In this document: in pieces, positions 1 through 36,063 of the stretch | Layout of the letters: every line of letters starts with the position of its first letter | How positions within the stretch are numbered: position 1 is the stretch's first letter | Origin: a virus | Length of the DNA stretch: 36,063 nucleotides | Virus record (IMG/VR): IMGVR_UViG_3300003873_000032 | Coordinates: 1 to 36,063 of that record | Direction: 5' to 3' (one strand) | Program-made: the position numbers and the translations under genes | Notes under the pieces: generated by a model | What the model saw: only the letters and a program-made list of their open reading frames with translations | What the model was told of the DNA's origin: nothing | Database searches by the model: none

Positions 1-626
1 CCTTGGGACATTAGTACATGGTATAGCTTTAAGTAGAAGTCATGGGTACAAGTTATTTCACCATTTGACATAGCGTTGATATGGTGGATAGCAATTGTTG
101 CTAGCTCTTTATCGTGTAGTTTGCTAGATATAAACCCCTGCATATCTGTAGAGTCAGATACACAGAATGCATCTATGGTTTCTACTATGAGTTTTCTAGC
201 ACTGAAAGATAGAGGTGCAGAGGTATCACTTATAATGTCGCTAGGTACAAGTTGTTCATCAGCAGGGCGTTCAGCGTTAGCTGCAAGAATTTCTCCTACT
301 GCATTAGGAGCAATTGTGTTTAGAGGCTTAACATCTCGTACACCAAAGAAGCCAACTTTTAAGCCATAGTCACGTACAACTGCGTTGTAGGCCATGGAGT
401 GGATTGTTGAGCACTTGATGTTAGTACCTTTGAACTTCTCAGCAGATTCATCAGCTATTTTCTTGTTGTAGGCAAGGTATACACCGGATTCAGGTTGTAG
501 TTCTTTTGCAAGCTCTATTAGTGTAAATGTTTTACCTGCACCAGCAACAGCCTTTATTTTTACTAGAGAGTTGTTGGGGTTTAATACAGCGTCTATAGCA
601 GCCTGCTGTTGGGTTGTTCTTGCCAT
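1..626 (-). CDS. UvrD/Rep-like superfamily I DNA helicase, N-terminal part (runs off the left edge)
   Basis: An open frame of 208 codons starts at ATG 626, behind an AGGAACC SD, and is still open at base 1. Residues 26-33 are a Walker A loop (AVAGAGKT) preceded by a run of glutamines (6-8) resembling a Q motif. LAYNKKIADE (51-60) and STIHSMAY (73-80) match motifs Ia/Ib of UvrD/Rep and phage Dda-type helicases. ATP-driven 3'-5' or 5'-3' unwinding of DNA in replication or repair is the family role. Polarity and full length cannot be judged because the C-terminal motifs lie outside the window. Confidence 0.85.
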   Translation of the reverse strand, partial: MARTTQQQAAIDAVLNPNNSLVKIKAVAGAGKTFTLIELAKELQPESGVYLAYNKKIADESAEKFKGTNIKCSTIHSMAYNAVVRDYGLKVGFFGVRDVKPLNTIAPNAVGEILAANAERPADEQLVPSDIISDTSAPLSFSARKLIVETIDAFCVSDSTDMQGFISSKLHDKELATIAIHHINAMSNGEITCTHDFYLKLYHVLMSQ

Positions 627-667
627 TGGTGGTTCCTGTTGTTAATTGTTATATATTGTTAATATAG

Positions 668-691
668 TAGTAAGACCCAAAGGTCTCACTA
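668..691 (-). terminator. 10-bp intergenic hairpin between the 76-aa gene and the helicase gene
   Basis: On the minus strand TAGTGAGACC and GGTCTTACTA pair (one G-U) around a TTTG loop, just after the stop of the upstream 76-aa gene and about 40 nt before the helicase start. There is no clear uridine run after it, so it could be a weak terminator, an RNase processing site or a stabilising stem rather than a classical intrinsic terminator. Confidence 0.4.
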
Positions 692-695
692 TATG

Positions 696-926
696 TTAAC
701 GAAATCTATTGAGGTTAAGGGCATTGAATACCCAATCAGTATAGAGGCCCTTTAAGGCCTTTTCGTTTTCTAGAGATAGCTTACGCATTGCAGCTTGCAC
801 TTGCAAGGCATGTGCACGAGCTGACTCTTTCTCACTCATTGCTTCAGAGACAGGGATCCCTACCTTACGTAGAGCTATAGCTGTTTGCTCATCCTCTAAA
901 AGTGTAGTGTTGTCACTAGCTGTCAT
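696..926 (-). CDS. small charged protein of unknown function (76 aa)
   Basis: No family is recognised. The start is placed at ATG 926 because GGAAGAAG precedes it and it overlaps the upstream stop by 11 nt. The longer frame back to 965 would add 13 residues inside the previous gene. The product begins MTASDNTTLLEDEQ and looks alpha-helical and rich in Glu, Ala and Lys (residues 15-60), so a coiled or adaptor-like helix is plausible. It lies directly downstream of the MazG-like gene in the same apparent operon. Confidence 0.6.
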   Translation of the reverse strand: MTASDNTTLLEDEQTAIALRKVGIPVSEAMSEKESARAHALQVQAAMRKLSLENEKALKGLYTDWVFNALNLNRFR

Positions 927-1425
927 TAGTTTCTTCTTCCGGTAGTGGGTTAGCACGGTTGTCAAGCAGTACTTGCAAGTCGGCCTCAGGACCTACCCAT
1001 CCATCAGGTTTTAGCTGCTTACCTAGGTCGTCCTTAGGGGCAGCTAATTTACTCATATTAGCAGCATTAACTATTGCAAAGGCTGTATGGATCTGATCAA
1101 CTGATAGACCCATTTTAGCCATTTTACCAATGTTAAATATAGCACCATCTATAGCTTTATCCAGCTCAGCAACCTCACTAGGCATAGGGAGGTTACGATT
1201 TTCTTTAGCAAGTTTAACTTGGTTAAGCAAGCTGAGAGACCAATCGCGAGCAGTTACAGTAGGGGCTTCAGGGTCATCAGGTAAGTTGAAGACGTCTTCG
1301 TAGCCCTCTATAGCCTCTTCTAGGATGTAGGCAGTCTCCACGAAGGAGTCCATGCCTTTGCCTAGGAGACCAGCTTCGTCGTTGAAGGTGTAGATACCTT
1401 GGACTATATCTGGTGAACTAGTCAT
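916..1425 (-). CDS. MazG-like all-alpha NTP pyrophosphohydrolase
   Basis: This 169-aa protein fits the all-alpha NTP-pyrophosphatase superfamily (MazG / phosphoribosyl-ATP pyrophosphohydrolase-like). E36-E37-x-x-E40 supplies the EExxE half of the Mg site. ELDKAIDGAIFN (87-98) supplies the second acidic half (E87, D93), followed by the typical AANMSKL (121-127) and DLGKQLKPDGW (133-143) tail seen in phage members. The expected reaction is NTP or dNTP to NMP plus pyrophosphate, used for pool clean-up or to lower alarmones. The gene overlaps its neighbours on both sides. Fold assignment is good; the substrate is unknown. Confidence 0.75.
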   Translation of the reverse strand: MTSSPDIVQGIYTFNDEAGLLGKGMDSFVETAYILEEAIEGYEDVFNLPDDPEAPTVTARDWSLSLLNQVKLAKENRNLPMPSEVAELDKAIDGAIFNIGKMAKMGLSVDQIHTAFAIVNAANMSKLAAPKDDLGKQLKPDGWVGPEADLQVLLDNRANPLPEEETNDS

Positions 1426-1756
1426 CTAGGAAATCAAAGCTATCTACTATAGCAACAGTAGTAGCCAGCTCCTGAGCATCTTCTATTACTATATCACCAG
1501 TGATTAACTTGTCCAATGTAGAGTGTACAATTATTGCAGCTTTCTCTTTTGCAGTTAATTCATCTAGGTCTATAACTTCTCCATAAGAAGAGTCTGAAGT
1601 GTCTTCAGTATTTGATGCATCAGCTTCGTAGCCTTGCTCATTACTCTCTTCTTCTTCTTCTGTCATGATGTCATCAATTTCTTTAATAGTTAGACCTAGG
1701 TACTTAGCTATTGAGCTTTCTAGTGTGGGGTTCAGGGGTTTTTTATTGAATGCCAT
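1418..1756 (-). CDS. acidic protein of unknown function (112 aa)
   Basis: No family is recognised. It begins MAFNKKPLNPTLESS, has a very acidic middle (a run of five Glu near residue 33, then Ser/Thr/Glu/Asp to about 60), and two likely helices at the C-terminus ending in FDFLDD. A strongly acidic tail suggests binding to a basic partner or DNA mimicry, but that is only inference. The start ATG overlaps the preceding stop as TAATG, and its own end overlaps the MazG-like gene by 8 nt. Confidence 0.65.
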   Translation of the reverse strand: MAFNKKPLNPTLESSIAKYLGLTIKEIDDIMTEEEEESNEQGYEADASNTEDTSDSSYGEVIDLDELTAKEKAAIIVHSTLDKLITGDIVIEDAQELATTVAIVDSFDFLDD

Positions 1757-2079
1757 TAAGGCTCCTTTGTGAATAGGCTGTCAAACTTGGCAGCCATGGT
1801 GTTTAGAGCTTCTCTACCTGTTGGTGGAGGTGAGCCAGGGACTGAGGTGGAGGGTGAAAAGAGTATTACTGGTTTCCATAGGAGGTATAGACTAATGAGG
1901 GTTGCACCAGCAGTTGCTGATACAACACCTAGGACCGAGCCTCCAAATACAACGTTGAGAATTACTAACATTGCAACATCTACACCTACATCGGAGTAGA
2001 GGCCTTTATTGAACTTCATGCGGATGATGATGAACTGGAACAGCACAGCAAACCCTAGGGCTACTACCATAGCACCCAT
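1756..2079 (-). CDS. small membrane protein (107 aa)
   Basis: There are two or three hydrophobic segments: about residues 3-20, 34-52 and 54-72. A polar, proline-rich C-terminus (SPSTSVPGSPPPTG) follows and is probably soluble. No family is recognised. The start overlaps the PhoH stop as TAATG with AAGGAAACC upstream. Its place between PhoH and an acidic protein does not reveal a role. Length and topology would be unusual but not impossible for a holin, and there is no lysis gene nearby to support that. Confidence 0.65.
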   Translation of the reverse strand: MGAMVVALGFAVLFQFIIIRMKFNKGLYSDVGVDVAMLVILNVVFGGSVLGVVSATAGATLISLYLLWKPVILFSPSTSVPGSPPPTGREALNTMAAKFDSLFTKEP

Positions 2080-3461
2080 TAGGTTTCCTTGCTGAATAAC
2101 TTCTCGGCATACTCTGCGAAGTCAGAGCGTACCACTCGTTGGAGTGGCACTACATGTTTGTTGATAGTACCAGTGCTAGTAGCACAGTCGTTGAGTATTA
2201 CGCTGAGGCCATTAGTGAACTTGGTCATATTAGGGTTGTCTATTTGATTGTTAGACCCTACTAGGATGATCTTGCAGTTCTTACCGAAGCGTGTTAGCAC
2301 CTTTTGGAGGGAGGACTTAGACATACCTTGCACTTCATCAATGATGACTACGGTATCGGTGAAGGTACGACCCCTCATGCCAAGGCCTGTTAGGGCAGTG
2401 ATGTTGCAGTCGTCAACGATTTTCTCTATTTGCTCATCAATCTTGGCCTCTAACTCTTGGCCTTTAGCTTTGCCACCTTTGAACTTATTGCGAGCAATGA
2501 AGTCCAATGAGTCGTAGAGAGGATGGAAGTAGATAGAGTTCTTCTCCTCAACCGAACCAGGCAAAAAGCCCACTTCTTCAATAGCTTCAACATCATTGAT
2601 AGATGCCCTGATGTACAGGATGGAGTTATATGGTGACTTAGATTTTACTAGACGTATAGCGTTGGAGAGGGATACAAGAGTTTTACCAGAACCTGCTAAA
2701 GCCTCACATATTATTAAGTCCATTGTAGGATCTTGAATAGCGCGAGAGAGTAGTAGTTGGTCACCGTTAGAGGGGTTGACATCTTGACGACGTAACTCTT
2801 GCTCAGTGTCTTTACCGAGGATGTTGATGACCTCATTATTTATAGAAGCTAACTTAACTTGACTGGAGACTGGAGTCATAAATTTATAGTTGTAGTGTTC
2901 TATAGTGTGGTCAGGATCAACCTCTATTATTGAGCGGTTATGGAGAGTACGGAAAGTGCCCTCAGATACCTCTAGGCATTTAGTGAACTCGTAGTCGACC
3001 TTGTCTACAACTTTGAAGTCACTGACTTCTAAGCCAAAGGACTCAGCACGAATACGACACATTACATCGTTAGAGATGAAGGTAACTGGACGGTAGTCAC
3101 ATGCTTGTAGTTGTAGGGCTACCTCGATGATTTTGCGATCATTGAGGATATTTGGAGCTACATCAGATAGGTCTGGGTATTGCTTGACAGCAATGATCCA
3201 GATATGGGTGTACTCTACCTCGAACTTAGTTATTACTAGGTTCTCTTCCACTGTGCGACCAAGAGGCTTAGCATTAGCTATCATACGGCCAAAAGAACGT
3301 GCCTGGTAGGCAAGTTCACCTAGGCCAGACTTTTTACTGTCAAGCTCATCTATGACGGTCTCAGCTATGCATACGATGGTGTCGTCACCTCCTAGGGAGA
3401 TGAGGTTGTTTACATCGAGTAGTGGGATGTTAGTGTCTACACATAGGTATTGTAAAGACAT
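2079..3461 (-). CDS. phoH: PhoH-like ATPase with N-terminal PIN domain
   Basis: The 460-aa product joins a PIN nuclease-like domain (about 1-150) to a PhoH ATPase domain (about 215-455), the PhoH2-type layout. PIN acidic residues are visible as CVDTN (7-11) and VIDELDSKKSG (37-46). The ATPase has Walker A ALAGSGKT near 254-261, Walker B VVIIDEVQGMS, and a sensor-like IILVGSNNQIDN. Cellular PIN-PhoH proteins unwind and cut RNA. Phage PhoH is common in marine phages, though its role there is unproven. The gene overlaps ClpP upstream (TAATG) with AAAGG as SD. Confidence 0.9.
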   Translation of the reverse strand: MSLQYLCVDTNIPLLDVNNLISLGGDDTIVCIAETVIDELDSKKSGLGELAYQARSFGRMIANAKPLGRTVEENLVITKFEVEYTHIWIIAVKQYPDLSDVAPNILNDRKIIEVALQLQACDYRPVTFISNDVMCRIRAESFGLEVSDFKVVDKVDYEFTKCLEVSEGTFRTLHNRSIIEVDPDHTIEHYNYKFMTPVSSQVKLASINNEVINILGKDTEQELRRQDVNPSNGDQLLLSRAIQDPTMDLIICEALAGSGKTLVSLSNAIRLVKSKSPYNSILYIRASINDVEAIEEVGFLPGSVEEKNSIYFHPLYDSLDFIARNKFKGGKAKGQELEAKIDEQIEKIVDDCNITALTGLGMRGRTFTDTVVIIDEVQGMSKSSLQKVLTRFGKNCKIILVGSNNQIDNPNMTKFTNGLSVILNDCATSTGTINKHVVPLQRVVRSDFAEYAEKLFSKET

Positions 3462-4072
3462 TACTTAGCCTTTCTTTCAGCCTCGATTTCTTCTATTGCA
3501 GCGGTATCTTTGTTACTACGTGCTGTGTAACGAGCTAGAAGCTCTTCTTTACCCATCCAGATATCTTTGCCAGCTATTACAAGTTCCATCTCGTGATCGG
3601 TTAAGAAGCCACCATAGATCTCAGTGAAGGCAATGTTTAGTTGCTCATCAGTGAAGTCAATCTGGGCTTTCATCTCATGGCCTTTACCTTGTGCACCAGA
3701 GCTGTAGTTGTGAATCATGAACTGAATGTAGTTGGCAACTTCTATGGTATCACATGTAAGTGCTATGATAGTTGCAATTGATGCAACAGTACCTGATAGC
3801 TTAGCAGTGACTTTAGCTTTAGAATCTTTTATAGCATCAATTATCATGAAGCCAGAGTCAACGTAGCCACCACCATTATTGATGTGTAGGGTTATTGTAT
3901 CACCTTTATAGGCTTTGTTTAAGATGTTGCATAGTTCGTTATATTCAGATGGAGCCTCAATATTATCTGTTAAGTAAGCATCTGTATGTCGACCACTAGT
4001 TACAATTGGTACATAGTTATCCCATACTGAGTTTTTTGGTGGTGAGCCACCACCTAGTAAAATTTCTTCCAA
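3461..4072 (-). CDS. clpP: ClpP-like serine protease
   Basis: The 203-aa protein has the ClpP fold signatures: NNGGGYVDSG, the nucleophile loop GTVASIATI with S98, the histidine in FMIHNYSSG (H121) and an aspartate in GKDIWMG (D170). Spacing matches the S97/H122/D171 triad of E. coli ClpP. Position 100 is Ala rather than the usual Met/Gly context. It starts with TTG at 4072, behind AAAGGATAACAC. No Clp ATPase is in the window, so it may use a host unfoldase or act alone. Phage ClpP relatives can be prohead proteases, but no capsid genes are near. Confidence 0.85.
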   Translation of the reverse strand: MEEILLGGGSPPKNSVWDNYVPIVTSGRHTDAYLTDNIEAPSEYNELCNILNKAYKGDTITLHINNGGGYVDSGFMIIDAIKDSKAKVTAKLSGTVASIATIIALTCDTIEVANYIQFMIHNYSSGAQGKGHEMKAQIDFTDEQLNIAFTEIYGGFLTDHEMELVIAGKDIWMGKEELLARYTARSNKDTAAIEEIEAERKAK

Positions 4073-4075
4073 GTG

Positions 4076-4426
4076 TTATCCTTTATTGCGCTGTTTATAT
4101 ATCTCAATAGCAGCTTCTATGTAGTACTTAGCCTTTGTAAGGTTACGCAAGTACTCACCGTTGTCATTTAAGCGGTATAGGGCACAGAATGCCTCACCTA
4201 TACCGTGTTCCATGTGTTTGTGGGCAATGATATGAGATAGCTCAGTAGCTCCTTCAGGGAGCTCATAGTAGCTAGTGGTTCCGCCATCTCCGCGAGTAGA
4301 GGAGTTACCCTTGAAAGGGTATCCCTGATTATCTTTAGGAGGTGTTTTACCAATAGCATCTAATACTTTTATAGCCTCTAAAGGTATTGTACAATCAGCG
4401 TTGTTGTTATCTATACAGCTACTCAT
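4076..4426 (-). CDS. DUF3310-like small phage protein (putative)
   Basis: The first ATG (4444) sits directly against AAGGTGG with no spacing, so the start is taken at ATG 4426 (MSSCIDNNN), five bases after GGTGA. ATG 4438 is also possible. The C-terminal half, YYELPEGATELSHIIAHKH through ALYRLNDNGEYLRNLTKAKYYIEAAIE, resembles the DUF3310 / T7 gp1.7-like pattern (His-rich helix, YR, then a Leu/Lys/Ala helix with KAKYY). T7 gp1.7 is a nucleotide kinase, but that activity is not implied here. It overlaps the ligase stop by 8 nt. Confidence 0.55.
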   Translation of the reverse strand: MSSCIDNNNADCTIPLEAIKVLDAIGKTPPKDNQGYPFKGNSSTRGDGGTTSYYELPEGATELSHIIAHKHMEHGIGEAFCALYRLNDNGEYLRNLTKAKYYIEAAIEIYKQRNKG

Positions 4427-5528
4427 TGGCTTCACCATTAGCATCCACCTTGCGGAACATTATACCCACGGGCTTTTGAGGGACGCCATCTTTTGATAGC
4501 ATCTCATACTCTACTTTTAGCCATTTACCTATGTAGTCAGCTGCGTTAGCTGCCATTTCAAGGCGTTCCTCATTAGTACCACGAAGCTTTACCTTGAAGG
4601 TAGACTTGTCACCAGTATGGTTTGAAGTTGCCCAACAAGTGAAGACTACATGGCCGTTCTTGTCGATGCCATAGCTTCTAACTTCAAACTCAGCATCTTG
4701 TGCTAGTTTGTACTTGAAGACGTCTAGTGAACGTGTATTGTACTTGTAGAGGCCTTTGCTGTTACGGATAATGATGCCTTCGTAGCCAGCAGCAACTGCT
4801 TGGCTATGTTGAGCATCAAGCTCATCGTGAGAGGTAGCCATACCTACGTTAATCATAGTGATGCCCTCCATAAGGAAGGTACCGTTAGCAACTTTGCCAT
4901 AGGCATATTCACAACGAGTACGATAGTCACCATTGATTTCAGGGAAGTCAAAGATGTGGAATACTAGCTTATGAGTTAGATCGTTGTGCTTTTTAGTAGC
5001 AGCGGTTATGTCTTGTAGGAACTCACCGTGGATATACATCTCACCATTTAGTGAGGTTGTATCAAGGTAGTGCATGAGGTTGATAACTGAGCTACGTTGG
5101 TGTGGAGGTATAGTGTACTCCTCTCCACCACGAGAGAGTAGTTGCAAGTTTTCGCCGTTGAGGCGATACTCTGCGTTGACACCATTTAGCTTTACAGATG
5201 TGTAGCAAGGGAAGATGATCTTCTTCTTGTGCTTGTGGTAATTGTTGACTTTCATAGGGAGGTTAACAGTTGTTGGAGCTTCTTCAGATGTAGAGTAGCC
5301 AGACTTCTGCTTTTTAGCCCATACAGCTTTAGCCTCAATGATTGCTTGTTCAGCAGCTGTTGTTTCATTGGAGCGTCCAATGTTTTTAGGCTTAGCAGTT
5401 GTTGATTTTGATTGCATCTTACCCATAACTTGTCCCCAAGTTCTGGTATAGGTGTCACCGATGATCTCCATATTGAGGACCTGAGTGGCACCTTTGGAAG
5501 ATGTTTTGTATAGTGTTGGTAATTGCAT
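4419..5528 (-). CDS. ATP-dependent DNA ligase
   Basis: This is a 369-aa phage-type ligase. The N-terminal segment (about 5-80) has the WGR-like pattern seen in several phage ligases (KNIGRSNETT, then EEQA-like and EAKAVWAKK). The nucleotidyltransferase core starts near 105, with motif I K113-L-N-G (the adenylated lysine). Later motifs are NGEMYIHGEF, LVFHIFDF, EGIIIRNS and DVFKYKLAQDAE (motif V), followed by an OB-fold domain to the end. It seals nicks, for example between Okazaki fragments. Motif I has Asn where most DNA ligases have Asp (KxDG). The SD is AAAGGACCTGTCA. Confidence 0.88.
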   Translation of the reverse strand: MQLPTLYKTSSKGATQVLNMEIIGDTYTRTWGQVMGKMQSKSTTAKPKNIGRSNETTAAEQAIIEAKAVWAKKQKSGYSTSEEAPTTVNLPMKVNNYHKHKKKIIFPCYTSVKLNGVNAEYRLNGENLQLLSRGGEEYTIPPHQRSSVINLMHYLDTTSLNGEMYIHGEFLQDITAATKKHNDLTHKLVFHIFDFPEINGDYRTRCEYAYGKVANGTFLMEGITMINVGMATSHDELDAQHSQAVAAGYEGIIIRNSKGLYKYNTRSLDVFKYKLAQDAEFEVRSYGIDKNGHVVFTCWATSNHTGDKSTFKVKLRGTNEERLEMAANAADYIGKWLKVEYEMLSKDGVPQKPVGIMFRKVDANGEANE

Positions 5529-5550
5529 TGACAGGTCCTTTAGTAAGGTA

Positions 5551-5991
5551 CTAGAAAGGTAAAGGGCTAAATTGTATAATTTGCCCTTTCTTTAGAGTAC
5601 ACTCTTCTGAGTTTTTATATAAGATACCTCTTATTGATGACTCTTTTCTGTTGAAAGCTTTTGCTAGTGCAGCTATAGATGTAGTGCCTTCTTCTACCAT
5701 TGCTAGTAGTGTTAGGACCTCTTCACCAGTCCATCTTCTAGATTTAGTAGGTGGTGTTGTAGGAGCAGATGCCTCTGTTGGTATAGGAGTTTCAGCAGGA
5801 GTAGCCTCTGAGAGGCCAGCTATTAGGCGCTTGATTGTATCAGTGCTGTGAGCCCAGTTGCGTAGGCTTAGTAGCTGGTTAGGTGTTAAGTAACCTTTAG
5901 TGTTGAATTGCTTGATGCAGCTAGCATGGAACTCCTCAGAGGGGTCAATAAGTGCAACGTTGTTGTAGTGTAGGTATGTGTTGATATCCAT
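5551..5991 (-). CDS. helix-turn-helix / Myb-SANT-like DNA-binding protein (putative)
   Basis: A 146-aa protein in two parts joined by a Pro/Thr/Ala-rich linker (about 65-85). The C-terminal part, SRRWTGEEVLTLLAMVEEG followed by IAALAKAFNRKESSIRGIL, has the tryptophan and spacing of a SANT/Myb-like or simple HTH domain and probably binds DNA. The N-terminal 60 residues (YLHYNNVALIDPSEEF...) are not recognised. It stands alone between NrdB and ligase with AAGGAAACACA as SD. A regulator of this operon is possible but not shown. Confidence 0.6.
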   Translation of the reverse strand: MDINTYLHYNNVALIDPSEEFHASCIKQFNTKGYLTPNQLLSLRNWAHSTDTIKRLIAGLSEATPAETPIPTEASAPTTPPTKSRRWTGEEVLTLLAMVEEGTTSIAALAKAFNRKESSIRGILYKNSEECTLKKGQIIQFSPLPF

Positions 5992-6000
5992 TGTGTTTCC

Positions 6001-7041
6001 TTAGTTGTTTGTATTGGTAAATCTATCTAAGTCATTCTTAAGAATACCTTTTTGGTATTGATTACTCTTTTGCTCTTGTTGAGCCACAACTTGGTTGCTG
6101 ATATCACGGTAGTGATTAAACCATGTTATGGTGTCATTGGGCTTTACAGGGGTTACATCAATGCCACAATCTCGTAGAGATTTGTTAGCTTGGTACTCTA
6201 TGAAGGCTTCACCTATTGCTTGGTTGTAGCCAGGTATTGATCCATCTTGAAGGAGATATTTGTTCCACTTAAATTCCTCTGAGGTGATACGGGCTACCTC
6301 GTCTTTGATGAATTGAGTAGCCCACTTAGGGTCAACCATTGACTCTTTTATCATTACTTTGATAACGTTACCGTTAGTTGGGTAGTGAACATCCATTTCA
6401 TCCTCAGCAATTTTCTTTAGTAGCATACTGAAGCCGTTGATAGCGTTGCTGTATGCATTGTTGATGCGAAAGGTTACAAAGAAGCTGAAAGGGAACTTGA
6501 TATGCTCTAGCAAGTAAGCTGCAACGATAACTTTGAAGATTGACTTCATGTTGTTACGGTCCAGATTTTCAGCGTAGTCTACTTCTGATGTTAGGCGAGT
6601 TTTGATTACAGGGTCTGTGTAGACGATGTCTATTACTTCTGTAGCCTTGTCACCAAACATCTCCACTAGACCTGTTGAGTAGCTGAGAGCATGAATAGAT
6701 TCATTTTGAGCAATGTATTGGTATAACATTGCAAGTTCAGGGTTGGTTGTACACATTGTAAGGTCGTTGTAGATATTAACAACACCAGAGTCCATTAGGG
6801 ACTGGTAGCCGTTATTAAGTTTGAACATACGTTGTGCAACCTCTGGCATAGTTTTGAAGCCTAGAGAGTCCCCTGAGAAGTCTATCATTTTATCGGTCCA
6901 GAACTTGCCGAAACCAGCTTCGTAGAGGGCCTTGAAGATAGGGTATTGTACGTTGTCAGATCTTAGGAAGACACCTCCAGATAATCCTCCGAAGAGAGGG
7001 TTACTAGTAGGCTTCTCTGATATGTTTAGTATATTACTCAT
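6001..7041 (-). CDS. nrdB: class Ia ribonucleotide reductase, small (radical) subunit
   Basis: About 346 aa. It carries the diiron/tyrosyl radical of class Ia RNR and partners NrdA encoded just upstream. Visible ligands are D84 (SLMDSG), E114 and H117 (NESIHALSY), the radical tyrosine Y121, and E179 (LLEHIKF). The last ligand pair looks altered: IAEDEMDVHYP puts His four residues after the nearest Glu instead of the usual ExxH. The start is taken at ATG 7041, because AAAGG lies six bases before it but directly against the alternative ATG at 7047. Overlap with the upstream 70-aa gene is 8 nt. Confidence 0.92.
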   Translation of the reverse strand: MSNILNISEKPTSNPLFGGLSGGVFLRSDNVQYPIFKALYEAGFGKFWTDKMIDFSGDSLGFKTMPEVAQRMFKLNNGYQSLMDSGVVNIYNDLTMCTTNPELAMLYQYIAQNESIHALSYSTGLVEMFGDKATEVIDIVYTDPVIKTRLTSEVDYAENLDRNNMKSIFKVIVAAYLLEHIKFPFSFFVTFRINNAYSNAINGFSMLLKKIAEDEMDVHYPTNGNVIKVMIKESMVDPKWATQFIKDEVARITSEEFKWNKYLLQDGSIPGYNQAIGEAFIEYQANKSLRDCGIDVTPVKPNDTITWFNHYRDISNQVVAQQEQKSNQYQKGILKNDLDRFTNTNN

Positions 7042-7246
7042 TGCCATCCTTTAATGTTAATTTGCCATTTAATGCATCCTCAGCAGCCTCATGTAAATCA
7101 CCATATTTGTATATTAGGTTACTTAGATTTGGTAACCTTGTGCGTATAGTACGAACTATGCCTTGGGAATCATCAAAGTCTATACATAGGGTTAGAGGAT
7201 GTTGAATAAGCCTAAACTTATAATGAGGCTTTTCAAGCTTAATCAT
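7034..7246 (-). CDS. small protein of unknown function between nrdA and nrdB (70 aa)
   Basis: A compact 70-aa product beginning MIKLEKPHYKFRLIQHPL, with a hydrophobic core and an acidic patch (CIDFDDSQG). No cysteine pair resembling NrdH glutaredoxin (CxxC) is present, so it is not the redox partner often found here. It overlaps the nrdA stop as ATGA and the nrdB start by 8 nt, so it is translated within the reductase operon. A role in reductase regulation is only guilt by association. Confidence 0.65.
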   Translation of the reverse strand: MIKLEKPHYKFRLIQHPLTLCIDFDDSQGIVRTIRTRLPNLSNLIYKYGDLHEAAEDALNGKLTLKDGNE

Positions 7247-9405
7247 GACGAACAGCTTTCACAATGCTCCACCTCAGAGTTTTGAGATTGGAGGTAGTAT
7301 AGAGATTTAAGACCAACACGCTCAGCGTAGATGATATCACTAAGGATCTCATAAGCACTGTTAGTGTTGGTGATGTAAGTGTTAATTGATTGACCTTGGT
7401 CAAGCAAGTGCTCTTGACGGATAGCTGCTAAGTCATATAATGCCTTAGTAGGTACATCGAAGGCTAGCTCATACTTACCACGAAGCTTAGCTATTTGAGG
7501 AGCTAGCTGCTTGTTAGAGTAGGTACCAGTTTTCTCAGCTATTAGCTTTAGTACAGGTTCGATACCCTCAGTGGCACCAATGATGATGCTTGAGGTAGCG
7601 GTTGGTGCTATTGCAAATAGTGTTGAGAAGCGTGATGGAGTTGTTAGGTTTGTGCGTTCAAAGAACGGGAAGTTACCACGTTCACCAGCAAGTTTTGCTG
7701 ATGCATTAGTGAATATTGACTTCATAGATTTACTAAGGTACTCCATCTCACTTTTAGCCTCTTTGTCAGAGTACTTGATGTTTTTGCTTGCAAAGTGATA
7801 AGCTAAGTTGTTCATACCAATGCCTATGGCTCGGTAGTTACGATTAAACATTTCACCATCTTTTACAGGGTAGTACTGCCAGTCTATGAGGTTGTCGCTA
7901 GCACGCAACAGGTTGTAAGCTGAAGTAGCCCTCTCAGAGTTACTCATTGTATCCCACTTAGCAACATTGATGCTAGATAGGTTACATAGGGCCAGTAGAC
8001 CTGCTTTAGAGCGCGTAGTAGTTTCATAGGATTGAGTACTAAGATTAAGCATTAAAGTCTCGTCAAGGAGCTCTGAGGCCTCTGTAGGGAGGTGTATTTC
8101 TTGACAAAGGTTTGACTGGTGGATCTTCTGCTTGAACGGAGATTGCTCATTAGAGTTCTCATCAAAGAAGATATATAGGTTACCGGTTTCTGCACGGATC
8201 TTAGCTATTGCATAGCCAAGTTCAGCAGCTGTTACTACCTTTTCACCAAGGCCTAGAGCTTCTAGGCGTAGGTACTCTTTGTCGAAGTCTTCACCATATA
8301 GGGTTAGTAGCTTAGCAGCTATTTTAGGGTCGAAGAGTGTTATATCTTCACCAGCTTCTAAGCGGCGTAAAAATATACGGTTGATCTTGATAGAGTATTG
8401 TAGTTTACGAGCACGTTTAGACTCATTACCACCTTCGTCTTTTAGCTCTAGGAGCTCGAAGACGTCAGCATGCCACCACTGGAAAGTGGCTACACATGCA
8501 CCAGGTCTAGCACCTAGCTGGTTGAATAGGGTTATAACACCTTCTACGTGTTGGATAGTGGGAGTAGGACCAGAGGACTTACCAGCACGACCAATTGTAG
8601 AAGCTCTCATACGGAGATGGGATACATCAACTGCATTGCCCCCACCGTGACGAGAGTACTGACCTATATCGGATACAACTTTGTTGATTGATTCGCTATT
8701 GTCGGCCATTTGATGGAGGCAGCAGCTAGCCATTTGAGCATCAGCTGTTAGGCTGTTTAGCCACTTTGGAGTAGCTTCAGTGTATACGAATGTTGATAAG
8801 TCGTTGTAGCGTTGGATGATATAAGGTACACGTACTGAGGGATCCTCGTAGAGGAACCCTTGGATTGCTAGTCGCATGAAGCCATGTTGGAGTAGTTCTA
8901 CAGGGTTACCATTGATTTTGAAGCTGTACTTATCGAAGAACAGGTTGAGGCCTAGGTATGTTGAGTTGAGGTCTCTTTCAGGTACTATGGCATTGCCTAA
9001 AGCTACTATCTCTTCATCCGAGAGGATAGCTGTGATGTCGATAATTTTATCAGCATCTATTAGTGTTTGAATAACATCAGAGTATTGAGGATACTGACTA
9101 CGACGCATGTTGTAGGTATCCTTGTACATCTTTTGGAGATATAGCCTTTTGGCTACATCATCATATTGAGGAGTTATTTGAGATGTAAGGTTAGAGACGG
9201 TGTCAATAACCTCATCTACCAATACAGATACTGGCATACGGTCATATATCTTAATTGTTAGTGCCTCTGCTAAGGAGTCAGCAAGGGTAGTGTTATCCTC
9301 GCAGGCCCAAAGCAGTACATTGTACATCTTCATATAGTCGTAAGGTACAGCTTCGCCATTCCTCTTGATTACTAGATGTTGTTTGTTGTCTACGAGTTCT
9401 ACCAT
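7243..9405 (-). CDS. nrdA: class Ia ribonucleotide reductase, large (catalytic) subunit
   Basis: 720 aa, close to the family length. Residues 10-100 match a short ATP-cone (LVIKRNGEAVPYDYMKMYNVL), so allosteric control may be retained. Active-site features are the first cysteine in MASCCLHQM (228-229), N432-C434-E436 in SNLCQEI, and C474 in LALCNLSS. Substrate-loop residues SRHGGGNA and RPGACVATFQWWHADV are intact. The tail ends CESCSS (C715-x2-C718), a compact form of the C-terminal redox pair that is re-reduced by thioredoxin or glutaredoxin. It makes dNDPs from NDPs with NrdB for phage DNA synthesis. Confidence 0.95.
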   Translation of the reverse strand: MVELVDNKQHLVIKRNGEAVPYDYMKMYNVLLWACEDNTTLADSLAEALTIKIYDRMPVSVLVDEVIDTVSNLTSQITPQYDDVAKRLYLQKMYKDTYNMRRSQYPQYSDVIQTLIDADKIIDITAILSDEEIVALGNAIVPERDLNSTYLGLNLFFDKYSFKINGNPVELLQHGFMRLAIQGFLYEDPSVRVPYIIQRYNDLSTFVYTEATPKWLNSLTADAQMASCCLHQMADNSESINKVVSDIGQYSRHGGGNAVDVSHLRMRASTIGRAGKSSGPTPTIQHVEGVITLFNQLGARPGACVATFQWWHADVFELLELKDEGGNESKRARKLQYSIKINRIFLRRLEAGEDITLFDPKIAAKLLTLYGEDFDKEYLRLEALGLGEKVVTAAELGYAIAKIRAETGNLYIFFDENSNEQSPFKQKIHQSNLCQEIHLPTEASELLDETLMLNLSTQSYETTTRSKAGLLALCNLSSINVAKWDTMSNSERATSAYNLLRASDNLIDWQYYPVKDGEMFNRNYRAIGIGMNNLAYHFASKNIKYSDKEAKSEMEYLSKSMKSIFTNASAKLAGERGNFPFFERTNLTTPSRFSTLFAIAPTATSSIIIGATEGIEPVLKLIAEKTGTYSNKQLAPQIAKLRGKYELAFDVPTKALYDLAAIRQEHLLDQGQSINTYITNTNSAYEILSDIIYAERVGLKSLYYLQSQNSEVEHCESCSS

Positions 9406-9418
9406 TATTGCTCCTCTA

Positions 9419-9574
9419 TTAGTTTGGTATAGCTGTAGCTAGTGCAGACACCCAGTTGATTAAGGCATCTAGTAAGTCAATACCAGAGTTACCATCTAGA
9501 GTCATGATTATTAATAGGGGTAAGCCTCCAATGAAGCGTGCTCCACCAATCATTCTAGCTTTAGAAGTATCCAT
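9419..9574 (-). CDS. putative small membrane peptide (51 aa)
   Basis: An open frame of 51 codons begins MDTSKARMIGG and contains a hydrophobic stretch FIGGLPLLIIMTL (about 14-26), then an amphipathic C-terminus (LLDALINWVSALATAIP). It fills the gap between the H1-like gene and nrdA. It starts 3 nt after the upstream stop, but the SD is weak, so the real start may be the internal ATG at residue 8. It is shorter than most gene-calling cut-offs. No family is recognised. Confidence 0.4.
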   Translation of the reverse strand: MDTSKARMIGGARFIGGLPLLIIMTLDGNSGIDLLDALINWVSALATAIPN

Positions 9575-9577
9575 AGG

Positions 9578-9751
9578 TTAGGCTTTGTCAGCAGCTACTA
9601 ATGCAGCTCTTGTTGGAGTAACAAGCTTCTTGATTTCACCAAGTGATTTACGGATACGACCTGAAGTTGCTTTAGTTTGCTTTTGCTCGTAGCTATTGAT
9701 TTCAGCTAGTGCTGTTTCTAAGTGTTGTTTAATTGTGTTTAATTCTTGCAT
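9578..9751 (-). CDS. histone H1-like small basic protein (57 aa)
   Basis: The product MQELNTIKQHLETALAEI..., 57 aa, has a helical first half. Its second half, TSGRIRKSLGEIKKLVTPTR, follows the R-x-R-K-x-x-x-E-I-K-K-L-x-x-x-x-R pattern of bacterial histone H1-like (Hc1-type) proteins, also seen in phages. The expected role is DNA or RNA binding and compaction. The SD AAAGGAACACA is strong. It follows immediately after the structured noncoding block and its terminal stem, so the RNA block and this gene may share a transcript or be separated by that stem. Confidence 0.55.
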   Translation of the reverse strand: MQELNTIKQHLETALAEINSYEQKQTKATSGRIRKSLGEIKKLVTPTRAALVAADKA

Positions 9752-10221
9752 TGTGTTCCTTTTAATTAAAAGCTCAACGTAGCCAGACGGTATAATACCT
9801 ACTGGAAGAGGTTGAGCGTTGGTGCTATACTAGACTAAAAACTAGTACTGGTTTATGGTTGTTGCCTAATCACCATAGTAGTATCAGTAGCTATGACTGA
9901 ATCCTCCATAAGAGAGCTGCTATGATGCCTAAGGTACACGTCCTGAACGAACTCCAATAGTCTTTAATACCTAACCCCTGTCCCACTGGAGGTTAGATTT
10001 TGATAAGGGACTGCCATAATATAACGGATTGATACTACTCATTACTGACGCATTAGTCCTCGTCTATGGTTGCTCTACAATGGGCATTTGATTTTTAAAC
10101 CCTCTACTGGGGTAGCACATTACTGTGTTCAAATGGAGTCCACTACATCGGTGCAAACCTGCCCGCTGTGACACTTAGTAGTATATTACCTCAGAGTTTT
10201 TAGACTTCAGTGGACTGGTCT
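9752..10221 (-). ncRNA. 470-nt gene-free block with strong RNA structure (candidate noncoding RNA R1)
   Basis: No open frame with an SD is seen here, but several helices fit one minus-strand RNA. 10138-10144 pairs with 10209-10215. A three-way junction is closed by 10085-10091/10129-10135 and holds a hairpin at 10099-10113 and one at 10116-10127 with a GUAA (GNRA) loop. 9971-9978/9989-9996 is an 8-bp stem that needs a G-U pair only on the minus strand. A long terminal stem closes 9772-9817. No group I intron core or tRNA is seen. The class is unknown. Confidence 0.55.
9768..9817 (-). terminator. terminal stem-loop with short U-run, end of candidate RNA R1
   Basis: GCTCAAC (9817-9811) pairs with GTTGAGC (9778-9772), with an inner CCAG/CTGG and GGTA/TACC stem stacked inside. 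TTTT then follows, and AATTAAA. This is an intrinsic-terminator-like layout, though the U-run is short and the stem is interrupted. It could equally be the 3' structural domain of the RNA. Confidence 0.4.
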
Positions 10222-10305
10222 TTAGCCTCTAATTTGAGGAAGGGTGAAGATGCCTGCTAGGGTTAGTACTATGTAGATAGTTACACCTATTAAGATGTCT
10301 AGCAT
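10222..10305 (-). CDS. putative 27-aa single-span membrane peptide
   Basis: A 27-codon frame starting at ATG 10305 overlaps the stop of the DUF2158-like gene as TAATG, a junction used repeatedly in this genome. The peptide MLDILIGVTIYIVLTLAGIF... is almost wholly hydrophobic until a short TLPQIRG tail, as expected for one membrane span. The SD is weak (GAAG), so expression would depend on coupling. It could be chance, but the exact junction and the clean hydrophobicity favour a gene. Confidence 0.4.
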   Translation of the reverse strand: MLDILIGVTIYIVLTLAGIFTLPQIRG

Positions 10306-10469
10306 TAGTCTTTGGCTTCAACTACTGGTGTAATACACCTTAAGTCAAAGCTACCGACTTGCTGTACACCATTATTGTCAACCCATTTTACATCAGCCAT
10401 TGTATAGATTTCTGTAATGGTTAGCACAGGGCTACCTGAATTTAGAGTTACTTTGTCATTTATTTGCAT
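10305..10469 (-). CDS. DUF2158-like (YodC-type) small protein (54 aa)
   Basis: MQINDKVTLNSGSPVLTI... through VKWVDNNGVQQVGSFDLRCI matches the DUF2158 pattern: G/N-D-x-V-x-L-x-S-G-x-P-x-x-T-V/I, then a central W and an F-x-x-x-x-L/C strand. These are small beta-rich proteins of unknown function common in phages and enterobacteria. The start follows AAAGGACAATTAAT and lies 2 nt after the upstream stop. At 54 aa it is easily missed. Confidence 0.6.
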   Translation of the reverse strand: MQINDKVTLNSGSPVLTITEIYTMADVKWVDNNGVQQVGSFDLRCITPVVEAKD

Positions 10470-10470
10470 A

Positions 10471-10857
10471 TTAATTGTCCTTTACCGCATTAATGGTAGC
10501 ACGCACCTTAGAACTTTTATTCATCGACAACATCCTATCCTTTATTAGGACACCAAGATTTGTGTAGTATACTCTACGTACTCTATTACAATCATTACAT
10601 AGCCATACATAGTCTGTATCTACTAAAATCTTTTTAGCATAATCATGAGGACGCCCCGTGACTTTACACTTAGCTCTTTTATGCCACTTGACCTCTGCTG
10701 CTGATCTATGCTTAAGCTCATATGCTATACTTTCTCTACACCCTTGGATGAGGTCTTCACTGGCACTATATTTTAACCAGTCACAGTATTCTAGTATCTG
10801 TGTATTAGTGATATTTTTATCCTTTGTGATAAGTGAGTTCACTATTGTCTGTAGCAT
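10471..10857 (-). CDS. unknown protein with a possible zinc-binding C-terminal region (128 aa)
   Basis: The N-terminal half (1-60) looks helical. The second half has AKCKVTGRPHDYAKK followed by YVWLCNDCNRVRR; the cysteines and histidine (CK...H...CNDC) could bind a zinc ion. This layout recurs in small phage proteins of unknown role. It starts within the RNA ligase stop (1-nt overlap at 10857), so the two are co-translated. No enzymatic motif is visible. Confidence 0.6.
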   Translation of the reverse strand: MLQTIVNSLITKDKNITNTQILEYCDWLKYSASEDLIQGCRESIAYELKHRSAAEVKWHKRAKCKVTGRPHDYAKKILVDTDYVWLCNDCNRVRRVYYTNLGVLIKDRMLSMNKSSKVRATINAVKDN

Positions 10858-11939
10858 TAGTAGTCCTTTAAGGAGTTAAAGTAGTAATCTTTAACCTCTG
10901 CTGATATGTAGCGGCTGAGGTCTCTAATAAGGATGTTAGCCTCTAGTAGTTTAGGAGTTTCCTCTTTTACTACATCGGCTATTACCCATTTGATTACTTC
11001 ACCTAAATGCTTACGCTCAGTGGCATTGGTTTCAGTGATTGCTTGAGTGATACGCCATACAGGGGTTACAGCAGTGGCTAACTCTTCGTAGCGTTTGACC
11101 TCTTCAGGGGACTTAGTCTCCTTGGGGGTACGGGGTTGCTTAGGCTTACCACCGTGCTTCTCACCCTTTGTCTTAAGACGTAACATTGTACCGTTGTACT
11201 CACACCAAAGGTAAGCACCTTCACCAACGTTATCAGGCTTATTGAAGTAGTTAGCAATAGCTGATTTAGCTTCGATAGTTTCTGCGAGGTCTTTTAGGTC
11301 AGCTTCACATTGGATAGGGTTGTTAAAGTCTAAATCAATGGCGTGACGGCTAAAAGAGCTCATAAGGTATATTGAGTCCTCTGGGTAGACTTTGAGGCCT
11401 GTAGTAGGCTTAAAATGACTCTCAGAGGTATCGTTGTTAACTACGCGAAAGTAGTCGAAGATGTAAGTACCTTTGTCAGTTCCTGAGCAAGCAGCATTGC
11501 CGTTTTGGATGTTACCACCTGCCCACTCACAATCGATAACGATAGTATGGGTAGATGTGTCTATGTCAAATTTACTAACCAGTTGAGAGATAATACTTAG
11601 CCACTTATCTTTGTTTGACTCAAGAGCAGCAGCCATTCCATTTTGGTCGTTTAACAAAGTTCTTACATGATTTCTGCCATTGATCCATAGCTCACCTTTT
11701 GTATAACAAATACCACAGTTTTCACCATGTAGTTTTTCAGAGCCAATAAACCTTAATTTAGGCATAGGTAACCATTTAATAAGGTTATTCATAATGTCTG
11801 CTGTAACCTGCTTTGAATGGGGTGATAGCAAATGTGGGTTATCTTGCATATAAGCAAAAGCTACAGGCAAGGCGACTTGCCTATAGAGGTTGTTAAAGTT
11901 AGGTGTACTACCAAAATGGTGGTGTTTATTTATAGGCAT
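10857..11939 (-). CDS. RNA ligase, T4 Rnl2-like
   Basis: The 360-aa protein has nucleotidyltransferase motifs in RNA-ligase form. Motif I is SEKLHGENCGI, with K69 as the AMP acceptor (compare K-x-H-G-x-N of T4 Rnl2). The acidic motif III region is IVIDCEWAGGN, motif IV is GEGAYLWCEYNG, and motif V is LRLKTKGEKHGG. A Pro/Lys-rich linker (about 265-285) leads to a helical C-terminal domain. It joins 3'-OH and 5'-phosphate ends in nicked duplex RNA; phage relatives repair cleaved tRNA. The SD AAGGAGG is the strongest type here. It lies near candidate RNA R1. Confidence 0.82.
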   Translation of the reverse strand: MPINKHHHFGSTPNFNNLYRQVALPVAFAYMQDNPHLLSPHSKQVTADIMNNLIKWLPMPKLRFIGSEKLHGENCGICYTKGELWINGRNHVRTLLNDQNGMAAALESNKDKWLSIISQLVSKFDIDTSTHTIVIDCEWAGGNIQNGNAACSGTDKGTYIFDYFRVVNNDTSESHFKPTTGLKVYPEDSIYLMSSFSRHAIDLDFNNPIQCEADLKDLAETIEAKSAIANYFNKPDNVGEGAYLWCEYNGTMLRLKTKGEKHGGKPKQPRTPKETKSPEEVKRYEELATAVTPVWRITQAITETNATERKHLGEVIKWVIADVVKEETPKLLEANILIRDLSRYISAEVKDYYFNSLKDY

Positions 11940-11951
11940 AGTGCCTCCTTA

Positions 11952-12461
11952 TTAAGTAGGCATTCTATTGCCTTTTGATTGATTTTCAGCTGCTGTAAGT
12001 ATCTGTAAGTTTTGCCAGCAATGAAAGCCAGACACAGTTGTGCCTTGCAGTGGATATATGTGATCCACTTGGTGTGGTACACCAGTTAGTTCTGTAAGGT
12101 ACCTAGCATGTACATAGAACTGCTCTATTAACCATAATTCATCAGGATCGTTTAATACACATGAGGGTGTACGTTGTAGTTTAGCTGCAAATCTTTTAGC
12201 AGTGTAGGCATTAACTTTACCTTTGTTATTTTGCTTCCATTTACTATTGGATATGGCTTTTTTATCTGGGTGCTGTTTATGGTACTCAGCAGTCCTACTA
12301 ACCATCAATTGCTTATATTCTGCAGACAGAGAGTCTCTATACTCTTTATTATATGTTTTTTGACACTCTTTGCAGTTTGATGATAAACCATCTTTACTAG
12401 CTCTTTTCACATAAAAGTCGTCTAGACTTTTAACCACATTACACTTAGTACACCTTTTCAT
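11952..12461 (-). CDS. HNH endonuclease with N-terminal zinc finger (free-standing homing type)
   Basis: 169 aa. The N-terminus CTKCNVVKSLDDFY...CKEC is the zinc-knuckle found in many phage HNH proteins. The catalytic region is VPHQVDHIYPLQG, then FHCWQNLQILTAAENQSKGNR, giving the DH, central N and final N/K of the beta-beta-alpha metal motif. It cuts DNA, probably to spread itself. It is inserted between the RNA ligase and the ssDNA-binding gene with its own SD (AAGGAAGTTGC). No intron flanks are seen. Confidence 0.82.
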   Translation of the reverse strand: MKRCTKCNVVKSLDDFYVKRASKDGLSSNCKECQKTYNKEYRDSLSAEYKQLMVSRTAEYHKQHPDKKAISNSKWKQNNKGKVNAYTAKRFAAKLQRTPSCVLNDPDELWLIEQFYVHARYLTELTGVPHQVDHIYPLQGTTVSGFHCWQNLQILTAAENQSKGNRMPT

Positions 12462-12513
12462 GCAACTTCCTTATTTTTAATAGGTATAGTACACACTGTT
12501 AATATTTAAATGT

Positions 12514-12534
12514 TCCTGAGGGTAATTTTCAGGA
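12514..12534 (-). other. 6-bp intergenic hairpin
   Basis: TCCTGA and TCAGGA pair around a 9-nt loop immediately after the stop of the ssDNA-binding gene and before the HNH gene. The following minus-strand sequence is A/T-rich but has no U-run. It may be a weak terminator that insulates the inserted HNH gene; there is no stronger evidence. Confidence 0.3.
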
Positions 12535-12536
12535 GA

Positions 12537-13190
12537 CTACTTAGCCCCAGGAAATCCTGACTTTTTAACGCCAGGGAACCCACCAGTAGCTTTAGCAGTT
12601 GGAGCTGCTGCTCCACCTTTTGAGTTGCTAGATTTAGCTTTCATCCAAGCAGCTACTGATTCAGCATCAGTGCCATCGTATTTGATTTCACTAGCTACAA
12701 CGGTGTCTTTCTCTAAGCGAGAGCCAATGTCTTCACCTGAAAGTACTTCTGAGCCAGCAGCTCCATCACTTACACGGTAGAAGCGTTTAACGATAACGTC
12801 TTCACGAATCTCACCTTGGTATACACGGTATGAGAACTGGATCCAAGCTTTAACTGCTACATCATTTAATTCAGGGATACAAGATAACTCTTTAGCACCC
12901 TTTTTGAATGCAACTGTAGTTGGCTCTGGGTCTGATAACTCGTCTAGTCCTAGTGTTGAAGCTAATGCTTCTAGGATGTTATAACCAAATGTTGGTTGAC
13001 CATTAATGCCTATGATGTTGTTACCATAAGACATACATTTGTCGAAGAAGTAGTTAGCTTGAACCGCTCCATTTGCTGTTGTTGTGATCTCACAGTGTTT
13101 TAATGTTAGGTCGTAGATACCAGATTTACCAATGTATCCACTACCACCTTCTTTTTGTACGTTTTCTTCTTTTACGACAAGAAATGCCAT
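12537..13190 (-). CDS. putative single-stranded DNA-binding protein
   Basis: 217 aa, next to a Sak4-like ATPase and a RecB-like nuclease, the usual place for a phage recombination ssDNA-binding protein. The N-terminal strands (KSGIYDLTLKHCEIT, then QANYFFDKCMSYG) fit an OB-like beta barrel as in DUF669/SSB-like phage proteins. The C-terminus is a flexible Ala/Gly/Lys tail ending in two GFPG repeats (GFPGVKK, GFPGAK) instead of the acidic tail of bacterial SSB. The function is inferred mainly from context. The SD is AAAGGATAATC. Confidence 0.5.
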   Translation of the reverse strand: MAFLVVKEENVQKEGGSGYIGKSGIYDLTLKHCEITTTANGAVQANYFFDKCMSYGNNIIGINGQPTFGYNILEALASTLGLDELSDPEPTTVAFKKGAKELSCIPELNDVAVKAWIQFSYRVYQGEIREDVIVKRFYRVSDGAAGSEVLSGEDIGSRLEKDTVVASEIKYDGTDAESVAAWMKAKSSNSKGGAAAPTAKATGGFPGVKKSGFPGAK

Positions 13191-13227
13191 GATTATCCTT
13201 TGTTATGTTTATTATAAGCTAGAGTTA

Positions 13228-13890
13228 TTAAAGAACAAACTCTTGTGCTTCTATTTTTGAAGCTGTTAACTTCGCTATATGCTCATTGATGTCATAGTCT
13301 GCACCATCTACCGATTCAGCCATATCTTGTAGAGTTGTTCTACAAGGGAACTTCATTGATTTTTGGTGGATTATAAATTTACCAGTCTTCTTCTCGATGA
13401 AGATAGCATCATTTACTACTGACATCCAACTTCCTGCTTTACCAAATTGACCAGTTGCTGGTATAATGTGACGAGCTGTATCTGGGTCAAAAGTTGTATG
13501 AGCAACAATTACAACATTTACACCATTTGCAATTAGTACATCTTCAATGTAAGCATTCAAGTTAAGTGTGTCACGGTTGTTGTTCTTATGAATGTCAAAC
13601 CCTTTGAAGTTGTTATCGTTGTAAGCTTGCATAGTACTATAGAACTGTGTTACAGTGTCCATAACTACAGTGGCTGGGAGTTTGCCAAACTTATCTTGGT
13701 ATGCACCAAGTTTCTCATTGATTGTATCTATTAATGCATCAATACCTGCGTAAGCTGTAATGTTGACGTGTGGTACGGGAAAACCGTACTCCTTGCGATC
13801 AAAATTGATAACAAGAGCATCTTTAATTCCAGCAGCGGTTGTTGACTTACCAGTATTCTCAAATCCTGAGACTAGTAGTTTTATAGCCAT
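13228..13890 (-). CDS. Sak4-like RecA-fold ATPase (single-strand annealing/recombination)
   Basis: 220 aa, with Walker A GFENTGKST (9-17), a Walker B strand PATVVMDTVTQFY, and a VNVVIVAHTTFD strand with the polar residue typical of RecA-core sensors. AAA_24/Sak4 proteins pair with SSB and a PD-(D/E)XK exonuclease in phage recombination, exactly the set found here (12.5-14.8 kb). They promote annealing of single strands rather than full strand invasion. The SD is AAAGGAGCCCC. Confidence 0.78.
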   Translation of the reverse strand: MAIKLLVSGFENTGKSTTAAGIKDALVINFDRKEYGFPVPHVNITAYAGIDALIDTINEKLGAYQDKFGKLPATVVMDTVTQFYSTMQAYNDNNFKGFDIHKNNNRDTLNLNAYIEDVLIANGVNVVIVAHTTFDPDTARHIIPATGQFGKAGSWMSVVNDAIFIEKKTGKFIIHQKSMKFPCRTTLQDMAESVDGADYDINEHIAKLTASKIEAQEFVL

Positions 13891-13959
13891 AGGGGCTCCT
13901 TTTTGCGGTAACTATCCGCGATTGATTTGAATGCTTTTAATGACCTCTCAAGTCACAGA

Positions 13960-14799
13960 CTATGGACGAGGTATATCGTTCTTTTTAAGGCGATAATCAC
14001 ATGCTAATAAGTATTGTAAGTCCTCGTAGTCTTTAAAACATTGTACAGATTCTGCTATTAGCTTAAGGATACATTCGATGAAAGTGTAGGCTTGGTCATC
14101 AAATGGTAAGGTGAAGTTAAGGGTGCGGTACTCAAAGGGCTTTGCCTTGGTGGGTTGGATAGTGTAGCATAGCTCTACTTGAGAGATATTGATACCTTGC
14201 TGCTTTAGGATGTAGGCATAAGTGAATGCTTGGAGCTTGTATGCATAGCTGAAGCTTGATGGCTTCTTGCTAGCTGTTTTGTAGTCACGCAGGGTTAGCT
14301 GTCCTTTGGGGTTGTTGATGTCATCGTTAGGGATTGTTGAGGTGATGGCATCATAACTGCCAGCAGCCCAGATGCCAGGAAGTAGCTCGTGTTTGATGTA
14401 GCCCTCTGTTGCTATGGTGTTGGCTTGAAGGACGTAGTCCTTCATTAGAGGTTCTGCCATGTTACGCCATAGGTCACGAATCTTTTGAGTATCATAGTCT
14501 TCTTTGTTGTCATAGGTAGAGATGTAGTCATTTATAGCTGTTGCTAACTCTTCACTGTTGTGAGGGGTACCTGAGGATACTGAGTTTGCAATTACTTCAG
14601 CTACAACGTGAACACAGGTACCTAGAACTGTAGAGGTACTGCCAGTGAACTTCTTAGCTTCGCCTAAGAGGTTCTCACGGTACCATGTGGTTTTATCAGA
14701 GAAGAACTTCTCTATACCACTAGGGGAGATTTTGAAGTCACCTTTAGGTATTTCAGTCGAGCCATCATTGTAGGCAAACATTTCTTTATAGTTTGTCAT
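13960..14799 (-). CDS. PD-(D/E)XK exonuclease (RecB/Cas4-like)
   Basis: The start is ATG 14799 (MTNYKEMFAYND), five bases after AAGGA. The frame extends further upstream only through a TTG without SD. The product is about 279 aa. RecB-family nuclease motifs in order are a helix histidine in GTCVHVVAE, an aspartate in AAGSYDAIT, the catalytic LTLRDYKTASKKP (D-x-K), and QAFTYAYIL (QxxxY). There is no C-terminal cysteine cluster, so it is not a Cas4 Fe-S type. It probably resects ends to feed the Sak4/ssDNA-binding pair. Confidence 0.8.
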   Translation of the reverse strand: MTNYKEMFAYNDGSTEIPKGDFKISPSGIEKFFSDKTTWYRENLLGEAKKFTGSTSTVLGTCVHVVAEVIANSVSSGTPHNSEELATAINDYISTYDNKEDYDTQKIRDLWRNMAEPLMKDYVLQANTIATEGYIKHELLPGIWAAGSYDAITSTIPNDDINNPKGQLTLRDYKTASKKPSSFSYAYKLQAFTYAYILKQQGINISQVELCYTIQPTKAKPFEYRTLNFTLPFDDQAYTFIECILKLIAESVQCFKDYEDLQYLLACDYRLKKNDIPRP

Positions 14800-14902
14800 G
14801 TAAGTCCTTGTAGTTTCTTCTACCATCATCTGCAAAGATGCTGTGTAGTATGTGCATAATTTTATTGTCAAGCCATTGTAATGCTAGTCGTATGTCTATC
14901 AT
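14786..14902 (-). CDS. putative small protein (38 aa) between the resolvase fusion and the exonuclease
   Basis: ATG 14902 overlaps the stop of the HNH-RusA gene as ATGA and has a strong SD (AAGGAAGACAC). The 38-codon frame MIDIRLALQWLDNKIM... ends 14 nt inside the exonuclease gene. It exactly occupies what would otherwise be a 100-nt gap. It is amphipathic, with no known family. Confidence 0.5.
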   Translation of the reverse strand: MIDIRLALQWLDNKIMHILHSIFADDGRRNYKDLHDKL

Positions 14903-16044
14903 GTGTCTTCCTTCCATTTTCTTATATAGACCTCTACACGAGGGTTTTCTTTATCCTGCTCACCTACGTAAAAGGCTTCTTTCATACAGAACTTCACGTT
15001 ATCCTCGGATACAAGGTTAGCTTGCTGTGCAGCATCTAGAAATGCTTTACTTACAAGTGAACATACATTTGATAAATCACTTTGAGAGTTCTTGTAGTAG
15101 TAAACATAAGCTGTCTCATATTTACCTGTTATTTTTGGTAAGTTAGCTTTTGTTATTGTTGATACAAAAGCATCATTGTAGAATTGTTTTATATCATTAC
15201 GTAAGTGATAATGTGCTGTATTCCACTTATTCATTGATAGTAGAAATGTTTTATTAGGCTTAGTTTTGAATACTTGAGTGTAGTATACACCTATACTCTG
15301 AGAGTAGTAAGTGTCATCTTTAGGAGGTTTATTAACCTTTTTACCATGGTTAGCATGGAAGTTAAATTCCCTATTCCATTTTACTCTTTGACGTATAGCT
15401 CCAAACTTTGTAGTAAATGACTTACTCAGTGCTTTACCCCTTGTGTGAATTTGTGCAACCCATTTATTAGTTGCCTTTTTAAATGACACACCGGTTATAC
15501 CACTAGTATTCCTTGAGGATCTGGACATATTTTGGTGGTTTATAAAACCATCTACATCACGTAAATTATGCCAGGCATTATTTAACCCATTATGATCTAT
15601 ATGATCAATTTCTGTTGGCCAGTTACCTGTCATGTAGAGATACGCTAATCTATGTAAAAGATACTCTTTATTATTAATACCTGTCTTCAGATACTCACCC
15701 TTTTTAGTCTTTACTCCTACGGTTTCACCAATAGTATGACGTAAAGATAACTTAGCTAATCGTGTAAATACACCTGTATCCTTATCATAGTGAAGAATAT
15801 CTTTTAGTATTTTTTGAGTTAGTTCTCCTTTAAATGTATAAAGGTCTTGTGAGCATTTAGATGAGCAACACTTCTGTCTACCTCTTTTTACATTATTTAC
15901 AGTAGCTTTAAACCCTTTATGGCATGTTGGGCATTCAAACATTGCATAGTGTGCACGTTTCTTGCTTGATGCTTTTGGGTACTCCATGCCTAAGTCCCTA
16001 AGTACTTTTAAAGGCGTATCATTTAGTTGCTTTGTGTTACTCAT
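14899..16044 (-). CDS. HNH-AP2 endonuclease fused to a RusA-like Holliday junction resolvase
   Basis: A 381-aa chimera. Residues 30-65 are zinc-ribbon-like (FECPTCHKGF, then CCSSKC). Residues 125-170 form an HNH_3 domain (LLHRLAYLYMTG, EIDHIDHNGLNNAWHNLR). Residues 180-235 form an AP2 DNA-binding domain (SGITGVSFKKATNKWVAQI ... FHANHG). From about 255 to the end it is RusA-like: a strand and basic helix, then QSDLSNVCSLVSKAFLDAA and VSEDNVKF with the acidic residues of the RusA site, and ENPRVEVYI. RusA cuts four-way junctions. The start overlaps the upstream stop as ATGA, so both parts are read as one frame. Confidence 0.75.
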   Translation of the reverse strand: MSNTKQLNDTPLKVLRDLGMEYPKASSKKRAHYAMFECPTCHKGFKATVNNVKRGRQKCCSSKCSQDLYTFKGELTQKILKDILHYDKDTGVFTRLAKLSLRHTIGETVGVKTKKGEYLKTGINNKEYLLHRLAYLYMTGNWPTEIDHIDHNGLNNAWHNLRDVDGFINHQNMSRSSRNTSGITGVSFKKATNKWVAQIHTRGKALSKSFTTKFGAIRQRVKWNREFNFHANHGKKVNKPPKDDTYYSQSIGVYYTQVFKTKPNKTFLLSMNKWNTAHYHLRNDIKQFYNDAFVSTITKANLPKITGKYETAYVYYYKNSQSDLSNVCSLVSKAFLDAAQQANLVSEDNVKFCMKEAFYVGEQDKENPRVEVYIRKWKEDT

Positions 16045-16286
16045 CCTATCTCCATGTATATTTTAACATCTATCCAATAACAATAAGCCTTGATACCATT
16101 TTGGTTAATAAATTCTGGACATTTAGTACCATCATTAAAAGATAGTTTTAGTATGTCACCACGCTTTTGTCCATAGTCAGAAGTTAACAAAGTATATAAG
16201 GTGTTCTTCTTAATGTAATGGTCAGGTACAATATACCCTTTATCTCCATTACTACGTGCCTCTTCCCAATCATCAATGTAAGACAT
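16041..16286 (-). CDS. small protein of unknown function (81 aa)
   Basis: MSYIDDWEEARSNGDKGYIV... is an 81-aa beta-rich product with no recognised family. The start overlaps the GP88-like gene by 14 nt and has only a weak SD; the end overlaps the HNH-RusA start as ATGA. The YCYWIDVKIYMEIG ending suggests a closing beta hairpin. Confidence 0.6.
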   Translation of the reverse strand: MSYIDDWEEARSNGDKGYIVPDHYIKKNTLYTLLTSDYGQKRGDILKLSFNDGTKCPEFINQNGIKAYCYWIDVKIYMEIG

Positions 16287-16938
16287 AGGCTACTGGGTTA
16301 TTAGTGTAACACATAGTACAAGTGTCACATGATTTCTGACCAGTTATTCCTACAGGACATACATATATACCTTGCTTCTTAGCCTCAAAGATTTCTTCAG
16401 GGGTTATTACATAAGAGTTTACACCTGGACGCTCTTTATTGTTGAGGCCAATGTTATCTGCTGATAGACGGAGGGCTACATTTGAATAATTATTTAGAGG
16501 GAACAAAGAATTCCAACGTATAGGAGAAGACCCATTAGTATCAAGTGTACCACCATCTAGCACTTTGTGTATAGCACTAACCTTATCAGACCTTGTAGGT
16601 AACCAATGTTTAGTATTTGGAGTTTCATTAATAACCCTACGTATACGAGAGGCTAATAGTGGTGTTTCAATATCACCCGAATCAAACCATCTGAAGTAGT
16701 CAAACTTGGAGACCTTAGCTGCCATGCGTTCAACCCAGTCATCCTTCTTGTAATCATCACGGTTGTACTCTCTAACGGCTTTAACTACGGGAAAGCGGTA
16801 CATTCCTTTCTTTGCATAACAGCCTTTACAGACTTCTGCGTCTTTAGCTCCAGGACATGATGTACCTGCAGGTAGTGACCAGGAGCCTACTTTTTTACCT
16901 GTTATTTGCATCTTAGATGTTTGACTAATTTTTGGCAT
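16273..16938 (-). CDS. GP88-family phage protein with cysteine clusters
   Basis: The start is ATG 16938, behind a perfect AAGGAGG; the longer frame to 16989 lacks this. The 221-aa protein follows the Gene Product 88 family pattern: LPAGTSCPGAKDAEVCKGCYAKKGMYRF, then FDYFRWFDSGDIE, and a second cluster CPVGITGQKSCDTCTMCY. The cysteines suggest a metal or Fe-S site. The family is widespread in mycobacteriophages and other phages but its function is unknown. It overlaps the previous gene by 14 nt. Confidence 0.7.
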   Translation of the reverse strand: MPKISQTSKMQITGKKVGSWSLPAGTSCPGAKDAEVCKGCYAKKGMYRFPVVKAVREYNRDDYKKDDWVERMAAKVSKFDYFRWFDSGDIETPLLASRIRRVINETPNTKHWLPTRSDKVSAIHKVLDGGTLDTNGSSPIRWNSLFPLNNYSNVALRLSADNIGLNNKERPGVNSYVITPEEIFEAKKQGIYVCPVGITGQKSCDTCTMCYTNNPVAYVLH

Positions 16939-17146
16939 GAGTAACCTCCTTAAACCAGCGTCTATCGAGTTGAAAGTATTTGCCATCACCTATAGTGTTG
17001 GTAAATGCTAATGGGTAGTTAGTATTATCAGCTAGTATTAGTAGCATATTCACATAGTCAGCTGCTATTATACCTTGCTGACCAGCATGTAATGATTTAC
17101 CAGTGGCTTCTATATGAAGGCCCTTAAGGGATTTCTTAGCTTTCAT
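16925..17146 (-). CDS. small protein of unknown function (73 aa)
   Basis: MKAKKSLKGLHIEATGKSLHAGQQGIIAADY... starts with a basic segment followed by a mixed domain. No family is recognised. The SD AAGGATAAC lies within the preceding 37-aa frame, and the stop is inside the GP88 start, suggesting translational coupling through the whole set. Confidence 0.55.
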   Translation of the reverse strand: MKAKKSLKGLHIEATGKSLHAGQQGIIAADYVNMLLILADNTNYPLAFTNTIGDGKYFQLDRRWFKEVTHAKN

Positions 17147-17249
17147 TGTTATCCTTAAATAGTTGAAGTACTTCTTTCAGTGGTACAAATGTAGCACCTT
17201 CATTGTAAAGCTTATCTAGGTATTGTTGGAGTGTTGTTATGTGAATCAT
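17136..17249 (-). CDS. putative small protein (37 aa)
   Basis: A frame of 37 codons begins at ATG 17249, behind AAAGGAACTCAA, and overlaps the upstream stop as ATGA. It ends 11 nt inside the next gene. The sequence MIHITTLQQYLDKLYNEGATF... has the look of one amphipathic helix plus a short strand. Strong SD and exact packing support it in spite of its size. Confidence 0.5.
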   Translation of the reverse strand: MIHITTLQQYLDKLYNEGATFVPLKEVLQLFKDNNES

Positions 17250-17476
17250 TTGAGTTCCTTTAGGAGTTTTTCATTGTGACGCATAGCTGCAACACATTCA
17301 TTGACATTTTGAGAGTCTCTTTCATGCCAGGGGTTTTTATACAAGTGGGTTATGCGATTGTAAGCTAGAGATATCTTTAAGTTAAGTACATCAGCATATA
17401 GCATTGTAGCCCATTTTGATGTATCAACACCAATACCATATAGGTACTCAGTCTTAGTTAGGCTCACGGTGCTCAT
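17246..17476 (-). CDS. small protein of unknown function (76 aa; start uncertain)
   Basis: The start is set at ATG 17476 (MSTVSLTKTEYL). The longer frame from 17521 would overlap the upstream gene by 68 nt and has no SD. The product looks helical (WATMLYADVLNLKISLAYNRITHLY, in two parts) and ends in a charged helix, HNEKLLKELK. No family is recognised. Overlap with the 79-aa gene is 23 nt. Confidence 0.45.
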   Translation of the reverse strand: MSTVSLTKTEYLYGIGVDTSKWATMLYADVLNLKISLAYNRITHLYKNPWHERDSQNVNECVAAMRHNEKLLKELK

Positions 17477-17693
17477 CCCAATATCTGACACAAGCTTGAT
17501 CAGAAGCCATGTAACCTTCATTATTGAAGAAGTAGGAACGCTTCTCTTCTAGAGTTGTAGCTGCAGAGATCATAGAGTCTAAATCTTGTTGTAGCTCAGC
17601 TATTTGACTAGATGTCATATATAGTTGTGTTGTGCCATTACCTAAGTTGTTGCTAGATACAGCGTTGATGTATATGGTTTGTATAGTATCCAT
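17454..17693 (-). CDS. small protein of unknown function (79 aa)
   Basis: MDTIQTIYINAVSSNNLGNG... has beta character at the N-terminus and a helix SSQIAELQQDLDSMISAAT in the middle, then an aromatic C-terminus. It does not carry the M-D-x-F signature of the paralog array. The start is well supported by AAGGACTAACA in a 20-nt leader identical to that of the next gene upstream. Confidence 0.6.
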   Translation of the reverse strand: MDTIQTIYINAVSSNNLGNGTTQLYMTSSQIAELQQDLDSMISAATTLEEKRSYFFNNEGYMASDQACVRYWDEHREPN

Positions 17694-17710
17694 TGTTAGT
17701 CCTTATATTG
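17691..17710 (-). promoter_or_regulatory. ribosome-binding leader repeated exactly upstream of two adjacent genes
   Basis: The 20 bases ending in the start codon here (CAATATAAGGACTAACAATG) recur without change at 17918-17937, in front of the 69-aa gene. Both contain the SD AAGGA eight bases before ATG. Related forms (AAGGACTAGCAATG, AAGGACCTCTAATG) precede other genes, so this looks like a favoured, perhaps duplicated, initiation module. Confidence 0.6.
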
Positions 17711-17920
17711 TTATTTATTTAGCTCAGCACCTATGGCACCAACACCAGGTATTACAACTATAGTACTATTTGGCTGTATATACCCACCAAGTCTTGAGAT
17801 GTATAAGTTGTTATCTACAAAATTAAATTCTTCTGCTAGCTTTTTTAAGTCTTTAGTTATTGTTGTAATATTCCTACCAGTCCACACAAATGTATAGACG
17901 TCTTCAGAAGTTTTAATCAT
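17711..17920 (-). CDS. small protein of unknown function (69 aa)
   Basis: MIKTSEDVYTFVWTGRNITT... is a compact alpha/beta product with a helix ITKDLKKLAEEFNFV and a glycine-rich end (IPGVGAIGAE). No family is recognised. The leader is the repeated AAGGACTAACA module. It lies just downstream of the primase gene. Confidence 0.6.
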   Translation of the reverse strand: MIKTSEDVYTFVWTGRNITTITKDLKKLAEEFNFVDNNLYISRLGGYIQPNSTIVVIPGVGAIGAELNK

Positions 17921-17929
17921 TGTTAGTCC

Positions 17930-18826
17930 TTATATTGCAGAGAAGAGTGAAGACTCTACTATGTGTTTTGGTTTAGGGTGATCTAAGAAATCGTTGATTG
18001 CATAAAGTAGATCTTTGATGTACTCTTTTGAAGCACCAAGGCGTTTAGCTTTAGCTATAGCTGCCATTGATGTTTTCCAGCGATCACCTATTTGTGCCTC
18101 ATAGGCAAAGTCAAAGGTTGTGTATGGGTTAGCTAGTGCTTCTTCCCTGTCGTACTCATCCGTGTCATATATGGTGTTATCCTCACTTATACGGGCAACT
18201 TCTGCTTTTGCATAGTTGAGGTGAGGGATGGGGTCGATCGTGCCACCAGAGAGCTGTGAGAGTACCTCACGGCCCTTGTAGCCATAGAGTACTTGGGACA
18301 TTGGTAGACGATCTATTTTACCTATGCCAATTTGGTTTGCTATGGATTGGATGAAGGGCTTCCACTCATCGCGAGTAACATGGATAGAGGTAGATAGCTC
18401 TATTATTATGCGGTACTTAGTAGCTTTGCGTTTGTCAGAGGTACGTGCTATATGGTGATTGAGGTTTGAGAGTATTTGATGCATCTCGGTGTCAGTTATA
18501 GTGGTTACATCTACATCATAACATACCCATGAGCAATCACTAATAATGTTATTAACCCCACGTACAAGACCATAGGCATCAGGGTGCTTTTCTTTGTTGT
18601 AGATTGCAGTTGTGTAGTCCTTAAATTTAAACATGTTGAAGCCTACATCTGCTGATAGTAGGTTGCCGAGATCTTCAAATGGTACAAGATGGTGTTCGAA
18701 GCCATAAACACAGTTAAAGGCTACATTAGCCTTCAACTCAGTGATATAGCTGGGGTTTGCATTGTTAGCTATAGCTTCTTGTATTGCATCATTATTAACA
18801 TGTATTAGTGATACATTATGTAGCAT
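17930..18826 (-). CDS. archaeo-eukaryotic (AEP/PrimPol-like) primase, putative
   Basis: 298 aa. SDCSWVCYDVDVTT contains D104-x-D106 after a hydrophobic strand, like AEP motif I (hhDhD). KATKYRIIIELSTSIHVTRDEW resembles the basic/strand motif of phage PrimPol and RepB-type primases. KIDRLPMSQVLYGYKG carries a further aspartate like motif III. The gene sits beside a DUF3987-type helicase and the exonuclease/polymerase genes, a replication-start module. It likely lays primers for the family A polymerase. Fold assignment is from motif pattern only. Confidence 0.55.
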   Translation of the reverse strand: MLHNVSLIHVNNDAIQEAIANNANPSYITELKANVAFNCVYGFEHHLVPFEDLGNLLSADVGFNMFKFKDYTTAIYNKEKHPDAYGLVRGVNNIISDCSWVCYDVDVTTITDTEMHQILSNLNHHIARTSDKRKATKYRIIIELSTSIHVTRDEWKPFIQSIANQIGIGKIDRLPMSQVLYGYKGREVLSQLSGGTIDPIPHLNYAKAEVARISEDNTIYDTDEYDREEALANPYTTFDFAYEAQIGDRWKTSMAAIAKAKRLGASKEYIKDLLYAINDFLDHPKPKHIVESSLFSAI

Positions 18827-18835
18827 TAGAGGTCC

Positions 18836-18991
18836 TTATAGGTTGTGCCAGTAATCACTTAGGCCTCCAGCACTTTCTGGTTTACTGTAGCGTTTTAGTA
18901 GCTCAGCTTGGCCATAGGCTGATAGCTTTAGACCAGATTTAGCTAGGGAGCTGCTTAAGTGTGCTAGTAATAAGTTGAATTGTTTTGACAT
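18836..18991 (-). CDS. small protein (51 aa) between helicase and primase
   Basis: ATG 18991 overlaps the helicase stop as TAATG. The 51-codon frame MSKQFNLLLAHLSSSLAKSG... ends two codons before the primase SD (AAGGACC). It is basic and helical, with no family. It fills the only gap between the two replication genes and could be a bridging peptide, though this is speculative. Confidence 0.5.
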   Translation of the reverse strand: MSKQFNLLLAHLSSSLAKSGLKLSAYGQAELLKRYSKPESAGGLSDYWHNL

Positions 18992-20394
18992 TATGCAAGC
19001 TCGTCTCTATCGTAGTTTGTAACAGCACCTTCAGAGAACTGAATGAAGCCATCTACATAACGATATGTGTTTGTGTCATCATATGACCGTATTAGTTCTA
19101 TAAGCTCTAAGAGCTTATTCTTAGTGGATCCTGTGCCTTTTATGTAGCCAAGTTTGCGTAGTTCATGGATTGTTATTGTTGCATACCCATTTACTGCAAC
19201 TGAGCGTAGGTAGTCACTAGCTAACTCATATGGTTCTTTGGCAAGTTCAGTTTCGAAAGCTTCCATGTCTGGTGCAAATATCTCAGTGAAGTTGATAGCA
19301 GCTACATAGTGTTTTAGTTCTATAGTGGTATCACCCTCTAGGATAGCTAAGGCACCTGCAAACTTTAAGGCTTTCCATTGGAGGTGTTGCCTGTGGAGAA
19401 TTGCCATAGGGTGGCGTTTACTCATTGTTAGTGATAACCACTCGTTGTACTCTTTATAATCTCCGAAGATATCCTCTACTTCACGAGTTACCTCTAGGGG
19501 AACTGTTGTTGTAGAGTCAACTAAGGATGTTAGCCAAGGTTCGAGAGACTCCATTGCCATATAGCAGGCTTCCTTTATACTGTGCTTTTTTTCATGAGAC
19601 TCAGGGATAGATGAATAGATTGGCTTTTGAGCCTCACCATCTGAGAAGCAGAAGTAGCAACGGCGAGATAGCTTGGTAGAGAACTCTTCTTTGAATTTAT
19701 TTTTAACAGCCTCATCCATGGTTATGTTGGTTGGTGAACCAAACATTAGTCCTGAGAATGGTAGGTTCATGATAGGATCAATTTGCTGAGTATCATCTTT
19801 AACGGTTTTAGCTGGGATGTAGCCTGAGTCGTAGCCAACTGCTAGAGCTACTATGTTTTCTGCTATGTCTTTGTTGGATTGAAGCTCTGATCCTATCTCA
19901 GAGACTTGGATGTAGCCTGCTCCAAGTTTACCGGCTTCTAAGGCTGCTAGGTGCTTCATTTGACCTGGTAGGGTGCCAATGCCTGAGAAGAGGTCTCTAG
20001 GCTTTGAGTAATACTTACGCCAATCTGTTGGCTTCTTACCATCAGATTCAGCTAATTCTACTGCTGCTGCTTTTGCTTGAGCTACCCGATATTTGTCTAT
20101 TTTGGCATAGGCTGGTTTGAGGGCTTTACGGATCATCTGCATAGATGAATCTTTACCTACTCCAGAGTCAGCTATGATGAAGGATATGATATTTACAGGG
20201 ATATTTGATTTCTCCCAGTTGATAGGTTTACGTAAGTTACTAGCAAAGACTAGTAGCTCAGTAGCTATCATTAAGGCCTTCATCTTTTCTGGTGCATTGT
20301 TAGCAATTGTGTCCATACCAACTTTAATTATGCCAGGGTATTTATTAGTGAAGCACCCTTGGTTGATTAGTTGTTTTCTGTACATTTCTAACAT
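18991..20394 (-). CDS. DUF3987-like replicative helicase/ATPase
   Basis: 467 aa. It has a Walker A variant FIIADSGVGKDSS after a beta strand, an acidic IQVSEIGSELQ (possible Walker B/sensor region), a FSGLMFGSPTNIT segment and a RR pair in TKLSRRCYFCF. This matches DUF3987-type proteins, RecA/SF4-fold ATPases that accompany AEP primases in phages and plasmids. The C-terminal 90 residues look like a winged helix (ATITIHELRKLGYIKG). It likely unwinds DNA at the fork together with the primase gene downstream. The SD is AAGGACCAACC. Confidence 0.62.
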   Translation of the reverse strand: MLEMYRKQLINQGCFTNKYPGIIKVGMDTIANNAPEKMKALMIATELLVFASNLRKPINWEKSNIPVNIISFIIADSGVGKDSSMQMIRKALKPAYAKIDKYRVAQAKAAAVELAESDGKKPTDWRKYYSKPRDLFSGIGTLPGQMKHLAALEAGKLGAGYIQVSEIGSELQSNKDIAENIVALAVGYDSGYIPAKTVKDDTQQIDPIMNLPFSGLMFGSPTNITMDEAVKNKFKEEFSTKLSRRCYFCFSDGEAQKPIYSSIPESHEKKHSIKEACYMAMESLEPWLTSLVDSTTTVPLEVTREVEDIFGDYKEYNEWLSLTMSKRHPMAILHRQHLQWKALKFAGALAILEGDTTIELKHYVAAINFTEIFAPDMEAFETELAKEPYELASDYLRSVAVNGYATITIHELRKLGYIKGTGSTKNKLLELIELIRSYDDTNTYRYVDGFIQFSEGAVTNYDRDELA

Positions 20395-20403
20395 GGTTGG
20401 TCC

Positions 20404-21360
20404 TTACACACCTGCTACAGGTGCTAATAGATTTTCTCTAGCTTCTTTAGATAGTAGGTTTTTACGGCCTCTGCTGAAGCTACCACAATCTGCACATTTG
20501 TACTGCTGGAATTTAGAGGCGTTAGTGAAGTAGTAACCATCTTCTGTTAAGTGAGATGAACCACATGTTGTACAACGCTTAGTTGTGCTACCAGAGCCTA
20601 CAACAATTGAAGTGTGGGGTTTAGCAAATGGCTTCATCTTCTCATAGATTTCTTCAGTTACTATTACATCCATTTTGTTGTAGGCTTTGTTCTCTGCCCA
20701 TGCTTCATCGTTGCCATGGAGCATTTCAATCCAGATAGTCATACCTGGAAAGTTTTTATGCTCTAATTTACGAGAGCAATTTAGTGACCTAGCAATCCAG
20801 TCAAGAGTGTTACGCTCAAATTTATAGTGGCGCTTAGCTATAGCTAGTGTGTCTATGATACGGTAAGGACTAACAGGTGGTAGGTTATTCATGATTAGAC
20901 GAGTGTTAACCATTGGTGTGTCAAATCGTTTCATATTGTGACCTACTACTATGTCTGCTTCGTTTAGTATTGTTGATAGCTCACCTAGGATATCCTTGTC
21001 ACAGTTGTTGCGATTTGCTCTGTAGTGGACCTTGTCTTCACCTAACCATTTGTAGGCGAAGGATAGGATTGTGATGTCGTCATCACGACGCATCGCATCA
21101 GAGATGTTTACCTGCCAGCGGTTGTAGCTGTAAGCTGTAAAGGGGCTAGTCTCTATGTCCATAACTAAGATACGTGCAGTAGGGTTAGCTACTGTTGATT
21201 TAGTTGGTGCTTTGTACTTCTTTAGGCGAGCTCTTAGTGTAGATGATGGTACTGAAAACATAGCTGCAATATCTACTATAGAGACACCTTCACTGCGTAG
21301 TTGTAGTATCTCGTCCCAATTGTTATTGAGTATCTTTTTAGTCTTTTTATGTGTTGTCAC
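20404..21360 (-). CDS. DEDD (DnaQ-like) 3'-5' exonuclease with HTH and zinc ribbon; separate proofreading subunit
   Basis: 318 aa, starting at GTG 21360 behind AAAGGA. Domains: HTH (about 10-50, VSIVDIAAMFSVPSSTLRARL); exonuclease core with ILVMDIETSP (D68, E70), IVVGHNMKRFDTP and AYNKMDVIVTEEIY (YxxxD); then a C-terminal zinc ribbon CTTCGSS ... YKCADCGSFSRG. In T7-like polymerases this exonuclease is fused to the polymerase. Here the polymerase gene is separate at 22.5-23.9 kb, so this is probably its proofreading partner. The HTH and zinc ribbon suggest independent DNA contact. Confidence 0.82.
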   Translation of the reverse strand: MTTHKKTKKILNNNWDEILQLRSEGVSIVDIAAMFSVPSSTLRARLKKYKAPTKSTVANPTARILVMDIETSPFTAYSYNRWQVNISDAMRRDDDITILSFAYKWLGEDKVHYRANRNNCDKDILGELSTILNEADIVVGHNMKRFDTPMVNTRLIMNNLPPVSPYRIIDTLAIAKRHYKFERNTLDWIARSLNCSRKLEHKNFPGMTIWIEMLHGNDEAWAENKAYNKMDVIVTEEIYEKMKPFAKPHTSIVVGSGSTTKRCTTCGSSHLTEDGYYFTNASKFQQYKCADCGSFSRGRKNLLSKEARENLLAPVAGV

Positions 21361-21369
21361 ATTGTTCCT

Positions 21370-22038
21370 TTAGGGGTGTTTGCTAATTACAGTCTGCAAT
21401 GATTTAGCCATATCTTCTAAGAGTTTAGTAGATTTAGTATAATCTTTATTAACATTTGATGATAATCTAGAATAAGCTATGTTTAAAAGCTTTTCAAGCA
21501 CTGTAAATTGCTTGTTATTATACACTTCGCGTTTTAGAGTTTCAAGCTCCATGATAAGTCCTACATTCTGTCCATTAGTCATTTCACTTAGTACATGGCT
21601 ATATGGAGTTGAACTTACAGGTTTTAAGTTAATTGAAAAATGTGGTATATGTGTACCAATGATATCAATAAAATGTCTGTAGTCAGATGGCTGATAATGT
21701 AAAGTTTCAACTACTGTATCATACTCAAATACTGTTAGCATCTCATCATAAGTGGACTCATGGCAATCAATAAAGTACTCTGCAAACTTACCATGTAAAC
21801 CAACTAATTTGTTTTCTAAGAATTGTGGTAATCCTTTAGACCCAGAGTACATTTTAAAGCCCAAAGCTAGGCAACGATAAATGTTAGCATTTGTATTCAA
21901 GTTTTGTTTTGTAATCTTAAAATTCCAGAAATATTCAGGAGCATTCTCAGCATGCTCACGTATAAATGCCTCTATTGCTTTTTGAGTAGTCATCTTAGAG
22001 AGCTTATCTATTTGTAGTTTATATTGAAAGTTATCCAT
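21370..22038 (-). CDS. M-D-x-F paralog, long form (222 aa)
   Basis: It begins MDNFQYKLQIDKLSKM and is the clearest full-length relative of the 214-aa protein at 24.2-24.8 kb. Shared blocks include STYDEMLTVFEYD with GTYEQFVAAFEGE, HIPHFSI with ILPFSFD, and ELETLKREV...TVLEKLLNIAYSRL with ELEHLKATV...TLLENMLSDAYKQV. It is mostly helical, with no known family. It lies between the polymerase and exonuclease genes. The SD AAAGGATAATA is strong. Function is unknown. Confidence 0.7.
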   Translation of the reverse strand: MDNFQYKLQIDKLSKMTTQKAIEAFIREHAENAPEYFWNFKITKQNLNTNANIYRCLALGFKMYSGSKGLPQFLENKLVGLHGKFAEYFIDCHESTYDEMLTVFEYDTVVETLHYQPSDYRHFIDIIGTHIPHFSINLKPVSSTPYSHVLSEMTNGQNVGLIMELETLKREVYNNKQFTVLEKLLNIAYSRLSSNVNKDYTKSTKLLEDMAKSLQTVISKHP

Positions 22039-22432
22039 TATTATCCTTTATGGTTTTAACCACTTTAGCTATTGCTTCAGCTATGTATGGGTGTACATTA
22101 CGTACTGCTACTAGCCTTGCTAAAGCAATCTCTTGAGATTTAGTTAGTGGAGTTATAGGTGTTGATACCATAGGTTCAATACCTAGAGATAGAAAAAATG
22201 AAGCATAGTTACTAAGCATCATAGGTAATTGCATTTTGCTACCTAGATAGTTAATAAGTGATAACATTTCTTTCATACCATCAGTAGTTTTAACATACTT
22301 AGCATTAAAAGTCCAGTTACTATATATCTCCCTGCAATCAATATACAATTTAGCAGCAGCTTCTTTGTAACCCTTCTTAGTTGTTATAGCCTCTAGCTCA
22401 GCTAGGCGTAGTGTGTAATCAAAGTGGTTCAT
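22031..22432 (-). CDS. M-D-x-F paralog, intermediate form (133 aa)
   Basis: MNHFDYTLRLAELEAITTKKG opens the protein. The following half aligns by eye with the N-terminal half of the 222-aa paralog (YSNWTFNAKYVKTTDGM against YFWNFKITKQNLNTNAN; LGSKMQLPMMLSN against SGSKGLPQFLENK). It looks like a C-terminally shortened copy. It overlaps the next paralog by 8 nt; the SD is AAGGACAAC. Unknown function. Confidence 0.65.
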   Translation of the reverse strand: MNHFDYTLRLAELEAITTKKGYKEAAAKLYIDCREIYSNWTFNAKYVKTTDGMKEMLSLINYLGSKMQLPMMLSNYASFFLSLGIEPMVSTPITPLTKSQEIALARLVAVRNVHPYIAEAIAKVVKTIKDNNG

Positions 22433-22547
22433 TAGTTGTCCTTAATGTAGGTAGCTTGTGTAACATGAGTTGTTTTGTTGTAGTAATTTCTCTAGTACGG
22501 AGTATAACACTATGACGTAGTATAATATGCATTTTATTATTAGACAT
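22419..22547 (-). CDS. putative basic small protein (42 aa)
   Basis: ATG 22547 overlaps the polymerase stop as TAATG. The frame MSNNKMHIILRHSVILRTRE... runs 42 codons and ends inside the next gene. It is basic (several Arg, Lys, His) with no family. The same bases also hold the SD of the downstream paralog, so part of the sequence is constrained for that reason. Support is the junction only. Confidence 0.35.
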   Translation of the reverse strand: MSNNKMHIILRHSVILRTREITTTKQLMLHKLPTLRTTNEPL

Positions 22548-23932
22548 TAGTGAGTTTCTGACCAATTGTTACCAATCAAATAATCTGCTTGTATTGATAA
22601 AGCCATATTAAATTGTTGTTGTATCATGTTGCACCCTCGTACCATTATATCACCAAGTTTCTCAGCATAATCTGTATCACACTGACATTGGAATTCATCA
22701 TGGACAAAAGCCATTTGTGACCATTTCTCACCATGAGGTAACCCTTCTTGAGATGCTAGTGTATGAAAGTTTAACATCCATTTTTTAGCTATTATACCTG
22801 CAGATCCTTGTAAAAGTAAGTTAAGTGCACTATGTGGTGACCGTGAATTAAGTTTACGACCATCAATTGCTGTAACAAATCCAGTATCTTTTGATTCTTT
22901 TTGACAGGCTTTAATAAGTTCTTTAATACCTACAACTTTCTCTAAGAAAGTATCTGATATACGCTTACCATAAATTGTTTGACGTATTAGTATTTCATCA
23001 TATAATACATAGGTATCTGGTTTTAATGGGAAATATTGCTTATCATCCATTATAATAATACGTCCCTCTACTCTCTTCTTAGCTTGTTTATATTCTTTGT
23101 CAGTGTAGTCATCTAGACATGTATCAGTCCAGAGTGTGTTACCACGTACAGTATCACCACTACCATACATCCAGGAAAAAAAGAAAGCTTTACTAGCACT
23201 TCTAGCAGCTTTCATTTCAGGAGTCCTGTCAGAGGCATGATTATCATCTGGCCAATCACGATCGTCTTTAGTCCAGAAACCTGCTAGCTTTGCATGATAC
23301 CAATGCATGTCTTTAGAAAGTACAGCCTTAGCATATAACCCATCATCATACTTTGATAGATAATGTGCAAGTGTACGAACCTCAATGTTTGCAAGGTCAG
23401 CACCAACTACAGCTCTACCAGGAGGTGCATTAAATAGTTTTCTAAACTCTTTAGCAGTTGGTACTTGTGCAAGATTTGGCTTTGAATGGGTTGCCCTATG
23501 GGTGTTAGCACCAATTAGGTCCACTTTATGGTGGATTGAGTGAGTATTCTCATTGTAGTTTTTTAAATAACCACCTTTTGTGTCATAACCTACAGTTCCC
23601 TGGTCCTTATATACACGAAGATACCTATGCAGTAGTTTACCAGCAGGATTGGTCATACCTGTTAATGAATCTGGGTCAACCTTTATACCACCATTTTTGG
23701 TGTAGAAAGGAAAAGTATAGCCATAATCTTCCTCCATCCATTTAATGATATGTTGTCGTGAACCAGGGTTAAAAGGTACATACTTGATTGGCTGATGTTG
23801 ACCACTACGAGTTACAATGATTGTCCTCATGGGTGAGGAGAACCATTTGATGGACCTCTTACCTGGGGGCTTGTAGCTGCCATTTTTGAGGTAGCGACCG
23901 TAGGGTATCTTGTAAGGTGTTAGGTTGTTCAT
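22547..23932 (-). CDS. family A DNA polymerase, T7-type polymerase domain without exonuclease
   Basis: 461 aa. YVPFNPGSRQHI, THRATHSKPNLAQVP, motif A AVVGADLANIEVRTLAHY (D179), fingers KAFFFSWMYGSGD (motif B region), IDGRKLNSRSPHSALNLLLQ and motif C FVHDEFQCQ follow T7 gp5 closely through to the GNNWSETH C-terminus. Motif A has Leu-Ala in place of the usual Ser/Tyr-Ser. The first 50 residues are basic and do not contain an exonuclease or an obvious full thumb. The SD GGAGG is excellent. It replicates phage DNA, probably with the separate exonuclease. Confidence 0.88.
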   Translation of the reverse strand: MNNLTPYKIPYGRYLKNGSYKPPGKRSIKWFSSPMRTIIVTRSGQHQPIKYVPFNPGSRQHIIKWMEEDYGYTFPFYTKNGGIKVDPDSLTGMTNPAGKLLHRYLRVYKDQGTVGYDTKGGYLKNYNENTHSIHHKVDLIGANTHRATHSKPNLAQVPTAKEFRKLFNAPPGRAVVGADLANIEVRTLAHYLSKYDDGLYAKAVLSKDMHWYHAKLAGFWTKDDRDWPDDNHASDRTPEMKAARSASKAFFFSWMYGSGDTVRGNTLWTDTCLDDYTDKEYKQAKKRVEGRIIIMDDKQYFPLKPDTYVLYDEILIRQTIYGKRISDTFLEKVVGIKELIKACQKESKDTGFVTAIDGRKLNSRSPHSALNLLLQGSAGIIAKKWMLNFHTLASQEGLPHGEKWSQMAFVHDEFQCQCDTDYAEKLGDIMVRGCNMIQQQFNMALSIQADYLIGNNWSETH

Positions 23933-23935
23933 TAA

Positions 23936-24163
23936 TTACCTCCAAGTAGAGTTATGAAAAGATTTGTATTTAGCTATTATTATTGCACGGATATAATCAG
24001 CATGTATTGAAGGATCCTTTAAGCTAAATAGGTAGTCATACATAAGCTTGTTTAGTAGCTTATGATTAGTATTATAATGGTCTCTTAGGAACTTAACACG
24101 TTGCTTATCCATAGTTAGCCCTTGCCATAGGCCAAGTGCTATCTTATACTTAAACTCATCCAT
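23936..24163 (-). CDS. M-D-x-F paralog, short form (75 aa)
   Basis: MDEFKYKIALGLWQGLTMDKQRVKFL opens a 75-aa helical protein rich in Lys, Tyr and aromatic residues (DYIRAIIIAKYKSFHN). Only the first 15-20 residues clearly match the other paralogs; the rest is diverged. It overlaps the upstream 214-aa paralog by 8 nt and ends four bases before the polymerase start. Unknown function. Confidence 0.6.
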   Translation of the reverse strand: MDEFKYKIALGLWQGLTMDKQRVKFLRDHYNTNHKLLNKLMYDYLFSLKDPSIHADYIRAIIIAKYKSFHNSTWR

Positions 24164-24800
24164 TTAGCTTACCTATAACCGTTGCTAGTGCTGATTGCTT
24201 TTCTGCAAGAGATTGGGTAAACTTTTGCAGTGTTTGAGAATCGAAGGAAGGAACTTGCTTATAAGCATCACTTAGCATATTCTCTAGTAATGTGTACACC
24301 CCACCTTTGAAGACCGTAGCTTTTAAATGCTCTAGCTCTAGTACCTTCTCTACTGCTGAGTTTTGTGTAACATTACACAACAACCCTGAAAAGCTACTAG
24401 AACTATTAATATAGTAGTCAAAGCTAAAAGGAAGTATGTTACCACCTATTAGTTTTATCATTGGTATGGAACTACGTGCATCTGAGCCTAATAGCCTAAC
24501 AGTCTTTTCACCTTCGAAGGCTGCCACGAATTGCTCATAGGTACCCTCACCATTATGAAAGTGTGTTTTTAGTGTATGCTGTAGTCGTCCAGATATAACA
24601 CGTACCAGCTTAGACAGCTTTCGCTTACCATCATACTTGGTTGTTATAATTTTAAGTGCATTATACATACGTATCTTGTCATCAATAGAAAGCTCATCGT
24701 ATTTAATTGAGGCTACTTGCTCTGCTAAGTTGTAGACTTCTACCTTTGTAGTAGCTGCTTTTAGTTGTTGCATGATGAGGGTGTATTTGAAATGGTCCAT
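24156..24800 (-). CDS. M-D-x-F paralog, long form (214 aa)
   Basis: MDHFKYTLIMQQLKAATTKVEVY opens a mainly helical protein that is homologous over its length to the 222-aa paralog. The conserved centre GTYEQFVAAFEGEKTVRLLG, with IGGNILPFSFDYY and LELEHLKATVFKGG, suggests one folded domain of about 130 residues after an N-terminal helical anchor. It follows the metallopeptidase/VWA gene directly (SD AGGAGCTATTT). No enzymatic motif is seen. Confidence 0.7.
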   Translation of the reverse strand: MDHFKYTLIMQQLKAATTKVEVYNLAEQVASIKYDELSIDDKIRMYNALKIITTKYDGKRKLSKLVRVISGRLQHTLKTHFHNGEGTYEQFVAAFEGEKTVRLLGSDARSSIPMIKLIGGNILPFSFDYYINSSSSFSGLLCNVTQNSAVEKVLELEHLKATVFKGGVYTLLENMLSDAYKQVPSFDSQTLQKFTQSLAEKQSALATVIGKLNG

Positions 24801-24809
24801 AAATAGCTC

Positions 24810-26291
24810 CTATACCATAAGGATATTTGTACCTGGTACGCTAACAGGGTTATTAGCGCCAGCACATATCCAGTAGTTAGTAAGCTTCCTCATTGTAGGG
24901 AAGTTTCTGAACTCACTATCAATATCTGAATAGTTATCACTGAATGACATGTAGATAACCATACCTGGGTCTGGTAGCTTCATATCTTCGATGTGTTCAA
25001 ATACACAACGGTGACTTGTACCACCTGATGTGTAGCGAGTAGCTAAGGCTTTAGAGAACTCTGGTGATGCTGCAATATCATAATCATCTTCTATGTTGAA
25101 CTCTTGGATAACTCTAGTGTCGTGTATGAGTACCTTTAGAGAGGCTATATGGATTGATTCAGATTCAATGAGGTAAAGTAGCTTTTGCAAGTCTTCTGTG
25201 TTCATAGAGCCACTATGGTCCACTGAGAGTATGATGTTGATCTTATTATCAATGAATTGCTTCTTAGGGGATTTATAGATACGACGGTATGTGTTGTTGA
25301 GGTTAGCCCAGCTTGTTGAATAGTCGTGAGTCTTGTAATAGACTTGACGTTTGAAGCTAGCCTTGATCTTTTTGAACCAACCAGTTTCTACTTTTATAGA
25401 GCTAAATAGTTGCTCGAAAAGTTCACCAGCTTGTGAACCTTTAGTGTTGCTTGAGATGATATCCTGGAGAGACTCTGAGAGGTCAGCCATTGAGATGTCA
25501 GCATCATCAGAGTCTGTTGAACATTTATCAGGTTTGCCACCCTGGGCTTTAACTTTACCACCTTTACCTTTATCGTCTTCTTCACCACCAGGGCCACCAT
25601 TAGACTTAGTGGGTTGATTCATAGTTTTACCATCACACGTGATAGCTGACATCATGTCAGATATCTGTTGTTTGGTGATATGGTTTTCTTCTTTGATTAA
25701 TAACTTTAAGATATCAATGTCTGATAGCTTCTCTTGGTGGTACTGTTTGTTGTACATACCTATATCTTCAATCTCTTGCCATTTAGGCTTTAGAGTTGAA
25801 GATAACATGAAGAGATCTTTTAAGCTATAGTTGATAGCATGATCTTCGGCAATGTTGATTATTTCATTAGGAAATGCTACATCACCTGCTATATTTTCCA
25901 TCATGGTGTTATAAGACTTGGTGACGTGTTTACGTAGTATATGCTGCACTTCATGCATATACACAAATGCTAGGAATACAGAGTGACGTGGTAAGTGATT
26001 AAGGATAGCTTTAAGGTCTTTTTCTTCATGATACATGAAAGTAAAGAAGACCTTAGTAGTATCACCGTGTTTAACGTATGCAGAGAAGTAAGGCATAAAG
26101 GTTTTTAACTCTTTATACATCTTAGGAAGTGGTTGATGAGTCTTCTCAATGGCTACCTCAATTGGTAACTTGAGAAACAGTCCAGTGCTTAATGCAGCTG
26201 TTTTGTTTTTACCTAAAAGGAGATTGGCATTTTTAGCAACTTCCTTGTAGATAAAGTCTTCCGCTTCTTTAATAAAGTCTTCTGGGTTCAT
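24810..26291 (-). CDS. VWA-domain protein with zinc-metallopeptidase-like N-terminus (DUF2201-like), partner of MoxR ATPase
   Basis: 493 aa. The N-terminal domain has H113-E-V-Q-H117 (HExxH) and a later NIAEDHAIN (about 146-154) that could give the third ligand, as in DUF2201 putative metallopeptidases. A Gly/Lys/Asp-rich linker (about 228-262) leads to a VWA domain with MIDAS motif D358-H-S360-G-S362 and later TSGGTSHR and FSDNYSD. Bacterial MoxR AAA+ ATPases act with such VWA proteins to remodel or insert metal into clients. The MoxR gene lies 1.5 kb upstream with small paralogs between. The SD is AAGGAACCCCA. Confidence 0.75.
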   Translation of the reverse strand: MNPEDFIKEAEDFIYKEVAKNANLLLGKNKTAALSTGLFLKLPIEVAIEKTHQPLPKMYKELKTFMPYFSAYVKHGDTTKVFFTFMYHEEKDLKAILNHLPRHSVFLAFVYMHEVQHILRKHVTKSYNTMMENIAGDVAFPNEIINIAEDHAINYSLKDLFMLSSTLKPKWQEIEDIGMYNKQYHQEKLSDIDILKLLIKEENHITKQQISDMMSAITCDGKTMNQPTKSNGGPGGEEDDKGKGGKVKAQGGKPDKCSTDSDDADISMADLSESLQDIISSNTKGSQAGELFEQLFSSIKVETGWFKKIKASFKRQVYYKTHDYSTSWANLNNTYRRIYKSPKKQFIDNKINIILSVDHSGSMNTEDLQKLLYLIESESIHIASLKVLIHDTRVIQEFNIEDDYDIAASPEFSKALATRYTSGGTSHRCVFEHIEDMKLPDPGMVIYMSFSDNYSDIDSEFRNFPTMRKLTNYWICAGANNPVSVPGTNILMV

Positions 26292-26533
26292 TGGGGTTCC
26301 TTATAGTTGTGTTCCCATCTGTGAGTATCTTTTAATTCTATTGCTCTAGATGTAACAGGTAGTTCATCAGCTTTATTAGCCACTAGCTGTTTTAAATGCA
26401 GATATTCATCTAGTGATATTGAAGATTTTGGTATTGTAAGTATAAATCTACAATAATTTTCAAGTGTCTCTATATTTATGAGTAAAGTACTCTTTAAAGC
26501 TTTAATCATAATTGTAAATTTGAATTCATCCAT
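26288..26533 (-). CDS. M-D-x-F paralog, short form (81 aa)
   Basis: The start is ATG 26533 (MDEFKFTIMIKALKSTL), behind AAGGGCATTT; a longer frame to 26557 would add eight residues and hide the signature. The remainder is helical (LENYCRFILTIPKSS, LDEYLHLKQLVANKADELP). It overlaps the VWA gene start by 4 nt (ATGA). The family link rests on the N-terminal signature. Confidence 0.6.
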   Translation of the reverse strand: MDEFKFTIMIKALKSTLLINIETLENYCRFILTIPKSSISLDEYLHLKQLVANKADELPVTSRAIELKDTHRWEHNYKEPQ

Positions 26534-26541
26534 AAATGCCC

Positions 26542-26746
26542 TTATATGTATTGCCATAGCTTTGCTGAAAGTGCTACTATGTGTTTAGCCTTGCTTAGTG
26601 AGTAAGTTGTTGAATGTAGCTGAGTCATTAGTTGAGTAGCTTGAACTGGTAATAGATCGCTAGTAGTTTCCTCAAGGAGGGGACATAGTGCCTTCTGGGT
26701 CAGATTTTAATGTATTGTAGAGGATTTGGTATTTGAAGTTGTCCAT
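26542..26746 (-). pseudogene. M-D-x-F paralog broken by a +1 frameshift
   Basis: ATG 26746, behind AAGGACTAGCA, begins MDNFKYQILYNTLKSDPEG, the family signature, but meets TGA after 24 codons. If one base is skipped in the CCCC tract near 26679-26682, the frame continues for 46 codons (LLEETTSDLLPVQATQL...) to TAA at 26542, only eight bases before the next paralog. Options are a single-base insertion, a sequencing error in a homopolymer, or programmed +1 frameshifting at UCC-CCU. The downstream half remains free of stops, which favours a recent or programmed event. Confidence 0.55.
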
Positions 26747-26748
26747 TG

Positions 26749-26988
26749 CTAGTCCTTAGAGATATCTATGAGTAGTTGTGCGTAGCGTGTGTAGGTAGCT
26801 ATAATATTACCATGAGACATATGGGGGTGTAATTTTTCTATAAACTGCTTGTCTATAGATAGATCACTATTCCTATCATTTATGGTAGTATTCAGCCTAA
26901 CGCTACAAAACTTGATGGTGGTATCTAATTGTATAAGCTCATTGGAAGCTATTAGGTAGTACGTGAGTTTAGTTTGAAAGTCATCTAC
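26749..26988 (-). pseudogene. M-D-x-F paralog with GTA in place of the start codon
   Basis: A 79-codon open frame reads (V)DDFQTKLTYYLIASNEL..., the family signature with GTA exactly where ATG should be. Upstream is AAGGACACTA, with normal SD spacing. No other ATG or GTG exists before the body of the frame; the first internal Met is near residue 57. It fits exactly between the neighbours, ending 3 nt before the next start. Either a point mutation killed initiation, or a non-standard start is used, or the base is a sequence error. Confidence 0.5.
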
Positions 26989-27214
26989 TAGTGTCCTTAG
27001 TTAACATATAATGCTGAAAACGATTCATTGCATCAGTACGTGTAAAACCACTTTTAGCTATCTTAAAGAACAGTGATTTGGATAGCATAGCAAAGTCATC
27101 CACAAAAGGTTGTGTCATTAGTTCTTTGCTATAGATATCACACATCTCCCTGGTTATAGGTGTAGACATATCACGTAGAGATTCAACCGTGATAGTATAT
27201 TGAAAATCATCCAT
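26981..27214 (-). CDS. M-D-x-F paralog, short form (77 aa)
   Basis: MDDFQYTITVESLRDMSTP opens a 77-aa helical protein (REMCDIYSKELMTQP, MLSKSLFFKIAKSGF). Its start overlaps the upstream stop as TAATG. Its C-terminal codons overlap the start region of the GTA-initiated paralog by 8 nt. Unknown function. Confidence 0.6.
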   Translation of the reverse strand: MDDFQYTITVESLRDMSTPITREMCDIYSKELMTQPFVDDFAMLSKSLFFKIAKSGFTRTDAMNRFQHYMLTKDTSR

Positions 27215-27453
27215 TAACGACCTCCTGATCCGGTTTTATAGTAAGGTAAGAGATCTCTAGCTGCAATTAGTAGCTCTTGGTTATCTCTTACTACTTGGTG
27301 CTGTACTAATCCTTTAAACATAGCTACACGTTTAGGGAATGGTAGTTGAAGCATTTCACGAGTATTGATGTAGTCAAATAACTCCTCTGATGAGAAGTCG
27401 TGTTGACCTGATGCAATAGTCTCTGATAGCACCTTTAGCTTGAAGTCATCCAT
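27214..27453 (-). CDS. M-D-x-F paralog, short form (79 aa)
   Basis: MDDFKLKVLSETIASGQHDFSSEELFD opens the protein, followed by a helix-rich body (FPKRVAMFKGLVQHQVV, ELLIAARDLLPYY) and a GSGGR tail. The SD is AAGGATTCCC; it overlaps the upstream paralog by 8 nt. It shares the signature and the acidic S-x-x-E-L segment with the 107-aa paralog (ITSDELDTL). Confidence 0.6.
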   Translation of the reverse strand: MDDFKLKVLSETIASGQHDFSSEELFDYINTREMLQLPFPKRVAMFKGLVQHQVVRDNQELLIAARDLLPYYKTGSGGR

Positions 27454-27769
27454 GGGAATCCTTAAAAGGTATTAGACCTTCTGTACTATATTTATTTATT
27501 TTTAAATGCTTACTTACTAATATTGCTTTAAAAGTAGACTGAGGTATTGACCATGTAGTATCACCCAATTTATCTATATGTGTATTAAGCATTTTGCGTA
27601 TACGAGCCCCTCTACCATTTAATAGGTGTGGCATTGAATATTCGTAGTTGGTGAGGTACCTTCTACGTACATTAATCATAGGAAGTACTAGTGTATCAAG
27701 CTCATCAGATGTGATAGAAGTGCTACCCATTAGGCGCTGCTCTAATAGCTTAAGCTTAAAGCCATCCAT
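27446..27769 (-). CDS. M-D-x-F paralog, medium form (107 aa), first of the array
   Basis: MDGFKLKLLEQRLMGSTSITSDELD begins two bases after the MoxR stop, so translation is probably coupled to the ATPase gene (no strong SD). The rest is basic (INVRRRYLTNYEY, GRGARIRKMLN, SKHLKINKY). It is the first M-D-x-F copy in transcription order and the one tied most closely to MoxR. Confidence 0.6.
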   Translation of the reverse strand: MDGFKLKLLEQRLMGSTSITSDELDTLVLPMINVRRRYLTNYEYSMPHLLNGRGARIRKMLNTHIDKLGDTTWSIPQSTFKAILVSKHLKINKYSTEGLIPFKDSHG

Positions 27770-27771
27770 GA

Positions 27772-28773
27772 CTAGTGAATAAACTCACAAGAGATAGCAT
27801 ACAGCTTATCGTGTTCAGCAAATGTTAGCTTGTTGTACTTCTTAAGTTGACTCTCTGTAAGAGGCTTATTGTACTTAGTAGCATCATAGCTAGATTTTAG
27901 TAGCTTATCTAAGATAACACGTAAGCCATCAGTGATGTGCTTACCTTCTTCAGCAGTTAAGTACTTAGTATATAACTCACCAGCAATGAATCCTATGAAG
28001 TTAGAAGACTCCATGTTAGTATCTATAAGGTCCATAACATAAGCCGCATCATCTATAGTCTCAACATAGTTGATGATATAGGCATATAGGATTTGATCAA
28101 TAGCTTTGAGGGCCTTAATGTCAATTGGGGCTTTAGCTTTGATCTTAGCTGTGAAGTCAATAGCCTCTATATATGCAATGTGTTTAGATAACTCATTAGC
28201 AGCAGCTTTTGATACCTTTTGTTTAGCAAGGTATGTTGTGTTATCTTGTAAGAACTGACGGTCGTATAGCTCGAACTCATTAGCTAGGTGTGTCCAACTA
28301 CGTGGAGTACCAAATTGCTCAATCATAGTAGATTCATCTTCTTGAGTATACTTTGAGTGAGAGCGTAGAAATGATGAGATGTAGAAGTGAAGCTTCTTAC
28401 CGAAGTTCTCAAACCAGTACTCAAAATCGAAAGGTACTGGCAGGATACCTAGGCGGTCTTTAATTGGTGAATCAATACCACTGAAGCCAGCTTCATCGGA
28501 GTCGTTCATTGCACCCATTATTGCTACTTTTTGGTCAAGTTTAAATGAACCAAGTTTACGCTCACCTAGTAGGCCGTAGAGGTATGGTGCTACAGCCATG
28601 TTAACACGGTGTAGGTCATCTATGAATAGGATACAACCAGATTTGCCTTCCTTTGTTGCAAGGCGGTTAGCTGTTTCAATGATTTGTGGTACTGACCACT
28701 TAGTTGCCATTGATTCTACAGAGCCAGTTACTGAGTAGCTGTCCATATGGGATGCTTCAATGAAGTCAGGGAT
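27772..28773 (-). CDS. MoxR-type AAA+ ATPase, exon 2 (Walker B to C-terminus)
   Basis: The second exon starts ATC-CCT-GAC (IPDFIEASHMDSYSVTG) and supplies 333 residues. It carries Walker B CILFIDDLHRVN, sensor 1 AIMGAMNDSDEAGFSG with an aspartate-rich loop, an arginine-finger-like SPIKDRLG, and the helical lid to the end. Joined to exon 1 it gives a protein of about 399 aa, typical of MoxR/CobS-like ATPases. On its own the exon also has an ATG at 28746, which would give a product without Walker A, so that frame is not the gene. The paralog array and the VWA partner follow. Confidence 0.8.
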   Translation of the reverse strand: MPDFIEASHMDSYSVTGSVESMATKWSVPQIIETANRLATKEGKSGCILFIDDLHRVNMAVAPYLYGLLGERKLGSFKLDQKVAIMGAMNDSDEAGFSGIDSPIKDRLGILPVPFDFEYWFENFGKKLHFYISSFLRSHSKYTQEDESTMIEQFGTPRSWTHLANEFELYDRQFLQDNTTYLAKQKVSKAAANELSKHIAYIEAIDFTAKIKAKAPIDIKALKAIDQILYAYIINYVETIDDAAYVMDLIDTNMESSNFIGFIAGELYTKYLTAEEGKHITDGLRVILDKLLKSSYDATKYNKPLTESQLKKYNKLTFAEHDKLYAISCEFIH

Positions 28774-29863
28774 CGTTTATATTCAGCAGTAGTCGTTAAT
28801 TACTGCCCGCACCATTATGTGCAGCTACGTGTCTCCACGTAGACTAGACTATATCTTAATCTTTATTTATTTAACTTTCTAGAACAAGGTAGGCAATACT
28901 GAATTGCCCCTTCTAGAGATCTTCTCATAGTTTGTGACCAAGGACTACTAATCTCTTGTAAACAATTATTACATGTGTACACACCAAACCACTTATACTT
29001 AGGTTCACCACCTATAGTAAGTAATTTATATTGCACACCAATTATTGTTCGTCCACCAATGTCTTCACCAATATGAGTCATGAGTTGTTCAAAAGTATTA
29101 GTTTGAGTAGTTTTCTTACTAGCCTTTATACTTTTAGCTCTGACATTCAGATCTTGATTATCTGCTGAATGTTGCATATTTTCTTGGTGTGTTACCCATT
29201 CAAGATTCTCAACAGTATTATTAGTACCATCTTTATCTTTATGGTTGACAAAAGGTTTATTATCAGGATTAGGCAAAAAAGCTTCAGCAACTAGTCTGTG
29301 CATATGTACAGTATAATTAGTACCATCATTAGATAATGAGGCCTTTATGTATGTTGTATGCATTTGCTTATGGTAGCTGCCTGAGCGTATTTTAGTACCA
29401 CTTTTTGTTGTCACACGTAGATTACCCTTGTTTGACACCTCGTAACGAGGTCCATACTTAGGGTCTACAGGTTTGAAAATTTCTTCATTTTTCATTATAC
29501 TTCCTTAAATTAGATAAGTAAGTATACCAAAAAATCTCTTAAAGTTATATAAAGATTTCCCCCATTTCCACTCCACTAGAAGTGTACGAGCATGATGCTC
29601 TAGTCGTTGAACCTTCTCCTGGTTACGGAGCTTGGCTGCTGATTGCCTCTATTACCTACTTTTCAAACCGTCAACATCTGCTTTCGCGATGCTTGTGGTG
29701 TAGATACTTAACAAGGGTTCCCAGCAATTAAAGGGATGCAAAACACACATCACTGTGTGTAAGGGCTGTAACATTACCACACTACAGCCTAATACTTTCA
29801 CTACTATCATTTGTTTATTCTCATCATAGTGTTGGTACTAGGTGTAAATGTGGTATGTTGTTA
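28774..29863 (-). mobile_element. group I intron (about 1,090 nt) inside the MoxR ATPase gene
   Basis: Exon 1 ends in U (GTGGT) and the intron ends in G (AAACG), the group I rule; removal restores ...ENLSG-IPDF... in frame. ACCAC at 29854-29850 can pair with the exon end as P1. Core signatures on the minus strand are AATTGCTGGGAACCC (about 29729-29715), GGCAATCAGCAGCCAAGC (29647-29630), GAAGGTTCAACGACTA (P7 5' side, about 29616-29601) and AAGATATAGTC (P7 3' side, near 28857-28847). A 7-bp P9-like hairpin with GAGA loop is at 28825-28842. An HNH gene lies in the P8 region. Exact boundaries are inferred. Confidence 0.8.
28863..29495 (-). CDS. intron-encoded HNH homing endonuclease (NUMOD4-HNH type)
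   Basis: 210 aa. The N-terminus (EIFKPVDPKYGPRYEVSNKG) is NUMOD4-like. The HNH_3 core follows: VHMHRLVAEAFLPNP, PFVNHKDKDGTNNTVENLEWVT, with the H, N and H/N residues. The C-terminus holds a zinc ribbon (YTCNNCLQE ... QYCLPCSRKLNK). It is encoded inside a group I intron and probably cuts intronless MoxR genes to spread the intron. The SD AAGGAAGTATA is strong, so it is translated from the precursor or excised intron. Confidence 0.82.
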   Translation of the reverse strand: MKNEEIFKPVDPKYGPRYEVSNKGNLRVTTKSGTKIRSGSYHKQMHTTYIKASLSNDGTNYTVHMHRLVAEAFLPNPDNKPFVNHKDKDGTNNTVENLEWVTHQENMQHSADNQDLNVRAKSIKASKKTTQTNTFEQLMTHIGEDIGGRTIIGVQYKLLTIGGEPKYKWFGVYTCNNCLQEISSPWSQTMRRSLEGAIQYCLPCSRKLNK

Positions 29864-30061
29864 ACCACTTAGGTTTTCCGTACTTACCTCCGGAATAGAA
29901 ACTTGAACAACGTTCATGTTTAACTCTTCAGCTATAGCGTACATTGATTGAGTTTTTCCAATTCCTGGTTGTCCAGCTATGCATATACCACCACCTATAT
30001 CAGCTCCTGAGAGTTGGCCTTGTATGTTAGTCTTCAGAATTGTTGTTATTGTATTGTTCAT
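29864..30061 (-). CDS. MoxR-type AAA+ ATPase, exon 1 (Walker A)
   Basis: Starts at ATG 30061 behind AAAGGAAAACC. The 66 residues include Walker A CIAGQPGIGKTQS and the strand VVQVSIPEVSTENLSG, which in MoxR proteins continues G-x-P. The frame meets a stop one codon later in intron sequence, so without splicing only a short useless product is made. It overlaps the end of the upstream 336-aa gene by 35 nt. MoxR ATPases are ring-forming chaperones that act with VWA proteins such as the one at 24.8-26.3 kb. Confidence 0.8.
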
Positions 30062-31037
30062 GGTTTTCCTTTAAGATGTTGTGGACGTCAAGTATTGACG
30101 AAGTTGTTTTTAGTGCTATTGTAATATCTACAGGTGTTAGCTGTTTAGCTAATTTCTTAGCTAGTAATGTGTAAGCTGGTGTTGATGTTAATCTAGCAGC
30201 ATTAGTTAACTCTGAGATTGCTGCTAACATACGCTCAGCTAGGCGAGTATCAACATTGGTGTAGATAGCATGAGTACATATTGGTGTGTCAGTTGAGTAT
30301 GCCATCAAAGAAGCCATGCTATTTATTGTTACTAAAGTTGATAGCTTTATACATATTGCTTCATCCTCATCAGGTATATATAAATCACCATCAGTTGTGT
30401 ACAAATATGTTGGTAATAAATTTTGCAACATTGCCTTAGTGTGAACATCCGTGTTGTTTAGTACTATAGCATAAAACTTATTACGTATTTTAACTATGTC
30501 TGCACTTTGGTCGTTACTATTGTCAAAAGCTTCATTGATTTTAATAATATAGTTTTTAGCCTCGGTACGTAAGAAGCGTTTAGTGATACTATTTTTAAAT
30601 ATTGATAATGAAAACATATCCATATTGAAAGTCAACTCAGTACCCTTAGTAGACCTACGAGAGGGATTAGCCTTACGCCATTGGTTACGATTGTAAGTAG
30701 ATGCAAACTTAAGCTGATCAGCTGTTACACCCGCTACCTGTAATGTATTGTAATAGCTTCTAAATGGTGTTGCAGCTTGCTCAATAGCCTGTTTAATAGG
30801 GCCTTTAATACCGTATGTACTAATCTGATAGCCACCTTTAAAACATTGTATTTGAAGAGCAGTGCACTGATTAGGTGTAAGATTCTGAACTACATTTGAA
30901 GGTATTGTTGATAGGTACACCTTTAATTCATAGTTATCTAAATTAAGCCTGTTGATCTCATCAATTATGGCTACGTAGGTTGTGTAATCTTCTTTTTCAA
31001 TCTCTGTGAAGAGGTCTGCTAAACTATCTATAGCCAT
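30027..31037 (-). CDS. unknown 336-aa protein upstream of the MoxR gene
   Basis: MAIDSLADLFTEIEKEDYTT... is a mostly helical soluble protein. Basic stretch RNQWRKANPSRRSTKG (about 116-131) could contact nucleic acid; TDGDLYIPDEDEAICIK forms an acidic strand region; the C-terminus is Asn-rich (HEQYNNNNSED). No family is recognised. The SD is AAAGGACTAAC. It overlaps the MoxR start by 35 nt, so it may be an accessory component of the MoxR/VWA system, by location only. Confidence 0.6.
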   Translation of the reverse strand: MAIDSLADLFTEIEKEDYTTYVAIIDEINRLNLDNYELKVYLSTIPSNVVQNLTPNQCTALQIQCFKGGYQISTYGIKGPIKQAIEQAATPFRSYYNTLQVAGVTADQLKFASTYNRNQWRKANPSRRSTKGTELTFNMDMFSLSIFKNSITKRFLRTEAKNYIIKINEAFDNSNDQSADIVKIRNKFYAIVLNNTDVHTKAMLQNLLPTYLYTTDGDLYIPDEDEAICIKLSTLVTINSMASLMAYSTDTPICTHAIYTNVDTRLAERMLAAISELTNAARLTSTPAYTLLAKKLAKQLTPVDITIALKTTSSILDVHNILKENHEQYNNNNSED

Positions 31038-31047
31038 AGTTAGTCCT

Positions 31048-31365
31048 TTAGATTATGTACGTTTTACCACGGAACTCAATCTCAGTGGCAGTAGCTGGTA
31101 CAACAACACCTAGAGTGTTTGTTGGCCCTTTAAGTGTTGGTGTGTTAAAAGCTTTTACTGCTGCAGCTGCTGCTTGATGAGCTGCTAAGCCAGCAGGTTG
31201 TGGCTTGTTTAGGCCAGCGATGCGTTTCCAAGTACTAAGAGTTGATGGAGCAACATTAAAGTCTGCTGCTACTTCACGTAGTGATTGTTTAGTTCTCTTT
31301 GAAGCCTTTACAGCTGCTTTTCTTAATTGTGCAGGGTATGCACTTCCATTTCTAATTATTGCCAT
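31048..31365 (-). CDS. helix-turn-helix protein (transposase-OrfA-like HTH)
   Basis: 105 aa. Residues 8-50 (AYPAQLRKAAVKASKRTKQS, LREVAADFNVAPSTLSTWKR) match the HTH of IS3-type OrfA and phage regulators. The rest is Ala/Pro-rich and ends FRGKTYII. No transposase catalytic gene is adjacent, so it is more likely a regulator or DNA-binding accessory than an IS remnant. The SD is AAAGGATTAAT. Confidence 0.65.
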   Translation of the reverse strand: MAIIRNGSAYPAQLRKAAVKASKRTKQSLREVAADFNVAPSTLSTWKRIAGLNKPQPAGLAAHQAAAAAVKAFNTPTLKGPTNTLGVVVPATATEIEFRGKTYII

Positions 31366-31367
31366 TA

Positions 31368-31739
31368 TTAATCCTTTGTTCTGTTAAAGTAGCAGTCTAC
31401 ACTCTCTGAGTAGTAGCCGTTTGAGGTTCCAAGCCATCTCCAATCGAGATAGCCTGCACTAGTTTTTAATGTATAGAAGGTCCAAGTACCGGACTCATCA
31501 ACTTCATCAGATGTAGCAATACGACTTTTTTCAAGAAAGTCATAGACTACTGCACCTACGTGTTTAGATGGGTCACCGTCTACTTGGGACACCCCTACCA
31601 ATTCACAGCAGTCGTTTTCATGGGCTTGTACCAGATTTGATCCATCTTTGAATGTTATGTTTACTCTTTCTGAGTCTTCTACTAGCCCTTCTATTGAAGC
31701 TATTTCACGTAAATAGAATTGGTTAGTTGGTGGTAACAT
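31368..31739 (-). CDS. DUF7448-like phage protein (putative, 123 aa)
   Basis: The segments AHENDCCELVGV, SGTWTFYTLKTSAGYLDWRWLG and TSNGYYSESVDCYF follow a pattern recurrent in phage proteins of unknown function (a His/Cys/Glu block, then WTFY, W-x-G-x-SNGYYS-x-x-V). It is beta-rich with two central cysteines. The name DUF7448 is from memory and should be treated as tentative. It overlaps no neighbour and has an AGGG SD. Confidence 0.5.
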   Translation of the reverse strand: MLPPTNQFYLREIASIEGLVEDSERVNITFKDGSNLVQAHENDCCELVGVSQVDGDPSKHVGAVVYDFLEKSRIATSDEVDESGTWTFYTLKTSAGYLDWRWLGTSNGYYSESVDCYFNRTKD

Positions 31740-31742
31740 TAT

Positions 31743-32096
31743 TTACCCTGCTAACTTCTCAATCTTTACCCTGGTAAACCATAAGGCTACTATATGTAAA
31801 GCATATAGACCAGCTATTATGATGTTACCAAAGTACAGTAATACACCGGTTACGACAAGGTCGTAGGAAGCATCAAGCCACTTAGGTATCTTAGATGTAG
31901 GTTTACCCTTAAACAACTTAGGGTCAATAGGAGCAGCACTATATAGTGTAGCTACAAGTCCAAAGGCTAAAAGTGATGTAAGTACATATATAACTAAAGC
32001 AGTTATATATAGTGCTGGTATTGCATATACATTACCTACTATTAGTAGTAATAGGATAAGGATATTTGAGATACTCCATGATATTAGTTTTTTCAT
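31743..32096 (-). CDS. small membrane protein (117 aa, 3-4 spans)
   Basis: Hydrophobic segments are at about residues 7-25, 29-52, 78-95 and 96-110, separated by a polar loop (PIDPKLFKGKPTSKIPKW). No family is recognised. The SD is AAAGGAAAC. It sits directly after another small membrane protein (32.1-32.26 kb), so the two may act together in the envelope. Confidence 0.65.
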   Translation of the reverse strand: MKKLISWSISNILILLLLIVGNVYAIPALYITALVIYVLTSLLAFGLVATLYSAAPIDPKLFKGKPTSKIPKWLDASYDLVVTGVLLYFGNIIIAGLYALHIVALWFTRVKIEKLAG

Positions 32097-32264
32097 TTAG
32101 TTTCCTTTAGTTTTAGTACAGTGAGCGTACTCTGTTAACTTACCTAGCCAATAGCAAGGAAAGTAGTTTACTACTACAGCATGGAGTATCCATAGTGGTA
32201 GTAGTATAGGACTTAGCAGTATTACACCTGCTACTAGTAGCCATTCATATGAGGTATGAGACGT
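32097..32264 (-). CDS. small membrane protein (55 aa) with ACG in the start position
   Basis: The gap between the metallophosphoesterase and the 117-aa membrane gene holds a stop-free frame (T/M)SHTSYEWLLVAGVILLSP... with one or two spans (about 8-35) and a polar tail. It ends at TAA one base before the next SD-driven ATG. The frame has no ATG. ACG at 32264 lies five bases after GGAG and overlaps the preceding stop as TAACG, matching the TAATG junctions elsewhere. It may use ACG, carry a mutated start, or contain a sequence error. Confidence 0.45.
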   Translation of the reverse strand, partial: TSHTSYEWLLVAGVILLSPILLPLWILHAVVVNYFPCYWLGKLTEYAHCTKTKGN

Positions 32265-32926
32265 TAGATCTCCAATATAATAGGTTTATTAACCAGTTGA
32301 TACTTCTCATTGAGTACACTAACATTGATATTATAATAGCTACCTGTAGAGTACTGAAACTCTGACATACCAGCACCTTCATGGATGTGACCCACTATGT
32401 GAGCTTTTAGGGTACCTTTAAGGGCTTTTTTACGCTCAGTAAGGGTTTTACTACCTACATGAGGATCTTGCCCGTAGCTACGCTTAACGAGGTCGTGAGA
32501 GCCATATGCTGGACCGTGGGTTATTAAGACGTTGGTGTTGTCTGGTATCTTAGACCAAATGGCTGCTAGATCCCACTCATCTTCCATGAAGGCCCAGTTG
32601 AAGAACTCATTAGAGTAAGGGCTGCCCCAGAAGTTGATACCATCTATAGTTACACCAGAGTTTTCTAAATAGATAACATCTGGGTAAGATAGGAGTATTT
32701 CTCTAAATTGCTCAGGGTTAGCCTCTACTTGTAGCTCGTGGTTACCAGCTATAAATATCTTATGGTTGAATGGTTGGGCTGATAGCCATTTGAGGAAGTC
32801 ATGGGTTTCTTTGAAGTCAATGTCACTTCCTCCAGTCCAGTCACCAGCAAATAGTAATACATCACCAGGTTCTAGGGTTAGTTGGTCGTGACGGCCGTGG
32901 GTATCAGAGATACATGTAAGTTGCAT
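32264..32926 (-). CDS. calcineurin-like metallophosphoesterase
   Basis: 220 aa with the five metallophosphatase motifs in order: SDTHG (near 7-11), GDWTG, GNHE, THGP and GHIHEG, giving a full two-metal site. It resembles the small MPP family with D-T-H-G that hydrolyses phosphomonoesters or diesters; the substrate is unknown. The SD is AAAGGAATAATA. It is one of three such enzymes within 4 kb. Confidence 0.85.
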   Translation of the reverse strand: MQLTCISDTHGRHDQLTLEPGDVLLFAGDWTGGSDIDFKETHDFLKWLSAQPFNHKIFIAGNHELQVEANPEQFREILLSYPDVIYLENSGVTIDGINFWGSPYSNEFFNWAFMEDEWDLAAIWSKIPDNTNVLITHGPAYGSHDLVKRSYGQDPHVGSKTLTERKKALKGTLKAHIVGHIHEGAGMSEFQYSTGSYYNINVSVLNEKYQLVNKPIILEI

Positions 32927-32928
32927 TA

Positions 32929-33144
32929 TTATTCCTTTGAGGTTAATGTACAGAAGTAATCAGCTGTTACATTAGGTGTTGAGTAAGTATCAATGAATGT
33001 ATTACCTAGGTTTTGGCAACGTATCATCGCAGCTTCTTTATGGCTATTGTAGAACCGTTCAGACTTTGTTGATAGCAATGTATAATTGATAGATGATTGT
33101 GCAATTGGTGTGGTTAACACCAATGTTAGTAGTAATGTGTACAT
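32929..33144 (-). CDS. small secreted peptide with signal sequence (71 aa)
   Basis: The start is ATG 33144 (MYTLLLTLVLTTPIAQS), behind AAAGGATTAGTT; the longer frame to 33231 lies inside the phosphatase gene and would bury the signal. The first 17 residues form a short Sec-type signal peptide with a probable cut after AQS. The mature part (about 54 aa) has two cysteines (IRCQNLG and YFCTLTS) that could form a disulphide in the periplasm. No family is recognised. It could act on the envelope or on superinfection, as inference. Confidence 0.6.
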   Translation of the reverse strand: MYTLLLTLVLTTPIAQSSINYTLLSTKSERFYNSHKEAAMIRCQNLGNTFIDTYSTPNVTADYFCTLTSKE

Positions 33145-33146
33145 AA

Positions 33147-33881
33147 CTAATCCTTTAGTTTTACTTGTCTTTCTTCTAGTGAAGGGAAGTAGATACCAGT
33201 TAGGTAGCCACGTCCTCTTAAGTTGTAGCAACAGCCAGTGTCAATGTTGACACAGCCATCTGAGTAATGAGGCTCTGGTACTATGTCAGGACCTTGCATG
33301 CGTGCATACTTTTTAGGTGAGACATTGTTTACAGGTGTGTGGCCATAGATGTTGTAGTATGGCGACCTATTCTTTATCCGTGTTGGTTGATCTCTATCCC
33401 ATAGGAAGTCAAAGACTCTACGCTTTGCTGACGATAGGTCTTTGTATGAGCACCACGTGTGGGATACCAGTAGCTCTAAGTTGTCAGAGTCTTTGATACC
33501 AGTTTCTATATATAGTGGTAGCTTAGCTAGCCACTCTATGTCAGTAATGAGGTTATCAATGGATGAGTACTGATTAAATACATCATTACCACCATTGTAA
33601 AACCAGTCAGACTCATTAAGAATATCCTTTATTGATTTATCAGGGTAGTCACGATATATATATAAATCTTCTAGACATTCCTCAGCCATTAGCTCATGGT
33701 TACCTTTAACACACTCTATGTTATTTGAGCGCATAAAATCTACTACTCCTTCGGAGTCTTTACCACGGTCTATAAGGTCACCTACACAGATTATTCGTGT
33801 AGTTGAGCGGTCGATGTCTTTGATGAGCTCTTTTAGCTCTGATAGGCATCCGTGGATGTCACCTATTACAAATGCTTTCAT
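33147..33881 (-). CDS. PPP-type Ser/Thr protein phosphatase (lambda phosphatase-like)
   Basis: The start is ATG 33881 (MKAFVIGDIHGC), behind AAAGGAAACTA; a 23-residue extension to 33950 has no SD and runs into the structured RNA block. The 244-aa product has GDIHG, VGDLIDRGKDS, GNHELM, a VSHTW histidine and YGHTPV, the PPP metal and phosphate residues also found in lambda PP. It removes phosphate from Ser/Thr (and sometimes Tyr/His) or from small molecules such as diadenosine tetraphosphate. Co-located with two other metallophosphoesterases. Confidence 0.85.
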   Translation of the reverse strand: MKAFVIGDIHGCLSELKELIKDIDRSTTRIICVGDLIDRGKDSEGVVDFMRSNNIECVKGNHELMAEECLEDLYIYRDYPDKSIKDILNESDWFYNGGNDVFNQYSSIDNLITDIEWLAKLPLYIETGIKDSDNLELLVSHTWCSYKDLSSAKRRVFDFLWDRDQPTRIKNRSPYYNIYGHTPVNNVSPKKYARMQGPDIVPEPHYSDGCVNIDTGCCYNLRGRGYLTGIYFPSLEERQVKLKD

Positions 33882-34183
33882 TAGTTTCCTTTTATAACTT
33901 ATAGCTAGTAACCCAGAGTTACTACTTATAAATTGTATATGATGTACCACCCAGGGTAGACCTGGATCTCTCGTTTAATCGACGAGGGCTCTAGTTGAGC
34001 TAGTGGTACGGTTGTAGTTAGTCAATGACAACTCAGAGGTCTCACCAGAATGCATACTGTGAGACATGGTACACGTTTCCACCAGAGAATTGTTAACCGT
34101 AATGATGCATTGTCGTCGCCGGCTCTCTGGATAGCTATAGCTTGTGTAACTACTTGTGCAGTTAACGTCAGGCTGACGGGGTG

Positions 34184-34237
34184 TGTACACTGAAGGAATC
34201 GAACCTACGTGAACTAACCTACCAGCTAGAGTGTACA
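34184..34237 (-). ncRNA. 54-nt tRNA-like fold without an anticodon arm
   Basis: A 7-bp perfect acceptor-like stem (34231-34237 with 34184-34190) encloses a D-like arm with GG in its loop (about 34214-34229, 4 bp with G-U) and a T-arm (34192-34208) whose loop TTCGATT is canonical (stem 4 of 5 pairs). Between them are five bases where an anticodon arm should be. It is therefore not a normal tRNA; it resembles the tRNA-like domain of larger RNAs or a degenerate tRNA. It lies inside block R2. Confidence 0.5.
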
Positions 34238-34557
34238 TATGAGACTCCCAAGTTGGTAACTTGGGCTACATACGTAGTTGTTCAACAACTATCTCGATGT
34301 ATCGGATTTAAAGTGTAGTTTATATTCTATATAACTACCAAGGTATCCAACATTTCACGTAGTTGTTGGCTTAACGAGCATTGCTGTCATAATGCTAGAG
34401 AACTTAACCGTGAAGGTTAAGATTTTAGAGGTGGTAAGACTCCAAATAGCATACCATCACTATTGCTAGCTTCCTATCACCTTTTCTAGAATTTGTAAGG
34501 TGCAAGTCTTGTGGGCTGTGATGTACCTTCGAAGTATGCTCTTTGGAATTTTACAGA

Positions 34558-34632
34558 CCGGCACCAAGGAATCTAACCTTGCCATATAGCTTTTACACGT
34601 GCTATTACTATAGTGGTTACACTACATGCCGG
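34558..34632 (-). ncRNA. tRNA-like cloverleaf with 10-nt anticodon-position loop
   Basis: The acceptor-like stem is CCGGCAT/GTGCCGG (34626-34632 with 34558-34564, last pair T-G). The D-position hairpin is at 34612-34623 (4 bp, 4-nt loop). The anticodon-position hairpin is at 34586-34605 (5 bp perfect, 10-nt loop). The T-arm at 34565-34581 has a perfect 5-bp stem and loop TTAGATT, which keeps the U-x-R-A T-loop pattern. The long loop and six-base linker are wrong for a decoding tRNA. It may be a domain of R2 or a decayed tRNA. Confidence 0.45.
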
Positions 34633-34997
34633 ATATAAATGGGGGCACTTGTTGGTAACCCAGTAGTACAAAACTGGAGGAACTTTTAGAGTCTATAACC
34701 AAATGACTACCCCGTTTGTATCAACGCTAGTGAGGTTATCTATCGTGTACATTATTAACGTCCAGTATGCACAATTGGACTTATAGTGACCAATAACTTA
34801 GGTCGTAGCTTCATGTAGATTTTATAGTCTCTTATGACTTGTAGAGCTTAGTGCGATAACTATGTCACCATAGTTAAAGGGTTCTCGTTGTTGTCCCACT
34901 CTACATGAGTAATTTACCTTACAGGGTCCATTCACGATGCTTGCAGCATCTAATGGCTCTTAGTCTCGTCTAGCTGCAAGCAGTCCTAAGCCGTTGT

Positions 34998-35453
34998 TTA
35001 TTGTTGATAGATGTAATAGGTTGTACCATTAATCTCTTCAATGTATTCCATACCATCATATCTATTTAGTATTTCACCAGTGTCACCAGTACAGAAGTCA
35101 TCAATCCATGCATTTTCATCTATGTAGGGATGAATAAACTCTGGAACTTCAGGTAGTACTATATCATTGAAGTAGTATTCAGCCTCTTCAATTACACATC
35201 TATCCGTTTCATCAGCAGTTAGTACCAGCCATTCATCATCATCTATTAAGGTCTCAGCTTCCTCATACTTGAAGCCCTGACTGGTTGCAAGGGCTATTAT
35301 CTTCTCGCATTCTTGGTCGCCAAATAGGTTAGTTTTAACATAAGATTTTATGAATGCTTCTAAGTCATCACCGTTGCCTTCAATTTGCCATAGGAAGAAT
35401 TGGGGCTCTAACTCAAAGTGATCAAATATTGATTGCATTGTGTCAGTTGACAT
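34998..35453 (-). CDS. acidic protein of unknown function (151 aa)
   Basis: MSTDTMQSIFDHFELEPQFF... is strongly acidic throughout (YEEAETLIDDDEWLVLT, VIEEAEYYFND). The C-terminus, ENAWIDDFCTGDTGEILNRYDG then TYYIYQQ, follows a pattern seen at the end of several phage proteins of unknown role. The high negative charge would suit an inhibitor or DNA mimic, but nothing direct shows this. It overlaps the upstream gene by 11 nt. Confidence 0.6.
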   Translation of the reverse strand: MSTDTMQSIFDHFELEPQFFLWQIEGNGDDLEAFIKSYVKTNLFGDQECEKIIALATSQGFKYEEAETLIDDDEWLVLTADETDRCVIEEAEYYFNDIVLPEVPEFIHPYIDENAWIDDFCTGDTGEILNRYDGMEYIEEINGTTYYIYQQ

Positions 35454-35820
35454 TATGAGACTTTACTATTTGTAGCTGTTGCATACGTTTTTCTATAGCT
35501 TTCAATTCAAGCTCTAGTAAGGCATGCAGTGCTGTTGTACCTACATCTAGCATATATAGTAAAAGTACTTTTAAAACATGTTTATTACATCTATACTTAC
35601 CACTTATAACATCATTAAATACCGGTATACTTAGTGCTGTATTATTTTTTAGTGTTGTACAAAAGTTGACATAGTTTTGTTCTCCTATATCTTTTACTTT
35701 ATCAATAATACTTTCTATTGAAGAAGTATTATTAAAGTATTTATTCATATGCACATAAAAATCAGCAGACAATGCACCATACCTTTGAACAGTGGAGAAG
35801 CTTATTGTAGTTGTTGACAT
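35443..35820 (-). CDS. protein of unknown function (125 aa)
   Basis: MSTTTISFSTVQRYGALSAD... is a mixed-charge protein, mostly helical from residue 30. KHVLKVLLLYMLDVGTTALHALLELELKAIEKRMQQ (three short pieces of one region) looks like a long amphipathic helix that may dimerise. No family is recognised. The SD is AAAGGTATAACC, just after the metallophosphoesterase stop. Confidence 0.6.
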   Translation of the reverse strand: MSTTTISFSTVQRYGALSADFYVHMNKYFNNTSSIESIIDKVKDIGEQNYVNFCTTLKNNTALSIPVFNDVISGKYRCNKHVLKVLLLYMLDVGTTALHALLELELKAIEKRMQQLQIVKSHNVN

Positions 35821-35822
35821 GG

Positions 35823-36063
35823 TTATACCTTTGTGAATACCTCTTTTGCTTCAAAGGAGGCCTTTATGTCTTGAAAGTCTACAGGAAAGTAGTTAGTGTT
35901 TTCAAGGGAGACGTTGGCATAACGCCAATCGTCAAGAGTTGCATCGTGTATATGCCCATGAACGTTGGGTTTATCACGTAGTTCTAATGGATGAATTGGA
36001 GCATGTGATAGCCAAGTATGTTTACGTTGATGTAGTCCATATACCTTTTCGAATACATCCCAT
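35823..36063 (-). CDS. metallophosphoesterase, C-terminal part (runs off the right edge)
   Basis: The frame is open at base 36063 and ends at TAA 35823, giving 79 residues. TWLSHAPIHPLELRD and NVHGHIHDATLDDWR are the last two metal-binding motifs (S/T-H-x-P and G-H-x-H) of a calcineurin-like phosphoesterase, followed by YANVSLENTNYFPVDF, the usual closing strand. The remainder of the gene lies outside the window. It is the third enzyme of this superfamily in the last 4 kb. Confidence 0.75.
   Translation of the reverse strand, partial: WDVFEKVYGLHQRKHTWLSHAPIHPLELRDKPNVHGHIHDATLDDWRYANVSLENTNYFPVDFQDIKASFEAKEVFTKV

Follow-up and report, generated by a model that had tools for sequence, protein, structure and literature searches.

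A block of phage DNA that carries no gene (nucleotides 9752–10221 of a 36-kb virus record, the whole 36,063 nt of which are called the window here) is a row of small, independent structured elements, non-coding and lying on the minus strand. One of these, element D, belongs to a new RNA family of about 110 nt with a pseudoknot, and both the family and its link to the endoribonuclease-fold domain PBECR3 of Campylobacterales are well supported. With roughly even confidence, we propose that D is an antitoxin-like RNA inhibitor of PBECR3-type nucleases, and that the phage block may combine several orphan RNAs, inhibitors or mimics, in modular fashion.

The block was considered gene-free in the first-pass annotation, and the longest ORF in any of its frames indeed does not exceed 36 aa. 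Its failure to find a group I core, tRNA or tmRNA there also stands: tRNA and tmRNA searches of 9752–10221 were negative, and the sole match of the Intron_gpI covariance model in the window is at 29457–29795. Rfam named no family in the block even at E≤10, the only two hits around it being weak and outside its limits, and a DNA similarity search of the block against the phage collection gave no matches. Folding of the minus strand was no better than that of shuffled sequences (z = −0.17, with 39 of 100 shuffles equally good), and the plus strand gave z = −1.5. As single-sequence folding was uninformative, the verdict on the proposed stems had to rest on relatives.

Contigs of related phages, the largest of 102–118 kb, were retrieved through two genes near the block, those for RNA ligase and ribonucleotide reductase. 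Five related phages have a non-coding block at the same place, in which short islands of high identity alternate with variable DNA, and pattern searches with the best island recovered more phages and one Campylobacterales metagenome-assembled genome. These comparisons bear out a structured non-coding RNA on the minus strand: pairs covary among relatives and no conserved coding frame runs through the block, the two points on which an RNA could have been contradicted. They also replace the single coherent RNA of about 440 nt originally envisaged by separate elements that have been gained and lost among relatives. The strongest of them, D, was absent from that first description.

Features in and around the gene-free block of the window
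Feature	Position	Strand	Sequence or pairing	Basis
Hc1 (histone H1-like) gene, downstream of block	9578–9751	minus	57 aa	PF07432, E=1.3e-5, over cut-off
Gene-free block	9752–10221	minus	no ORF >36 aa	relatives with non-coding block at equivalent place
Terminator-like stacked stem	9768–9817	minus	followed by UUUU	MFE −18.8 kcal/mol; window only
Element D, member of new RNA family linked elsewhere to PBECR3	9825–9975	minus		cmsearch model R1, E=3.6e-11 (rough), 55.3 bits
D hairpin P4	9828–9847	minus	UACUAG-UUUUUAGU-CUAGUA	38-sequence alignment
D hairpin P2a	9940–9952	minus	GUUC-GUUCA-GGAC	38-sequence alignment, U-G pairs conserved
D helix P2	9954–9956 with 9856–9858	minus	UGG/CCA	CGG/CCG in most relatives
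D pseudoknot, 5' arm	9958–9961	minus	ACUA, pairs with UAGU 9834–9837 in P4 loop	
Element B, H-type pseudoknot	9969–10011	minus	GUCCC/GGGAC interleaved with AUCUAACC/GGUUAGGU	three sequences by eye
Element C	10033–10183	minus	closing helix 10177–10183 (UACUACU)/10033–10039 (AGUAGUA)	
Element C inner hairpin	10047–10064	minus	GACG..CGUC	
Three-way junction with GUAA loop	10085–10135	minus		inside window-only insert of element C
Element A, 5' leader hairpin	10202–10221	minus	AGAC-CAGUCCACUGAA-GUCU	sequence conserved in L007, L004
27-aa ORF flanking block	10222–10305			

Element D was recognised with a covariance model (R1) built from nine sequences with the window left out, one of which (L005) entered with a long insert excised; its E-values are rough, as the calibration was short. 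The model has 38 members in total, and Rfam 15, searched at gathering and at permissive limits with the block and its relatives, has no family for D. In the alignment of the 38 sequences, two-sided changes occur at 21 of 26 pairs and in 153 cells, where shuffles give 43.6; kinship among the sequences inflates such counts, and the alignment is fitted to the model. Nevertheless, pairing extends to 87.6% of cells and drops to 33–48% when the partner is slid, so that, with these controls and the many pair types seen, the fold is hardly in doubt. P2 has 99.1% of its cells paired and all three pairs covarying, P4 97.3% and five of seven pairs covarying. The pseudoknot, compared by eye, covaries as well: most relatives have ACCA/UGGU, whereas the window has ACUA/UAGU, L068, L074 and L077 have ACCG/CGGU, and L075 has CCCA/GGGU. 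The window's copy of D carries compensatory changes of its own, and when folded alone it recovers P2, P2a and P4 as in the consensus.

The strand of D is indicated by the excess of G-U over A-C cells in P2a (30:7) and P4 (17:1), which supports the RNA strand. P3, which is poorly aligned, goes in the opposite direction (13:25), mostly through mismatches of all kinds, and the count over all helices with one conserved pair excluded is weak (43:34), so the strand is argued from P2a, P4 and the promoters. Matches to sigma-70 of at least 10 of 12 positions lie upstream of D on the RNA strand at 18 of 31 loci, versus two on the opposite strand, and the expected start of these promoter-like sequences is close to the 5' end of the core. 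That such stems arose by chance in intergenic sequence, with no functional RNA behind them, would suit the shuffle result of the single sequence, but is scarcely credible given the covariation in 38 sequences and the independent detection of D in the window, and for D it is already contradicted.

Elements B and C of the window were delimited and paired by our own reading of few sequences, as were E and F in the relatives. A stem at 9971–9996 had been described in the first-pass annotation and does exist, although it is actually the second helix of an H-type pseudoknot (element B) that had been overlooked; by eye, this helix shows compensatory changes in L007 and L004, and the first helix in L004. 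The closing helix of element C has five of seven pairs changed on both sides in five phages, window included, its arms having been picked by hand ahead of the counting. The window's copy of C holds a large insert, and the three-way junction reported there, while it can be drawn, is missing from the copies in L004, L005, L008 and L019 and finds no comparative support. Likewise, the long-range helix 10138–10144/10209–10215 can be drawn at its coordinates but is not conserved in relatives. The stacked stem ahead of UUUU, taken as the terminal structure, is a plausible terminator.

Outside this phage group, D was found in 23 of 399 Campylobacterales genomes. The single scan of genome contigs used an exact motif, which diverged members would escape. 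D occurs in prophages and on plasmids, among the latter those of Arcobacter cloacae and Sulfurospirillum diekertiae. Judged solely from where D occurs, the phage may have a Campylobacterota host. Downstream of D in Campylobacterales lies a convergent gene of about 135 aa with a PBECR3 endoribonuclease-fold domain, whose stop codon is about 10 nt or less from the 3' end of the D core; of the 23 genomes with D, at least 14 have a convergent PBECR3 match that ends at the boundary of the RNA. Two partner proteins score 33.4 and 30.8 bits against PF18812 (cut-off 30). The partner nuclease has invariant H59, H64 and T129, with the two histidines and a C-terminal Lys-Thr conserved, and its His and Thr residues agree with the BECR active-site pattern given by Iyer and colleagues (PMC5512222), for whom PBECR domains are predicted RNases of phages and conjugative elements. 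The AlphaFold2 prediction for the nuclease has a mean pLDDT of 45, too low to base a fold search on. A match of GajA to a PBECR3 protein (15.9 bits over 41 residues) was set aside as spurious.

Of the 30 D loci that lie beyond the phage group of the window, 19 have a full PBECR3 domain (within a longer ORF in L062, L070, L071 and L073), six a remnant and five none, and D is retained where the nuclease is truncated, broken or lost (L030, L031, L066, L069, L072 and L079). Many Campylobacterales PBECR3 domains, for their part, occur without a D RNA. In the four loci with a longer ORF, D lies antisense inside it, the ORF running beyond the RNA in the frames read. Two loci, L067 and L069, share the genes flanking D while PBECR3 is present in one genome only, as if the nuclease had been acquired or lost next to an RNA that stayed. 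Among phages of the window's group, 15 records, several of them fragmentary, yielded no PBECR3 match.

The phage blocks themselves differ in content, with the subset of elements varying from phage to phage. Element E, consisting of two stems, has 11 of 15 pairs changed on both sides in five phages, and its model has no match in the window; element F was found in two phages. Inside the RNA block of L007, a tRNA-like T-arm is followed directly by a D-arm (3130–3230), pieces of which (3147–3230) match the bacterial Y RNA YrlA (RF02553) with E=0.0043 and 25.1 bits, far under the gathering score of 69; the window has no such element. Neither C, sought in 399 Campylobacterales genomes, nor E, sought in 249, was found there, so these searches gave no toxin partner, and the viral contigs held only the known members of C. 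A Cetobacterium plasmid matches L005 (E=0.01) at a site with type I restriction genes on either side, and we have not counted this as evidence.

An RNase-fold neighbour, a compact pseudoknot, persistence after decay of the nuclease and orphan copies in phages together fit an RNA antidote. On this basis, the bacterial D RNA would most likely bind and neutralise the PBECR3 nuclease, as type III RNA antitoxins do with their toxins. The phage block is a cassette of separate small folded RNAs in the replication region, and its element D is a copy of an RNA that lies tail-to-tail with a PBECR3 gene in Campylobacterales, on chromosomes, in prophages and on plasmids. In the phage, which has no detectable nuclease, this copy may act as an orphan antidote or decoy that stops a resident PBECR3 from blocking infection. 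Its neighbours (B and C in the window; E, F and the tRNA- or Y-RNA-like element in relatives) might play the same role against other RNA-binding or RNA-cutting proteins.

D shares with the RNAs of type III systems (ToxI, CptI and TenpI, and also the AvcI and AbiF RNAs) a compact pseudoknot, here with covarying helices, beside a small endoribonuclease-type gene, and an occurrence in both mobile elements and chromosomes. In type III systems, however, the antitoxin precedes its toxin in the same orientation and usually forms tandem repeats, whereas D is single-copy and convergent, and its partner in the bacterial loci is a predicted nuclease and putative toxin of the BECR type, PBECR3, instead of ToxN, with none found in the window's phages. 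The Rfam ToxI model (RF02519) has no match in the window, L003, L005, L008 or L030 at the limits used, and in L019 it reaches chance level (E=6.3, 15 bits vs a cut-off of 50). Because the gene arrangement differs and neutralisation is what we infer from the loci, we have not filed D/PBECR3 as type III. A parallel for the phage copy is phage phiTE, which carries and expands a pseudo-ToxI RNA and thereby defeats ToxIN (PMC3475682): in both cases a bacterial antitoxin-like RNA is phage-borne without its toxin. D belongs to another RNA family and is joined with several other structured elements. As to the protein, the PBECR domains of polyvalent proteins have been described in PMC5512222; the partner of D is PBECR3 (PF18812), either solo or in long ORFs of mobile elements, and the available portion of that account describes no attached RNA gene, unlike the D loci.

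The same adjacency and co-occurrence would suit an RNA-protein partnership of either sign. D could activate or direct PBECR3, whether as its cofactor, its guide or the substrate it prefers, and phages could carry it to misdirect or hijack the host nuclease, and as a compact single-copy pseudoknot it is indeed unlike the repeats of most type III systems. We think this unlikely, as it would be odd for a mere cofactor to persist beside truncated nucleases, after their loss, and in phages in which none was detected.

Equally, the elements could be structural or selfish RNAs of an unrelated role, in the manner of ornate phage RNAs, or remnants that HNH homing endonucleases nearby have spread. In L010 and L033 an HNH gene immediately precedes the block, and some large phage RNAs, GOLLD for example, are not known to have a clear role. 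The probability of this is low too: no large-RNA family of Rfam is matched, and in bacteria D tracks PBECR3.

In the window and several relatives the block directly precedes an Hc1-like gene of the same orientation, a position also expected of a cis-acting leader that controls the Hc1 and NrdA genes downstream, its likeness to the bacterial RNA reflecting a shared regulatory fold. Yet a different gene follows in L019, another gene intervenes in L028, the RNA of L020 is in a different neighbourhood, and bacterial D adjoins quite different genes. Furthermore, L085, L089 and L090 have the Hc1 gene with the block entirely absent. This last fact and the varying subsets of elements favour accessory trans-acting elements, and make a leader rather improbable.

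Finally, the convergence of D with a gene that stops so near the 3' end of its core is what a type I-like system would present, in which bacterial D would be chiefly an antisense transcript limiting expression of the nuclease mRNA. The conserved part is nevertheless a compact fold almost wholly outside the gene, and phages retain D without the gene, which renders an antisense role quite improbable.

The inhibitor reading, if right, would mean a new protein-RNA toxin-antitoxin arrangement with a BECR-fold nuclease, a possible RNA partner for PBECR3, itself a widespread predicted toxin domain, and phages that carry changing sets of RNA antidotes. More tentatively, and less probably than not, large phages may be equipped with orphan RNA inhibitors in modular arrays, each directed against a different RNA-acting toxin or defence protein of the host, one of which would mimic the RNA half of an undescribed convergent PBECR3 nuclease-RNA system of Campylobacterota.

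Elsewhere in the window there is a second gene-free stretch on the minus strand (34239–34997, 759 nt), probably the other of the two large RNAs proposed in the first-pass annotation, where it was labelled R1. The likeness between the two that had been raised there was not found, since at BLAST level the block resembles nothing else in the window, where the D model matches D only and the E model has no match. Approximately the first 107 nt of this stretch are 76% identical to G003:891–997, the remainder being without a convincing match in the phages searched. The group I intron match, also on the minus strand, scores 50.2 bits (gathering 50) and overlaps the end of an HNH-like ORF (28863–29495). 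The DNA polymerase appears to be split on the minus strand into exonuclease (phrog_403) and polymerase genes (20404–21360 and 22547–23932), with other ORFs between them.

Follow-up and report, generated by a model that had tools for sequence, protein, structure and literature searches.

Paralogous small proteins with a shared N-terminal helix around the MoxR/VWA genes of N4-like phages

MoxR/VWA machines and related systems

The genes coding for gp24 (MoxR) and gp25 (vWFA) are core genes of N4-like phages, gp24 being listed as a protein of unknown function (PMC4193335). Iyer et al. 2021 (PMC7824862) proposed that MoxR and a metallopeptidase-vWA protein of jumbo phages function in virion assembly, with processing of peptides. 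A MoxR AAA+ ring working with a VWA adaptor, as in the pair described here, is also the organization of NorQ/NorD, CbbQ/CbbO and RavA/ViaA. For NorQ/NorD, delivery of the client to the AAA+ ring is attributed to the VWA protein, with the MIDAS site as the presumed place of client binding (PMC9976466). These systems act on one or a few host complexes, while many small phage clients are proposed for the locus analysed here.

The MoxR-vWA ternary conflict systems (Kaur et al. 2020, PMC7159879) resemble this locus in having a module present on several neighbours and on a protein next to the core. However, their effector-associated module is a domain whereas the module found here is one helix of about 14 residues, and they belong to a multicellular bacterium while the present locus is a replication region of lytic phage type. 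Among the tagged proteins scanned, none has a recognisable effector or signalling domain fused to the segment. The T4 internal proteins, fast-diverging small proteins coded by several genes per genome, likewise begin with a short constant segment, which serves as capsid targeting sequence (PMC3012670).

It is quite possible, though proposed here tentatively, that the small proteins described below dock through their first helix onto a constant partner, most likely the phage MoxR AAA+/metallopeptidase-VWA machine, the array coding for rapidly diverging small helical proteins.

The phage record and its MoxR/VWA pair

The window, meaning the whole 36,063-nucleotide stretch analysed, is a whole virus record (IMGVR_UViG_3300003873_000032) and represents part of an N4-like phage. 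It has the gene order of N4 and of the Schitoviridae: gp24-like MoxR, gp25-like VWA, pol, exonuclease and primase. The primase matches those of N4-like phages over most of its length, the best being Alteromonas phages PT11-V19 and R22Y (~41%), with 32% for phage AD45-P1. For the very large virion RNA polymerase, a single weak match (E 7e-5 over 110 residues) came from one of the relatives, the window being a fragment. The core genes are:

29864..30061, minus strand: MoxR first exon, 66 codons, Walker A GQPGIGKT
27772..28773, minus strand: MoxR AAA+ ATPase second exon, Walker B onward, N4 gp24 homolog, splice point approximate
24810..26291, minus strand: metallopeptidase-VWA protein, N4 gp25 homolog, HExxH at 113-117, MIDAS D358/S360/S362/T425/D452

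MoxR thus features the Walker motifs and VWA both HExxH and MIDAS. The two proteins align with N4 gp24 and gp25 and have the same HExxH and MIDAS residues; H113, E114, H117, D150 and the five MIDAS positions of VWA are kept in all phages compared, N4 included. The 66-codon first exon is found also in L003, L004 and L006. Compared to N4, MoxR is longer at its carboxyl terminus and VWA towards its amino terminus, and both additions, conserved in the tagged group, would be candidate receptor sites.

Close relatives of MoxR (67-76%) and VWA (57-74%) occur in five IMG/VR records of 34-118 kb, and a primase profile found two further fragments. Scans of viral contigs with VWA, MoxR, primase and long-form queries returned repeatedly these same five records and two fragments. 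The genome-contig scan with MoxR gave zero relatives, and tblastn of VWA and long form j against annotated phages gave no match.

An array of small tagged genes

The MoxR/VWA pair of the window is surrounded by small proteins that the N4 pair lacks. The ten starts claimed by the initial annotation were all confirmed:

27446..27769, minus strand: tagged protein a, 107 aa, begins MDGFKLKLLEQRL
27214..27453, minus strand: tagged protein b, 79 aa, begins MDDFKLKVLSETI
26981..27214, minus strand: tagged protein c, 77 aa, four helices in the AlphaFold2 model (pLDDT 86)
26750..26988, minus strand: copy d, 79 open codons, VDDFQTKLTYYL, GTA at the expected start, apparently decayed
26541..26746, minus strand: copy e, begins MDNFKYQILYNTL; a stop follows 24 codons, and the +1 frame extends it to 67 aa
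26288..26533, minus strand: tagged protein f, 81 aa, begins MDEFKFTIMIKAL, 4-base overlap with the start of the VWA gene
24156..24800, minus strand: tagged long form g, 214 aa, directly after VWA
23936..24163, minus strand: tagged protein h, 75 aa, begins MDEFKYKIALGLW
22031..22432, minus strand: tagged protein i, 133 aa, begins MNHFDYTLRLAEL
21370..22038, minus strand: tagged long form j, 222 aa, AlphaFold2 pLDDT 88 and pTM 0.82

The opening M-[DN]-x-F is found at 27769, 27453, 27214, 26533, 24800, 24163, 22432 and 22038. The family totals 37 members, distributed between the window (10), L003 (5), the record of L004 (4), L005 (4), the record of L006 (8), L011 (5) and L033 (1). All six records that cover the MoxR/VWA site have tagged genes, the seventh fragment, L033, contributing one more; the genomes are few and all related, so that these counts are not independent. 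In the six site-covering records, tagged genes adjoin VWA on one or both sides, often overlapping it or standing a few bases away, and sit between MoxR and pol. Some lie several kb off MoxR/VWA (G002 near 2,463, G004 near 70,014 and L011 4976).

The shared N-terminal segment

The segment has the consensus M-[DNT]-x-F-x-[YLF]-x-[IL]-x4-[IL]. An HMM of 26 N-terminal residues trained on the five other phages, without the window, had nine of the ten window N-termini as its top nine matches in the six-frame translated window; in the tenth, which it missed, GTA replaces the start codon. With the training reversed, the sites of the other phages were recovered together with an unlisted L003 gene with a GTG start at 12093. 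The N-terminal profile search suggested by the initial annotation has thus been run across related phages and extends the family beyond the window. A pooled profile gave 27 matches across the whole records of the five relatives. In L033, outside the training set, its top two matches fall at the expected place before pol, one being an 85-aa tagged protein and the other a 12-codon remnant. The pooled profile found no tagged gene in six other N4-like or MoxR-bearing phages (N4 and five more); the presence of MoxR/VWA without tagged genes in N4 and other phages shows that the pair can work without them. M[DNT]xF opens 27 of 188 ATG ORFs of at least 60 aa in the six genomes, where composition predicts 1.3, and 26 of the 27 lie in the array region; this enrichment is only indicative as the genomes are related.

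In 36 aligned sequences, residue 2 is D, N or T, which are helix-cap residues, residue 4 is F (35/36), residue 6 is mostly Y, L, I or F, residue 8 is I, L or V and residue 13 is I or L, with polar residues at 3, 5 and 7. From residue 14 on there is no strong conservation; T or S is frequent at 17-18, where it may cap a second helix. Pairs of sequences average 24% identity for residues 2-18 and 7.5% for residues 19-60, compared to 7.4% for shuffled tag segments, and no part other than the N-terminal segment is conserved across classes. Both synonymous codons are in use for F4 and for residue 2 among the ten window copies. The segment is therefore conserved at the protein level, and this codon variation ruled out a DNA repeat or promoter behind the constant start. 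Hydrophobic positions 4 and 8 lie on the helix face opposite to 6, 9/10 and 13, a pattern that would fit one inward and one outward face.

Protein bodies and predicted structure

Past the shared segment, detectable similarity does not cross group limits, the groups being the long forms, one short orthogroup and some of the remaining proteins. The long forms are homologous throughout, as initially described for the two of the window (about 27% identity, leave-one-out body z 6.7 to 19). Long-form identity is 20-27%, whereas VWA keeps 57-75%. The short bodies are diverged indeed, but a view of wholly unrelated bodies on a tag would be too strong: 9 of 21 score above their own shuffles at p<0.05, when about one is expected. 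Protein c forms the short orthogroup with L004_4946, L011_8744 and L006_7345 (body E 8e-7 to 5e-3, in a small database), while L011_4976 and the G002 copy appear related (against the medium set, z is ~6 for each). That the bodies of the long forms are homologous to the short or medium ones was rejected, the long-form body profile scoring the latter no better than shuffled sequences. At the 20-30% identity of the copies synonymous sites are saturated for dN/dS purposes. Searches of the tagged proteins gave nothing above cut-off in Pfam and no convincing match in PHROGs, PADLOC, NCBIfam or PDB sequences.

The AlphaFold2 models of c and j, each read separately, are confident although the alignments are shallow. 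Helices are predicted at 3-14, 22-34, 39-54 and 61-74 in the short form c, and at 3-14, 19-31, 35-39, 47-63 and 72-91, followed by a mixed carboxyl-terminal part, in the long form j. Both models build the tag into a compact helical domain as its helix 1, so that it is predicted not to be a loose appendage; structural constraint within the protein's own domain could explain part of its conservation. Foldseek of both models against PDB and BFVD gave no match below E 0.2, and the best VIA Z values, 6.0 (short) and 6.9 (long), are in the range of common helical arrangements. Within the folds compared, the modelled domains appear to have no convincing known counterpart.

A second copy of the motif inside the protein preceding MoxR

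The motif is also found inside a larger protein encoded directly upstream of MoxR:

30027..31037, minus strand: pre-MoxR protein, 336 aa, with the motif MDMFSLSIFKNSI inside, from about residue 139

The pre-MoxR proteins have 320-361 aa, those of the relatives being only 11-40% identical to the window copy. The internal motif is their best-conserved block in six phages, [MVLQ]-[DNT]-x-F-S-[LY]-x-[IV]-F-x3-[IL], with the same spacing as the tag. A matrix of 13 positions, without the initial Met and trained each time on the other genomes, ranks the internal site 5/5315, 6/3896, 4/5093, 4/4868, 11/10187 and 11/5493; in L005 the N-terminal profile finds it as well, independently (E 0.01). The remainder of the protein shows no similarity to the long forms that hhalign can detect (probability 0.5%, 29 columns). 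With VMAP, iSTAND or another third core component in view, the protein was compared to the family libraries and matched no family. An internal translation start at the motif is unlikely, the Met position being V, L or Q in three relatives.

This internal copy bears on the somewhat unlikely alternative that the conservation of helix 1 serves mainly folding, or contacts between paralogs in homo- or hetero-oligomers, without docking to MoxR/VWA, the neighbourhood being a place of chance expansion. The position of the tag as helix 1 of a compact domain in both models agrees with such a role, and so does the homology past the tag in the long forms and several short bodies; yet under ordinary divergence helix 1 should not be kept when all detectable identity across classes is gone from the other helices, and the motif occurs also in a protein whose remainder shows no detectable similarity to the long forms. 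More than anything else, the internal copy favours a binding motif over conservation for structure alone and directs the search for the partner to the MoxR/VWA operon.

Copy number and decay

The array was initially described as paralogs multiplying and decaying in place. This is borne out by two apparently decayed window copies, a remnant in L033 and a copy number that varies between 1 and 10 per record. The window has two long forms, each site-covering relative one. Copy d starts GTA-GAT-GAC-TTT, closely preceded by the ribosome-site sequence AAGGA, and therefore looks like a copy with a lost start codon; GTA is one change from GTG, the start apparently used by L003_12093 and L006_10437. Copy e opens MDNFKYQIL and needs a +1 shift at CCT-TGA for its 67-aa product; by blastp against a small database, the second half of this product resembles L003_7152 (E 0.002 for the body). 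The site has the general form of known +1 shift sites ending in UGA. Programmed shifting is possible from the sequence, a one-base mutation or assembly error being simpler. The L033 remnant, MNAFQYSLAMKK* before pol, has 12 codons and resembles the start of a long form.

Such copy number changes and decay, together with the very fast divergence of the long forms relative to VWA, might be expected of a host-takeover or counter-defence repertoire, with a single host factor as target of the common helix and host pressure driving the bodies apart. This role is unlikely: the fixed place by MoxR, VWA and pol and the internal copy of the pre-MoxR protein point to a phage partner, and neither PADLOC nor other libraries gave a match, although counter-defence proteins would not be expected in a library of defence systems.

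Proposed role of the shared helix

The favoured role thus remains docking of the helix to the phage machine. The initial annotation had proposed a docking tag on variable bodies. A shared docking element is supported, not proven, because the segment alone is conserved across classes and the same motif is found inside the otherwise unrelated pre-MoxR protein; a detachable tag is at odds with the AlphaFold2 models, which fold the segment into the domain. The motif would bind some partner, for which gene context suggests MoxR or VWA. Residue 2 of the tag is Asn or Thr in 17/36 sequences and hence not an obligatory acidic MIDAS ligand.

The constant first helix would dock the paralogs onto one MoxR/VWA machine, and the variable bodies would be its clients or target-specific adaptors, presumably to be remodelled, cleaved or delivered. 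Cross-genome profile recovery of the tag and its co-location with MoxR/VWA count in favour of docking. Further points are the internal copy before MoxR, the HExxH and MIDAS kept in VWA and the NorQ/NorD adaptor precedent. The several-kb distance of some tagged genes from MoxR/VWA counts against it, as do the MoxR/VWA pairs of N4 and other phages that have no tagged genes and the folding of the segment into its own domain.

A bolder form of this proposal, which we consider quite improbable, is a phage routing code in which one helix delivers diversifying small proteins to the MoxR/metallopeptidase-VWA machine that unfolds, matures or loads them. Its logic is similar to T4 internal-protein targeting, the differences being that the docking helix is folded and that an AAA+ peptidase is dedicated to the task.

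A conserved N-terminal segment on diverse small proteins is indeed common to T4 and the present phages. The T4 targeting segment is directly followed by a conserved protease site, whereas here no site is conserved at positions 14-24 beyond the weak T/S at 17-18; the segment is predicted to be part of the fold, and the genes lie by MoxR/VWA among replication genes. It is accordingly very unlikely that these are virion-loaded or ejected proteins with the helix as packaging signal and MoxR/metallopeptidase-VWA in loading or processing, despite the virion assembly role proposed for the jumbo-phage pair (PMC7824862) and the four virion proteins that N4-like phage RPP1 encodes near its gp24/gp25 homologs (PMC4193335).

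The tie between this family and the gp24/gp25 pair provides candidate clients and a 14-residue motif open to pull-down and reporter transfer. If docking on MoxR/VWA is true, it would show how a phage diversifies small proteins yet keeps one port to a shared machine.

Possible tag-like segments in the long forms and in MoxR

The matrix for the tag, the N-terminal helix shared by the array of small proteins, was trained each time on other genomes. In the long forms, the tagged proteins homologous throughout, it picks another internal place within a conserved block around xYTxxExxL, which is possibly a second tag-like helix.

Second tag-matrix place in long forms (rank among scored positions)
Window 21370-22038, long form j: near residue 174, rank 7
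L005 9219-9908: near residue 176, rank 7
L004 7132-7830: near residue 181, rank 8

The start of the AAA+ ATPase MoxR (window about 30061-30020, minus strand), MN-x5-IL-x-TNI, is also tag-like but lacks F4, the Phe at residue 4 of the tag; the matrix places it at rank 4 in L004 only.

Interrupted genes

The MoxR gene of the window is split by a group I intron directly 3' of the Walker A exon.

28774-29863: intron region
29457-29795: group I intron match (RF00028)
28863-29495: HNH ORF within the intron

The same site is occupied also in the related phages L003, L004 and L006, and unoccupied in L005 and L011. The pol gene of L004 carries a second group I intron (L004 9641-9937). That of L006 is likewise interrupted, with no Rfam match at gathering score.

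Other features of the window

The minus strand of 9406-10470, a stretch of ~1 kb on the upstream side of a ribonucleotide reductase-like gene, has no ORF of at least 60 amino acids, which is unusual amid an otherwise dense region; this segment gave no match in Rfam at gathering score.

The DNA polymerase product lacks an exonuclease part, the exonuclease having its own gene.

22547-23932: DNA polymerase gene
20404-21360: separate exonuclease gene

The latter codes for a DnaQ-like 3'-5' exonuclease whose carboxyl terminus is an apparent zinc-ribbon. The relatives show this too.

Follow-up and report, generated by a model that had tools for sequence, protein, structure and literature searches.

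In N4-like phages, gp24 and gp25 belong to a set of 14 core genes, in which gp24 is described as 'unknown' and gp25 as carrying a 'vWFA domain' (PMC4193335); both are also listed as N4-like core genes in PMC7650795, and none of the papers found demonstrates a target for an N4-like gp24/gp25. A MoxR and metallopeptidase-VWA pair has also been described in group 2.2 jumbo phages, where it has been proposed to help virion assembly (PMC7824862). For the cellular protein CbbO, the MIDAS has been identified as the target-binding site, which binds an acidic residue of the target, while the activase remodels the target (PMC4660213).

To judge by gene content and order, the locus described here is a real and conserved arrangement, in which the known N4 gp24/gp25 pair is surrounded by a new clade-specific family, the M-D-x-F proteins. 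It lies in the window, the 36,063-nucleotide stretch of viral DNA that was analyzed, which represents an IMG/VR record in full (36 kb) and, from comparison with relatives, a fragment of a larger phage genome. A nucleotide search of phages with the window returned no match, and the comparisons below cover a clade of six genomes, consisting of the window and five relatives (G001, G002, G003, G004 and G005). The relative G001 encodes an N4-type virion RNA polymerase (5e-99), portal (1e-160), major head protein (6e-74) and large terminase, and the best matches of its portal are N4-like phages (35-38% identity), so that the clade is related to Schitoviridae. The virion RNA polymerase, portal and head genes were read in this relative, the window being a fragment without them. 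On the evidence of these genes, the window is a member of a divergent, larger-genome N4-related (Schitoviridae-like) clade with a virion RNA polymerase.

All genes of the locus are encoded on the minus strand, in the order 336-aa ORF, MoxR, six M-D-x-F reading frames and metallopeptidase-VWA gene, followed by two M-D-x-F genes, the DNA polymerase, two further M-D-x-F genes and a polymerase-exonuclease subunit. The features are as follows:

30027-31037, minus strand: 336-aa protein, an ORF adjoining MoxR, with orthologs in all six genomes
29864-30061, minus strand: MoxR exon 1, 66 aa, with Walker A GQPGIGKT, ending in ...LSG
28774-29863, minus strand: group I intron (Rfam RF00028), ending in ...ATATAAACG
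28863-29495, minus strand: intron-encoded NUMOD4/HNH endonuclease, 210 aa (Pfam HNH_3 2e-10, NUMOD4 3e-5; PHROG 59 2e-37)
27772-28773, minus strand: MoxR exon 2, beginning IPDFIEASHMD..., with Walker B FIDDLH
27446-27769, minus strand: M-D-x-F protein, 107 aa, intact, found by the family HMM
27214-27453, minus strand: M-D-x-F protein, 79 aa, intact, found by the family HMM
26981-27214, minus strand: M-D-x-F protein, 77 aa, intact, found by the family HMM
26749-26988, minus strand: M-D-x-F-like reading frame VDDFQTKLTYYL..., reading GTA-GAT-GAC-TTT, with no ATG/GTG/TTG start
26542-26746, minus strand: M-D-x-F gene MDNFKYQILYNTL..., frameshifted after 24 codons at CCT-CCT-TGA
26288-26533, minus strand: M-D-x-F protein, 81 aa, intact, found by the family HMM
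24810-26291, minus strand: DUF2201-type metallopeptidase and VWA protein, N4 gp25-like, 493 aa, with HEVQH as HExxH and DHSGS as MIDAS
24156-24800, minus strand: long M-D-x-F protein, 214 aa, intact, with an ortholog in all six genomes
23936-24163, minus strand: M-D-x-F protein, 75 aa, intact, found by the family HMM
22547-23932, minus strand: family A DNA polymerase (PF00476 1e-28, PHROG 15971 1e-66)
22031-22432, minus strand: M-D-x-F protein, 133 aa, intact, found by the family HMM
21370-22038, minus strand: second long M-D-x-F protein, 222 aa, intact, found by the family HMM

Much of this anatomy had been recognized in an earlier note on the same DNA. The MoxR AAA+ protein and its metallopeptidase/VWA partner, which it had named from the letters, are borne out by PHROG 1297 (3e-36, spliced MoxR, which also matches PF07728 AAA_5 at 1e-9) and PHROG 1314 (E 5e-25, VWA protein) as well as by the HExxH and MIDAS motifs; the 336-aa ORF precedes MoxR as described, and the four M-D-x-F genes reported after the VWA gene, interleaved with the DNA polymerase, are all intact. 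Other parts were correct only in outline. MoxR is AAA+ as claimed but not one ORF, its intron with the HNH gene having gone unnoted. The six-gene array between the partners is there, but as assembled only four of its members are intact, one having no start and one being frameshifted. The 336-aa 'unknown' is a true ORF, but its probable internal copy of the motif had been overlooked.

The VWA protein matches Pfam DUF2201_N/DUF2201 only below the gathering score. Aligned with LIT1 gp25 by hhalign, it reached a probability of 83%, with the HExxH, the subsequent NIA(E/G)DHxIN and the MIDAS all in alignment. Among the VWA proteins of the six clade genomes, HExxH is invariant and DxSGS is present throughout, while the distant pVco-5 gp25 has HITWH where HExxH is expected and has lost the Glu; peptidase activity is therefore not to be assumed. 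The VWA domain extends almost to the C-terminus of this 493-aa protein, and no further Pfam domain was detected, i.e. there is no C-terminal effector fusion. Searches with this protein by tblastn in phages gave no match, a profile search of bacterial and archaeal genomes gave no relative, and a PDB sequence search gave nothing. Several gp25 homologs carry the label 'HNH endonuclease'.

The MoxR gene consists of two exons rather than a single ORF, which when joined at GGT|ATC encode a 399-aa protein. Exon 1 is halted by an in-frame TAA that is the first codon of the intron. The 5' core of the intron scored 50.2 bits against Rfam RF00028 (29457-29795), and its 3' part, from the conserved AAGATATAGTC... 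strand downstream of the 210-aa NUMOD4/HNH ORF to P9 ending at 28825, scored 30.9 bits in a permissive search; both marks of group I membership, the catalytic core (P3-P8) and a clean exon junction, are present. Introns occupy the identical MoxR site in G001, G002 and G004, while MoxR is uninterrupted in G003 and G005. The G003 protein aligns with the spliced window MoxR without a gap across the junction (LSG-IPEF versus LSG-IPDF). The junction is clean against the intronless L004 MoxR protein. We rejected a reading of the split gene as two genes or a pseudogene, since intronless homologs match the spliced protein across the junction. As judged from core and junction, MoxR is interrupted by a predicted self-splicing, HNH-encoding group I intron.

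A tblastn search with MoxR returned 297 phage records, all distant, among which N4-like phages were prominent, including LIT1 with its 'N4 gp24-like' protein. The Walker B motif reads IDD or LDD in all six clade MoxR proteins and DE in LIT1, APEC7, JA-1 and pVco-5; with Asp in place of Glu, ATP hydrolysis by the clade MoxR therefore cannot be assumed. In the Vibrio phages JA-1 and pVco-5, an ORF of endonuclease type interrupts gp24 past Walker B, following SVQAAA. The group I signature at this site is weak in Rfam for pVco-5 and under the listing threshold for JA-1, in which a AATGGAAGTTGATATAGTC-type 3' strand is visible by eye. JA-1 gp24 additionally harbors a second group I intron, with a clear score of 52.2 bits, within the loop of Walker A. 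By these matches, group I introns are found at three sites in the phage MoxR gene, each adjoining conserved residues, which is a new observation. As a consequence of these repeated introns, automatic annotation splits and misnames the gene.

An HMM built from the five relatives only, when run on the window, recovered all eight intact ORFs set aside beforehand as members, and no other at E<=2. Because this profile, made without window sequences, singles out those eight, the M-D-x-F proteins are, by this test, a genuine and new family. Their consensus is M-[DNT]-x-F-[KQE]-Y-x-[ILV]-...-[IL]-...-T-[TSP], and the pattern used in a first pass was far more common at protein starts in the locus than elsewhere in the six genomes. 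The members of roughly 230 aa form an orthologous group that in every one of the six genomes lies between the VWA and DNA polymerase genes, and the 77-aa short member (26981-27214) has relatives in G002, G004 and, through G002, G005 (four genomes in all), while most other members are too diverged for pairing by BLAST. Some members flank the DNA polymerase or sit some kilobases upstream. A tblastn search with the long M-D-x-F protein in phages gave no match, Pfam detected nothing significant in the long proteins, and IMG/VR searches with the alignment and with a single protein recovered known relatives only. Among ten control phage loci, the family HMM gave no convincing member, the best hit (E 0.43) not coinciding with a protein start, and none was found beyond the clade in searches of a kind that reaches close relatives best. 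An origin of the motif as a DNA repeat or translation signal was considered and rejected: its codons vary synonymously (GAT/GAC, TTT/TTC), it lies within the protein in the 336-aa family and four residues further in than usual in G002 (2131-2496), and the direct repeats of the region are short and weak.

A mostly helical structure is predicted for the M-D-x-F proteins, which share a helix-turn-helix signature at the N-terminus, [DNT]-x-F-x-Y-x-I...I...T-[TSP]. In the AlphaFold model of the 214-aa member (pLDDT 86, pTM 0.78), helices span residues 3-15 and 19-30, and residues 2 (D/N/T) and 17-18 (T/S/P at 18) stand at helix starts. Residue 2 would most simply be a helix N-cap. Since residues 2 and 18 occupy N-cap positions, the motif can be explained without a docking tag, and we infer from the model that it is best understood as capping a folded helical hairpin and as marking a fold, not a recognition or docking tag. 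Foldseek and BFVD searches with the model revealed no significant fold relative (Foldseek E >0.2). Structure comparison by VIA-align pointed to a helical N-terminal half with TPR-like neighbors of uncertain meaning, and the best structural match, ComR (Z 8.8, 75 residues, rmsd 2.4), is within noise for unrelated helical bundles.

In hhalign comparisons the 336-aa protein reached 75% against the ungapped M-D-x-F profile and 34% against the gapped one, while controls stayed below 4%. This protein thus probably contains, at about residues 139-175, an internal helical hairpin like that of the M-D-x-F proteins, which is new. The copy is graded only as probable because no support came from comparing profiles of the complete long and 336-aa families (probability 0.3%), even though the motif was placed at the same position. 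The AlphaFold model of the 336-aa protein is poor (pLDDT 55). Together with the G002 variant, in which the motif begins four residues in, the internal copy suggests a unit defined by its fold, not a signal tied to the beginning of a protein.

Seven N4-like loci containing both partners were inspected (LIT1, JA-1, pVco-5, PhAPEC7, ort11, phiCB2047-B and Axy12). None of them has an M-D-x-F gene, and 0, 1 or 2 unrelated genes separate the partners. Given these seven loci, the pair is independent of the family and, as far as gene content tells, does not need it outside the clade. The relationship is asymmetric, in that the family depends on the locus while the pair does not depend on the family. 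The 'one multi-component machine' of the earlier note is not supported as stated. Of the two co-occurrence patterns that the note named as refuting it, the pair without the family was found, in the seven loci; M-D-x-F genes outside the clade were not, in searches that reach close relatives best. A single machine is a possible and testable idea; co-localization of M-D-x-F genes with MoxR-VWA in six genomes of one clade can also be simple inheritance of gene order.

The locus is probably best explained as an N4 gp24/gp25 module carried by a divergent N4-related phage and accompanied by clade-specific helical paralogs; this judgment mostly concerns identity and anatomy and overlaps with the readings of the M-D-x-F role considered below. 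After self-splicing, MoxR would form an ATP-driven ring. As in the CbbQ-CbbO pair, the VWA protein would dock on this ring and use the metal site of its MIDAS to capture a target, which the ring would then remodel; the target is probably a complex of the phage or the host that acts in transcription, replication or virion assembly. The M-D-x-F proteins would serve as compact helical modules for interaction, a set enlarged and diversified through gene duplication and loss. Two members that recur across genomes, a short one and one of roughly 230 aa, may belong to the module; the others look like lineage-specific accessories.

Regarding the role of the family, there is a substantial chance, a little short of even, that the M-D-x-F proteins act independently, as early accessory or anti-host proteins whose genes accumulated where insertions are tolerated, and are linked to MoxR-VWA by position only. 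Their numbers and sequences differ strongly from genome to genome, while MoxR and VWA stay about 60-75% identical between clade genomes, unrelated small genes occupy the same point in other N4-like phages, and two of the ten M-D-x-F genes in the window are broken as assembled, which argues against every one being essential. However, ordinary accessory genes are scattered, whereas nearly all members are found at one locus per genome, and one long member keeps the same place in all six.

That the proteins are instead adaptors or substrates/clients of the MoxR-VWA ATPase, each of which would direct it to a target of its own, is possible, but we lean against it. In each of the six genomes the family clusters at the MoxR-VWA locus, its genes overlap or abut so tightly that they are probably co-transcribed, the 336-aa neighbor carries the probable internal copy, and the predicted helical fold is of an interaction type. 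In contrast, the seven N4-like pairs manage without the family, some members are placed beside the DNA polymerase or some kilobases upstream, two window members are broken, and D/N/T at position 2 is unsuited as a MIDAS ligand, which should be acidic. It is quite unlikely that the M-D-x-F proteins and the internal copy of the 336-aa protein are diversified adaptors or clients built on one helical docking domain; if so, a single phage MoxR-VWA motor would act on many different targets. A clade with a paralog family around the gp24/gp25 core pair supplies testable candidate partners.

A virion-assembly chaperone, as proposed for jumbo phages and the archaeal virus ATV, is an unlikely role for the pair: the proposal for group 2.2 jumbo phages argues by analogy with the MoxR-vWA system of ATV (PMC7824862), but in the window and in N4-like phages the pair is located among replication and nucleotide-metabolism genes, not structural genes. 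It is very improbable that the VWA protein is an active protease cleaving M-D-x-F precursors, as in metallopeptidase/small-peptide systems, since despite the invariant HExxH and small, fast-diverging neighbors like those of peptide-processing systems (PMC7159879), what is conserved in the M-D-x-F proteins is a fold at the N-terminus, a cleavage motif common to their C-termini was not seen, and the HITWH of pVco-5 gp25 indicates that catalysis is not general.

Compared with known systems, the preferred reading as an N4 gp24/gp25 module is reflected in a MoxR-type AAA+ gene upstream of a DUF2201-type HExxH and VWA/MIDAS protein, and in the position of the pair within the replication region, in phages that possess a giant virion RNA polymerase. 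In contrast to the N4 pair, the clade MoxR is only about 23-27% identical, has DD and not DE in Walker B and is interrupted by an intron at a different site, while M-D-x-F paralogs are found between and around the partners and the contigs of the relatives (about 90-118 kb) exceed the genomes of N4-like phages (roughly 70-78 kb). Similar to the window, gp24 of JA-1 and pVco-5 is interrupted by group I introns with homing-type ORFs, but these are inserted in the Walker A loop (JA-1) and after SVQAAA (both) instead of at LSG|IP. The group 2.2 jumbo-phage pair shares both proteins, N-terminal metallopeptidase domain included, but occurs outside the N4 context, and an M-D-x-F array is not mentioned in the excerpted text (PMC7824862). 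Unlike in MoxR-vWA ternary conflict systems, the vWA protein of the window has no C-terminal effector domain. Among the neighbors scanned with Pfam in general, no match to VMAP, iSTAND or FtsH was seen. CbbQ-CbbO, NorQ-NorD and RavA-ViaA likewise combine a MoxR AAA+ protein with a VWA partner but are cellular systems, some with identified targets; and while the part of CbbO before the VWA is without recognized homology (PMC4660213), the window protein carries an HExxH metallopeptidase-type domain.

The catalytic glutamate of the MoxR Walker B motif was replaced by aspartate in all six members of the clade.
window 28609-28630, minus strand: MoxR Walker B

Three members of the M-D-x-F family, one each in the relatives G002, G004 and G005, were located some kilobases from the MoxR-VWA pair, and one of these three (G002) carried an N-terminal extension of four residues.
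G002 2131-2496: distant M-D-x-F member
G004 69658-70014: distant M-D-x-F member
G005 55566-55916: distant M-D-x-F member

While the DNA polymerase gene was uninterrupted in the window, it was split in two relatives, with a second group I intron in the gene in L003 (9641-9937) and an intervening ORF in L005.
L003 7883-10661: split DNA polymerase gene
L005 12711-14909: split DNA polymerase gene

Elsewhere in the window, at 14899-16044, an HNH-type sequence and a second protein apparently form an in-frame fusion; relatives encode this second protein on its own (L004 15751-16191). Approximately 600 bases separating the gene for ribonucleotide reductase from those that come next (window 9600-10300) lacked a substantial ORF; this stretch is possibly a structured RNA, and Rfam returned no match to it at gathering score.

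Group I introns split gp24, the MoxR gene, at two additional sites in the N4-like phages JA-1 and pVco-5. One of them was located within the Walker A loop of JA-1 gp24, and the ATPase pieces as annotated are thus exons.
L038 2380-5257: gp24 with group I intron(s), Vibrio phage JA-1
L039 3492-5496: gp24 with group I intron, pVco-5

The public records of four homologs of the metallopeptidase-VWA partner gp25 were labeled "HNH endonuclease", as is PHROG 1314, the family matched by the VWA protein of the window, which looks like a propagated misnaming.
L038 5314-6543: gp25 homolog, JA-1
L039 5549-6775: gp25 homolog, pVco-5
L042 4486-5661: gp25 homolog
L045 5047-6204: gp25 homolog

Follow-up and report, generated by a model that had tools for sequence, protein, structure and literature searches.

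This study addressed whether a 1.1-kb block without genes (positions 33882-34997) in a 36-kb phage fragment encodes a functional RNA. The window, which is the whole stretch of 36,063 nt that we analyzed (IMG/VR record IMGVR_UViG_3300003873_000032), carries nearly all of its genes on the minus strand, and a preliminary description made from the sequence alone had proposed that the block specifies a large structured RNA on that strand. Compensatory changes seen among three phages, together with the absence of a conserved gene, support the proposal. We consider it likely (probability of approximately 0.82) that the block encodes a structured minus-strand noncoding RNA of ~0.8-1.1 kb, belonging to a new family of large ornate phage RNAs; its transcription and ends are inferred.

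Gene content of the block and its neighbors

The region 34239-34997 contained no ORF of at least 60 aa. Aside from the extended frame of the downstream gene itself, 33882-34238 contained one 87-aa mechanical ORF (33975-34238), for which PHROGs and tblastn gave no match. The counterpart loci in three related phages (G008, G003, and G005) were likewise gene-free; no conserved ORF was found across the block in the window or in these counterparts, and membership in protein-coding genes was not met. The original claim that 33882-34997 holds no supported gene was thus upheld by the ORF list, PHROGs, and tblastn.

Directly upstream of the block lies a minus-strand gene encoding a 151-aa protein of no family (34998-35453), a homolog of which (33% identity) is directly upstream of the G003 block. 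The gene directly downstream (33147-33881, minus strand) encodes a NinI-like calcineurin phosphoesterase, and a terminal hairpin (TAGTAAC-TCTGG-GTTACTA, 33906-33924, minus strand) can be read in the sequence just ahead of the ribosome-binding site of the next gene. No convincing promoter or terminator was found for the block RNA itself or between its elements, and the exact ends of the candidate are uncertain.

Related phages carry counterparts of the block

Related contigs were identified through the PhoH protein, and their whole records were then searched with the block; relatives were reached only through IMG/VR, and three to four were found. Gene-free blocks were present in three related phage contigs; for two of them the match lay in sequence or structure, and for the third in synteny and shared elements. 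G008 (IMGVR_UViG_3300026512_000006) was 76% identical over the first ~105 nt of the block (E 5e-15), with the match at positions 997-891 adjoining the contig end. In G003 (IMGVR_UViG_3300033388_002987), the homolog of the upstream gene was followed by 1.5 kb without any ORF of at least 60 aa. G005 (IMGVR_UViG_3300026533_000003) contained a gene-poor region at 66560-68700. A 3′ element of 53 nt in this region also occurs in G003 (94% identity), and a pseudoknot element of 26 nt also occurs in G008; an ORF splits the region, and the boundaries of its RNA are therefore uncertain.

Searches for homologs through the flanking proteins and the polymerase exonuclease yielded one distant phosphatase relative and nothing otherwise. 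The blastn search of the window block against 50,697 phage records gave no match; the G003 block showed no DNA similarity to phage records, and G005 showed tRNA matches only. The pattern GAATGGRCCCTGTAA was found in 51 stretches, the sole real one being in G008. Genes beside the G008 block (L028 1060-1600, minus strand) were interrupted by TGA codons and are probably broken genes; TGA recoding in G008 was not supported genome-wide.

The 5′ domain is a covarying pseudoknot

In the 5′ domain of the block (34905-34995, minus strand), a helix (34952-34956/34928-34932) surrounds a 4-bp hairpin (34947-34950/34936-34939), the 7-nt loop of which (34940-34946) pairs with an upstream strand (34974-34980), forming a pseudoknot within the first 91 nt. 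Further helices were identified at 34986-34990/34959-34963 and 34919-34922/34909-34912. We compared the window with G008 in an ungapped 91-column alignment comprising five helices and 25 pairs, in which two helices cross as the pseudoknot. The results revealed that all pairs (25/25) form in both phages, with seven double changes and no single-side changes. In a control in which the partners were slid by 1-3 columns, 28-40% were paired, with 0-1 double changes. The P value for random placement of the differences was 2e-5; this count also included two competing outer pairs.

A covariance model built from the nested helices only, leaving out the loop-upstream helix, was searched with filters off and identified one further notable site, G005 68607-68526, within the gene-free region (19.8 bits, E 0.02-0.03; next best, 1.7). 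The hairpin at this site, GATA-CTAGTAG-TATC, has a 7-nt loop complementary to an upstream CTACTAG; the equivalents are GATG-CTGCAAG-CATC with CTTGCAG in the window and GGTA-CTATGAA-TACC with TTCATAG in G008. When the three sequences were considered together, the 16 pairs of the pseudoknot were paired in 48/48 cells, and seven pairs, or nine cells, were changed on both sides (0/500 shuffles). Within the loop-upstream helix, four of the seven pairs carried double changes, as many as three pair types were represented, and pairing was 100% (0/500 shuffles). A descriptor scan detected the architecture in the window, G008, and G005 each, with ~0.1-0.2 expected per shuffled block; neither the descriptor nor the covariance model found it in the G003 block. 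This comparison of phages shows that selection maintains the 5′ domain as a folded RNA. The covariation statistics rest on two or three sequences, and strong covariation was limited to the 5′ ~140 nt; elsewhere, the support came from short elements that the phages have in common but arrange in different orders.

Conserved elements downstream of the 5′ domain

An 8-bp hairpin with a GUGA tetraloop (34857-34876, minus strand) has a counterpart in G008, where the loop is kept on a compensated stem (CAATACC-GTGA-GGTATTG). Around this hairpin, a closing helix read from the sequences (34840-34905, minus strand) joins TGTAGAG (34899-34905) with CTCTACA (34840-34846); in G008, GTAGAGAG pairs with CTCCCTAC at 7/8 positions. 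The core element (34712-34784, minus strand), which comprises a GTCCA...TGGAC hairpin followed by TTAA and TACAAACG, is common to G008 and G003, in which it appears as CTCCATTTGNCTTCATNGGAG ... TTAAGACAC ... AATACAAAC. Written more fully, the G008 and G003 core reads CTCCATTTG(C/T)CTTCAT(C/T)GGAG...TTAAGACAC...AATACAAAC. Across the window, G008, and G003, this element includes a G-C to C-G swap.

A second, A-rich H-type pseudoknot (AGCGTTG-P2-ACGCTATATAAAAGAAC-P2′), the P2 of which is compensated between the G008 and G005 blocks, matched no Rfam family. An H-type pseudoknot with an A-rich loop (ACGCTATATAAAAGAACTGC) was also observed at L114 6846-6890, ~10 nt upstream of a phage tmRNA; this 183-kb phage contig, which appears to be unrelated, has 23 tRNAs next to the tmRNA. 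The three matches to the A-rich pattern in bacterial genomes were attributed to chance and apparently lie within coding sequence.

These elements could instead be several separate small structured RNAs (a pseudoknot sRNA, a core RNA, and tRNA-like RNAs) sharing one gap. This possibility is favored by the position of GACTATAAAATC, which precedes the core in the window but comes behind it in G003, by the position of the A-rich pseudoknot, which is before the tRNA-like element in G008 and after it in G005, and by the ORF within the G005 region. Against it, the search for promoters and terminators between the elements was unsuccessful, and the 5′ domain, core, and tRNA-like element occur in the same order in the window and G008. 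We lean slightly toward one long molecule.

tRNA-like modules and T-loops

Three cloverleaf-like elements were identified on the minus strand of the block. The first (34554-34636) has no normal D-loop or anticodon loop and was called from its fold and its counterparts (TATCCGG...CCGGTC) in G008 (L028 271-184) and G005 (L047 7321-7232). Its acceptor and T arms stay paired through substitutions, whereas its anticodon arms do not persist; the counterparts, boundaries, and T-arm/acceptor compensation were judged by eye, the MAFFT alignment being too poor for pair counting. The second (34183-34239) comprises a 7-bp acceptor (GTACACT/AGTGTAC), a D-like arm, and a T-arm with the loop TTCGATT, lacks an anticodon arm, and is weak alone (z -1.35). 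The third, near the 3′ end (33944-34009; z -3.9, 0/200 shuffles), has a 7-bp acceptor (GTACCAC/GTGGTAC), a D-like arm, a 5-bp anticodon-like arm, and a T-like arm with a loop of only 5 nt. Because scanning the window block with a generic tRNA descriptor gave no excess over shuffles, the calls in the window rest on individual folds and counterparts. ARAGORN identified no tRNA in the window except weak ones at relaxed thresholds, and neither ARAGORN nor Rfam supported a canonical tRNA array with normal anticodon arms.

T-loop hairpins numbered 16 in the sense and 0 in the antisense orientation in 8 kb of blocks versus 33 in 942 kb elsewhere. These all-block statistics include some blocks noticed partly by their tRNA-like parts; a test restricted to the three homology-chosen blocks, which avoids that, gave 4 versus 0 (p 3e-6).

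tRNA-like elements were also observed outside the window. G005 carries a tRNA-like gene (L047 7588-7745, minus strand) that encodes CCA and whose acceptor, D, and T arms are perfect, but its anticodon loop contains an insertion of ~85 nt. A more distant relative contains a 1.3-kb gene-poor block (L035, G006:C1:70336-71640, minus strand) with several tRNA-like elements that have abnormal anticodon arms, and a TGTAAGT T-loop hairpin.

The block could alternatively be a decaying tRNA array, made up of one-time phage tRNA genes that are separated by spacers and have degenerate anticodon and T arms. The occurrence of all three cloverleaf-like elements on a single strand is consistent with this explanation, as are the 5-bp/7-nt anticodon-like arm in one of them, the weak ARAGORN calls, and the more complete tRNA-like elements of the relatives, including the G005 element with CCA and its insertion. 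We consider decay unlikely, however: the best conserved parts (the 5′ pseudoknot and the core element) are not tRNA-like and covary, the acceptor and T arms of 34554-34636 remain paired through substitutions while anticodon arms are lost, and canonical tRNAs exist elsewhere in G003.

Another possibility, for which no functional data are available, is that the RNA is a tRNA mimic that binds tRNA-handling factors, serving as a decoy that sequesters host tRNA-binding or tRNA-cutting proteins, for example, those of phage defense. The retention of acceptor and T arms where anticodon arms are missing or replaced favors such a role, as does the enrichment of T-loops. Nevertheless, T-loops are also common as purely structural motifs in large RNAs, and an anticodon-nuclease decoy would be expected to retain the anticodon loop.

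Stems, strand, and folding energy

The stems named in the preliminary description were all present in the sequence. Its GUGA hairpin was confirmed (z -4.7, 0/200 shuffles), and its T-loop arm at 34565-34581 proved to be the T-arm of the predicted cloverleaf 34554-34636 (z -2.4); the tRNA-like pieces it had noted were real and more numerous than it had recognized. Of its two long-range pairings, that of 34940-34947 with 34973-34980 held, its core (34940-34946 with 34974-34980) being backed by covariation. The pairing of 34812-34819 with 34900-34907 held only in part; it is present in the sequence but unsupported by comparison, and in G008 its 5′ strand finds a better partner in the counterpart of 34840-34846. 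The strand, which had been argued from G-U pairs, is better assigned by the 16 sense versus 0 antisense T-loop hairpins over all blocks. Covariation in related phages had been suggested as a check, and compensatory changes were found, strong only in the 5′ ~140 nt.

It had also been stated that a folding energy no better than that of shuffled controls would refute the proposal. The minus strand of the block (999 nt) folded better than shuffles (MFE -283.6, z -3.9), but this value is not distinctive. Folding energy alone cannot establish the block RNA because the plus strand reached z -2.95 and values of z -3 to -5 were attained by many coding windows in this genome. The blocks of the relatives were weak in this respect (z -1.7, -1.7, and +0.35), and we rejected folding energy as proof of an RNA.

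Comparison with known RNA families

We searched 4227 Rfam families, including GOLLD and ROOL. At gathering thresholds, cmscan of the window identified only a group I intron (29457-29795, minus strand; 50.2 bits), which has an HNH/NUMOD4 endonuclease gene alongside and homologous sequence in G005, G003, and G008. Permissive cmscan of the block with relaxed filters yielded chance-level matches only. The covariance models of GOLLD (RF02032) and ROOL (RF03087) gave no match to the block at E<=10 by cmscan and targeted search, nor to L028 and L047 at E up to 1, and membership was met for neither family. As controls, the GOLLD model was weakly positive in five control genomes, none over the cut-off, and the ROOL model was positive in none, which makes the ROOL negative weaker. 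The preliminary description was therefore right to assign the block to neither family, and its suggestion of a new class is consistent with the lack of a credible match in Rfam and of any match among the 50,697 phage records.

Like GOLLD, the block is large, ornate, and phage-encoded and contains pseudoknots, and GOLLD can be associated with tRNAs; the conserved 3′ region of GOLLD was not found in it. Of the setting typical of GOLLD (a phage or prophage and an RNA of ~800 nt or longer), the phage contig and a 1.1-kb gap were confirmed, the RNA length not being established. ROOL is also large, ornate, and pseudoknotted, occurs in phages and prophages, and often lies near tRNA islands; this location was not met, as no canonical tRNA was found in the window, which is only a fragment. 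A divergent GOLLD or ROOL member missed by the Rfam models would fit the size, phage context, pseudoknots, and tRNA-like content, and the 5′ half of GOLLD is variable (PMC12286853). The negative searches of the block and of L028 and L047 make this very unlikely. With tRNA and tmRNA, the block shares cloverleaf-like elements with acceptor and T arms; it differs in the lack of an ARAGORN or Rfam call, in its missing or abnormal anticodon or T arms, and in the embedding of these elements in a longer structure.

In Vibrio phage ICP1, a ~1-kb orf-less gap yields the most abundant phage transcript, of ~800 nt (PMC7567579), and the lncRNA of ICP1 relatives can be highly divergent in sequence though its presence is conserved (PMC9040626). 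The gap between gp139 and gp140 resembles the block in size and in lying on the strand of its neighbors, its lncRNA also has no credible Rfam match, and the two phages have related DNA polymerase exonucleases. In contrast, the ICP1 lncRNA is located by lysis genes, and its end appears to be a hairpin followed by a T-run; neither feature was seen at the block. Transcription of the ICP1 lncRNA has been shown, whereas no transcript data exist for the window phage. We rejected it as a homolog because no recognizable sequence or pseudoknot match was found. The block RNA is likely of the same kind as GOLLD, ROOL, and the ICP1 lncRNA, yet no member of GOLLD or ROOL.

Proposed model of the block RNA

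The reading of the block as a new RNA family is supported because the relatives keep their blocks gene-free, the stems are compensated, the core is shared, the T-loops are sense-only, the upstream gene is homologous in G003, and ICP1 provides a precedent. That the block gives a folded functional RNA is very likely even without transcript data. In this model, the RNA would start with the conserved pseudoknot domain, a few bases past the upstream gene's stop codon, continue with the GUGA-capped hairpin domain and the conserved core element, and hold several tRNA-like modules, some with T-loops, without normal anticodon or T arms. It would be made within a minus-strand operon transcript; because neither a promoter nor a terminator of its own could be identified convincingly, processing from that transcript is likely. 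Host enzymes, possibly RNase P at the tRNA-like modules, may trim the RNA, which would build up in the infected cell as a stable RNA or RNP scaffold, similar to the ICP1 lncRNA, GOLLD, and ROOL.

The abundance of the ICP1 transcript and the RNA-only cages that GOLLD and ROOL form in vitro (PMC12286853) make a scaffold or assembly role the leading functional guess, with the binding of tRNA-handling factors second. The scaffold role, inferred by analogy, falls a little short of even odds, and some other role is only slightly less likely; the multimeric assembly raised in the preliminary description likewise remains an inference without assembly data.

Few classes of large ornate phage RNAs have been defined, GOLLD, ROOL, and the ICP1 lncRNA among them, and the functions of these abundant molecules are unknown. 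Adding a family that has a covarying pseudoknot and repeated tRNA-like modules, along with a similar second locus in the same phages, widens this set, suggests module mixing, and provides testable sequences. Because an analogous RNA is present in ICP1, which can be worked with in the laboratory, the function of such RNAs becomes approachable.

A second RNA-like locus and other features of the window

A second gene-free, RNA-like locus (9766-10226, minus strand) lies upstream of two small ORFs and nrdA. It contains conserved islands that are 87-94% identical at the syntenic place in G002 (L059 3022-3585) and G008 (80720-81130, L051, minus strand); it had no Rfam match, and its folding z was near 0. 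In the G002 copy, a T-arm precedes a D-arm, forming a permuted tRNA elbow closed by GTAAG/CTTAC. These observations suggest that each genome carries two RNAs of the block's kind. A bolder reading, which we offer only tentatively, is that of a new class of modular phage RNA whose tRNA-elbow (T-loop/D-arm) units and pseudoknots recombine in new arrangements from locus to locus and from phage to phage. Each genome would then encode two or more RNAs of this class, one of them with its T-arm/D-arm order swapped, and tRNA pieces would build a large RNA machine or shell.

Elsewhere in the window, a 423-nt gap without ORFs (26558-26980) had no match in the relatives. The DNA polymerase (20404-23932, minus strand) is split into separate exonuclease and polymerase genes, and the exonuclease is closest to that of Vibrio phage ICP1 (38% identity).

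Follow-up and report, generated by a model that had tools for sequence, protein, structure and literature searches.

Anticodon-less tRNA look-alikes recur in many unrelated phages, and this observation is more important than the single element from which it arose. That element, designated TLS1, is located on the minus strand at positions 34184-34237 of the window, i.e. the whole 36,063-nt stretch of DNA analysed here. The window is a 36-kb viral contig, a piece of a larger tailed phage, and every credible gene in it is encoded by the minus strand. The shape of TLS1 and its rarity by chance were, like the recurrence of this shape in unrelated phages, observed directly.

TLS1 is 54 nt long. Read on the minus strand from 34237 to 34184, it comprises the acceptor 5' strand TGTACACT (34230-34237); the D-like arm CTAG CTGGTAGG TTAG (34214-34229); the linker TTCAC (34209-34213), which replaces both the anticodon arm and the variable loop; the T-arm GTAGG TTCGATT CCTTC (34192-34208); and the acceptor 3' strand AGTGTACA (34184-34191), consisting of AGTGTAC and the A73 position. 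The initial annotation had described a perfect 7-bp acceptor stem, a GG-containing D-like loop, a canonical T-loop, and only five bases in place of the anticodon arm. Direct reading of the sequence confirms the seven perfect Watson-Crick pairs of GTACACT/AGTGTAC, or eight when the outer T-A pair is included, as well as the GG in an 8-nt loop on a 4-bp stem (with one G.U pair) and the 5-nt linker. The T-arm does have the canonical 7-nt TTCGATT loop, but a T.T mismatch at 50-64 had been overlooked, and four of the five stem pairs are formed. Positions 8-9 are CT, not TA. The discriminator A is followed by CAC, so that CCA is not encoded. Neither ARAGORN nor the Rfam tRNA model (RF00005) reported anything at TLS1. 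The element was also absent from the Rfam gathering search and, on its own strand, from the matches at E values up to 5. A reading of TLS1 as a single unit made up of tandem tRNA halves was rejected on the grounds that its two acceptor strands occur in normal order.

The DNA polymerase encoded in the window is 51-54% identical to those of the environmental phages G002, G003, and G004, and about 30% identical to those of cultured phages. Close relatives, sought via the neighbouring proteins and the element's own sequence, were not found. The relatives at hand are too distant to show conservation of TLS1, and no close relative was found for comparison of compensatory changes in its acceptor. Because TLS1 lacks close relatives, a viral collection of 2.9 million contigs was scanned for the shape itself, using a pattern in which D-loop and T-arm motifs are spaced too tightly for an anticodon arm; the class totals obtained from these scans are minimum values. 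The first scan returned at least 127 matches, of which 13, including the window itself, had a mismatch-free 7-bp acceptor with no more than one G.U pair; the chance expectation for such acceptors is, as a rough estimate, half a match. In a tighter scan, a perfect 7-bp acceptor in register was present in 50 of the 119 usable viral matches listed (about 42%), as compared to 10 of 106 among the matches listed for bacterial genome contigs in the same test. The shuffled-acceptor control gave an expectation of 3.6 of 225 (<2%). These unselected acceptor fractions were used instead of covariation counts on the class alignment, which were not taken as proof because the alignment rows had been selected for paired acceptors.

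Members of the class are about 57-60 nt long. Nearly all of them have T8-A9 and the 5' half of the D-stem, two features that the search did not require. The linkers have a length of 6-11 nt, mostly 8-9 nt, and usually end in ..GTC, like the variable loop of a tRNA. The elements reside in short intergenic gaps or in phage tRNA arrays; one example, in L182, is located 46 nt after the gene for the major head protein.

A covariance model, R1, was built from 38 elements of other phages, with the window left out. The best match of R1 in the window is TLS1 (28.7 bits; E of roughly 2.2e-8), while the next match outside the gap containing TLS1 scores 11.0 bits. A match at 10371-10325 was dismissed, being inside a small coding ORF. 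Class members score 53-75 bits and ordinary tRNAs about 20-49 bits; the score of TLS1 is significant, yet it is not separable from that of an ordinary tRNA and is below the class criterion of >50 bits, which is above ordinary tRNAs. TLS1 shares with the class the perfect 7-bp acceptor and the GG loop of the D-arm (TA GCTC ..GG.. GAGC in the class). Counted against its membership are the CT at positions 8-9, the odd D-stem (CTAG/TTAG), and the T-stem mismatch; its linker of 5 nt is marginally shorter than those of the class. On this basis, TLS1 is best described as derived from a tRNA and devoid of the anticodon arm. That it belongs to the class is plausible, not proven, since the R1 score is in the tRNA range and the D-stem, positions 8-9, and the T-stem deviate.

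Several members of the class occur in cultured phages. Lactobacillus phage 3-SAC12 carries a 58-nt element at 39433-39490, annotated as pseudo tRNA-OTHER; this stretch also has matches in phages Lb and LBR48. In Polaribacter phage Danklef_1, an element of 58 nt (43546-43603) is annotated as tRNA-OTHER undetermined. Matches of 58-60 nt scoring 53-73 bits, i.e. above ordinary tRNAs, were detected in 18 of 397 Lactobacillaceae genomes and belong mostly to one conserved family; the sequence family ACGTGCA.. is kept in at least 11 Lactobacillaceae genomes. Among 396 genomes of Actinomycetota, such an element is present in the starting genome only, and the other matches listed are of normal tRNA length. 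A late transcription activator is encoded upstream of the element in all four lactobacillus loci checked (L252, L314, L423, and L426), and a gene for an HNH nuclease or a small terminase follows downstream in two of them (L252 and L426). Phage A2 possesses a homologue of the L314 element that has a 3-bp mini-arm and in which one acceptor pair shows a compensated change (A-U to G-C); two further odd tRNA-likes lie next to it. A tRNA-like at L413:2636-2785 in the same phage, whose D-loop apparently carries an inserted long hairpin, adjoins the mini-armed element and the other odd tRNA-like. The next tRNA-like of 3-SAC12 (L470:1321-1389) has a 5-bp anticodon stem with a 4-nt loop (CCAGC TTAT GCTGG) and no anticodon. 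A short repeat, AGCACAT AGCTTGGTAGCATAATT GGAGG TTCGATT CCTCC ATGTGTT, which resembles a very small tRNA-like, occurs in four copies in L077 (1112, 1743, 4064, and 5915).

About a quarter of the class (11 of 41 non-redundant elements) have G3:U70, and 10 of these 11 also have A73. The Danklef element is among those with G3:U70. G.U pairs at any other acceptor position occur at most twice in the 41 elements. Alanyl-tRNA synthetase, an enzyme that does not read the anticodon, relies on G3:U70 as its main identity element. TLS1 has A3:U70 and is outside this subset. We tentatively propose that tRNA top halves of about 58 nt without an anticodon arm, with TLS1 as a divergent representative, may form a functional class in phages of many hosts. 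A quarter of them may be built for alanine charging, as suggested by G3:U70 and A73. These would be non-decoding aminoacylated mimics that could serve as processing signals, as decoys against tRNA-targeting defences, or as amino-acid donors outside translation.

For TLS1, the reading that we favour, at roughly even confidence, is a divergent member of this recurrent kind of phage RNA, which retains the acceptor, D-, and T-arms of a tRNA after removal of its anticodon arm and would act as a processing signal or a decoy. TLS1 would be transcribed within its non-coding gap, and the RNA is predicted to fold like the top half of a tRNA, i.e. the elbow and the acceptor. Bacterial enzymes that read this half only, such as RNase P, RNase Z or other 3' nucleases, and the CCA-adding enzyme, could then bind it, as might T-loop modification enzymes. 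Within a phage transcript, it could signal cleavage and mark the 3' end. Alternatively, it could be a mimic that would occupy tRNA-binding enzymes or nucleases and could neither decode nor be cut at the anticodon. For the tRNA-like domain of YrlA, competitive inhibition of an anticodon nuclease has been proposed (PMC7790460). An RNA ligase gene is present on the same contig as TLS1, which is compatible with a conflict over tRNAs. The core of the initial annotation, a tRNA-like domain lacking the anticodon arm, is thus supported by the sequence, the chance estimate, and the recurrence of the architecture in many unrelated phages; its interpretation as a whole, which includes a decayed tRNA as one option, is supported in part.

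The serious rival for the TLS1 copy, which we consider possible though somewhat doubtful, is indeed a decayed phage tRNA from which the anticodon arm was deleted and which is now drifting in a degenerating cluster together with three other tRNA-likes of the same gap (TLS2-TLS4, all on the minus strand). The mismatched T-stem and odd D-arm, less canonical than in the class, agree with this explanation, as do TLS2 and TLS3, which look like partial tRNAs. The cloverleaf of TLS2 (34558-34632) has a 7-bp acceptor and a 5-bp T-stem, together with an altered T-loop (TTAGATT), a 4-nt D-loop, and a 10-nt anticodon loop; its R1 score is weak (7.9 bits). TLS3 (34642-34713; GGGGTAGTCATTTGGTTATAGAC ... GTGCCCC) is a weak candidate for a tRNA 5'-half remnant and has no T-arm. 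Ordinary tRNAs are encoded by G002, G003, and G004, and the latter two possess real tRNA clusters. Arguments against decay are the intact acceptor of TLS1, in which all 7-8 pairs are formed, and the presence of intact anticodon-less elements in many phages, one family of which is kept across species. Also unlike drift is TLS4 (33944-34009). It is the window's best cloverleaf (7+4+5+5 bp, 21 of 21 pairs, TA at 8-9), and its loops are changed: the D- and T-loops are of 5 nt each and are devoid of GG and TTCRA. TLS4 is the second-best R1 match of the window (17.9 bits) and was stable in every context folded.

An unlikely alternative is that TLS1 belongs, as a local domain, to a single large and structured non-coding RNA of the phage; its likeness to tRNA would then be secondary, and in context the 5' strand would pair with an upstream hairpin. 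The 1.1-kb gap that houses TLS1-TLS4 (33873-34997, minus strand) is indeed non-coding throughout and densely folded. No frame displays gene-like codon usage, and there are 21-26 stops per frame. An 87-aa ORF (33975-34238) overlaps TLS1, but its codon-usage score of -0.12 is outside the range for genes of this phage (0.03 to 0.33); it is therefore very likely non-coding and was ruled out as a gene. On the minus strand at about 34280-34230, an 8-bp helix TACGTATG/CATATGTA encloses the hairpin CCCAAGTT ACC AACTTGGG. This helix overlaps the 5' strand of the TLS1 acceptor, and the two structures are mutually exclusive. The acceptor forms when TLS1 is folded alone (P about 1), whereas with at least 75 nt of flank the competing hairpin wins. 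The acceptor is likewise lost in context in 19-33% of other class members, so the in-context folding test is non-discriminating; the competing hairpin may represent an alternative state, or it may simply reflect a limit of thermodynamic folding. Against a domain of a large RNA, the T-loop, the GG of the D-loop, and the acceptor are jointly tRNA-specific (E of 2e-8 with a tRNA-derived model), and no known large RNA family matches. The gap has no Rfam family match; at lax cut-offs, the sole match over it is an antisense, sub-threshold plastid UTR. BLAST searches of phages and of the related phages with the entire gap as query gave no match.

Chance resemblance is highly improbable. The fold energy of TLS1 alone is just 1.5 sd better than that of shuffles, which would fit an accidental likeness. 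A descriptor demanding a TTCGANN loop, a T-stem with at most one mismatch, a perfect 7-bp acceptor, and GG between them, with no room for an anticodon arm, nevertheless matched once in the window and only once in 250 Markov-shuffled windows, and in DNA of related phages totalling about 290 kb the comparable R1 matches were exclusively pieces of tRNAs or permuted tRNAs. An origin of TLS1 as an integration remnant at an attachment site (attP) can practically be discarded: integration does leave partial tRNA genes (PMC9897764), but those represent one tRNA end, while TLS1 has both ends paired and the middle alone missing.

Permuted tRNA-like units with perfect 7-bp acceptors were identified at L034:2556-2640, 2692-2770, and 7263-7371 and on the minus strand of L036 (1424-1347). 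Such units occur in G003 and G004, where they are flanked by non-coding DNA, and have the order T-arm, acceptor, short loop, acceptor, D-arm; ACCA is encoded in G003. The D-arm of TLS3 resembles, by eye, that of the unit at 2692-2770. The units in G003 and G004 match the Y RNA YrlA at 37 bits (cut-off 69). In both phages they are adjoined by a gene for a 731/739-aa protein (L034:4852-7047; L058:391-2610, minus strand), and the two proteins share 29% identity. The first member of the pair has no Pfam match, and the MXAN_6230/SCO0854 family is matched weakly in NCBIfam; a putative function of the protein is akin to that of Ro60. Phage G003 also contains a complete tmRNA (L034:4016-4363) with the tag VNNMNFNPTAELAAA. 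Judging from G003 and G004, identification of TLS1 as a YrlA RNA was attractive. It was ruled out by arm order, since the arms of TLS1 are in normal order and the window contains no permuted units. YrlA (RF02553), which has no match in the window, is comparable in being a tRNA mimic of bacteria and phages that lacks an anticodon arm; in contrast to the open acceptor of TLS1, its module is permuted, has the acceptor capped, and sits on a Ro-binding stem.

Among other known systems, TLS1 shares with canonical tRNA (RF00005) the acceptor stem, the GG D-loop, the TTCRA T-loop, and the order acceptor-D-T-acceptor, but lacks the 7-nt anticodon loop on a 5-bp stem. The tRNA-like domain of tmRNA (RF00023) is also a top half without an anticodon arm, and the alanine identity pair G3:U70 is found in it as in about a quarter of the class. 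Unlike tmRNA, TLS1 is a 54-nt element with a D-arm and A3:U70 and has no tag frame or pseudoknots; the window has no match to RF00023 or RF04321. The mascRNA-type signal of MALAT1 is a small eukaryotic tRNA-like that directs cleavage of a longer non-coding RNA by RNase P and RNase Z. TLS1 is similarly small and tRNA-like and is predicted to direct cleavage, although in a phage and not in a eukaryote. Mitochondrial tRNAs have a similarly truncated shape; they have lost the D- or T-arm and kept the anticodon (PMC7609411, PMC7730189), while the phage elements lose the anticodon and keep the elbow. tRNA mimics as such are already known, but among openly licensed papers we found none describing phage tRNAs from which precisely the decoding arm is missing and in which the acceptor and elbow are retained. 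The class consists of elements systematically missed by tRNA-finding programs. If functional, they would point to phages exploiting tRNA recognition for purposes other than translation. Cultured lactobacillus and Polaribacter phages, in which such elements are now filed as undetermined or pseudo tRNAs, make them immediately approachable.

Two further features were observed on the minus strand of the window. A second stretch of about 490 nt without a credible ORF (approximately 9751-10240) contains many short hairpins, and no tRNA-like element was found in it. A group I intron, with two Rfam matches, is located at 28825-29795 around an HNH-type ORF (28863-29495) and apparently splits an AAA ATPase gene.
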